Made by a program: the position numbers and the translations under genes. From Caryophanales bacterium (GTDB taxonomy: Bacteria; Bacillota_I; Bacilli_A; RFN20; CAG-826), in assembly GCA_016287465.1 (NCBI GenBank), contig JAEEWP010000003.1:1-44899 (forward strand): a stretch of 44,899 bases of DNA. The letters run 5' to 3'. The notes beneath the pieces are model-generated. The model was given only the letters and a program-made list of their open reading frames with translations, searched no databases and was not told the origin of the DNA. Position 1 is the first letter of the stretch, and each line of letters starts with the position of its first letter. Below, piece after piece: positions 1 to 44,899 of this stretch.

Positions 1-91
1 TCATGATGATGGCGACGGTACCCATGAGGATAGCGATGGATAAGATAAGGTGCTTTTTGACTTTGTCAAAGAACTTTTCGAGCTTACTCAT
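1..91 (-). CDS. N-terminus of a truncated membrane protein (MSKLEKFFDKVKKHLILSIAILMGTVAIIM...), runs off the left edge
   Basis: ATG at 91 (minus) overlaps the GH3 stop (84-86) by 8 nt; positively charged N-terminus followed by a hydrophobic segment. Confidence 0.6.
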   Translation of the reverse strand, partial: MSKLEKFFDKVKKHLILSIAILMGTVAIIM

Positions 92-3000
92 TTGCTGGTT
101 CCTCCTCTTCGTCTCTGTATTTGAGAGTGGTTCTTATGGTCAGGACAGCAGCAGCTACGCCAATGACAAGTCCGCCAAAGGCGAAGCCATCAATGGAGAT
201 AAGGGCTGGTTGCCACCATAAGTAGCTCTGTTTCGGTGGGATGGAAACGATTGCTTCTGATGGGTCAGCGGAGACGTTGTAGTTGTTGTTTCTCCACATA
301 GCGTTGCAGAAGGAGTAGGCAATTTGGTGCATGGCCTCACGCATACGCCACTGAACGCGGACTGGAGTATTGGCAGCAGTGCCGATAGCAGCAGCCTCGG
401 TGTGGCTCTGGGAGATAAGGTTGATGTTTCCGCCGCAACGGAATGAGAAACCGATATCCATGTTGGTTCCGTTCTCGGTCATATCGGTGATGATCTGACC
501 TTTGAATCCCCATTCTCTGCGGAGGACACCCTGGATAAGGGCTTCGTTACCACCGGTCCAGATGCCACCAATACGGTTGAAGGAGGTCATGATACCGACG
601 GTGCCGCCATTCTTAACGGCTTCTTCGAATGGACGGAGATAGAGCTCACGGAAGGTTTGCTCAGTCATCCAAGCCATGTTGGCCATACGGTTGAAGTCTT
701 GGTCGTTGGCGACAAAGTGTTTGACGAAGGTGATACGGCCATAGATGCTGATGCCTTTGACGATCTCAGAGACATAACGGCCGGAAAGGATTGGGTCTTC
801 GGACTGGTAACCGCAGTTTCTGCCACCATAGGTTGAACGGTGGAGGTTGCAGTTTGGCGAGAAGATGCCATCAGCGCCAGAGGCGTTCATGTCATTACCC
901 ATTGATTTGCCGAGCTTGAAGGTAAGAGCTCTGTTCCAGGCCTGGCAGCCCATGGTTGGACCAGGGTAGGCTGGGCAGTTGATGGAATCGCTCTGTCCAT
1001 AGCCGCCGCCGATCATGGCAGCGCCTTCTTCGAATTTGAAGGAGCTGGAGTTGGAGGAGCTACGTAAGCCGATCTCGGTCATGCCACGCTCAGCATAGCT
1101 GGAGTTTTCGGTAACGAGCGTCTTGGAGTTGTTGAAGTCAAGCTGATCAAGGAGGCTATCCCATTCTGGGGCGTCATAGTCTTCGCCGCAGGCCAAACCG
1201 GTTTCGGTAAGGGTGCCGTCTTCATTGAAAAGCTTAGCGGTTCCGCCGCTGTTCCAGGTTGGAGCAGTGGTTGGGACTGGATCGCCAAAGTAATCGACAG
1301 TGGCATTGTCCCAGTTGTCGCCCATGGTTCTGCTGAAGCTATAGTTGGCGATTGGCTCTGGGTCGGATTCGCGAACCATGAGTTTGTCGGTCCATGGCTT
1401 GTCTGGCTCACATTCAGTGAGAAGATCCGGGAAGTTGTTACGGTGGACGAATTCGATGTTCTGATCGACGGTGGTACCATCGATTGGCATACCTTCGTAG
1501 GCGTTCTCACCGACGAAACGGTTCTCGACAGTCTCGCCAGTGACTTCGTCTTTGTCGATCAAGACGGTGTTGGAGACCTGGTAGGTCACAGGAGACATAT
1601 TGTCTTTGACGTGGTGGGAATCGGTCATGAAGTTGAGGACGTAGTCGCCATCTTCGAGTTCATAACCAGTGTGGCCATTGTTATTGGCATCGTAGTCGTC
1701 ATAGGACTTGAAGTCCTTGGTATCGACTTCGATTTCGATGGTGCAGACATCGCCTGGCTGGAGAAGAGGAGTCTTCTCGTAGCCGACTAATTTGCGGTAG
1801 GATTTCTCGATTCCGCCTGGGGTGTATGGGGCGGTGAGATAAATCTGAACAACGTCCTTGCCTTTGTGATCACCTTTGTTGGTGACTTCGACTTTGAAGG
1901 TGAGCGTTTCGTCTGCTTCGATTTCGCTGCCGTTGGTCTTTTTGGCCTCAACTAATTTCCAGCTGAAGTCAGTGTAGGACATACCATAACCGAATGGGTA
2001 CTGGACGACGTTGTCATATCCGTTATATGGATCTCTGTCCCAGAAGCCTTCGGCATCAGCGGTTTCGAACCAACGATAACCCATGTAGATGCCTTCGGTG
2101 TATTCGGTGTAGCAAGCGTAGTTGTAGAAAGCAGCGCCGCCAGAACCTCTACCAGCTTTGCTGAAGAAGTCGGAGGATCTTCCACCTGTATAGTGGCGGG
2201 TGTGCTTAGCGCAGGAACGATAGTAGGTGATGTTGTATTCTGGGCGATATGGAGTGGTGTCGGTCATGTGTCCAGAAGGGGTGACGTCTCCGAAGACGAC
2301 ATCAGGGATGGCGAGGGCTCCTTGGCCACCAGTGACGCCGACATTGAGGACGGCGTCGATGCCGTTTGGAATGTCGTCATTGATGTTCTTGACGAAATCG
2401 AGGGTCATGTTGTTGGTGCTGTTCTCAATAACGATGACGTTTTCGAAGTCGGCAGCGATCTGACGAAGGGTGTATTCTTCTTCGGTTGAGATCTCGAGGT
2501 AGGTGCGCTCTTCATCTTTAACGGTGCTTCCGCTCTTATGAGTTGAATCGCTGGAGGAGAGCTTGTTCTGGTAGTGAGGGCAGTCACTGTTCTCACCGGC
2601 GTGACGGGAGATGACGAAGAAGGCGGTATCACTGTAAGATTTGGATTCTTCGTAGAGTCTTTGATACTCGCTGTCGATCTCGAGCGATGGCTCACGGATG
2701 ATAAAGTAGTTATCAAGGCTGGTCATGATGGTGTTGGAATCACCTTCGGCCTTGTGCCAACTTGTGTAGTAGTCGGAGATGTCTTTATTGACCTCGACGC
2801 CTCTCTTCACGAGAGCGCTGTTAAGGTCATATGACTTGTGACCTTTTGTTCCGACCATTTCGGAGCCAGATGACATGATGTACCAGTCAACTGAACCGTG
2901 GCCGAAAACGTTTACTTTTTTGACATCGTCTTTGCTGAGCGGAAGTGTTCCGTTGTTTTCAAGCATGACAATGCCCTCGCCTTCGACTTCGACGGCAAGT

Positions 3001-3215
3001 TCGTCACCCATGCCGGACGCTGAACGAGTCATGGCGTTGGCATCGGCTGGAGCTGCTTCAGTGAGGTAGGTGGTTAGGGTACTGGCGCCATCGCCAAAAG
3101 CCCAGGTATTACCAATTACCAAAGCGACGCCAGCGGCGACGATGACAGGCAAAGCGGCGATCGAAACGATAAGTCTGGTCTTATCTTTGCCTGACAAGGA
3201 ATTAGATTTTCCCAT
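84..3215 (-). CDS. Glycoside hydrolase family 3 (beta-glucosidase-like), membrane-anchored, swapped domain order
   Basis: GH3 C-domain motif (GIVMLENNGTLPL), FnIII-like segment (YPFGYGMSYTDF...VTNKGDHKGKDVVQIYL), then GH3 N-domain (KHFVANDQDFNR, GFKGQIITDM); TM at both termini; RBS gaaagga. Confidence 0.88.
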   Translation of the reverse strand: MGKSNSLSGKDKTRLIVSIAALPVIVAAGVALVIGNTWAFGDGASTLTTYLTEAAPADANAMTRSASGMGDELAVEVEGEGIVMLENNGTLPLSKDDVKKVNVFGHGSVDWYIMSSGSEMVGTKGHKSYDLNSALVKRGVEVNKDISDYYTSWHKAEGDSNTIMTSLDNYFIIREPSLEIDSEYQRLYEESKSYSDTAFFVISRHAGENSDCPHYQNKLSSSDSTHKSGSTVKDEERTYLEISTEEEYTLRQIAADFENVIVIENSTNNMTLDFVKNINDDIPNGIDAVLNVGVTGGQGALAIPDVVFGDVTPSGHMTDTTPYRPEYNITYYRSCAKHTRHYTGGRSSDFFSKAGRGSGGAAFYNYACYTEYTEGIYMGYRWFETADAEGFWDRDPYNGYDNVVQYPFGYGMSYTDFSWKLVEAKKTNGSEIEADETLTFKVEVTNKGDHKGKDVVQIYLTAPYTPGGIEKSYRKLVGYEKTPLLQPGDVCTIEIEVDTKDFKSYDDYDANNNGHTGYELEDGDYVLNFMTDSHHVKDNMSPVTYQVSNTVLIDKDEVTGETVENRFVGENAYEGMPIDGTTVDQNIEFVHRNNFPDLLTECEPDKPWTDKLMVRESDPEPIANYSFSRTMGDNWDNATVDYFGDPVPTTAPTWNSGGTAKLFNEDGTLTETGLACGEDYDAPEWDSLLDQLDFNNSKTLVTENSSYAERGMTEIGLRSSSNSSSFKFEEGAAMIGGGYGQSDSINCPAYPGPTMGCQAWNRALTFKLGKSMGNDMNASGADGIFSPNCNLHRSTYGGRNCGYQSEDPILSGRYVSEIVKGISIYGRITFVKHFVANDQDFNRMANMAWMTEQTFRELYLRPFEEAVKNGGTVGIMTSFNRIGGIWTGGNEALIQGVLRREWGFKGQIITDMTENGTNMDIGFSFRCGGNINLISQSHTEAAAIGTAANTPVRVQWRMREAMHQIAYSFCNAMWRNNNYNVSADPSEAIVSIPPKQSYLWWQPALISIDGFAFGGLVIGVAAAVLTIRTTLKYRDEEEEPANE

Positions 3216-3278
3216 GTGTTTTTCCTTTCTTTCTAAAAGATATGTTTTTGGTGAGCTAGAGCCCCTAGCACACCGACA

Positions 3279-3294
3279 ATCACTTAAAAGTGAT
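3279..3294. promoter_or_regulatory. Inverted repeat ATCACTT-AA-AAGTGAT upstream of GH3
   Basis: Perfect 7-bp arms. Confidence 0.5.
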
Positions 3295-3299
3295 ACCCA

Positions 3300-3315
3300 T
3301 TGTAAGCGCTTTAAA
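3300..3315. promoter_or_regulatory. Candidate cre / LacI-family operator (TTGTAAGCGCTTTAAA)
   Basis: One mismatch to the cre consensus WTGNNARCGNWWWCAW; 85 bp upstream of the GH3 start. Confidence 0.55.
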
Positions 3316-3572
3316 AATTGACTATCTTGCTATTAAGCAAAGTCAAATACCCTATGGAATTACGCTATAAAGTGTCTAAAATGCAAAAGCATTACATTTA
3401 CAAGAACTGGAAAAACAACCAAAAGGGCTAATAAATATTAACTATTGTTAAAAAATGTAAAAATCGATTATTTTGCTCCATTTTCTAGCGAACAGAAATA
3501 ATCAAAAAAATAGCACTTTTATTGAATAAGATCATTTTAGGGTTTAATTTTTTTCTAAGGTCGACAAAGAAC

Positions 3573-4451
3573 ATGAACGAAAAAGAAGAACTTAATATGC
3601 TTCGCGACATGCTTGAGCATATGCCAGGCGGAGCTTTTACCTATGAGGCAGAAGGGGATCAAAGATTCATCTATGTCTCACCATCCCTTTATAAACTTCT
3701 CGGTTACGAAGACGAAGAATCGTTTTTGAAATCGGTCAATTACAGCTTCATTAATTTCGTCCACCCAGACGATTATGAGAAGATTCAGCAAGAAATCGAT
3801 GAGCAGATTTCCGAATCGGATATCGACTTCTGCGAATACCGCGTTAAGAAAGCCGATGGCACATATATTTGGATGCTTGACCGCGGCAAGATCATGAGGC
3901 GTCCTGATGGCTCAAGATTCTTCTATGTTGTCGTCTTAGACGAGAATGCGATCATGCATAAGAGACTTGAGACCGCTAAAAAGGCAAAGCAAGACTCTCT
4001 CACAGGCCTTCTTAATCACCAAGCCATCGTTATGGAAATCAACGCCCTCATACAAGACCACTGCGAAGGCGTCTGCATGATGCTTGATATCGACGACTTT
4101 AAACGTATCAACGACAACTATGGACATATTGAAGGGGATAGAGTCATCGTCACCCTTTCGAAAGCCTTGCTCGCTGAATTCCCTGATGCTCTCGTTGGCA
4201 GGTTCGGCGGAGACGAATTCCTTCTCTACTTCGTTGGAGCCAAAGAGGAAGACCACGCAGAGGAGTTAGGCAAGAAGGTCGTTAAGATCATGAACAAGAT
4301 CAAGATCAACGGAAGCATACCTCTATGCGGAAGTATCGGAATCTCTCTATCGAGAGGCGGATTCTTCTCCGTTGACGAAGCGGTCAGAAAAGCCGATGAG
4401 GCGATGTACTCCGCGAAAAAGTCAGGCAAAAACCAATTCGCAATCAAATAA
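3573..4451 (+). CDS. PAS-domain diguanylate cyclase (GGDEF)
   Basis: PAS-like N-terminus (GGAFTYEAEGDQRFIYVSPSLYKLLGY) and canonical GRFGGDEF; ORF opens at 3522, MNEKEE start at 3573 preferred. Confidence 0.85.
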   Translation: MNEKEELNMLRDMLEHMPGGAFTYEAEGDQRFIYVSPSLYKLLGYEDEESFLKSVNYSFINFVHPDDYEKIQQEIDEQISESDIDFCEYRVKKADGTYIWMLDRGKIMRRPDGSRFFYVVVLDENAIMHKRLETAKKAKQDSLTGLLNHQAIVMEINALIQDHCEGVCMMLDIDDFKRINDNYGHIEGDRVIVTLSKALLAEFPDALVGRFGGDEFLLYFVGAKEEDHAEELGKKVVKIMNKIKINGSIPLCGSIGISLSRGGFFSVDEAVRKADEAMYSAKKSGKNQFAIK

Positions 4452-4456
4452 AAATC

Positions 4457-4480
4457 GCTGGCAAATCGCCAGCCTTTTTT
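4457..4480 (+). terminator. Rho-independent terminator
   Basis: GCTGGC-AAATC-GCCAGC then cTTTTTT. Confidence 0.85.
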
Positions 4481-4549
4481 ATATTTTCAACGAAAAGTAA
4501 CACACTAGTGTTAATGAGCCTATAATCTTTGTGTCGAAAGGTGATGCTT

Positions 4550-4882
4550 ATGAAACGCGTATTATTCCTCTTTCTCGAAAACGGCCAGGCGGCCATAAAC
4601 GCCCTCGAAGAAATTCGTTCCGCAGGATATAACGGAACACTTGTCGGAGGCGCATCGTTAAGACACGCCTTCGAAGACATGCTTCCAGAAGAGAGACATT
4701 TCTTCTCTCTTGCCAACTGGGAAGCCGACAACAACAAAGAATCGACTCTTTCTCTTTTCATCGTTGATGAGAAGAGCGTGAACGAACTCAAAGATGCCAT
4801 CCGCAAATGCACCGATGACTTCAAAACCGTGAAGGGTGCTTTCTTCAGCATCCCTCTTGAGGACTACGAAGGAAGCTTCTAA
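4550..4882 (+). CDS. Small PII-like (ferredoxin-fold) protein, possible regulator of the adjacent antiporter
   Basis: RBS gaaagg; GYNGTLVGGASL resembles the PII beta-alpha-beta pattern; stop/start overlap TAATG with the antiporter. Confidence 0.5.
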   Translation: MKRVLFLFLENGQAAINALEEIRSAGYNGTLVGGASLRHAFEDMLPEERHFFSLANWEADNNKESTLSLFIVDEKSVNELKDAIRKCTDDFKTVKGAFFSIPLEDYEGSF

Positions 4883-6174
4883 TGGACGGCTTTATCTTTC
4901 TATACGCAGCAGCGATAGTCCTTGTTGGTCTTTTATCAACGAGGTTGATGAAGGTCATCAAGATGCCTTTTGTGACTGGCTATATCATCACAGGCATTCT
5001 CATGGGTCCTTTTGTTTTCGGACTCTTCTTCAATGGCTTTGATTTCCTTAATGCCGGAAGCGGACCGGTTGCCGAATATGTCAGAAGCCTCGGCTGGGTG
5101 AATAATGTCGCTTTAGGATTCATCGCTTTCTCGGTAGGTGCTTCTTTCAAGAGAAACACCCTCAAAGCCGTTGGCAAGAAGGTTCTTGTCATCACCGTTC
5201 TTGAAGCGGTGTTTGCTTCGCTTCTTGTTATCGCTGCTTTGTTAGTGGCTTACTTCATCTTCCCTAACGATATCCCTCTCCCTCTCGTGCTTACCTTAGG
5301 TGCGATCGCCGCTGCGACAGCGCCAGCAGCCACCCTCATGGTCGTTAAGCAATATAGGGCAAAAGGACCTGTCACAGATACTTTGCTTCCAGTCGTCGCT
5401 CTTGATGATGCGGCTGCTCTTATTCTCTTCGCCGTTCTCTTCCAGATTGCCGAGGCTATGGCAACTGGCGGATCATTCAATGCCTATGAGATGTTCGCTA
5501 AACCTCTTATCGAGATCGTCATCTCTCTCGCTATTGGTGCGGCTCTTGGCTTCATGATGTCCTTTGCTTGCCATTTCTTCCGCTCAAGAGGAAACAGAAC
5601 TGGCTGGATCATCTTCGTCGTCTTTGCCTCGCTTGGCCTTTATTACTTATTCAAACAAGACTTCATGGGGAATATGGAGCTTAGCTCTTTGCTTACCTGC
5701 ATGACCGCAGGCGCCATCTTCGTCAACATGAGACAAGACAGCGTTAAAGAGTTTGAGTTCCTTGATAGGTTTACCACCCCGATATACATGCTCTTCTTTA
5801 TCATCAGCGGCGCCAATCTCAACCTGACCATATTCGCAAGCGAAAGCGGTCTTGTTGTTTTGGCTATCGCTCTTATCTACGTCATCTTCAGAGCCGGTGG
5901 CAAATGGCTTGGCGCCTTTAGCGGTGCCGCCATCTCGAAAGCGGAGCCAACCGTTAAGAAATATCTTGGCTTCTGCCTTATCCCTCAAGCTGGTGTCGCA
6001 ATCGGTTTATCAACGACCGCAGGCGCTGCCTTAAGCGGTCCTGGCGGAAATCCCCTAATCGGAGCGATGGTGGTGGCCATCATCCTCACCTCCACGCTTG
6101 TCTATGAGCTTATTGGTCCTATCGTTACCAAGACCGCTCTCAAAAAAGCCGGCGAACTTACCTTGGAACGTTAA
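4882..6174 (+). CDS. Cation:proton antiporter, CPA2 family (Na+/H+ or K+/H+)
   Basis: Multi-TM; opening motif MPFVTGYIITGILMGP. Confidence 0.85.
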   Translation: MDGFIFLYAAAIVLVGLLSTRLMKVIKMPFVTGYIITGILMGPFVFGLFFNGFDFLNAGSGPVAEYVRSLGWVNNVALGFIAFSVGASFKRNTLKAVGKKVLVITVLEAVFASLLVIAALLVAYFIFPNDIPLPLVLTLGAIAAATAPAATLMVVKQYRAKGPVTDTLLPVVALDDAAALILFAVLFQIAEAMATGGSFNAYEMFAKPLIEIVISLAIGAALGFMMSFACHFFRSRGNRTGWIIFVVFASLGLYYLFKQDFMGNMELSSLLTCMTAGAIFVNMRQDSVKEFEFLDRFTTPIYMLFFIISGANLNLTIFASESGLVVLAIALIYVIFRAGGKWLGAFSGAAISKAEPTVKKYLGFCLIPQAGVAIGLSTTAGAALSGPGGNPLIGAMVVAIILTSTLVYELIGPIVTKTALKKAGELTLER

Positions 6175-6193
6175 AAACCCTAGCAAATATTTA

Positions 6194-6222
6194 AAAATCC
6201 CTGGCAATTCAGGGATTTTCTT
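6194..6222. terminator. Bidirectional terminator
   Basis: AAAATCCCTG-GCAATT-CAGGGATTTT between convergent genes. Confidence 0.8.
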
Positions 6223-6927
6223 TTATCTGATCATTCCGTTCGTGAGGATTAAACCTACGACAATCAAGACCTCTCCAAGGAGATAGGTAATCATGATTGG
6301 GAAGTGCTCTCTTGGTATTGGTTTGAAGAAGTGAGAGTAGACGAGCATCGAATCGCTCATAAGGAAGACGAGTCCTCCTAATAGCAAGAAGATGAAGAAG
6401 AGAGGCTGACCTAGAAGCACACCGACAAGGCCTACTGTCGTTTCTGTAAGAAGAGATACGCAGTATAAGCCTCCTGCCAAACTCATTAGCCATTTCTTCT
6501 TCGTGATGATAAAAGCAATCGTGAAGAACATCGCATAAGCGGCAACAAAATAGACAATCGCCCAGATTTGGATGTTCTTGACTTCAAGAAGACCTATTTC
6601 AACCAAGATGGACATGGCCTCATTGATATAGAAGATATGGCCAAGGAAGAAGAAAAGCATTCCAAGCGCCAAGAACTTGACGAAGTGCTTCTTAAGAAGG
6701 AAGTAATCACCAATAGCTCCGACAGCGGCTCCGACATAGATCTGCCACCTCATTGGAGCAAGGAAAACCGCAGCGATCGCCAAAGCAGGGACGCATAAGG
6801 TTTTGGTCAGCTTTCTCTTAGGCTCCCATTCCTTGTAGCAGTAATAGATGTGCTGCAAAGAAATAAGAACAAACGCCAAGAGGAAGAAAAAACCGATGTA
6901 TGTGAGAGGCGATGTGAAATCAAACAT
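6223..6927 (-). CDS. YhhN/TMEM86-family membrane protein (lysoplasmalogenase-like)
   Basis: Multi-TM with GAIGDYFLL...FFLGHIFYI pattern of YhhN family. Confidence 0.65.
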   Translation of the reverse strand: MFDFTSPLTYIGFFFLLAFVLISLQHIYYCYKEWEPKRKLTKTLCVPALAIAAVFLAPMRWQIYVGAAVGAIGDYFLLKKHFVKFLALGMLFFFLGHIFYINEAMSILVEIGLLEVKNIQIWAIVYFVAAYAMFFTIAFIITKKKWLMSLAGGLYCVSLLTETTVGLVGVLLGQPLFFIFLLLGGLVFLMSDSMLVYSHFFKPIPREHFPIMITYLLGEVLIVVGLILTNGMIR

Positions 6928-6969
6928 AGCCTTATTGTAGAACTTTTATGAAGAGCAAGTCAAAACGGC

Positions 6970-8298
6970 CTACTTTTGCTTCTTAGAGTGCGCCTCTTTC
7001 CATTTCTTTATCTCTTCGAGGCGGGCTTTGTATTTGGCTTCTAAGCCTTGGTTTCCAGGGGTGAAGTATTCTTTGCCAACAAGTGAATCAGGAAGGCACT
7101 GCATGCTGGCGATCTTTTCTTTGGTGTCATGGGCGTATATATACCCATCGCCATATCCAAGCTCTTTCATGAGTTTGGTCGGAGCGTTTCTGATGACCAT
7201 AGGGACTGGTTCATCAATCATCTTCTTCGCGTCTTCTGCCGCTCTATTGTAGGCGACTTCCATCGCATTTGATTTAGGAGACATGGCCATGTAGACGACC
7301 GCTTCGGTGAGGCAGACGTTGCATTCAGGAACACCGATGAAATGGCAGGCCTGGTAAGCGGACACTGCGACTTCCATTGCTCTAGGATCGGCAAGACCAA
7401 CATCCTCTGAGGCAAAACGGACAACCCTTCTTGCGATATAAAGAGGATCCTCACCAGCCTCAAGCATTCTGGCTAACCAATAGACCGCGGCATCTGGGTC
7501 GCTGTTCCTCATTGATTTATGGAGAGCGGAGATGAGGTTATAGTGTTCCTCGCCTTTCTTGTCATATAAGAAGGACTTCTTTGAAGTCACTTGCTCGACT
7601 ATCTCTTTGGAGACGGTGATTGTGTCATCTTGTCTGTCACCGTTAAGGATGACCATCTCAAGGGTGGATAAGGCTCCTCTAGCGTCACCATTAGAGAAGG
7701 TGGCGATCGTCTCAAGGATCTGTTTGCTGATCTTGATCTTCATGCCGCCGAATCCACGCTTGTCAGAGATGGCTTTCTTCAAAAGAAGAACAATATCATC
7801 AACGGTCAATGGATTGAGGACGAAGACTTTGCAGCGAGACAAAAGAGCGTTATTGATCTCGAAGGATGGGTTCTCGGTTGTAGCGCCCACGAGGATAATG
7901 CTCCCTTTCTCGACGAAAGGAAGGAAAGCATCTTGCTGAGCTTTGTTGAATCTATGGATTTCGTCTACAAAGACAATGGTTTTGCCACCGAAAAGGCGGT
8001 TTTTCTCCGCTTCTTCCATGACGGTTTTGATTTCTTTGATTCCGCTGGTGACGGCAGAGAAGGTAATGAAATCAGCCTTGGTCATGTTGGCGATCACTTT
8101 GGCGATCGTTGTCTTACCAACTCCAGGCGGGCCCCAAAAGATCATCGAAGGGACTTTGTCGCTTTCGATCATATTCCTAAGGATTTTGCCTTTGCCTAAA
8201 AGATGATCCTGACCGACTATCTCGTCGATGGATGTAGGCCTAAGGCGTTCGGCCAAAGGTTCGTTATTGTCGTTCCAAATGGATATAGTTTCGCTCAT
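6970..8298 (-). CDS. rarA: Replication-associated recombination protein A (AAA+ ATPase)
   Basis: RPTSIDEIVGQDHLL, GPPGVGKTT, VDEIHRFNKAQQDAFLP. Confidence 0.95.
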   Translation of the reverse strand: MSETISIWNDNNEPLAERLRPTSIDEIVGQDHLLGKGKILRNMIESDKVPSMIFWGPPGVGKTTIAKVIANMTKADFITFSAVTSGIKEIKTVMEEAEKNRLFGGKTIVFVDEIHRFNKAQQDAFLPFVEKGSIILVGATTENPSFEINNALLSRCKVFVLNPLTVDDIVLLLKKAISDKRGFGGMKIKISKQILETIATFSNGDARGALSTLEMVILNGDRQDDTITVSKEIVEQVTSKKSFLYDKKGEEHYNLISALHKSMRNSDPDAAVYWLARMLEAGEDPLYIARRVVRFASEDVGLADPRAMEVAVSAYQACHFIGVPECNVCLTEAVVYMAMSPKSNAMEVAYNRAAEDAKKMIDEPVPMVIRNAPTKLMKELGYGDGYIYAHDTKEKIASMQCLPDSLVGKEYFTPGNQGLEAKYKARLEEIKKWKEAHSKKQK

Positions 8299-8343
8299 CG
8301 TATTAATTCTACTTTATTTTGCGTGGGTTTATAATATGTGCAT

Positions 8344-9042
8344 ATGGATTTCAGTGGAATGGAGAAGCTTTCGCTTCTAGATTTTGACGACAACATCACC
8401 TGCACTCTTTTCTTCGCGGGCTGCAACATGCGTTGCCCGTATTGCCATAACGCGGCTTTAGTCATTCCTGGTATGAAACCAGAGTTCATTCCTTGGGAGG
8501 ATATCAAATCCTTCTTAGAAAAGAGGAAGAACGTCCTTGATGCCGTATGTGTTTCCGGAGGCGAATGTACTTTGATGCCGGATTTGCTGGAGAAATTGGG
8601 TGAAATCAAGGAATTAGGATACAAAGTCAAACTTGATACAAACGGCTCTCGTCCAGAGATTCTTAAGCTCGCGGTTGAGCAGGGTCTAGTGGACTATGTT
8701 GCCATGGACATCAAGAACAGCAAAGAGAAGTACGCCAAAACGATCGGAACAGAGAATGTCGACATCAAAGACATTGAGGAATCGATCGAATACCTTATGA
8801 ACACCGATCTCGTCGATTACGAATTCAGAACGACCATCGTTGAGGAATTCCATGAGACCGAAGACATTGAGAAGATATCTCTTTGGTTAGCCGGTGCCAA
8901 GCGTCTCTTCCTTCAGCAGTACGTTGATAGAGATGGCTGCATCGAACATGGCTTCCATCCTGTACCAAAAGAAAAGGCCCTCATTTGGAAGGCCATTCTT
9001 GATAAGAATATCGAACACGTCGAACTTCGTGGTTACGAATGA
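8344..9042 (+). CDS. nrdG: Anaerobic ribonucleotide reductase activating protein (radical SAM)
   Basis: GCNMRCPYCHNAAL CxxxCxxC motif; GTG at 8338 is an alternative start. Confidence 0.88.
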   Translation: MDFSGMEKLSLLDFDDNITCTLFFAGCNMRCPYCHNAALVIPGMKPEFIPWEDIKSFLEKRKNVLDAVCVSGGECTLMPDLLEKLGEIKELGYKVKLDTNGSRPEILKLAVEQGLVDYVAMDIKNSKEKYAKTIGTENVDIKDIEESIEYLMNTDLVDYEFRTTIVEEFHETEDIEKISLWLAGAKRLFLQQYVDRDGCIEHGFHPVPKEKALIWKAILDKNIEHVELRGYE

Positions 9043-9935
9043 GTCGTTAAATAGGTATTAGCATTCAAGGCAGCAATCGCTCCATCGTTGCAAGCGGTGG
9101 TGAGCTGCCTTATTTTTTTGACCCTGCAATCACCGGCGGCAAAGATGCCTTCGGTCTTGGTGGCCATATTCTCATCGGTAACGATGAAGCCTTTCTCCAA
9201 ATCAACAACATTGGCGAATCTCTCGTTATCCGGAACCTGTCCGATGGCGACGAAGACGCCATTGATCTCAATCGTCATTGGCTTCTTGTCTAATCTGCCT
9301 TCGAATGAGACGCTTTCGACCTTATCGGTACCGTTGAAGCGGACGGAATTGTAGTTGTGGTAGATCGAGACGTTTGGAAGGGCCTTCAAAGCGGTCACAA
9401 GGATATCGTCGGCGAAGAACTTGTCGAAGAGGGTGACAACGTCAACGTGACGGGAGGTTTTTGCTAGAAGCAAAGCGTACTGGAGTGCGCTATTGGCATC
9501 GCCGATGACCATCGTGTCTTTGCCAGTGTAGAAAGCGCCATCGCAAACAGCGCAATAAGAAACGCCTTTGAGGTTTTCTCCAGGGATGCCAAGATGACGG
9601 TGTTTGACACCGCTAGCAATGATAACAGCTCTACCTTCGTAGTCGCCATATTCGCAATGGGCAACGAAGTTGTCGCCTTTCTTTTCGATGGATTTGACCT
9701 CGTCCATTTCGAACTCAGCACCTAAAGCGGTGATCTGCTCGAAAAGGTTATTGGACCATTCAAGTCCGGAGATCTCTTTGATGGATGGGAAGTTCTCAAC
9801 TCTTGGAGAGTCGGCGATTTGACCGCCGAACGCTTGCCTCTCGATGAGCTTGACGCTTCTGCCAGCTCTAAGCGAATAAAGGGCCGCAGTCATTGCTGCA
9901 GCCCCTCCGCCTATGATTAAGATATCAGGCAGCAT
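9033..9935 (-). CDS. trxB: Thioredoxin reductase
   Basis: FAD GGGAAAMTAALYSLRAG; redox CAVCDGAFY; GIFAAGDCR. Confidence 0.93.
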   Translation of the reverse strand: MLPDILIIGGGAAAMTAALYSLRAGRSVKLIERQAFGGQIADSPRVENFPSIKEISGLEWSNNLFEQITALGAEFEMDEVKSIEKKGDNFVAHCEYGDYEGRAVIIASGVKHRHLGIPGENLKGVSYCAVCDGAFYTGKDTMVIGDANSALQYALLLAKTSRHVDVVTLFDKFFADDILVTALKALPNVSIYHNYNSVRFNGTDKVESVSFEGRLDKKPMTIEINGVFVAIGQVPDNERFANVVDLEKGFIVTDENMATKTEGIFAAGDCRVKKIRQLTTACNDGAIAALNANTYLTTHS

Positions 9936-12315
9936 TTCCGCCTTTCACCTTCTGGATGTAACCTCTGATGTCGGAAGCGTTCTCGTACGCATCATAGGCC
10001 TCACCATTTGGAACTAAGAGAGTCGGCGCATTGGTGATACCAAAGGCAGTGGTCGTCTCTTTGTTTGAAACAGCGTCAATCTGCTCATATTCGATGCCTT
10101 CTTTATCAAGCATCATCTTCGCCATCTTGCAGTTTGGGCAGGTTGGAGAAGTGAAGAGCATGACTTTGGTCACTTTTGGAGCAGAAGCCTTCTCTTCGTG
10201 CTCGTGGCACTCGCAAGCGCTGTCGTGAGCGTGTGGACGGCTGTTCTCGTTTGGAATGTAGGTCTTACGATCCTTGTATTCCTGGGCTTTGCCATCGTTC
10301 CAGTTCTTAACTGGACGGTAGTAACCGGTGATACGGGACCAGACTTCAGCTTCTTTTCCACAGATTGGGCAGGTGTGGACTTCACCATTGATGTAACCGT
10401 GATCCTGGCAGATCGAATAGGTTGGGGACATGGTGTAGTAAGGAAGCTTGTAGTTCTCAGCGATCTTACGGACGAGCTTCATGCAGCTCTCCCAGTTTGG
10501 AAGACGCTGGCCCAAGAAGGTGTGGAAGACGGTGCCAGAGGTGTAAAGGGTCTGGAATCTGTCTTCGATGTCAAGGGCGGCGAAGATATCGTCGGTATAA
10601 CCGACTGGTAAGTGTGAGCTGTTGGTGTAGTAAGGGGTCTCGCCATTTCCGCCCGCAGTGAGGATGTCTGGATATCTCTCACGGTCATGTTTAGCAAGAC
10701 GGAAGGCGGTGGACTCGGCTGGGGTGGCTTCGAGGTTGTAGAGATCGCCATATCTCTCCTGGTAGTCGGAGAGGCGGGCTCTCATGTGGTTGAGAACCTC
10801 AACGGTGAAGTCCTGAGCAGCCTGAGTGGTGAGGTCGCTTCTGACCCAACGGGCATTGAGGCAAGCTTCGTTCATGCCGACAAGACCGATGGTGGAGAAG
10901 TGGTTCTTGAAAGAGCCAAGGTAATGCTTGGTGTATGGATATAAGCCAGCTTCAAGGAGTTTGGTGATGGTCTTACGCTTGACGCTGAGTGAGCGGGCGG
11001 CGATATCCATCATGCCATCGAGTCTGGCATAGAAGTCTTCCTTGTTGGTGGCAAGATAGGCGATACGTGGCATGTTGATGGTGACAACGCCGACGGAACC
11101 GGTGCTTTCGCCACTTCCGAAGTAACCACCGGATTTCTTTCTGAGCTCACGGAGGTCAAGACGGAGACGGCAGCACATGGAACGGACATCGCTTGGTTTC
11201 ATATCGCTGTTGATGTAGTTGCTGAAGTATGGGGTGCCGTACTTGGCAGTCATTGTGAAGAGGAGACGGTTGTTCTCGGTGTCGGACCAATCGAATTCTC
11301 TGGTGATGGAATAGGTTGGGATTGGATACTGGAATCCACGGCCATTGGCATCGCCTTCGATCATGACTTCGATGAAGGCTTTGTTGATCATATCCATCTC
11401 GGCTTTGCAATCACCATATGTGAAATCCATCTCTTTGCCACCGACGATGGCTGGGAGGTTCTTAAGATCCTCTGGGACGGTCCAGTCGAGGGTGATGTTG
11501 GTGAATGGAGCCTGGGTTCCCCAACGGGATGGGGTGTTGACGCCGAAGATGAAGGACTGGATGCACTGCTTGACCTGCTTGTAGGTAAGGTTGTCAACCT
11601 TAACGAATGGGGCGAGATAAGTATCGAAGGAACTGAATGCCTGAGCTCCCGCCCATTCGTTCTGCATAATGCCAAGGAAGTTGACCATCTGGTTGCAAAG
11701 AGTGCTCAAATGGCCAGCTGGGGTAGAGGTGATTTTGCCTGGGACGCCGCCTAAGCCCTGCTGAATAAGCTGCTTAAGGGACCAACCAGCGCAATAACCG
11801 GTAAGCATGGAAAGGTCGTGGATGTGGATGTCGGCGTTGCGGTGGGCATCACCGATTTCCTTATCATAGACCTGGCTTAACCAGTAGTTGGCGGTAACGG
11901 CGCCGCTGTTCGAAAGGATAAGACCACCGACGGAATAGGTGACGGTGCTGTTCTCCTTAACACGCCAGTCGCTGATCTTGAGATAGTTATCGACGACGGT
12001 GGCGTAGTTGAGCTCGGTCTTCTTGATTTCACGGATATCCGCATGTTTCTTACGGTAGTCCATGTAGCTGTGAGCGACATCGACATAGCCAGCCTGGATC
12101 AAGACGATTTCAACGCTGTCCTGGATGTCTTCGATGTTCACGATGCCATTATCGACCTTCTTATTGAACTCCGCTGTGACACGGAGAGCTAAAAGCTCAA
12201 TGATGTTCTTATCTGCTTCTTTGTGTTCTGCGACGAAGGCTCTCTCAATAGCCTTTTCGATTCTCGATAAATCAAATTCAACGATCGATTCATCTCTTTT
12301 TCTAACTTTCAACAT
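9925..12315 (-). CDS. nrdD: Anaerobic ribonucleoside-triphosphate reductase with C-terminal glutaredoxin-like domain
   Basis: N-terminal ATP-cone, glycyl-radical region SRITGYYRPVKNWNDGKAQEYKDR, then KVMLFTSPTCPNCKMAK; RBS aaaggag before ATG at 12315 (ORF opens at 12339). Confidence 0.95.
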   Translation of the reverse strand: MLKVRKRDESIVEFDLSRIEKAIERAFVAEHKEADKNIIELLALRVTAEFNKKVDNGIVNIEDIQDSVEIVLIQAGYVDVAHSYMDYRKKHADIREIKKTELNYATVVDNYLKISDWRVKENSTVTYSVGGLILSNSGAVTANYWLSQVYDKEIGDAHRNADIHIHDLSMLTGYCAGWSLKQLIQQGLGGVPGKITSTPAGHLSTLCNQMVNFLGIMQNEWAGAQAFSSFDTYLAPFVKVDNLTYKQVKQCIQSFIFGVNTPSRWGTQAPFTNITLDWTVPEDLKNLPAIVGGKEMDFTYGDCKAEMDMINKAFIEVMIEGDANGRGFQYPIPTYSITREFDWSDTENNRLLFTMTAKYGTPYFSNYINSDMKPSDVRSMCCRLRLDLRELRKKSGGYFGSGESTGSVGVVTINMPRIAYLATNKEDFYARLDGMMDIAARSLSVKRKTITKLLEAGLYPYTKHYLGSFKNHFSTIGLVGMNEACLNARWVRSDLTTQAAQDFTVEVLNHMRARLSDYQERYGDLYNLEATPAESTAFRLAKHDRERYPDILTAGGNGETPYYTNSSHLPVGYTDDIFAALDIEDRFQTLYTSGTVFHTFLGQRLPNWESCMKLVRKIAENYKLPYYTMSPTYSICQDHGYINGEVHTCPICGKEAEVWSRITGYYRPVKNWNDGKAQEYKDRKTYIPNENSRPHAHDSACECHEHEEKASAPKVTKVMLFTSPTCPNCKMAKMMLDKEGIEYEQIDAVSNKETTTAFGITNAPTLLVPNGEAYDAYENASDIRGYIQKVKGGNAA

Positions 12316-12347
12316 AACTCTGCTCCTTTCGCTTCGCACAGTAGGGA

Positions 12348-12439
12348 ATAAGGGGCTTTTAAAACGCCACCTTATCGACCCGATTTATGTTCGAGGAGAG
12401 ATTACTCATCTCCCTTGCACCGATAATCATAAATATCGG
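12348..12439 (-). promoter_or_regulatory. Structured nrdD 5' leader: three consecutive hairpins
   Basis: Hairpins 12348-12375 (ATAAGGGGC/GCCaCCTTAT), 12395-12414 (GAGAT/ATCTC plus GG/CC), 12420-12439 (CCGATA/TATCGG). Confidence 0.5.
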
Positions 12440-12492
12440 CATATAAATTGCAATCAAAATGCAACGTATTTTTTGGGAAAATTTTTGAAAAC

Positions 12493-12730
12493 TTTTTCAC
12501 AGAGTTTTCCACAATAAAAAACCTTAGTATTTTTGCCGATTTGACGAACACTGAAATAGTAATTACGAAGTCAATAAGAAAAATCTCAATTTTTGACAGT
12601 GTATCAAATAGTACGAATATATTCGTTAAATAGCCGATTTTGGGGTTTGGAAATCTGAGTTTGGAGGGGAAACCGATCAAAATTTGAAAAATGACTTTTC
12701 GTTTTGATTGACGAACAAAAATGTGGAAAA
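12493..12730. promoter_or_regulatory. AT-rich region with three DnaA-box-like 9-mers
   Basis: TTTTTCACA 12493-12501, TTTTCCACA 12505-12513, TGTGGAAAA 12722-12730; all fit TTWTNCACA on one strand. Confidence 0.4.
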
Positions 12731-12954
12731 CTTAAAGTCCAAAAAATGCGATGGCAAATGAACATTTTTGAGGTCTGTTTTCGCTATAAATTCGTGTATC
12801 AAAAATCTACTAGTTTTTAGGGTGTTTTAATACACGCCGAAGCAACAATATTTCTTATACGCGCACACAACATATTTTTATATTTGGCATATTCATTTTT
12901 TGGAATGTCGCGCTATCATAAAATCAACAATTGTTTCGGAGGAACAATAAAAAT

Positions 12955-13668
12955 ATGGGAGACAAGAAACCAAAGAAGCCGAATGCTTTTAAGAAATTCT
13001 TTGAAGAGTTTAAGGCATTCATCAACAAAGGCAACGCTTTCATGCTTGCCGTCGGCGTCGTCATCGGCGGCGCGTTCAACGCCATCGTCACCTCACTCGT
13101 CAACATCTTGATGAGCTTAGCGACCTGGGGTGTTCCAGGAGGTCTTAAAGGACTCGTTACCGTCCTTCCAGCCTTAACTGATGCCCAAAAAGGTGCCGCA
13201 TTCCTTCAGAACGGCCAAGTCGTCAACCTTCAGTCCTTCACTATGGCCGAGGTTAACGATCGTGTTATCGAATTCGCTGCTCAGCAGGGTGTTACCGACT
13301 TAACCGTCGAAAGCGATACCTTCATCCAGTGGAAGAATTCGCTCCTCGGCCTTTATGAACAGCACGGCACTACCTTCACCTACAAGATGTCTGCCATCAT
13401 CGATTGGGGCACCTTCATCAATGCCGTAATCGCCTTCATCATCATTGGCTTAACCCTCTTCATCATCGTTAAGATCGTCAACAAGATCGAAGCCAAGAAA
13501 GCCGAAGCCAAAGCTAAGGCCCTTGAGAAATACTACGAGAAGCACCCAGAAGAGAGACCTGTCCCACCGGAGGAAGGAACCCCTGAGCCAACCGAAGCCG
13601 ACCTTCTCAAAGAGATTCTCGGAGAGTTGAAGAAACAAAACGAAGGAAAAGCCAAAAAGGCTGAATAA
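12955..13668 (+). CDS. mscL: Large-conductance mechanosensitive channel with expanded extracellular loop
   Basis: FINKGNAFMLAVGVVIGGAFNAIVTSLV TM1, INAVIAFIIIGLTLFIIVKIVNK TM2, C-terminal ADLLKEILGELKKQN; RBS ggagg. Confidence 0.9.
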   Translation: MGDKKPKKPNAFKKFFEEFKAFINKGNAFMLAVGVVIGGAFNAIVTSLVNILMSLATWGVPGGLKGLVTVLPALTDAQKGAAFLQNGQVVNLQSFTMAEVNDRVIEFAAQQGVTDLTVESDTFIQWKNSLLGLYEQHGTTFTYKMSAIIDWGTFINAVIAFIIIGLTLFIIVKIVNKIEAKKAEAKAKALEKYYEKHPEERPVPPEEGTPEPTEADLLKEILGELKKQNEGKAKKAE

Positions 13669-13684
13669 TCCGCACAAAAATTAA

Positions 13685-13712
13685 AAAAGAGGCAGCAAAA
13701 CCTGCCTCTTTT
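13685..13712. terminator. Bidirectional terminator
   Basis: AAAAGAGGCAG-CAAAAC-CTGCCTCTTTT between convergent genes. Confidence 0.88.
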
Positions 13713-13725
13713 CTTTTTCAATGTG

Positions 13726-14610
13726 TTATTTAATGGAGTCCACAATGTGCTTTGCGTAGACGCCAGCGATGTTCTTTCCGGTGATTCTTTCAATCTCCTG
13801 CAAGAAGGCATTTGAGTTGACCTCACAGAGGACTGGATTCCCGTCTTTGTCATCTAAGAGATCGACTCCGCAATAATCCAGCTTAAGGATCTTGGCGGCT
13901 TTCTCGGCGGCCTCTTTAAATAATTCTGGGAGATCTATCAGTTCGCCATGGCCGCCCTGAGCGACATTGCTTCGGAAATCGCCGTTATCGTTGCACCTCT
14001 TCATGGATGCCACGACCTTTCCGTTGATCACGATGATGCGGAAATCATGCCCTTTGCTGCTCTCTATAAACTCTTGGTATAAGTGGGCGCCGAACTTATG
14101 GCTCTTCTCAAATTCTACGAGTTCATCGAAGTTTTTGATTAAATAGACCTCTTTTCCTAAGCTTCCGTAATTGTCTTTTGCCACGATTGGGAAGGATAGT
14201 TCATTGGCCACTTCTTTGATAAAGCCGTCGTCATCGCTTCCGACATAGTTAAGTGGGGCAGAGATGGTCTTTGGCATCTTGATTCCAGCATTAGACAGAG
14301 CGATGTAGGTTAGCATCTTGTTATCGCAAAGCCTGATCGCCTCCGCGCTATCAAAAAGCTTTATGCCGGCCTTCTCGAGCATGTAGGCGACATATTCATC
14401 CTTATCTAAATACAAAACGAAGTCATATTTGGACATTTCTGAAGCCAAAATATCACCGTTTGATCCAATTAAAGCCAAAATTTCGGCGTTGGTTTTGTAG
14501 TCTAACGAAACGCCTAAAGAACCCAGTTCTTCTTTCATTCTTTTGTAGTAGTGAATAGACGCTGGAGTTTGGATATAAGCGTTCAGAATCGCTAAGCCAG
14601 TCTTTAACAT
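13726..14610 (-). CDS. RimK-like ATP-grasp ligase
   Basis: FPIVAKDNYGSLGKEVYL, HDFRIIVINGKVVASMKR, LCEVNSNAFLQEIE. Confidence 0.8.
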   Translation of the reverse strand: MLKTGLAILNAYIQTPASIHYYKRMKEELGSLGVSLDYKTNAEILALIGSNGDILASEMSKYDFVLYLDKDEYVAYMLEKAGIKLFDSAEAIRLCDNKMLTYIALSNAGIKMPKTISAPLNYVGSDDDGFIKEVANELSFPIVAKDNYGSLGKEVYLIKNFDELVEFEKSHKFGAHLYQEFIESSKGHDFRIIVINGKVVASMKRCNDNGDFRSNVAQGGHGELIDLPELFKEAAEKAAKILKLDYCGVDLLDDKDGNPVLCEVNSNAFLQEIERITGKNIAGVYAKHIVDSIK

Positions 14611-14659
14611 CTCAACAATTTTATGATAACTAGCAAAATCTTCAATACATTACGAAAAA

Positions 14660-14675
14660 TGACAGTATAATGTCA
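14660..14675. promoter_or_regulatory. Inverted repeat TGACA-N6-TGTCA covering the nadE -10 box (TATAAT 14666-14671)
   Basis: Perfect 5-bp arms; in the 79-bp divergent spacer. Confidence 0.6.
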
Positions 14676-14689
14676 AAGAGGTAATTATT

Positions 14690-16792
14690 ATGAATGACAT
14701 TAAACCAATCACATTACTACGAAATACGGATAAGTTAAGGAAGGAATTAGAGGAGAACGAAGGTAGGATTATTATCACCAAAAATGGCCAAAAAGACTTC
14801 GTTATCCTAACTGACGAGGCTCACCAGAAACTCTTGAATGAAGGGGGATCTACTAAAGAAAAGTCAAGATTTGCAAGGATTTCTGGCAAAAATGAGCTTA
14901 GTGACCCGCTTGGTTATGTTAAGGTTGCAGCTCAATCGATCAATGTAGAGATTGCTGGAATCACCCACAACAAAGAAGAAATAATCAAGGCTGTTAGCGA
15001 GGCAAACAGTGAAGGTGTCAAAATTCTTGTTTTGCCAGAATTATGTCTTACTTCTGCCACTTTAGGTGATTTGATATTCAGCAAAACAATCGAAGAATTG
15101 GTTGAGAAAGCCCTTGTTGAGCTTAAAGAAATCTCAAAAGATAATGACCTTCTATTCACCGTTGGCGCTCCAATCAAAACCAATGGAAAACTTTATAGTT
15201 GCGGTGTCGTTTATTATGGCGGAGAGATCCTTGGTATCGTTCCAAAAGCCTATCCATCTGACAATAGATATTTCTCTGAGGGACCGAAAGAGGGTTACAT
15301 CAATCTTCTTGGAGAAAAGATCCCATTTGGAACCAATTTGATCTTCGTTGACTCTAATTACCCAAAACTCAGAATCGCTGTTGAGCTTTCTGAAGACATC
15401 TCCAACATTGAGGTCCCTTCCGCGAAAGCGTCACAGGCAGGCGCGAATGTCATTCTTAATTTATGTGCCACGCCTACACTTATTGGCTCGGCCGAATACA
15501 CGACAAGCCTTTTGAAGACGGCTTCAGACAAAATGACTGCCGCCTACATCCTTGCCAACGCTGGTGATGGCGAAAGCACCACCGACATGATCTTCGGCGG
15601 CCACAACATCATCACCGAGAACGGAAAAATTCTTTGTGAGTCAGCCCCATTTAAGATGGAAAAGGCCGTTTCTGAAATCGACATTGAACTTCTTGAGGCC
15701 GAAAGAAACAGAAACCATTCATTCAAAGCCAAATACGAAAACGATTATCAAACGATCTTCTTCTCGATGCCTTTGGAAACTCCTAAAGCGTTGACCCGTC
15801 ATTACGCGAAAAATCCTTTCATCCCAGAAACCAAAGAAACTGACCTCGAAAGAGTAAATCTCATTCTCACCATGCAAAGCATGGCCCTTGTGAAAAGACT
15901 CAAAACCGTCCATCAGAAGAAAGTGGTCTTAGGTTTGTCTGGCGGTCTTGATTCAACTCTTGCGCTTCTCGTTTCCGTAGAAGCCTTCAAAAAACTTGGT
16001 TATGACCTGAAAGACATCATCGCCATCACTCTTCCGTCATTCGGAACAAGTAAGAAAACGCATAACAACGCAGTCCTTCTTTCAGAATCACTTGGCGTCT
16101 CCTTCCGCGAAATCAACATCGGAGAGTCGGTGCGTTTACATTTCAAGGACGTTGGGCACGATGAACAAAACCACAATGTCGCCTATGAGAACGCCCAAGC
16201 TCGCGAGAGGACCCAAGTATTGATGGATCTTGCTAACGATGAGGATGCTTTGATGGTCGGCACCGGCGACTTAAGCGAAGCTGCTCTTGGCTGGTGCACC
16301 TATAATGGTGACCATATGTCCTTCTATGACCTCAACATCTCCGTTCCAAAGACTTTGGTTAGATATGTTGTTGAGGGATATGCGATCATGCATCCAGAAG
16401 CGAAGACTGCTTTGCTTGGTATCATCGACACACCAATCAGCCCAGAGCTCTTGCCACCTTCCAGTAAAGGAGAGATCGTCCAGAAGTCCGAAGATAAAGT
16501 TGGGCCATACGAACTCCAGGATTTCTTCATTTTCCATTATCTCCGTTATGGATTCTCACCGAAGAAGCTCTATTTCCTTGCGCAGCAAGCCTTCAACTAT
16601 AAGTACGACAACGAGACTTTGAAGAAATGGTTAGGAACCTTCTTCAAGCGTTTCTTCCAGAGCCAATTCAAGAGAAACTGCACTCCTGATGGCATAAAAA
16701 TCGGCACCGTTGGTCTCTCACCTAGAGGTGACCTTGTGATGCCAAGTGATGCAATTTGTGAGGATTATCTTAAAGAAATCGAATCACTCTAG
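14690..16792 (+). CDS. nadE: NAD+ synthetase (glutamine-dependent architecture) with N-terminal Phd/YefM-like domain
   Basis: Nitrilase-like domain (VLPELCL, VPKAY, VELSED) plus NH3-dependent synthetase domain (LGLSGGLDSTLAL); about 70 extra N-terminal residues; RBS aaagagg. Confidence 0.93.
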   Translation: MNDIKPITLLRNTDKLRKELEENEGRIIITKNGQKDFVILTDEAHQKLLNEGGSTKEKSRFARISGKNELSDPLGYVKVAAQSINVEIAGITHNKEEIIKAVSEANSEGVKILVLPELCLTSATLGDLIFSKTIEELVEKALVELKEISKDNDLLFTVGAPIKTNGKLYSCGVVYYGGEILGIVPKAYPSDNRYFSEGPKEGYINLLGEKIPFGTNLIFVDSNYPKLRIAVELSEDISNIEVPSAKASQAGANVILNLCATPTLIGSAEYTTSLLKTASDKMTAAYILANAGDGESTTDMIFGGHNIITENGKILCESAPFKMEKAVSEIDIELLEAERNRNHSFKAKYENDYQTIFFSMPLETPKALTRHYAKNPFIPETKETDLERVNLILTMQSMALVKRLKTVHQKKVVLGLSGGLDSTLALLVSVEAFKKLGYDLKDIIAITLPSFGTSKKTHNNAVLLSESLGVSFREINIGESVRLHFKDVGHDEQNHNVAYENAQARERTQVLMDLANDEDALMVGTGDLSEAALGWCTYNGDHMSFYDLNISVPKTLVRYVVEGYAIMHPEAKTALLGIIDTPISPELLPPSSKGEIVQKSEDKVGPYELQDFFIFHYLRYGFSPKKLYFLAQQAFNYKYDNETLKKWLGTFFKRFFQSQFKRNCTPDGIKIGTVGLSPRGDLVMPSDAICEDYLKEIESL

Positions 16793-16824
16793 TATCCTAA
16801 ATATAAAGGAATGGTATTTTAGCC

Positions 16825-17691
16825 ATGAAAAAGAAAAAAGAAGAAGTTCAGTCTGAACAGCCAGAGTTAGAACAGCCAGAGTTAGAACAACCGGTTGAAG
16901 AACCGAAGGAAGCTGAAGAACCAAAAGAGGTCGAAGAAGCTTCTGAACCTGTCGCCGAAGAAGAGGAACCAAAGAAGGAAAAGAAGGGAATGCCTCTTGT
17001 CCTTAAGTTCATCATCTTTGAGCTCATCACCCTCATCATCGCTTTAGGCGCACATTTCTGCTTGCTCCAGTTCGTTGCTCCTCTTATGGAATTAAACGAA
17101 GTCTTGGAATGGGCGATCATGACAGTCGGCGCATTTGTACTTTACTTAGTCGCCGGTTATCTCTTTAACCATCTCATCGTCTTCAAAGGCAAAGGAAAGA
17201 CCACTTTCCCGAAATTCCTTTTGAGCGCTTTCCTTGGATGGGTCATCTGCATGGCACTTATCCATCTTGGCGTCTTCCTTACTAAACTTATCGTTCCAAC
17301 CAACCCTCTCCATTACAGCCTTACCGCTCTTAGCATCGGCCACGTCATCGCTCATGGTGGCAAATCCACCCCAAGTGGACTTGGAATCCTTGCCATCGCT
17401 CTTGTTATCACGATGGTCTACAGCTTCTTGATCAGATACTTCTTCGTCTTCAGAGGCGAGAAAGCCGTCAAGAAAGAAGAAGAGGTCGTCGAAGAAGAGC
17501 CAAAGGAAGAGAAATATCTTACCCACGCTTCCTTCCGCCAGATCGTCAAAGAGGAACTCGACAAGTTCTATACATCAAAGAAGAAATACGTCTACCATAG
17601 CCAAGCTCAATCCATCATCGATGAAGAAATCGATGTGTACGATAAGAAGCACGGCAAAAAGGAAGAAGAGAAAAAAGAGGAAGAAAAATAA
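16825..17691 (+). CDS. GtrA-like membrane protein with Glu/Pro-rich N-terminus and charged C-terminal tail
   Basis: About 4 TM; YLFNHLIVFK and SFLIRYFFVFR resemble GtrA motifs; tandem repeat QPELEQPELEQP. Confidence 0.5.
   Translation: MKKKKEEVQSEQPELEQPELEQPVEEPKEAEEPKEVEEASEPVAEEEEPKKEKKGMPLVLKFIIFELITLIIALGAHFCLLQFVAPLMELNEVLEWAIMTVGAFVLYLVAGYLFNHLIVFKGKGKTTFPKFLLSAFLGWVICMALIHLGVFLTKLIVPTNPLHYSLTALSIGHVIAHGGKSTPSGLGILAIALVITMVYSFLIRYFFVFRGEKAVKKEEEVVEEEPKEEKYLTHASFRQIVKEELDKFYTSKKKYVYHSQAQSIIDEEIDVYDKKHGKKEEEKKEEEK
16858..16892 (+). repeat. 15-bp in-frame tandem repeat (cagccagagttagaa, two full copies plus a diverged partial)
   Basis: Encodes QPELE QPELE QP. Confidence 0.75.
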
Positions 17692-17703
17692 TCTCGAGAA
17701 ATT

Positions 17704-17734
17704 AGCAGCCGCCAAAACGGCTGCTTTTCTTTTT
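17704..17734 (+). terminator. Rho-independent terminator
   Basis: AGCAGCCG-CCAAAA-CGGCTGCT then TTTCTTTTT. Confidence 0.88.
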
Positions 17735-17761
17735 GTCTATCCTCTCCATCTAGACTAAAAT
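17733..17761 (+). promoter_or_regulatory. Promoter TTGTCT-N17-TAAAAT
   Basis: -35 at 17733-17738, -10 at 17756-17761, ATG 7 nt downstream. Confidence 0.65.
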
Positions 17762-17768
17762 ACATACG

Positions 17769-18926
17769 ATGAAAATCGGTATTATCGGCAGTGGTCCAAG
17801 CGGACTTTATCTCTCCATCTTTTTGAAAATCAAACACCCTGAATCAGAAGTGGTGGTTTTTGAAAAGGAAAGCAAGCTTTCCAAAAAGCTTTATGCGACC
17901 GGAAACGGACACTGCAATTTACTCAACAAGAACCTCACCAAGGATAAGTACAACCACCCTGATTTCATGGCGCCTATCCTTGAGAAATATGGATACCCAT
18001 TCCTTGAAGGCGTTCTTAAGAGCCTTGGCATCGAACTAACCGCTAATGGCGACTATGTTTACCCTCTCTCTGAGAGCGCGCCTTCGTACGCTTTATACCT
18101 CAAGAAGCTCGCTGAGAAGGTCGGCGTTACCTTTGTAACGGAAACCAGAGTCCTTGATTATAAAGCCGAAGAAAAAGAGATCGAAGTCAAGACAGACAAG
18201 AAGAGCTTTATCTTTGATAAACTCGTCATTGCCACCGGTGGAAAGAGCGATCCTAAACTTGGAAGCGATGGAAGCTTCTATGAGATCCTGAAGAAGCACG
18301 GATATTCAATCATTGAGCCAATCCCTGGCTTAACCCCTCTTGCCCTTACCGACAAAGACATCAAACCTCTTGCTGGTGTCCGTCATAAAGCAAACGTCAA
18401 AGCCTTCCTTGGTAAAGAGAAGATCTTCGATGAGAATGGCGAGGTTCTTTATAAGAACGACGGCATCTCTGGCATCGTCATCTTCAACGCCGAGAGTGCA
18501 ATCTACCGTCACAAGAACCCAAAAGACATAGAGTTAGTGGTGGACCTCTTCCCAGAATGGAGTTTCGAGGAACTCATGGGAAGGCTTGCCCATGATGAAG
18601 CCCTCAACAGTAAGTTCTATCTCGACTCCTACTTAGTAGAGCCTCTTCAGAAACACATCCTTAGCCGTTCAAAAGGAAACGATGCTTTATGCATCGCAAC
18701 CTCAATGAAGAACCTTAGGTATTCGGTTAAAGATCATTACGGTTTCGATTATTCCCAGGTCACGATTGGTGGCCTTTCACTAAAAGATGTCGATGAGAAT
18801 CTTTCTTCGACAAAAGAAAAAGGCGTCTATCTCATCGGTGAACTCCTTGACGTTGATGGCGATTGCGGTGGTTACAATCTCACTTGGTCGTTACTCAGCG
18901 CAATCATTGTCTTCAAAGCCCTCTAA
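17769..18926 (+). CDS. HI0933/YhiN-family FAD-dependent oxidoreductase
   Basis: IIGSGPSGLYLSIFLK; KLYATGNGHCNLLN; GGYNLTWSLLSA. Confidence 0.85.
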   Translation: MKIGIIGSGPSGLYLSIFLKIKHPESEVVVFEKESKLSKKLYATGNGHCNLLNKNLTKDKYNHPDFMAPILEKYGYPFLEGVLKSLGIELTANGDYVYPLSESAPSYALYLKKLAEKVGVTFVTETRVLDYKAEEKEIEVKTDKKSFIFDKLVIATGGKSDPKLGSDGSFYEILKKHGYSIIEPIPGLTPLALTDKDIKPLAGVRHKANVKAFLGKEKIFDENGEVLYKNDGISGIVIFNAESAIYRHKNPKDIELVVDLFPEWSFEELMGRLAHDEALNSKFYLDSYLVEPLQKHILSRSKGNDALCIATSMKNLRYSVKDHYGFDYSQVTIGGLSLKDVDENLSSTKEKGVYLIGELLDVDGDCGGYNLTWSLLSAIIVFKAL

Positions 18927-18997
18927 AAACATAAAATCCTTGGCAAAAACCGCTTAAATTTTGGAAAATGCTCGATTTTTGCGAAGGATTTTTTTGA

Positions 18998-19022
18998 GGG
19001 GAATTAAAAGAAATTCCCCTTT
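18998..19022 (+). terminator. Terminator-like hairpin
   Basis: GGGGAATT-AAAAGA-AATTCCCC then short T run. Confidence 0.6.
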
Positions 19023-19027
19023 GATAA

Positions 19028-19058
19028 TTGACTATCTTTTCAAGATAGACTTAAATAA
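19028..19058 (+). promoter_or_regulatory. Promoter with inverted repeat in the spacer (TTGACT...CTATCTT-TTC-AAGATAG...TAAATA)
   Basis: -35 TTGACT, spacer filled by a perfect 7-bp inverted repeat, TAAATA -10. Confidence 0.5.
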
Positions 19059-19113
19059 TGAAGTTGCACGGCTTCCCGTAATTTTTTGAAGCCCCCTGCG
19101 AGCGAGGTTGTTT

Positions 19114-20073
19114 ATGAAATATGCAAACACATCCAGAACCTTGAGCTTCTTAGCACACCTTCTCATCGTTCTCGCCTTTGGTGCCCTTGGCCTTTACTTC
19201 GGCGCTTTCGTTGTTCCTGAGTACTTCGGAACCGATCCAAAATACTTTGCCGAATTCTTGTTCGATGGTGCCTATCTCCTTTACCTAGAACTTGCTGTTG
19301 TCGGTCTCAGCTTTGCTGTCATCTCCGGCTATGGCCTCTTCCATGCCGTCAAAGGTCTTATGAACCCACGTGATGATGAACCAGTCGTCAAAGCCCTTAC
19401 CACTCTTATCGTTGAAGGCTGGGCCGCCGCGATCTTCTTCCTCCTCCAGGCTGTTTTATTCTTCGACCTCACCGGAAGCAATGGTGCTGACAGTAACTTA
19501 GTCTTCGTCATCATCATGTCTCTTCTCATCGCCATCATCCTTCTCATCGCTACCAACATCCCAATGGTCAAGCTCTACGATGGCAAGGATCAGAAACCTC
19601 TTCTCCGTGGTTTCATCGGTGGTGCTATGGTCTTCACCGCTGCTATTGCCCTTGAAGCTGGCCTCAGCCTCTTGGTCAACGCTACCAACTCTTCCCTCAA
19701 CGTTTGGAAGCAGAGTGAAATCAACCTCCTTCTCCTTACCGTTACCCTTGCTAACTTAGTCGCCTTTGTCCTTCTCCTTCTTGCTTGGCTCAACAACTTC
19801 AAGAACGGAAACAAACTCCCAGGCTTCATGGCTGGTGGCGCTGTCATTGCCGTTGGCATCGGCCTCATCATCTATGGTGTTCTCACCATCGTCTGGAGAG
19901 ACAACGGCATCCATCTCAACTACGCTCTCGAAAGCGGAAAGAATTATGTCTTCGGTGCTAAGTGGGGATATGGCTTCCCAATCATGAACCTCGTCGTCGG
20001 TGCTGTTACCTGCGCCCTTGGCGGATACGTCATGATCGCTGGCAGCAAAGCTGAGCTTGCTAAAAGAGCCTAA
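19114..20073 (+). CDS. Multi-TM membrane protein of unknown function
   Basis: Long ORF with many hydrophobic segments; ATG at 19114 preferred over TTG at 19108. Confidence 0.7.
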   Translation: MKYANTSRTLSFLAHLLIVLAFGALGLYFGAFVVPEYFGTDPKYFAEFLFDGAYLLYLELAVVGLSFAVISGYGLFHAVKGLMNPRDDEPVVKALTTLIVEGWAAAIFFLLQAVLFFDLTGSNGADSNLVFVIIMSLLIAIILLIATNIPMVKLYDGKDQKPLLRGFIGGAMVFTAAIALEAGLSLLVNATNSSLNVWKQSEINLLLLTVTLANLVAFVLLLLAWLNNFKNGNKLPGFMAGGAVIAVGIGLIIYGVLTIVWRDNGIHLNYALESGKNYVFGAKWGYGFPIMNLVVGAVTCALGGYVMIAGSKAELAKRA

Positions 20074-20090
20074 TCGAAATTAGAAAAACA

Positions 20091-20120
20091 AAACGCCTCG
20101 CATTGAGGCGTTTTTCTTTT
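20091..20120. terminator. Bidirectional terminator
   Basis: AAACGCCTC-GCATT-GAGGCGTTTTTC between convergent genes. Confidence 0.88.
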
Positions 20121-20958
20121 ACCAATCTTTCTTTGGTTTCTCCATTCCGTATCTCTCGAACGGGAAATGTTCAAGGTAATAGTCGTAATCGATGTCGAAG
20201 CAGTGGCGTTTATATTCCTTATGCATCCTGCCAATCATCCATGGCTTAACAGGGTTATAGAACTTCCATATCCTTCTAGGATAATGGCTGATGACTGTGT
20301 CTTCTAAGACATCCCTTTGATCATTGAATTTGGTAGGCATGACCATGTGAGAAACGTTTTTCTTATTGAGAGCGTCCTGGTCCGGGAAGAAAGCTTTCTT
20401 CGTCTTAACGAATTCAATGCACTTCTCGAATAGTCCGGTCTCTCTGCATTTCCTCATATTGAAGTAGAGGACACCCGAGTTGAAATAGTTCTTGTTCTTC
20501 CAGGTCTTTCCTAGGTAATCAAGGACCGCACCAAACTCATGGTCTGTTATGTCGTTCTCACGGATGTTCTCAATTGGGTTATAGATGAGGGTGTCGCCAT
20601 CAAGATAGAGAAGCTCATCTATATCCTTTGGAAGGATTCTTTCTGCGAAGAGTCTTAATAGACACATCGGAGGGAAGAAGACGTTCTTGTTGTTAGGGCT
20701 GTTCTTGAATTCTTCCTCAAACATCTTTGAAGCGTCATAGAGGGTGACCTCGTTCTCTTCGTTGAAGTCTTTGAGCATCTTCTCTAAAAGCAACCTATCT
20801 TCCTCGTCCATGCCGATGGTTTTGCCCATGGTCATAGAAAATACATGGATTTTGATAGGGTTTTTGGTTCTTCTGGCCATGCTTTCGAGGGAAAGGAAAA
20901 GGGCCATGGTATAGCCTTTGTTTCCTGCGTATAAGATGTGTAATGGACCTTTATACAT
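20119..20958 (-). CDS. Glycosyltransferase family 8
   Basis: LHILYAGNKGYTMALFLSLES and DELLYLDGDTLIYNPI (DxD). Confidence 0.82.
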   Translation of the reverse strand: MYKGPLHILYAGNKGYTMALFLSLESMARRTKNPIKIHVFSMTMGKTIGMDEEDRLLLEKMLKDFNEENEVTLYDASKMFEEEFKNSPNNKNVFFPPMCLLRLFAERILPKDIDELLYLDGDTLIYNPIENIRENDITDHEFGAVLDYLGKTWKNKNYFNSGVLYFNMRKCRETGLFEKCIEFVKTKKAFFPDQDALNKKNVSHMVMPTKFNDQRDVLEDTVISHYPRRIWKFYNPVKPWMIGRMHKEYKRHCFDIDYDYYLEHFPFERYGMEKPKKDW

Positions 20959-22102
20959 TAGTGGTTTCCTTTGGTGTTTCCTCTAACTGCGACAAGGCTT
21001 TCTTGTCACGGGCTTGGAAGACGCAGACGAAGGCGAATGAGATAAGAAGGGTGAAGTAATAAGTGACGAGTCTCCAAAGGAGAGATAAGGCCAAGGCCGC
21101 TCCAGAAGCAGTGGTCATTAAGCAGACAGAGGAGATGACGATTGAGAAAGCGTACTCAATGCCTCCGGTTCCTCCTGGGGTTGGAACCCAAACGACAGCG
21201 GTGATCGCAAACGAAGTCGAGAATAAGACGATCATGAGATTAACGAACTCGTTATCACTCAAAGTGATATTGAGGCCGACTGCCTTAATAAGGAAATAAG
21301 GGATGAGATAGTAAGCGAGCATCGTCACTATCTTGATAAGGAGAGAGAAGATGAAGGTCTTCTTGTGAACCCAGATAGAACGGAATCCGATCTGAGCATT
21401 TTCGCAGTACGCTTCAAAGGAAGGAATGAGCTTGGCGAAATGCTTATTAAGGAATTTAGGCTTGGTAAGGAATTTGATTATAGCGATGATTCCATTCTTT
21501 AGATGCTTGCTGGTTCCAAGGGCAATCATGAAAAGGAGAACTAAGAAGTTGATGGTGTAGCCAACGATGGCAACGTACTTGGCCCATTCCATATTCAAAG
21601 CGGCTAAACCTTGAGTGATTTGCGGATAGAAGAATAAGGAAACAAAGGCGATCAAATTGGTCGCAATCATAAAGGTAACAAAGTTAGCTAAGACAGCACT
21701 AGTCCCAACTGAAGCGGAAGTGCCTCTCTTGGTGAAGGAATAAATCTGGAATGGCTGTCCTCCTGTAGCGAACGGAGTGACGCCGTTATAGAAATGCTCG
21801 GAGCAGCCGATAAAATAGGCATCCGTTTTGGAGATATCCGATCCTGCGGCTTTGGCAAAGAGGTTCAAAGTGATTGGCCAAAGAAGGAAGTAGACGATGA
21901 CTGCGCCGAAGGCGGCAAGCAACCAAAGCCAATTGGTTCCCTCTGCAATCTGAGATAGGGTTTCACCAATCTTCTGGATCTCGCCTAACGATAAGAAAAG
22001 AGTAAGCACGAGAGCGCTTAATAGAACGAGGAATATGATGTTGCTGATTAAGCTTTTCTTGTTCTTCTTCTGAGTGGTTTTGACTTCGCCTTGCTCATTC
22101 AT
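20951..22102 (-). CDS. Flippase-like / lysylphosphatidylglycerol synthase TM-region family protein
   Basis: Multi-TM, GCSEHFYNGVTPFATGGQPFQIY and WVPTPGGTGGIEYAF; overlaps GT8 start. Confidence 0.82.
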   Translation of the reverse strand: MNEQGEVKTTQKKNKKSLISNIIFLVLLSALVLTLFLSLGEIQKIGETLSQIAEGTNWLWLLAAFGAVIVYFLLWPITLNLFAKAAGSDISKTDAYFIGCSEHFYNGVTPFATGGQPFQIYSFTKRGTSASVGTSAVLANFVTFMIATNLIAFVSLFFYPQITQGLAALNMEWAKYVAIVGYTINFLVLLFMIALGTSKHLKNGIIAIIKFLTKPKFLNKHFAKLIPSFEAYCENAQIGFRSIWVHKKTFIFSLLIKIVTMLAYYLIPYFLIKAVGLNITLSDNEFVNLMIVLFSTSFAITAVVWVPTPGGTGGIEYAFSIVISSVCLMTTASGAALALSLLWRLVTYYFTLLISFAFVCVFQARDKKALSQLEETPKETTNV

Positions 22103-22248
22103 ACCTGAAGATTATATCTTCGTTCGCCACTCTTGCCTAGATACCCTAGGCTTCGTTTTCCTAGACAAAAAGCCAAAAATCCGCTGCAAAAACCGCTTGT
22201 TTTTACTTTTCTTTGCAACTATTTGGCTTTCATATTAAGATTTCTCCA

Positions 22249-22290
22249 ACGTGTTGCTCCTCTTGCTCCACGTATAAAAAACAGGGAGGG
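22249..22290 (+). ncRNA. Candidate preQ1-I riboswitch upstream of queT
   Basis: P1 ACGTG (22249-22253)/CACGT (22269-22273), C just before P1 3' strand, A-rich tail ATAAAAAACA, then GGGAGGG able to pair with loop CTCC. Confidence 0.65.
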
Positions 22291-22297
22291 CCTTACA

Positions 22298-22849
22298 ATG
22301 GCTCATAATGAATCTAAACCTTCTGGCGGACGTTTCACCGTTCGCATGATAGCTGAGAACTCTATCATCGCCGCTCTCTATGTGGTGCTTACTTTACTAG
22401 TTCCCGCATTGTCCTTTGGACCAATCCAATGTCGCTTCTCTGAAGCGCTCGTTCTCCTTTGCTTCTGGAGACCGGACATCACCATCGGTTTAACGATCGG
22501 CTGTCTTATCTCAAACGGCATCGGTGCAGCGCTTGGTGTTAACTTCGCAATCGATATGGTGTTCGGAACGTTAGCCACGCTCCTTTCATGTTTACTCATT
22601 TCCTTCTTCTCCAAGAGACTTTTCATCGCTTGGGTTTGGCCAGTGCTCTTCAATGCCGTCATCGTTGGTACTGAGCTTTATCTCTTAGGAGTCATGGGTG
22701 ATCTAACTCTTTGGCAGAACATCCTTTATGTCGGTATTGGCGAAACAATCGCCATGGCTGCCGGCTACGCTTTATGGGCTATTCTTGCCCACATGAAATT
22801 CTTCAATACGGTTTTCATGCCAACTCGCCATCAAGACGTTAAGTGGTAA
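22298..22849 (+). CDS. queT: QueT-family queuosine precursor transporter (ECF S component)
   Basis: ALYVVLTLLVPALSFGPIQCRFSEALVLLCFWRPDITIGLTIGCLISN; RBS ggagg; next to tgt/queA/queH. Confidence 0.85.
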   Translation: MAHNESKPSGGRFTVRMIAENSIIAALYVVLTLLVPALSFGPIQCRFSEALVLLCFWRPDITIGLTIGCLISNGIGAALGVNFAIDMVFGTLATLLSCLLISFFSKRLFIAWVWPVLFNAVIVGTELYLLGVMGDLTLWQNILYVGIGETIAMAAGYALWAILAHMKFFNTVFMPTRHQDVKW

Positions 22850-22865
22850 TAGGCATTTGCCTATT
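22848..22865. promoter_or_regulatory. Perfect inverted repeat AATAGGCA-TT-TGCCTATT between queT and tgt
   Basis: 8-bp arms, 2-nt centre; no T tract; overlaps a possible tgt -35 (TTGCCT 22857-22862). Confidence 0.5.
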
Positions 22866-22882
22866 GTCCTTTGAGGAATTAG

Positions 22883-24022
<1,140 letters not shown>

Positions 24023-25081
24023 ATGGACATCTCATTATTCGACTATAACCTTCCTGAAGAACTTATTGCCCAATCCCCGATGCAGCAGCGTGATGAATGC
24101 CGCTTGCTCGTCGTCGATAGGGAAAATAAGCAGTTTTTGCATAGGAAATTTCACGACATCATTGACTATATCGGCCCAAATGATGTTCTCGTAAGAAACA
24201 ATACCAAGGTCATTCCTGCTAGACTCATCGGCACCAAAGAGGCGACCGGCGGAGCAGTGGAAGTCCTTCTTTTAAAACAGCTTGAAGGTGACGAGTGGGA
24301 GTGCCTTGTTGGCAATGCCCATAGTGTCAGAGAAGGCTCTGTCTGCGTCTTTGGAAACGGCGAGCTTAAGTGTGTTTGCACAGCCGTCAAACCTGAAGGC
24401 CTCAGGAACATGAAGTTCATCTATAAAGGCATCTTCTTAGAAGTCCTTGATATGCTTGGGCAGATGCCTCTCCCTCCGTACATCAAGCAGATGTGCGCGA
24501 ATAAAGACGATTACCAAACCGTCTATGCGAAGATCCCTGGAAGCGCAGCGGCTCCAACAGCCGGATTCCATTTCACGAATGAGTTATTTGAAGAAATCAA
24601 AGCCAAAGGCGCCAAAATCATCGACGTCACTCTTAACATCGGTCTAGGAACCTTCCGTCCAGTTAAAGTAACCGACACCAAAGACCATGTCATGCATAGT
24701 GAGGTCTTTGAGATCAGCGAAGAAGCCGCAGAAGAGCTTAACAAAGCCAAGGCCGAGGGAAAGAGAATCATCGCTGTTGGAACAACCTCAGTCAGAACCT
24801 TAGAAGCCAATTATCAGAAATACGGCAAATTCGTTGCCACTAGAGAAGCCACCTCAATCTTCATTGAGCCAGGCTACGAATATAAAGCGGTGGATGCCCT
24901 CATCACGAACTTCCATCTTCCTAAGAGCACCCTCGTTATGCTCGTCAGCGCTTTCATGGGCAGAAAGTTCACACTCTCCGTCTATGAAGAAGCCGTCAAA
25001 GAAAGATACCGTTTCTTCTCCTTTGGAGACGCCATGTTCATATATGGCAAATACGACTATTCCAAAAACCTTGAGGATTAG
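24023..25081 (+). CDS. queA: S-adenosylmethionine:tRNA ribosyltransferase-isomerase
   Basis: FDYNLPEELIAQSPMQQRDECRLLV; GSAAAPTAGFHFT; ATG abuts tgt stop. Confidence 0.96.
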   Translation: MDISLFDYNLPEELIAQSPMQQRDECRLLVVDRENKQFLHRKFHDIIDYIGPNDVLVRNNTKVIPARLIGTKEATGGAVEVLLLKQLEGDEWECLVGNAHSVREGSVCVFGNGELKCVCTAVKPEGLRNMKFIYKGIFLEVLDMLGQMPLPPYIKQMCANKDDYQTVYAKIPGSAAAPTAGFHFTNELFEEIKAKGAKIIDVTLNIGLGTFRPVKVTDTKDHVMHSEVFEISEEAAEELNKAKAEGKRIIAVGTTSVRTLEANYQKYGKFVATREATSIFIEPGYEYKAVDALITNFHLPKSTLVMLVSAFMGRKFTLSVYEEAVKERYRFFSFGDAMFIYGKYDYSKNLED

Positions 25082-25083
25082 GG

Positions 25084-25737
25084 ATGAACATCAAGAAGCC
25101 TAACTATTACAACATCAGCCTTGAGGAGATCAAAAACCTCCATGGCGACAAGAAACCAAGGCTTCTTCTTCATGGCTGCTGCGGTCCTTGCTCTTGCTGG
25201 CCTCTCCTTTTCCTTTGCCCGCATTTCGATGTGACCATCATGTTCAATAACAGCAATATCTATCCTGAGGCGGAATATACGAAAAGACTCGAAGAGCTAA
25301 AGAGACTTCTTGAGTGCATCAAAAGAGATTTTGGTTTTGATGTTGGCCTTGTTGTCACTCCGTATGACAACGATGAATTCGATAAAGACCTCGCTCCATA
25401 TAAGGACGAGAGAGAAGGTGGGCGCCGCTGCATGATCTGCTACCGCAAGAGAATGGGTGAAGCTTATGACTATGCCGAAGAGAATGGCTTTGATTATTTC
25501 ACCACGGTCATGACCATCTCACGCCAAAAGAATTCCCTCATCCTCAATAGCATCGGCAAAGAATTAGAGGCCAAGCATTCCAAAACCAAATACTTCTATA
25601 GCGACTTCAAGAAGGATGACGGAATTGAAAAAGGCAAAGCCCTTAGAGACCAGTACGGCTTATATCAACAACTCTGCTGTGGATGCAAATACACCTACGA
25701 AGAAGGGGAACGTAGGAGAATCGAAAAAGGTTTATAA
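25084..25737 (+). CDS. queH: Epoxyqueuosine reductase QueH
   Basis: LLHGCCGPCS, FNNSNIYPEAEY, RRCMICYRKRM, LCCGCKYTYEE. Confidence 0.9.
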   Translation: MNIKKPNYYNISLEEIKNLHGDKKPRLLLHGCCGPCSCWPLLFLCPHFDVTIMFNNSNIYPEAEYTKRLEELKRLLECIKRDFGFDVGLVVTPYDNDEFDKDLAPYKDEREGGRRCMICYRKRMGEAYDYAEENGFDYFTTVMTISRQKNSLILNSIGKELEAKHSKTKYFYSDFKKDDGIEKGKALRDQYGLYQQLCCGCKYTYEEGERRRIEKGL

Positions 25738-25764
25738 AAACCAAAAATCAGCTGCAAAACCGCG

Positions 25765-26376
25765 TTATTCTTTAGCTCCGGCAATCGAATCGAGACTGAT
25801 TACGCCGGTGAAAACGAGGATTGCTCCTACGATAAAACCAACACCGATAAGAGCGAAAATCCCATAGTAGATTTTCATCTTTGTGCTTTTGCCGCTAACA
25901 AGACTCTTAATGAACACAGATGAGTTTTCTGAGTTCTCTGGGATGGTTCTGTATTTGATGTATGAGTTAGGGACAATAGGTTCTTTGGACCAGAATTTGT
26001 TCGCGTGATATTTCTTTTCGTCGGTTAGCCCAATGATATCCTCAATCTTGCCCTGAATGGTCATATATTCGACTTGTCTGATGAAGTCAGAGATGAATTG
26101 CCTATATGCGATAGCGGACAGTCCGAAGATGATAAAGCCAACGCAGATCATCAAGCACCCTGCCAAGATCTTTTCTGGCAAAGCAAAACGAACGCAGGTG
26201 AAGCCTCCGCCAACAACAGCAAGCAACAAGGTTGTGAAGATACTTGTCGAATTGCGGCTTGCGGTTCTGATCTGATTCTCGCAAGACTGTGCCTCTTTGT
26301 ATAAATCGATAAAGTCCTCTTTGGTGAGGGTCATGTCTTCTTGATTGACCTTTGCTTCTATTTTCTCTTCGCCCAT
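25765..26376 (-). CDS. Membrane protein of unknown function, with TM segments and a cytosolic middle region
   Basis: RBS aggagg; hydrophobic segments around residues 46-110 and 170-195. Confidence 0.65.
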   Translation of the reverse strand: MGEEKIEAKVNQEDMTLTKEDFIDLYKEAQSCENQIRTASRNSTSIFTTLLLAVVGGGFTCVRFALPEKILAGCLMICVGFIIFGLSAIAYRQFISDFIRQVEYMTIQGKIEDIIGLTDEKKYHANKFWSKEPIVPNSYIKYRTIPENSENSSVFIKSLVSGKSTKMKIYYGIFALIGVGFIVGAILVFTGVISLDSIAGAKE

Positions 26377-26431
26377 AGGAACCTCCTGAGCTTATATGTC
26401 GTTTTTCTAATTTTAGCAAAAACGTTAAAGA

Positions 26432-26460
26432 AAAAAGACCGCCTATTTCTCGGTCTTTTT
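26432..26460 (-). terminator. Terminator overlapping the 3' end of the lipase-like CDS
   Basis: AAAAAGACCG...CGGTCTTTTT with the TAG stop in the loop. Confidence 0.75.
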
Positions 26461-27624
26461 CTTTCTGAAGATGCTGAACACGCTTTTTTTCGGTTTCTTC
26501 TCTTTCTTAGGCCCGTATGAGGCAGCGACTTCTTCTTTCGCGGCCTTGTAGTAGGTGAAGGCGGAGAAGAGGTTGGTCTTGAGCTTCTTCTTCGTTTCTT
26601 CGTCGTATTTCATCCAGCCTTTGATGAGAGCGATCCCCAAATCAAGTTTGCCAAGAGCCATGACCTCATAGATGGTCTTCCTGTCTTTGGCCTGAAGGAT
26701 ATCGAAGAGACATTCGGTCATGAGGACGAGATCTTCTTTGCTAAGGGAGCCAAGCCAATTGGTGAACATCGTCTGCTTGGTCTTTGAGGCATTGGAGTTT
26801 CTCTCAAGCTCAATGAGCTCGCCGGTCTCTTCGTCAAGATCCCACTTGAAGATGCTGTGCTGGAAGAATGAGGCTTTCTCGTTCGCGGATATGACTTTGT
26901 ATGAGGAGACTTGGTTGAGAAGAAGCCCGATAAGGGATTCTCCTGGAATGACTTTGTGAATTCTAGGGGTGAGTCTCTCAAGGGCTCTTTTGCTAAAGAC
27001 CTTTGGATCTTGGAATCCTGGTCCATCATGGCAATAGCAGCCTTTGAAGCGCGCGTAATATCTCCATTTCATCATGAGGGTGGCGTACATCGCGAGGTTA
27101 CCGCCTTTGCTATGACCGATAATGGTGAATGGGAAAAGACGATGTTTGACGATCTTAGTGACATAATCCTTCGCAAGTTTCTGGGAAGGAATCTCTTTCA
27201 TGGTCGCGAGGTTGCAGTCCTCTTTCCATCCAACAAGGCTTCCATCCGTGCCACGGAAGACGATATATCTCATCGGTCCTTTGCCAACGAAGGTCATCGC
27301 CATGTATTGGATGCATCTATCGACGCTAAAAACGGATTCGATGTGCCCGATCTTCAAAGAGGAGAAGCGGGGGCACTCAAGAATCTTGAGCCAGAACTCG
27401 CCATATCTCACTGGATCGCTCGTTCCATGAGAAAGAAGGGTCTTGTCGGCAAGGCTAGCGAATCTCGTCAATTCGACGTATTCGTCTCCACCCGCCAAAG
27501 CGGAGAAGCCATATTCGAACTTGAGGTAGCTTAACTGGGAAAAGACAAGGCTGTCGGTCTCAGAGAAAGGTCTCTCCTCGAAACTCGTTTTGCCATATTT
27601 ATCCAAGTATCCAAAGATATCCAT
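26443..27624 (-). CDS. DUF2974 (Mbeg1-like) alpha/beta-hydrolase
   Basis: FTIIGHSKGGNLAMYATL; RBS aggaggg. Confidence 0.8.
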   Translation of the reverse strand: MDIFGYLDKYGKTSFEERPFSETDSLVFSQLSYLKFEYGFSALAGGDEYVELTRFASLADKTLLSHGTSDPVRYGEFWLKILECPRFSSLKIGHIESVFSVDRCIQYMAMTFVGKGPMRYIVFRGTDGSLVGWKEDCNLATMKEIPSQKLAKDYVTKIVKHRLFPFTIIGHSKGGNLAMYATLMMKWRYYARFKGCYCHDGPGFQDPKVFSKRALERLTPRIHKVIPGESLIGLLLNQVSSYKVISANEKASFFQHSIFKWDLDEETGELIELERNSNASKTKQTMFTNWLGSLSKEDLVLMTECLFDILQAKDRKTIYEVMALGKLDLGIALIKGWMKYDEETKKKLKTNLFSAFTYYKAAKEEVAASYGPKKEKKPKKSVFSIFRKKKTEK

Positions 27625-27867
27625 TCGCTTCCCTCCTAAGGTCCCTCATATTATTGCCCAAAAAGGATAACCTCGGTTAGAAAATCATAAAAAAGGGATA
27701 AAGCAGCAGGGGTGAAAATACATGTTTTTGCCCTTCTAGAATTAACAAATTTGTGCATTGTGCATAAGAAATAGACAAAAAACAGGCCATTTTGATCAAA
27801 TTCCGACCATATCTTGAAGATTTTTGCAAAAGTGCCATAACCATCGAAAATATTTTTCATTTTTTTG

Positions 27868-27897
27868 TTGACGCGCTCTCATACGCGGGAATATACT
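27868..27897 (+). promoter_or_regulatory. S10 operon promoter TTGACG-N18-TATACT
   Basis: Near-consensus -35 at 27868-27873 and -10 at 27892-27897. Confidence 0.75.
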
Positions 27898-27903
27898 CAT
27901 ACA

Positions 27904-28030
27904 CGCTGACGCCAGCGATGAAGTGCGATGTTGCTGACACGCCGAAAGCCGTTGTTAAGGCCTTCGACTTAGTCAGGGAACTCGCATGGAGCTTGGCAAA
28001 GCAAGCCTGAAGAAATAAGGAGGAAAATTC
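27904..28030 (+). promoter_or_regulatory. S10 operon 5' leader (possible ribosomal-protein leader)
   Basis: About 125 nt between promoter and rpsJ ATG; terminal hairpin GCTTG-GCAAAG-CAAGC just before the SD. Confidence 0.45.
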
Positions 28031-28345
28031 ATGGCGAAACAGCAAGTACTGCGCATTCGTTTGCAGGCTTACGATCACAAGATTCTCGACGTCGCCGTCC
28101 AGAAGATCGTAGAAATAGCGAATCACTTCAATGTGAAAATCGTCGGTCCTGTCCCGCTCCCAACCGAGAAGCAGGTCTACACGATTCTCCGTGCTACCTT
28201 CAAGTACAAGGATAGCCGCGAGCAGTTCGAAATCAGAACTCACAAGAGATTAATCGACATCGTCGGTCCAAACAAAGAGACCATTGATGCCATCAGGAAG
28301 CTTGATCTTCCAAACGGCGTCGACATCGATGTCACAGCGAAATAA
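28031..28345 (+). CDS. rpsJ: Ribosomal protein S10
   Basis: [13 protein letters not shown]...GPVPLPT. Confidence 0.97.
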
Positions 28346-28358
28346 GGAGGACTGAAGA

Positions 28359-29042
28359 ATGAAATCCATCATCGGAAGAAAAATGGGCATGACTGAAGTC
28401 TTCGCCGCTGACGGAACTATGTATCCAGTCACCGTCATCGAAGTCCTTCCAAACGTCATCGTCGGAAAGAAGACCATCGAGAAAGATGGTTATGAAGCCC
28501 TCAAAGTTGGTTACGAAGACATCGCCGAGCACCGTCTCAACAAACCTGAGCTTGGTGTTTACAAGAAAGCCGGCGTCGCTGCCAAAGCTCACCTCTTCGA
28601 ATTAAAGGGTGAGGAAATCTACGGAAAGAACGTTGGTGAGAACCTCACCGCCGATCTCTTCCAGGCTGGTGAAGTCGTTGACATCATCGGCACCTCTAAA
28701 GGTCACGGTTACAGTGGCGTCATCAAACACTACGGCGCCCACATCGGTCCAAAGGGTCACGGTTCTGGCTATCACCGTCAGATCGGTTCCTTGGCCAACA
28801 ACGGTCGTGACAACAACCGCGTCATTCCAGGCAAGAGAATGAGCGGACACTGGGGTGATGAACAGACCACCCTTCTCAACGTCACCGTCATCGAGACGAG
28901 CGCCGAGAAGAACTACATCCTTGTCAAGGGTGGCATCCCAGGAGCCAAGAAAGGTCTCGTCATGATCAGAAGCGCTATCCTCAAGCAGTTCGGAAAGCCA
29001 GAGGTCAAGCCGCTTGTTGATCTTACGAAGAAAGGAGAATAA
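28359..29042 (+). CDS. rplC: Ribosomal protein L3
   Basis: IIGRKMGMTEVF; GQKMSGH-like GKRMSGHWG. Confidence 0.97.
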   Translation: MKSIIGRKMGMTEVFAADGTMYPVTVIEVLPNVIVGKKTIEKDGYEALKVGYEDIAEHRLNKPELGVYKKAGVAAKAHLFELKGEEIYGKNVGENLTADLFQAGEVVDIIGTSKGHGYSGVIKHYGAHIGPKGHGSGYHRQIGSLANNGRDNNRVIPGKRMSGHWGDEQTTLLNVTVIETSAEKNYILVKGGIPGAKKGLVMIRSAILKQFGKPEVKPLVDLTKKGE

Positions 29043-29044
29043 CA

Positions 29045-29677
29045 ATGGCGGAAAAGAAAATCAGTTTGCCAGTCGTTAATCTCGCCGGCGAAAAAGTCGG
29101 AGACGTCAAACTCAGCGCCGAGGTATTCGGCATCACCGAGAAAAACGAACAAGCCATCCATGACGCCGTCGTCGCTCAGAGCGCCAACGCCCGTCAGGCT
29201 ACTGCCAAAACCAAGAAGAGACACGAAGTCTCCGGTGGCGGCAAGAAGCCATATCGTCAAAAAGGTACCGGACGCGCCCGTGCGGGTAGCAGCCGCTCCC
29301 CAATCTGGGTTGGCGGTGGAACCGTCTTCGGACCAGATGGCAATCAGAACTACACCGTTTCTCAGAACAAGAAGGCCCACGCCCTTGCCATGAAGACCGT
29401 CCTCTCCCAGAAGGCCGCCAAAGGCCTCCTCATCGTGGACAGCCTCAAGCTCGCCAAGATCAGCACCAAAGCCATGGCTGAGTCCCTCAAGACCATCAAG
29501 GCTGAAGGCAAAGTTCTCTTGGTCGGAAGCGATGAGAAACTCGTCAAGAGCGCTACCAACATCGATGCCCTCGAGGTCCGCGCCCTTAACAACATCAGCG
29601 TCTATGACATCCTCAACGCCAACACCATGGTCATCAGCGAGGATGATGTCAAAGCGCTCGAAGGAGGACTTAAATAA
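29045..29677 (+). CDS. rplD: Ribosomal protein L4
   Basis: GGGKKPYRQKGTGRARAGSSRSPIWVGGGTVFGP. Confidence 0.97.
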   Translation: MAEKKISLPVVNLAGEKVGDVKLSAEVFGITEKNEQAIHDAVVAQSANARQATAKTKKRHEVSGGGKKPYRQKGTGRARAGSSRSPIWVGGGTVFGPDGNQNYTVSQNKKAHALAMKTVLSQKAAKGLLIVDSLKLAKISTKAMAESLKTIKAEGKVLLVGSDEKLVKSATNIDALEVRALNNISVYDILNANTMVISEDDVKALEGGLK

Positions 29678-30132
29678 TGGCCGAAGAAAAGAAAGTCGCC
29701 GCCGAGAAGAAGACGGCTACCAAGAAAGCTCCTGCTAAGAAGGCTGCTCCTAAGAAAGAAGCCGCCCCAAAGGCTGAGGCCCCAAAAGCCGAGGCTAAGA
29801 AGGAAGCCCCAAAAGCTGCTAAGAAACCTATCGCTCTTCCAAATGAGCACGATTACAAAGTCATCTTGGAACCAGTCATCACCGAAAAGAGTATGGCTCT
29901 TCTCCAGAATGAGAACAAAGTGACCGTCAAGGTTGCTGATTGGAGCAACAAAGATGAGATCAAACTCAGCTTCCAGAGGCTCTATCAGGTCAAAGTCGTT
30001 GATATCAAGATCGTCAACGTCAACGCCAAGGAGAAATCCCGCGGCGGACGTTACAAAGGCTTCATCGGCGGCTTCAAGAAAGCGATCGTCACCATCGCCG
30101 AAGGCGAGGCTGTCGACCTCTTCAAAGAGTAG
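29677..30132 (+). CDS. rplW: Ribosomal protein L23 with Ala/Lys/Pro-rich N-terminal extension
   Basis: Core HDYKVILEPVITEKSM; about 50-residue extension before it. Confidence 0.95.
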   Translation: MAEEKKVAAEKKTATKKAPAKKAAPKKEAAPKAEAPKAEAKKEAPKAAKKPIALPNEHDYKVILEPVITEKSMALLQNENKVTVKVADWSNKDEIKLSFQRLYQVKVVDIKIVNVNAKEKSRGGRYKGFIGGFKKAIVTIAEGEAVDLFKE

Positions 30133-30208
30133 GAAACACCCTTAAGACTTAATCCTTATATATAAATAAGAAAAATCTTAAAAAGAAAACCACTATAGGA
30201 GAAAAGAA

Positions 30209-31039
30209 ATGGCAATCAAAGTTTACAAGCCTTATACCAAGAGCCGTCGCGCCATGCAGACCCTCTCGTATGAGGAAATCACCAAAGCCACTCCTGAAAA
30301 ATCCCTTCTTCTCACCAAGAAACACACTGGTGGCAGAAACAATCAAGGAGTGATCACCTGCCGTCACCACGGCGGTGGCAACAAGAACCGTTACAGAATC
30401 GTCGATTTCCGTCGTAACAAAGACGAAATCCCAGGAACTGTCTCGGCGATCGAATACGATCCAAACCGTACCGCCTTCCTCGCCCTCATCACCTATGCTG
30501 ATGGCGAAAAGCGCTACATCATCAGACCAAAAGACCTCAACGTCGGTGACAAGATCATCAGCGGCGAGGCCACCGATATCAAAAACGGCAACAACTTAGC
30601 TCTTAAGAACATCCCAGAAGGTACCTTCATCCACAACATCGAGCTTAAGCCAGGCAAAGGCGGACAGATGTGCCGCGCTGCCGGTTCCATGGCTCAGGTC
30701 CTTGGCGTCGATGGCAAATACACCATCCTTCGCCTTGCCTCTGGTGAAGTCAGAAAGGTCTTAAGCGTCTGCCGTGCCACAATCGGCATCGTCGGCAACG
30801 ATGACTGGAACCTTGTCAACATCGGCAAGGCCGGTCGCAACCGCAACATGGGTATCCGTCCAACCGTCCGTGGTTCCGCGATGAACCCATGTGACCACCC
30901 TCACGGTGGTGGTGAAGGTAAGTGTCCTGTCGGACGCGATGCCCCACGCACCCCATGGGGAAAGAAAGCTATGGGCGTCAAGACCCGTCGCATCAAGAAG
31001 AACAGCAGCCGCCTCATCATGAGACGCCGCAATGGATAA
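30209..31039 (+). CDS. rplB: Ribosomal protein L2
   Basis: [35 protein letters not shown]-like [16 protein letters not shown]. Confidence 0.97.
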
Positions 31040-31057
31040 GGAAAGGAGATCGAACAC

Positions 31058-31345
31058 ATGTCACGTTCTAGCAAAAAAGGCCCGTTCGTAGATGCTTACC
31101 TTCTCAAGAAGGTCGAGGATCTCGATAAAGCCGGCAAAAAAGAAGTCATCAAGACCTGGTCGAGACGTTCGACCATCTATCCTGCCTTCGTCGAGCACAC
31201 CTTCGCCGTCTATAACGGCAAAGAGCACATCACCGTCTTCGTCACTGAGGATATGGTCGGTCACAAGCTCGGCGAATTCGCCCCAACTAGAAGATTCGAA
31301 GGCCATCACGGCAACAACGCCGGTGATCAGGCCAGCGGTAAGTAA
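31058..31345 (+). CDS. rpsS: Ribosomal protein S19
   Basis: [17 protein letters not shown]. Confidence 0.97.
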
Positions 31346-31358
31346 GGAGTAAGCAACT

Positions 31359-31895
31359 ATGGCAGAAACCAAAAAGAAAGCTACTGCGGAAGTCAAAGAA
31401 GAAGCCAAGGCTGAGAAGAAACCAGCCGCCAAGAAGGCTCCTGCTAAGAAAGCCGCAGCCCCAAAGAAAGAAGCTGCTCCAGAGGCCGCTCCAAAGGCTG
31501 AAGAGAAGAAGCCAGCCAAGAAGAAGGCTGAGGTCAAGGCCGAGCCAGTCAAGGCTAAGGTCACTGAGGCCCACGCCATCGCCCGTGATGTTCGCGTCAC
31601 CCCACGTAAGGTCCGTCTCGTTATGGATCTCGTCCGTGGCAAGAGCGTCAACGATGCCCTTGAGCTCCTCTTCCACGTCAACAAAGCTGCTAGCGACCCA
31701 GTCGCCAAGCTCATCAAGAGCGCAGCCGCCAATGCCACCAACAACTTCGGCATGGCCGGTGACAAACTCTATGTCGCCGAGATCCAGGCCAGCGATGGTG
31801 TCAGAATGAAACGTTATGAACCACGCGGTAAGGGCGCAAGCTCCCCAATCATCAAGCGCACCAGCTTCATGAGAGTCACCGTGAAAGAAAGGTAA
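31359..31895 (+). CDS. rplV: Ribosomal protein L22 with Ala/Lys/Pro-rich N-terminal extension
   Basis: Core AHAIARDVRVTPRKVRLVMDLVRG after about 70 extra residues. Confidence 0.95.
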   Translation: MAETKKKATAEVKEEAKAEKKPAAKKAPAKKAAAPKKEAAPEAAPKAEEKKPAKKKAEVKAEPVKAKVTEAHAIARDVRVTPRKVRLVMDLVRGKSVNDALELLFHVNKAASDPVAKLIKSAAANATNNFGMAGDKLYVAEIQASDGVRMKRYEPRGKGASSPIIKRTSFMRVTVKER

Positions 31896-31907
31896 GGAGG
31901 AATATCA

Positions 31908-32621
31908 ATGGGTCAGAAAGTTAACGCCGTCGGTCTTAGAATTGGTATCAACCGCGGCTGGGAAGCCAATTGGTATGCTTCCAAGAAAGACTACGCAACA
32001 TTCCTTGGTGAAGATATCGCCATCAGAAACTTCTTAGAGCCAAAACTCAAGGAAGCCCTTCTCAGCCATATCGACATCGCGCGTGTCAAAACCGATTCCG
32101 AATACAAAGTCACCGTCTCCCTCTACGTCGCCCGTCCAGGCGTCGTCATGGGCCAGGATGGTGCCAACACCAAACTTCTCAACGATGGTCTTAAGAAGAT
32201 CGTCAAGAGCGGCAATCCGCATCTTGAGGTCGTTGAGGTCAAAAACCCAGACGTCGATGCTACCCTCATCGGCAAATGGATCGCTTCTGAGCTCGAGAAC
32301 CGTCAGTCCTTCCGTAGCACCCAGAAGAAAGCCATCCAGCGTATGAGAAAAGCTGGCGCTTCCGGTTGCAGAACCCAGTGCCAGGGACGTCTTGGTGGAG
32401 CTGAAATCGCTCGTCGCGAAGGTTACAAAGAGGGCGTTGTCCCACTCGAAACCCTCCGTGCGGATATCGACTTCGCCGCCGTCAGCGCCGCTACCGCCTA
32501 TGGCAGAATCGGCGTGAAGGTCTGGTGCTGCAGAGGCACCAACAAGGTTGGAATCGCTTCCGCCGAAGAGAAGAAAGCTCCAAAAGCAGAAGGAGGAAAC
32601 AGAAATGCTCCAGCCAAGTAG
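31908..32621 (+). CDS. rpsC: Ribosomal protein S3
   Basis: [22 protein letters not shown]. Confidence 0.97.
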
Positions 32622-33015
32622 AACTAAATACCGCCGCCCACATGGCCTCAGCTATGAGGGTGTCGCCACCAAAGGCAACACGGTCGCCTTCGGTGAGTAT
32701 GGCTTAGCCGCGTTGGAAGGAACCTACATCACCGACCACCAGATCGAAGCCGCTCGTATCGTCTTATCCCGTTACACCGACCGTTCTGGCAAGGTTTGGA
32801 TCAGAATCTTCCCTCACCTCGCCTTCACCAAGAAGCCAGCCGAAGTCCGTATGGGTTCCGGTAAAGGTTCACCAGAAGGATGGGTCGCCGTCGTCAAGAA
32901 GAACAGAGTCATGTTCGAGATCGGCGGTGTCTCCGAAGAAGTCGCCATGAAGGCCCTTCGTCAGGCTTCCTTCAAACTTCCGATCAACTGCAAGATCGTT
33001 AAGAAAGGAGAATAA
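32605..33015 (+). CDS. rplP: Ribosomal protein L16
   Basis: [22 protein letters not shown] lies within rpsC. Confidence 0.96.
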
Positions 33016-33017
33016 GC

Positions 33018-33227
33018 ATGGATATCAAAGAATTCCGCGAGTTATCTCCAAAAGAGTTAGACGAGAAGCTTGCCAGCCTTCGTCAGAAGCTCTTCGAGCT
33101 CTCCCGCCAAAGAGCGGTGGGACAGATTGAGCACCCAGACGAATTACACTACGTCCGCAAGGACATCGCTAAGGCCGAAACCGTGAAGCGTGAGAGAGCC
33201 CTCCACCTTCATGAGGAAGCCAAATAA
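33018..33227 (+). CDS. rpmC: Ribosomal protein L29
   Basis: KEFRELSPKELDEKLASLRQKLFELSRQRAVGQ. Confidence 0.95.
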   Translation: MDIKEFRELSPKELDEKLASLRQKLFELSRQRAVGQIEHPDELHYVRKDIAKAETVKRERALHLHEEAK

Positions 33228-33244
33228 GAAAGGAGACCAATACC

Positions 33245-33598
33245 ATGGAAGAAAGAAATAGAAGAACTTCTCTTCAAGGGGTTGTGACCGGAACCAAGAT
33301 GGCCAAAACCATCATCGTTACCGTCAGCACCAAGCGTAATGATCCCCTTTACAAGAAGAGAGTCGGATACTCCAAGAAGTATTACGCTCACGACGAGAAC
33401 GAACAGGCCAAGCTCGGTGATGAAGTCACCATCATGGCTTGCCGCCCACTCTCCCGTCTTAAGAGATGGAGACTCGTCTCCATTGATAAAGCCGCTTTAG
33501 CCGGTGAGTCAGTCGAAGCCATCGAAGCCGCCCTCGAGAAGAAGGAAGGTTCCGATGAGATCGTCGCTGCCCCAGCCGAGGAAGCGAAAGCTGAATAA
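33245..33598 (+). CDS. rpsQ: Ribosomal protein S17 with C-terminal extension
   Basis: [27 protein letters not shown]. Confidence 0.95.
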
Positions 33599-33612
33599 GG
33601 AGGAAACGGATA

Positions 33613-33981
33613 ATGGTCCAGAATGAATCGAATCTCGTGGTCGCCGATAACAGCGGTGCCCGCATCGTCCGCATCTTCCGTCAGCTCGGCGGAGCCCGTA
33701 TGAAGGTCTCCTCCATCGGTGACATCGTCCTCTGCGCCGTCAAGGACGCTGCCCCAAATGGAAAGGTCAAGAAGGGTCAAGTCGTCAAAGGCGTCATCGT
33801 CCGCACCAAGAGACAGGTCATCCGCAAAGATGGCTCCTCCATTGGCTTCGATGATAATGCCGTGGTCATCGTCGATGATGATCATAACCCACTCGGCACC
33901 CGTGTCTTCGGACCGGTCGCCCGTGAGCTTCGTGAAAAGGGATTCATGAAAATCATCTCCCTTGCCAGCGAGGTCTTGTAA
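33613..33981 (+). CDS. rplN: Ribosomal protein L14
   Basis: [23 protein letters not shown]. Confidence 0.97.
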
Positions 33982-33992
33982 GGAGAAGAGAT

Positions 33993-34301
33993 ATGAACAT
34001 CAAAAAAGGTGATAAAGTCATCGTTCTCTCCGGTGATGACAAAGGCAAGCAGGGCACCGTTCAGAAGGTTTACCCAAAGCTTAACAAAGTCGTCGTCGAA
34101 GGCGTGAACGTCCACAAGAAACACAAGAAGCCAAACCAGAACGTCCAAGAAGGCTCCATCCTCGACATCTATGTCCCGCTTGATGCCTCTAAGGTCGCTC
34201 TCATTGACCCAAAGACAAAGAAAGCCACTCGTGTCCATATGACCATCGAGAATGGCAAGAAGGTTCGCACCGCCAAGAGCGGAGCCAACCTCGATAAGTA
34301 A
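33993..34301 (+). CDS. rplX: Ribosomal protein L24
   Basis: [23 protein letters not shown]. Confidence 0.96.
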
Positions 34302-34318
34302 GGAAGGAGGACATAACA

Positions 34319-35044
34319 ATGGCAGAAGAAGAAAAGAAAGCTACCGCTAAGAAAACTACTACCGCTAAGAAAGCCTCCGCTCCTAAAGCCACTAAGGCTA
34401 GCGCTCCAAAAGCCGCTGCTCCAAAAGCAGAAGCTCCAAAAGAGGAAGCCCCAAAGGCCGAGGCCCCAAAAGCCAGCAAGAAACCAGCCGCTCCTGCAAA
34501 AGAGCTCAACCGTGTTCTTGCCAAATATAAGAACGAAGTTGTTCCAGCTCTCATCAAAGAGTTCGGATACACCTCCATCATGCAAGCCCCACGCTTCGAG
34601 AAGATCGTCATCAACATCGGCGTCGGCGATGCCACCTCAAACGGCAAAGCCCTCGAAGACAGCGTCGCTGAATTGACCGCTATCGCTGGCCAGAAGCCAG
34701 TCATCACCAAAGCCAGAAAGTCCATCGCGAACTTCAAGCTCCGTGAAGGACAGGCCATTGGCACCAAAGTTACCCTTCGTGGTCAGAGAATGTACGAGTT
34801 CTACGATAAGCTCGTCTCCATCGCTCTCCCACGCGTCCGTGACTTCCGTGGCGTCTCCAAGAACGCCTTCGACGGTCATGGTAACTACACCTTGGGTGTT
34901 CGTGAGCAGCTCATCTTCCCTGAGATCGACTACGATAAGATCTCGAAGATCCGTGGCATGGACATCGTCATTGTCACTACCGCTCAGAGCGATGCCGAAG
35001 CCTTCAAGCTTCTTGAACTCCTCGGCATGCCATTCAAACGTTAA
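34319..35044 (+). CDS. rplE: Ribosomal protein L5 with Ala/Lys/Pro-rich N-terminal extension
   Basis: Core [37 protein letters not shown] after about 60 extra residues. Confidence 0.95.
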
Positions 35045-35056
35045 GGAGAAACGAAC

Positions 35057-35242
35057 ATGGCCAAAACTAGTTTAATCGTCAGAGCGAGCCGCCCACAGAA
35101 GTTCAGCACCCGCAACTACACCCGTTGCCAGCGCTGCGGCCGCCCACACGGTGTCCTCCGTAAATTCGGACTTTGCCGTATCTGCCTCAGGGAGATGGCC
35201 TACAAAGGCGAGATCCCAGGCATGAAGAAGGCTTCATGGTAA
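35057..35242 (+). CDS. rpsN: Ribosomal protein S14 type Z (zinc)
   Basis: [23 protein letters not shown]. Confidence 0.96.
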
Positions 35243-35261
35243 TAAGGAAAGGAGATAAAAA

Positions 35262-35657
35262 ATGATTGCAGATCCAATTGCCGATATGCTCACTCGCATC
35301 AGAAACGCCAACGCGCTTCGTTACGAGACTGTCTCCATGCCTTATAGCAAGGTCAAGGGAGAAATCGCCCGCATCCTTCTTGCCGAAGGTTACATCAGTT
35401 CCTTCGTCGCCGAAGGTGAAGGCGCGAGCAAAACCCTCACTTTAACCCTTAAGTATGGCGCGAACGGCGAGCGCGTTATCACTAATCTCAAGAGGATTAG
35501 TAAGCCAGGTCTCCGCGTGACCATGGAATGCGAAAAGCTTCCAAAGGTCCTCAAAGGTCTTGGCATCGCCATCATCAGCACCAGCAAAGGCATCCTCACC
35601 GACGCTGAAGCTCGCAAAGAGCACGTCGGCGGCGAAGTTCTCTGCTACGTCTGGTAA
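35262..35657 (+). CDS. rpsH: Ribosomal protein S8
   Basis: [14 protein letters not shown]. Confidence 0.97.
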
Positions 35658-35680
35658 TTAGAGGAGAAGAAAGTACATTT

Positions 35681-36241
35681 ATGTCACGTATTGGATTAAA
35701 ACCCATCTCTCTTCCTGAGGGCGTCACCTATGAAATCAAAGATGGCGCTGTCTCCGTCAAAGGTCCAAAGGGCGAAGTAAGCGTCAAGCTCTTAGCTGGC
35801 GTCAGCGTCCATGAGGAAGGCGGAGCCTTGCACTGCGTTCTCGAAGATACCGAGAGCAGACAAGCCCATAAAAACCACGGTACCTTCGCGGCTAACCTTC
35901 ACAATGCCGCCAAGGGCGTGAGCGAAGGCTGGAAGAAAGAACTCGAAATCAACGGAACCGGTTACCGCGCCTCCGTCAAGAACGGCGCTGTCTGCATGTT
36001 CCTCGGCTACTCTCACGAAATCCGTGTCGAGCCAGTCGGAAAGTTCACCAAGATCACCTGCACCGATGACACCCACGTCGTCGTTGAAGGCTGCGACAAG
36101 CACGATGTTGGACAGACCGCTGCCCTCATCTATGATTCACACCGTCCAGACGTCTACGGTCAGAAAGGCGTCCACTACAAAGGCCAGCACCTCATCAAGA
36201 AGGTTGGTAAGCGTGCCGCTGCCACCGGTGCTAAGAAATAA
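35681..36241 (+). CDS. rplF: Ribosomal protein L6
   Basis: [15 protein letters not shown]...VKGPKGE. Confidence 0.96.
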
Positions 36242-36255
36242 GGAGGAGAGAACAT

Positions 36256-36612
36256 ATGATTCAGAAAGAGTCCCGTTCGGCGGTCAGAGCCCGTCGTCAC
36301 CTCAGAGTCAGAGCGAAGATCTCCGGCACCGCGGAATGCCCACGTCTTGTGGTCTTCCGTTCCAACAAACACATCGAAGCCCAGCTCATCGACGATACCA
36401 AAGGTATGACCTTGGCTTGCACTTCGAGTGTCCAACTCAAACTTGCTAACGGCTCCAACTGCGAAGCCGCTGCCAAAGTTGGTGAAGCTATCGCCAATAA
36501 AGCCAAAGATAAAGGCATCTCCAAGGTCGTCTTCGACCGTGGTGGTTACCAATATCATGGGCGTATTGCCGCCCTCGCCGAAGCCGCACGTAAAGCCGGC
36601 CTCGTGTTCTAA
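36256..36612 (+). CDS. rplR: Ribosomal protein L18
   Basis: [29 protein letters not shown]. Confidence 0.96.
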
Positions 36613-36623
36613 GGAGAAAAACT

Positions 36624-37412
36624 ATGGCTGAAGAAAATAAAGAAGTTGTGGCTCAAGAAGCCGCTAACAATGCTCCAGAGGCGAAGCGTAATCCTACTGG
36701 CAACCCAGAACGTGAACCAGCCGGTAGCCGCACGAGCGACCGTCCAGGCTCCCGCAAATTCGGCGACCACCGTGGCCGTCCAGGCGAGAGACGTGGTGGC
36801 CGTGGCGGATTCCGTCGCGAAGAAGATGACTTCAACGATCGCGTTGTTGATATCAACAAGGTCACCAAAGTCGTCATGGGTGGCAAACATATGCGTTTCG
36901 ATGCCCTCGTCGTCGTCGGCGATGGCAAAGGCCACTATGGATTTGCCATGAGAAAATCCGGTGAAGTCCCGGATGCCATCAAGAAATCCTTAACCGCTGC
37001 TAAGAAGAACCTCAAGAGTGTCCACCTTACCAAAGGCACCATCGCTCACGAAGTCGAAGGCAGCTGGACCTCCACCAAGGTCATCCTCAAACCAGCTCCA
37101 GCTGGCACTGGTATCATCGCTGGTGGCGCCGTCCGTGCCGTCCTTGAGCTCACTGGCATCAAGAACGTCGTTTCCAAAGTCTATGGCTCCCGTACCGCCC
37201 TCAACGTGGTCCGTGCCACCGACGCCGCTCTCCAGTCCCTTAAGAGCTATGACAAGGTCATGGTTCTCCGTGGTCTTAAGACCGAAGAGGAGATCAAAGC
37301 CATGCATCCAGCCCCAGCCCCAAAGGCCGAGAGAGCCGAAAGAGCTCCACGTAACTTCGAGAAGCGTGCCCCACGCGCTCACGAAGCCAAAGAGCCAAAA
37401 GGAGATAAATAA
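36624..37412 (+). CDS. rpsE: Ribosomal protein S5 with extensions at both ends
   Basis: Core DRVVDINKVTKVVMGGKHMRFDALVVVGDGKGH; Arg/Gly-rich N-terminus and Ala/Lys/Glu-rich C-terminus. Confidence 0.95.
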   Translation: MAEENKEVVAQEAANNAPEAKRNPTGNPEREPAGSRTSDRPGSRKFGDHRGRPGERRGGRGGFRREEDDFNDRVVDINKVTKVVMGGKHMRFDALVVVGDGKGHYGFAMRKSGEVPDAIKKSLTAAKKNLKSVHLTKGTIAHEVEGSWTSTKVILKPAPAGTGIIAGGAVRAVLELTGIKNVVSKVYGSRTALNVVRATDAALQSLKSYDKVMVLRGLKTEEEIKAMHPAPAPKAERAERAPRNFEKRAPRAHEAKEPKGDK

Positions 37413-37858
37413 TGGCTGAGAATCTTCATACTATCGTGGTGGTCGAAGGCTCCCGCAAAGAGCACTTCCGCAAAGGTCAGGGCTTAGGCTCTGGCAATGG
37501 CAAGACCGCCGGCCGTGGCCAGAAAGGCCAAGGCGCTCATGCCCATACCAAGAAGAACGGCTTCGAAGGCGGTCAGATGCCTTTAGCTCGCCGTATTCCA
37601 AAGTATGGTTTCAACAACAACATCAAAGTCATCAAGGCTGTCGTCAACCTCGATGATCTCAACGCCTTCGAAGAGGGCTCCGTCGTCGATGGAAAAGCCC
37701 TTGTCGAAAAAGGTTTAGTGAAGAGCCTCACCAATGGTGTTAAAATCCTTGGTACTGGTGCATTAACCAAAAAACTCACTGTCAAAGCCAATGCCTTCTC
37801 CGCGAAGGCCAAAGCTGCCATTGAGGAAAAAGGTGGCATTGCCGAGGTTATTAAGTAA
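37412..37858 (+). CDS. rplO: Ribosomal protein L15
   Basis: GQGLGSGNGKTAGRGQKGQGA; ATG overlaps rpsE stop. Confidence 0.95.
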   Translation: MAENLHTIVVVEGSRKEHFRKGQGLGSGNGKTAGRGQKGQGAHAHTKKNGFEGGQMPLARRIPKYGFNNNIKVIKAVVNLDDLNAFEEGSVVDGKALVEKGLVKSLTNGVKILGTGALTKKLTVKANAFSAKAKAAIEEKGGIAEVIK

Positions 37859-39219
37859 TGAAAAAGTTCGTCTCGATCTTCAAAAATAAAGAGATTGTCA
37901 ATCGTATTTTCTTTACGATCATGATCCTCTTCGTCGTCAGGATCGGGGCGGCCATTACGGTACCGGGGGTCCACATCGAGAAACAGCTCGATGATCTCAT
38001 GAAGAGCGGCAACTCGCTCGCTATCATGGACTTGCTCGGAGGTGGAGCTCTCTCCAACTTCTCCGTGTTTGCCCTCGGTGTCTCGCCATACATCACGGCT
38101 CAGATTATCATTCAGCTTCTCTCCAAGGATGTCTTGCCAGCGCTTACTGAACTCAGCAAGCAAGGCGAGTACGGACGTAAGAAGAGCGAGATGGCCACGC
38201 GTTATCTCACGCTTCTTCTCGGTGCTGTACAAGGATATGGCATCATCCGCACCATGGAGAACAGCAGCTTCATCACCTTAAATCTCGAGAGCAATTTCTG
38301 GACTTACGCCTACATCGTAACCGTCATCCTCGCGGGTGCCATGCTTACCATGTGGCTTGGTGACCAGATCACCGAGAAAGGCCTCGGAAATGGTATCTCC
38401 ATGATCATCTTCGCCGGCTGCGTCAGATCGCTGCCGACCCAGATCACAACCGCTTGGAAGAAGTGGGTCACAGACACTGTCACCCGTTCTTCTAGCGAAA
38501 TGATCAGAGGTGCCTTCCAGTTCGCCTTATATATCCTCGCGATGGTCCTCATCATCGGCTTCGTCGTCTTCATCGAGTTGTCGAAGAGAAAGATCCCAGT
38601 CCAGCACGCAGGAAAAGGTGGTGGTTCCGCCGCTATGGCGCGCGCCTCCTTCTTACCGATCAAGATCAATAGCGCAGGTGTCATCCCTGTCATCTTCGCT
38701 AGCTCCATCCTAAGCGCACCGGCCATCATCGCCAGCTTCATCTCAAGTGAGGCGGCAAGTGCCCCGTGGCTTAACATCTTCAACTACAACAAGACCTTCT
38801 CCATGCCGTGGTTCGACGGAACCCACTGGGAGATGAACTGGGGCTTATTCATCTATTTAGCCCTCATCATCGCCTTCTGCTTCTTCTACGCGGAGATGCA
38901 GATCGACCCGGAGAACCTTGCGGATAACTTCCAGAAGAATGGTTCCTACATTCCAGGCATCCGCCCAGGAAAAGAAACCGAGAGATACGTCAGGAAAGTC
39001 CTTAACAGAGTCACCTTCATCGGTGCTATGTCACTCTCCATCATCGCAGCTCTCCCAGTCATCCTCGTTTGGGCCAATGTCTTCGATGGCGACAACACCC
39101 TTGCCCTTGGCGGCACCGGTCTCATCATCATCGTCGGCGTTGCTCTTGAAATCAACGCCCAGATCGATGGCCTTCTCGCTGGTAAGTCATTTGACAAAGT
39201 GAAAGGAATTCAACAATAA
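37858..39219 (+). CDS. secY: Preprotein translocase subunit SecY
   Basis: RIGAAITVPGVH; FALGVSPYITAQIIIQLLS; IELSKRKIPVQ. Confidence 0.96.
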   Translation: MKKFVSIFKNKEIVNRIFFTIMILFVVRIGAAITVPGVHIEKQLDDLMKSGNSLAIMDLLGGGALSNFSVFALGVSPYITAQIIIQLLSKDVLPALTELSKQGEYGRKKSEMATRYLTLLLGAVQGYGIIRTMENSSFITLNLESNFWTYAYIVTVILAGAMLTMWLGDQITEKGLGNGISMIIFAGCVRSLPTQITTAWKKWVTDTVTRSSSEMIRGAFQFALYILAMVLIIGFVVFIELSKRKIPVQHAGKGGGSAAMARASFLPIKINSAGVIPVIFASSILSAPAIIASFISSEAASAPWLNIFNYNKTFSMPWFDGTHWEMNWGLFIYLALIIAFCFFYAEMQIDPENLADNFQKNGSYIPGIRPGKETERYVRKVLNRVTFIGAMSLSIIAALPVILVWANVFDGDNTLALGGTGLIIIVGVALEINAQIDGLLAGKSFDKVKGIQQ

Positions 39220-39221
39220 AG

Positions 39222-39878
39222 ATGCTCAATATCGTTCTGATGGGCCCGCCTGGCGCGGGCAAAGGCACGCATGCCCTTTGGATCGCCAAAGACTATGGCC
39301 TTCCACATATCTCCACGGGCGACATGTTCCGTGAGGCTATGGCAAGTGGCAGCGAGCTTGGAAACAAAATCAAGGCTATCGTCAATAGCGGTGGACTCGT
39401 CTCTGACGACCTCACCTGCGCGTTAGTTAAGGAAAGGTTATCCCGCAAAGACTGCGAGAATGGCTACCTCCTTGATGGCTTCCCACGCACCATCGCCCAA
39501 GCCGAGGCCCTCAAAACGTTTGGGAAAGAGATCAACCGTGAGGTCAACACCGTCCTCAACATCTCTTGCCCAGATGAGCTTCTGATCGAAAGGATCGCCG
39601 GACGCAGGGTTTGCCCAAAATGCGGCGCTTCATATAACGTCACTTTCATGCCTCCTAAGAAGAAAGAAGGCATCTGCGACGAATGCGGAACACCAATCGT
39701 GCAACGCAAAGACGACAATGCGGAAAGCTTCAAAGTCCGCCTTGCCAATTACTACAAGAGCACAGCCCCTCTTATGGAATTCTATAAGGGTGAGGGCTTA
39801 CTCGCTGACTTCGATGGTTCTATCGGAGCAGCTGACCTTAAGAAAGCGCTTGTCGCCTTCCTTGAGGAACATAAATGA
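39222..39878 (+). CDS. adk: Adenylate kinase (zinc-lid type)
   Basis: GPPGAGKGTHA; CPKCGASYN...CDECGTP. Confidence 0.97.
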   Translation: MLNIVLMGPPGAGKGTHALWIAKDYGLPHISTGDMFREAMASGSELGNKIKAIVNSGGLVSDDLTCALVKERLSRKDCENGYLLDGFPRTIAQAEALKTFGKEINREVNTVLNISCPDELLIERIAGRRVCPKCGASYNVTFMPPKKKEGICDECGTPIVQRKDDNAESFKVRLANYYKSTAPLMEFYKGEGLLADFDGSIGAADLKKALVAFLEEHK

Positions 39879-40633
39879 TCATCATCAAATCCCCTCGTGA
39901 GATTGAGCTGATGAGGAAGGCTGGAGCGCTTACCGCGAAAGTCTTCGAGACCGTCGGACCCCTCGTCCAACCTGGCGTCACCACCAAGTACCTCGCAAAG
40001 ATGGCTAAGAAAGTCATCGAGGATGCCGGTGGTATCTGCGTCGAGGAAGGATATGGGGGATTCCCTGGCGAGATCTGCACATCAGTCAATAACGTCTTGG
40101 TCCATGGCGTCCCTTCCGAAACGAAGGTTCTCAAGGATGGGGATATTGTCTCTCTTGATGTTGTCTCCCTTCTTAACGGCTATATGGGAGACGCTTGCCG
40201 CACTTACCCAGTAGGAATATGCGGCAAAGAGACGCTTCGCCTCATAGAAGTAACCGAACAGTGCTTCTGGAACGGCGTGAGCCTCATCAAAGAGGGCGTG
40301 CACCTAGGAGATATCCAAGAGGCTATTCAAAAGACCGCTGAGAGCAACGGATACTCAGTCGTCAGAGAGTACACCGGACATGGAATAGGTCACGAAATGC
40401 ACGAAGACCCTTACATCCCGAACTACGGAAAGGCCGGAACCGGTCCGATCCTCAAAGCGGGAATGACCCTTGCCATCGAGCCGATGGTAATGGCTGGAAA
40501 ACCGGCGATAAGGGTTCTAGGCGATGGTTGGAGCGCTGTCTCAAAAGACGGCAAGCTCAACGCACATTACGAGAACACCGTCCTTGTCACCAAGGATGGC
40601 TATGAAGTATTAACCCTTCATAGTGAGCAATAG
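39875..40633 (+). CDS. map: Methionine aminopeptidase type I
   Basis: [30 protein letters not shown]. Confidence 0.97.
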
Positions 40634-40646
40634 GAGGTATCTTCAT

Positions 40647-40868
40647 TTGAGTAAAGAAGATTGCATTGAAGTTGAAGCCACAGTCTTGGAAAACCTTCCA
40701 AACACTACCTTCAGAGTCAAACTCGCCAATGGAGCGGTGGTTCTGGCTAGCGTTTCGGGAAAAATCAGAATGCACTACATTCGTATTCTTCCCGGTGATC
40801 GAGTCACCGTTCAGTTCTCGCCATATGATTTAACACGCGGCCGCATCACTTTCCGTTACAAAAACTAA
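40647..40868 (+). CDS. infA: Translation initiation factor IF-1 (TTG start)
   Basis: [29 protein letters not shown]; aggagg 8-9 nt before TTG. Confidence 0.92.
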
Positions 40869-40914
40869 CTCAACAGAAGCTAGTAAAAACCAAAAAAAGC
40901 ATTAGGAGAAACTT

Positions 40915-41028
40915 ATGAAAGTCAGACCATCCGTCAAACCGATCTGCGATAAGTGCAAAATCATCCGCCGTCATGGCGTGGTCATGTGCATCTGCCAAAA
41001 TCCTAAGCACAAGCAGAGACAAGGCTAA
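40915..41028 (+). CDS. rpmJ: Ribosomal protein L36 (zinc type)
   Basis: Translated by eye: [37 protein letters not shown]. Confidence 0.95.
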
Positions 41029-41047
41029 TTAAGGAGATTAAAAGAAT

Positions 41048-41422
41048 ATGGCACGTATCGTCGGGGTGGATATCCCATCCGAGAAACGCGTTGTTATCGC
41101 CCTTACCTACATCTATGGTATCGGTGACACAACCGCGACAGAAATTTGCAAAGCTGCCGGCGTCAGCGAGGACATCAGAGTCAAAGACTTAACTGATGAA
41201 CAGCTCGTCGCCCTCAGAACCGAAGTCGCCAAGCATCACACCGAAGGCGACCTTCGCCGTGAGATCGCTATGAACATCAAGCGCCTCACCGAAATCAACT
41301 GCTACCGTGGCGTCCGTCACAGAAAAGGTCTTCCAGTCAGAGGTCAGAACACCAAGACCAATGCCCGTACCCGCAAAGGTAAGAGAAAGACCATCGCCAA
41401 CAAGAAGCAGGCTACTAAGTAA
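41048..41422 (+). CDS. rpsM: Ribosomal protein S13
   Basis: [26 protein letters not shown]. Confidence 0.97.
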
Positions 41423-41440
41423 TGAAAGGAGGACACGTAA

Positions 41441-41848
41441 ATGGCAGAAGCTAAGAAAAAGTCCAAAAAGACTAGCGCTCGCAAGAAAAAAGTTAAGCGC
41501 ACGTTTACCAAAGGTGTCGTCCACATTCACGCCACCTTCAACAACACCATCGTCACCGTTACCGACGAAAAAGGCAATGTCATCGCCTGGTCCAGCTCCG
41601 GTGCCCTCGGTTACAAGGGTGCCAAGAAGGCCACTCCATTCGCCTCTCAGCTCGCTTCCGAAGCCGCTGGCAAGAGCGCCTATGATCAGGGCCTCCGTCA
41701 GGTCGATGTCGACGTCAAGGGCCCAGGCCCAGGCCGTGAGAGCGCCGTCCGTGCTTTAGCGAACGTTGGCCTTCAGGTCTTATCAATTGTCGATACCACT
41801 CCAATCCCTCACAATGGTTGCCGTCCTCCAAAGAGGCCGCGTGGCTAA
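41441..41848 (+). CDS. rpsK: Ribosomal protein S11
   Basis: [33 protein letters not shown]. Confidence 0.97.
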
Positions 41849-41850
41849 TC

Positions 41851-41872
41851 CCTTACAGAAACATATGTAAGG
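41851..41872 (+). promoter_or_regulatory. Intercistronic hairpin rpsK-rpoA
   Basis: CCTTACA-GAAACATA-TGTAAGG. Confidence 0.5.
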
Positions 41873-41898
41873 AAAGACTAATAGGAGGAAATTAATTA

Positions 41899-42906
41899 AT
41901 GGCTAACCAAACCAATGACGTCAAAGCGGAAGAAATTCGTCTTCCTAACCCTTTCCAACCATTCGATCTCAAGATCGATGTCAACGATGAGAACGAGCAC
42001 TACGCCCGTTTCGTGGTCGAACCTCTCGAAAGAGGATTCGGCCTCACCATCGGCAACTCCCTTCGCCGTGTCTTGCTAAGCGCCCTTCCAGGAGCCAGCG
42101 TCTTCGCGGTTCAGATTGAAGGTGTCCGTCATGAATTCACCGCCATCCCAGGCGTTGAAGAAGACGTGACCGCCATCATCCTCAACCTCAAGGACCTCGT
42201 CCTCAAGGTCGATAGCACCACCAATGATGTCAAGACCCTTACCGTCGATTTCAAGGGCCCAGGCGTCCTTAAGGCTGGCGATCTCAAGCTCCCAAGCATG
42301 GTGAGCGTCGTCAACAAAGACTTAGAGATTGCCCACCTCAATAGCGAAGGCCATCTCGAGATGTCCATCTTCGTCGGCCAGGGCCGTGGCTATATCACTA
42401 GCGAAGGCAACAAGCTTGAACGCAAGATCGACACCATCGGCGTCATCCCAACCGACAGCAACTACTCGCCTGTCATCAAAGTCGCCTTCAATGTCGAGCC
42501 AACCCGTGTTGAGCACGATTCCAAGTTCGACAAATTGACCCTTGAGGTCACCACCAACGGTTCCATCAAACCTCATGAGGCCGTTGCTATGGCCGCCCAG
42601 CTTCTTGCGGCCCACTTCGATAAGTTCACCCACCTTGATGAAGCGGTTAAGAACTACCGTCTCGTCAAAGAGGAAGTCAAACCGGAGGAAAACAAATATC
42701 AGGGCATGATGATCGAAGAACTCGATCTCAGTGTCAGAAGCAACAACTGCCTTAAGCGTGCGGGCATCAGCACCGTCATGGAACTCACTCAGAAGAGCGA
42801 GGATGAGATGATGAAAGTCCGTAACCTTGGCAAGAAGTCGCTCAAAGAAGTCAAAGAGAAGCTCGCCACTTATGGGCTTCACTTCCGTGATTACGTAGGA
42901 GAATAA
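41899..42906 (+). CDS. rpoA: RNA polymerase alpha subunit
   Basis: VEPLERGFGLTIGNSLRRVLLSALPGASV; alpha-CTD LDLSVRSNNCLKRAGI. Confidence 0.97.
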   Translation: MANQTNDVKAEEIRLPNPFQPFDLKIDVNDENEHYARFVVEPLERGFGLTIGNSLRRVLLSALPGASVFAVQIEGVRHEFTAIPGVEEDVTAIILNLKDLVLKVDSTTNDVKTLTVDFKGPGVLKAGDLKLPSMVSVVNKDLEIAHLNSEGHLEMSIFVGQGRGYITSEGNKLERKIDTIGVIPTDSNYSPVIKVAFNVEPTRVEHDSKFDKLTLEVTTNGSIKPHEAVAMAAQLLAAHFDKFTHLDEAVKNYRLVKEEVKPEENKYQGMMIEELDLSVRSNNCLKRAGISTVMELTQKSEDEMMKVRNLGKKSLKEVKEKLATYGLHFRDYVGE

Positions 42907-42908
42907 CA

Positions 42909-43310
42909 ATGCCAGCACAAGGTAGAAAGAACGTCCACGGCAAAGCCGGTGTTCGCTTCAGAGCCGGTTATACCGCCTCTAAAAACAAATCAATGCTTCG
43001 CAACGTCGTGAGCGAGCTCATCGTCCACGGCCAGGTCAAGGTCACCAGCGGAGTTACCCCAGAGCTTGTCACTCTCGCCGAAAAGATGGTCACATTCGCC
43101 AAACAGGGCGATCTCGCTGGCCGTCGTGAAGCCATGAAGGTCATCCGCCCAGGCATCGTCGATGCTAATGGCGTCGAGGCCATCGATAAGCTTTTCAAAG
43201 AACTCGGACCAAAGTTCAAAGACAGAAACGGTGGTTACACCCGTGTCTACAAGCTTGGCGCCCGTCGTGGCGACAATGCCGAAGTCGAACTCGTCCAGTG
43301 GGTTGACTAA
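42909..43310 (+). CDS. rplQ: Ribosomal protein L17
   Basis: MLRNVVSELIVHGQVKVT; YTRVYKLGARRGDNA. Confidence 0.95.
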   Translation: MPAQGRKNVHGKAGVRFRAGYTASKNKSMLRNVVSELIVHGQVKVTSGVTPELVTLAEKMVTFAKQGDLAGRREAMKVIRPGIVDANGVEAIDKLFKELGPKFKDRNGGYTRVYKLGARRGDNAEVELVQWVD

Positions 43311-43329
43311 GCGATAAGCAACAACTAAG

Positions 43330-43356
43330 CCTCTCTATTTATAGAGGGGCTTTTTG
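43330..43356 (+). terminator. Terminator of the ribosomal super-operon
   Basis: GCCTCTCTAT..ATAGAGGGGC then TTTTT. Confidence 0.8.
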
Positions 43357-43373
43357 TTTATAATATGTGCCGT

Positions 43374-44024
43374 ATGTATAAGAATTTCATTTTCGATCTC
43401 GACGGTACCCTCCTCGAGACCTTGCCAGATATCGTCACTGCGATTAACGCCGCACTCAAAGAATGCGGGTTCGATTATGTCTATGACATCGAATCAGGGA
43501 AGAAGCTCATCGGTGATGGTGTTGCTAACTTAATGCACCGCGCCTTGAAGGATAAAGACACACCTGAGAACTTTGAAGCGATAAAGAGGGTCTTCATGCC
43601 TCTTTATCAGGAATACCAGACAAAGACCACCAAAGCGATGAAAGGATGCGTAGAGACCCTCTCTAGCCTCAAAAAGAGGGGTTCTGGCCTCTTTGTCTGC
43701 ACGAACAAACCGAATCACCTCGCTTTAGAGGTCCTTGATAACATCTTTGGCCCTAACACCTTCGACTTCATCAAAGGACTAAAAGAAGGGGAAGCGCCTA
43801 AACCAGATAAGCACAATGTTGATGTCATCATGGACAGATATCACCTCAATCCGAAAGAGACCCTTTTTGTCGGGGATTCCATGACTGATTACAACACCGC
43901 AAGAAACGGAGGCCTCGCTTTCTGCCTTTGCGTCTATGGATATGGAAATTACACGAGCGAATTCATCGCGAAGAGTGATTATAATATCAAAGAGCCTAAG
44001 GAGCTCCTTAACCTAGCTAAATGA
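43374..44024 (+). CDS. HAD-family phosphatase (phosphoglycolate phosphatase-like)
   Basis: NFIFDLDGTLLETLPDI; LFVGDSMTDYNTARNGG; ATG at 43365 is an alternative start. Confidence 0.88.
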   Translation: MYKNFIFDLDGTLLETLPDIVTAINAALKECGFDYVYDIESGKKLIGDGVANLMHRALKDKDTPENFEAIKRVFMPLYQEYQTKTTKAMKGCVETLSSLKKRGSGLFVCTNKPNHLALEVLDNIFGPNTFDFIKGLKEGEAPKPDKHNVDVIMDRYHLNPKETLFVGDSMTDYNTARNGGLAFCLCVYGYGNYTSEFIAKSDYNIKEPKELLNLAK

Positions 44025-44863
44025 ATCTGTTCAGCAAGAAGACATACCAAGAGAACAAATACGCTCTCCCATATGGGATCGTTTTGGCGACTGCCTTCTT
44101 CTTAGCCATGATCGTCTTCTCGATCTGCTATGGCAACAAAGAATACATGGCGGATGTCATGGGAAGAGAGTTCGAGAAGAACATCATCGGACAGACTTCC
44201 TTCATGGCAGGGGGCTTTGCTCTTATTCTCATCCTCGATTACGGTCTTTCTTTCTCCTTCGACAGGAAAGAGAAACGCCGCCTAGTCGATATCATTGGCC
44301 TCTCTGCTGCCTCTTTGGAGTGGCTTTGGGTATTTGCCTGCTCACTCATTTATATCATCAATTGGCAGGGCGAGAGGGGAACCTTTGAGTTTACTCTCCG
44401 TATTGTCACGATGATTGTCATTTATCTCGTCATGGGTGTGAATATCCTTTCGAGAGTCCCTAAGTTCAGAGATTTCGAAGAATTGATCCAAGGCCACGCT
44501 CAGATGCTCATATACCTCACCATCCTTGGATTGATCGGTTTAGTCAATCACATGATGATGTGGACCGTCCTTGCTAGAAATAACAACACATATGGCCTTG
44601 TCACCAACTTCATCTGCATTGGCGTTGACGTCATCATGATCGCCGCCCCATTCTTCCTTAAGATGTTCGCTGATGAGAAAATCAAAGGTCCTGTGTTTGG
44701 TCTTGTCGCTTCAATCATCACAACCGTGTTGTTTGTGATATTCACCCTCATGATGGTTTACTTCTACAAACAGAAGCTTGACCCTCTTGTCTATCGTGAG
44801 TTCTACTGGGCGATGTTCGTATATCCGTTTGATATCGTTCTAAGGATTGCTGCAATCGTATAG
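44021..44863 (+). CDS. Multi-TM membrane protein of unknown function
   Basis: Overlaps the HAD stop (ATGA); many hydrophobic segments; in-frame TAG may truncate the natural C-terminus. Confidence 0.65.
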   Translation: MNLFSKKTYQENKYALPYGIVLATAFFLAMIVFSICYGNKEYMADVMGREFEKNIIGQTSFMAGGFALILILDYGLSFSFDRKEKRRLVDIIGLSAASLEWLWVFACSLIYIINWQGERGTFEFTLRIVTMIVIYLVMGVNILSRVPKFRDFEELIQGHAQMLIYLTILGLIGLVNHMMMWTVLARNNNTYGLVTNFICIGVDVIMIAAPFFLKMFADEKIKGPVFGLVASIITTVLFVIFTLMMVYFYKQKLDPLVYREFYWAMFVYPFDIVLRIAAIV

Positions 44864-44899
44864 TACGGAATCATCTATAAGAAGCTAAAACAGTAAAAA

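Follow-up and report, generated by a model that had tools for sequence, protein, structure and literature searches.

An antitoxin-type DNA-binding domain on NAD+ synthetase and a predicted operator in the promoter of its own gene

The NAD+ synthetase (NadE) encoded in the 44,899-nucleotide stretch of DNA analyzed here (the window) begins with about 50 residues that have the Phd/YefM antitoxin fold, and their in-frame fusion to the enzyme is confirmed. Comparisons with related small-genome bacteria make it highly probable that a Phd/YefM domain and its type of operator were captured once by nadE in the ancestry of a single bacterial order, and that the fused NadE represses its own promoter. If so, an essential housekeeping enzyme can come under the control of a domesticated part of a toxin-antitoxin system, namely a DNA-binding domain with its operator, which would provide one answer to the question of what becomes of chromosomal antitoxins.

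A Phd/YefM domain in frame with NadE

A preliminary description of this DNA proposed an antitoxin-like N terminus that continues without interruption into NadE, is preceded by the ribosome-binding site AAAGAGG, and has no toxin gene beside it, and each of these observations was borne out (Table 1). One continuous frame of 700 amino acids begins with the residues quoted in that description, and the neighbors are a RimK-like gene and a gene for a membrane protein rather than a toxin. A downstream translation start near residue 75, which had been raised as grounds for doubt, was not found. The ATG at 14690 is the sole ATG in the first 140 codons of the stop-to-stop frame, and the only alternative in-frame start noticed before NadE is a TTG codon at residue 49 (14834). 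Elsewhere in the window, an anaerobic ribonucleotide reductase-like protein (9925-12339, minus strand), named by sequence reading, has a C-terminal glutaredoxin/thioredoxin-like extension (TSPTCPNCKMAK).

Table 1. Features of the nadE region, in window coordinates
Feature	Position	Strand	Remarks
RimK-like ATP-grasp gene	13726-14610	-	Divergent neighbor of nadE
Predicted operator TGACA-gtataa-TGTCA	14660-14675	+	TGACA 14660-14664, TGTCA 14671-14675; 11 bp (one helical turn) apart
Probable -10 TATAAT	14666-14671	+	Between and overlapping both operator boxes; read from sequence
Shine-Dalgarno-like AAAGAGG	14675-14681	+	8 bases before the start codon; read from sequence
Fusion ORF	14690-16792	+	700 aa, continuous
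Phd/YefM-like DNA-binding domain	14690-14839	+	Residues 1-50; profile, fold, conservation
Variable linker	14840-14908	+	Residues 51-73; located where antitoxins have their toxin-binding tail
NadE-type NAD+ synthetase	14909-16792	+	Nitrilase-like then synthetase domain, stop codon included; NF002730, PF00795, PF02540
Ser234 codon TCT	15389-15391	+	Aligned with the nucleophile Cys of the glutaminase
Lysine/glutamate-rich membrane protein	16825-17691	+	Neighbor downstream of nadE

The profile check suggested for residues 1-75 gave a mixed answer for the window protein on its own. Residues 12-41 match PF02604 (E = 0.0018 with a 75-aa query and 0.0011 with a 59-aa query), and the domain alone scores 19.2 bits, under the Pfam gathering score of 29.8, such that this single-sequence match is only suggestive. 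The identity of the domain is settled by its relatives and by its predicted fold. Among 23 nonredundant fused relatives, 22 match PF02604 (best E 8.9e-10), and a profile made from nonredundant fused members picks up Rv2865, Phd, and YefM among PDB entries. A PDB search with the domain as a single sequence yielded no match, whereas the profile and fold comparisons succeeded. AlphaFold models the domain with strands at about residues 4-6, 26-31, and 34/35-40 and helices at about 7-22 (split at residue 12 in the full-length model) and 42-51, with a pLDDT of 81 when the domain is modeled alone. The best Foldseek match to this model is the YoeB-YefM complex on 26-bp DNA (6l8e; probability 0.99, E 0.058), and the other top matches are YefM, RelB1, and Phd chains, including Phd-DNA complexes (E about 0.06-0.3). 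The very small size of the domain accounts for these modest E-values. The full-length prediction yields the anticipated Phd/YefM-like fold, then a low-confidence linker, and then NadE.

Residues I7, R11, K31, N32, and G33 of the domain are invariant in the 23 nonredundant fusions, and a motif alignment places Arg11 and Lys31 opposite R10 and R31 of Escherichia coli YefM, two residues that YefM requires to bind DNA (PMC4803016). Pairwise dN/dS values are 0.00-0.11 for the domain (in close relatives, no more than about 0.015) and 0.02-0.14 for the NadE part. Purifying selection on the domain is strong and comparable to that on NadE. The linker of about 20-30 residues is relaxed, with dN/dS up to about 1; it shows no conservation in the alignment, and model confidence is below 50 at residues 52-66.

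The remainder of the protein had been described as a normal NadE, which holds for its family membership and overall length but not for its glutaminase. NCBIfam NF002730 matches residues 74-699 with 714 bits (cut-off 473), Pfam PF00795 and PF02540 are both matched, and the SGGLDS P-loop is retained. The glutaminase catalytic triad of glutamine-dependent NAD synthetase is Cys-Glu-Lys (PMC6946656). In the window protein Glu117 and Lys186 are retained and the Cys is replaced by Ser234, a substitution that the window species shares with its close relatives (VELSEDIS) and that is accompanied by a shortened loop nearby. The Cys is retained in 57 of the 67 fused members, and a few others have Ala, Gly, or Ser. 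Because the synthetase half is intact while the glutaminase Cys has been replaced, the enzymes of the window clade are probably ammonia users.

The predicted operator of fused nadE genes

The two boxes of the predicted operator are inverted copies of one another, and they flank a probable -10 element that a simple consensus promoter scan did not select. No good -35 element was seen in the window nadE promoter. When pairs of TGNCA boxes are sought at all spacings, mean mismatches fall only at 11 and 22 bp in fused promoters, with no peak in unfused ones, although the middle box is in part an extended -10, and so some of this periodic signal is promoter. Exact 11-bp pairs, with boxes defined as TGN[CT]A, occur in 30 of 54 fused promoters and in 20 of 40 promoters of stand-alone Phd/YefM genes. 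None occurs in the 107 unfused nadE promoters, 28 of which come from the order, and shuffled sets of the fused promoters average 0.3 and never exceed 3. The consensus of the 54 nonredundant fused promoters is about TTTTGACATAATTATGCTATAATTATGTCA. Scored with a matrix derived from the promoters that it scores (one run left each promoter out of its own score), fused promoters have a median of 19.1 (n = 67), whereas unfused promoters have a median of -4.9 and a maximum of 9.6 (n = 107).

The same matrix, trained on nadE, finds its sites in front of stand-alone antitoxins. Stand-alone antitoxin operons with RelE/ParE-like partners score 30.9 (L279), 30.2 (L280), and 28.9 (L248), and such operons found both inside and outside the order score as high as nadE promoters or higher. 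The window promoter has two clear boxes only and a modest score of 13.0. Three fused loci of families f3 and f8 (L032-L034) contain no exact TGNCA pairs and resemble the wider consensus. Many fused nadE genes (L010, L013, L014, and L021) might be expressed from leaderless transcripts, as their start codons lie some 7-10 bases past the -10 and have no Shine-Dalgarno sequence.

TGNCA-N6-TGNCA occurs at 13 places in the 1.27-Mb genome that contains the window, and the nadE promoter is the only one that does not fall within an ORF (120 codons or more). A wider regulon in this genome was rejected, as the 12 other two-box matches all fall inside ORFs. A strict three-box pattern has nine matches in 147 genomes, seven of them at fused nadE promoters. 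There is also a site within nadE itself (15033-15059, plus strand; TGCCA-N6-TGTCT-N6-TGCCA, in 11-bp register) that scores 15.3, compared to 13.0 for the promoter. It is nearly unchanged synonymously in eight close species, but other segments of nadE are equally conserved. This might be an auxiliary operator or a chance match.

Two other functions for the upstream region were considered and set aside. An RNA element or riboswitch is not indicated, given that the region has no Rfam match. Likewise, the operator does not appear to serve the divergent rimK gene. This RimK-like gene is kept beside nadE in the window's genus and in one other genus of the family, whether nadE is fused or unfused, and it still adjoins nadE in four loci (L046-L049) from which both the operator and the Phd domain are gone.

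Distribution, origin, and proposed mechanism

The fusion was found at 67 loci, each from a different species and all from one order, in a set of mostly incomplete genomes that includes the window's genus and other families. Among 395 genomes of the class, every long-frame fusion belongs to this order, and elsewhere in the class the domain occurs by itself, as a protein of some 60-130 aa. A scan of genome contigs covered the top 80 out of over 500 relatives, and none of these loci was fused. Two loci labeled unfused (L007 and L008) are merely cut by contig ends. In a tree of the NadE part, constructed by a quick method that gives moderate support values, a branch with support 94 separates the fused proteins from the outgroups and most unfused members of the order. 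This topology fits a single origin. The phylogenetic survey that had been proposed places the fusion in 67 sampled species, all from a single order, and points to one origin.

Two lineages that lack the domain are nested among the fused proteins, namely L184 and L046-L049, and both are also without the operator. These cases weigh most in the argument because many of the unfused comparison nadE genes may sit in operons without their own promoter. The NadE proteins of L046, L047, L048, and L049, which belong to the same genus, are roughly 560-577 aa long, and their N-terminal half is unrecognizable as the usual glutaminase. With its conserved DNA-contact residues, the operator-like boxes in its own promoter, and the joint loss of domain and operator, the N terminus fits the earlier idea of a DNA-binding-type module. 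The genome that contains the window also encodes an ordinary Phd-PIN (VapC-like) toxin-antitoxin pair (L001, 983-1623, minus strand).

The nadE gene of another lineage (L198, 166-2241, minus strand) encodes an N-terminal HTH_3 (Xre-type) domain (E 1.7e-9) in place of Phd/YefM, and the palindrome ACCCATTGGGT is located directly before its -10 box TATAAT. This case, from one genome that is 66% complete and on a long branch, is a lead toward an apparent second, independent capture of a DNA-binding domain by NadE. If the capture is independent, a self-repressing NAD synthetase would be a recurrent solution.

Taken from these comparisons, the most economical reading is very probably negative autoregulation. 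An ancestral nadE would have captured an antitoxin DNA-binding domain together with its matching operator, and the fused NadE would now bind its own promoter through the borrowed domain. Each box might be bound by a dimer, with cooperativity across boxes provided through the NadE oligomer. Repression, by steric block of the -10, is favored over activation because the operator overlaps the -10.

The best surviving alternative is a ligand-sensing regulator, in which the NaAD, NAD+, ATP, glutamine, or ammonia state of NadE alters its affinity for DNA, so that it would be a sensor as NadR is and not just a homeostat of its own level. NadR is itself a fusion of an HTH domain with NAD-pathway enzymes that responds to NAD and ATP (PMC12421817), and glutamine-dependent NAD synthetases are strongly coupled between subunits and can be octamers (PMC6946656), which suits paired 11-bp boxes. 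Nevertheless, no sequence feature connects the domain with the active site, the variable, low-confidence linker makes tight allostery less likely, and simple autorepression explains all of the data. Ligand sensing is therefore offered only tentatively. The same caution applies to its fullest form, a speculative fifth kind of NAD regulator in which NadE would respond to the state of its substrate or product and gate its own transcription through a domesticated antitoxin domain, with cooperativity over 11-bp boxes set by the oligomer.

It is improbable that the domain merely dimerizes or orders NadE subunits and has lost DNA binding. Phd/YefM N-terminal domains dimerize and NadE works as an oligomer (PMC6946656), but such an assembly role leaves unexplained the invariant DNA-contact residues, the confinement of the operator to fused genes, its match to stand-alone antitoxin operons, and the joint loss of operator and domain. 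Still less plausible is a trans-acting antitoxin that neutralizes a distant toxin and ties survival to NadE. Ordinary Phd/YefM and Phd-PIN pairs do exist in the order, the latter in the window genome (L001), but an unconserved linker replaces the toxin-binding tail, no toxin gene is adjacent, and the Phd protein of this genome belongs to another subtype, which is linked to PIN and has an antitoxin of its own. A vestige, or an annotation artifact with a true start near residue 75, is hardly credible, since the TTG at residue 49 and the subthreshold Pfam score of the window protein are set against a frame that has no ATG from 14690 to well inside NadE, the occurrence of this fusion across 67 species, purifying selection that acts on the domain as strongly as on NadE, and a predicted operator directly upstream of the long start.

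Comparison with known systems

The fused NadE resembles Phd/YefM type II antitoxins (PF02604; E. coli YefM and P1 Phd) in fold, key basic residues, and the N-terminal position of the domain. It differs in that the toxin gene and toxin-binding tail are absent, which makes a role as an antitoxin unlikely, and in having a metabolic enzyme as its C-terminal part. The YefM operator has TGTACA cores spaced 12 bp center to center over the -10 (PMC7730913). Fused nadE promoters likewise have short palindromic boxes in pairs across the -10, separated by roughly one turn with a pitch of 11 bp, and the stand-alone Phd/YefM members of the class have the same boxes at 11 bp. Compared to glutamine-dependent NadE (type F NAD synthetase), residues 74-699 are alike over their whole length; the extra N-terminal domain and, in the window clade, the Cys-to-Ser change with its shortened loop are the differences.

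Four types of repressor are known for NAD synthesis: NadR, NiaR, NrtR, and NadQ (PMC12421817). The fused NadE is like the last three in its predicted transcriptional control of NAD synthesis, but these are separate regulators with other folds, NrtR and NadQ being Nudix-related and NiaR having a 3H domain. The NiaR 3H domain was found in none of 98 genomes of the order, and autoregulation by NadE is thus a proposal for how NAD supply might be controlled in bacteria that apparently lack NiaR. The candidate system is compact, consisting of one protein, an operator of ~16-27 bp, known DNA-contact residues, and lineages that have lost domain and operator jointly. To our knowledge, no NAD regulator acts in this way, through an antitoxin domain on NAD synthetase and an operator in its own promoter, and in a literature search that covered only a minority of subscription journals, no paper describing a Phd/YefM-NadE fusion was found.

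The nearest precedent in design is NadR of the Enterobacterales, which also has an N-terminal DNA-binding domain on NAD-metabolism enzymes and acts as a repressor (PMC12421817). NadR joins an HTH domain to NMN adenylyltransferase and ribosylnicotinamide kinase, none of which were found by domain searches in the window protein, and it represses nadA, nadB, pncB, and pnuC. Unlike NadR, the fused NadE combines an antitoxin fold with NAD synthetase, and no intergenic target other than its own gene was found. The earlier claim of a new kind of metabolic-enzyme/regulator fusion must be narrowed to this extent: the antitoxin module on NadE stands, whereas the fusion of a DNA-binding domain to NAD-pathway enzymes was already represented by NadR. 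BirA and PutA are also enzymes that repress genes of their own pathways through their own DNA-binding domains, and they differ from the fused NadE in folds, pathways, and effectors. Among such proteins, the fused NadE would be an enzyme-repressor fusion newly built from an antitoxin module.
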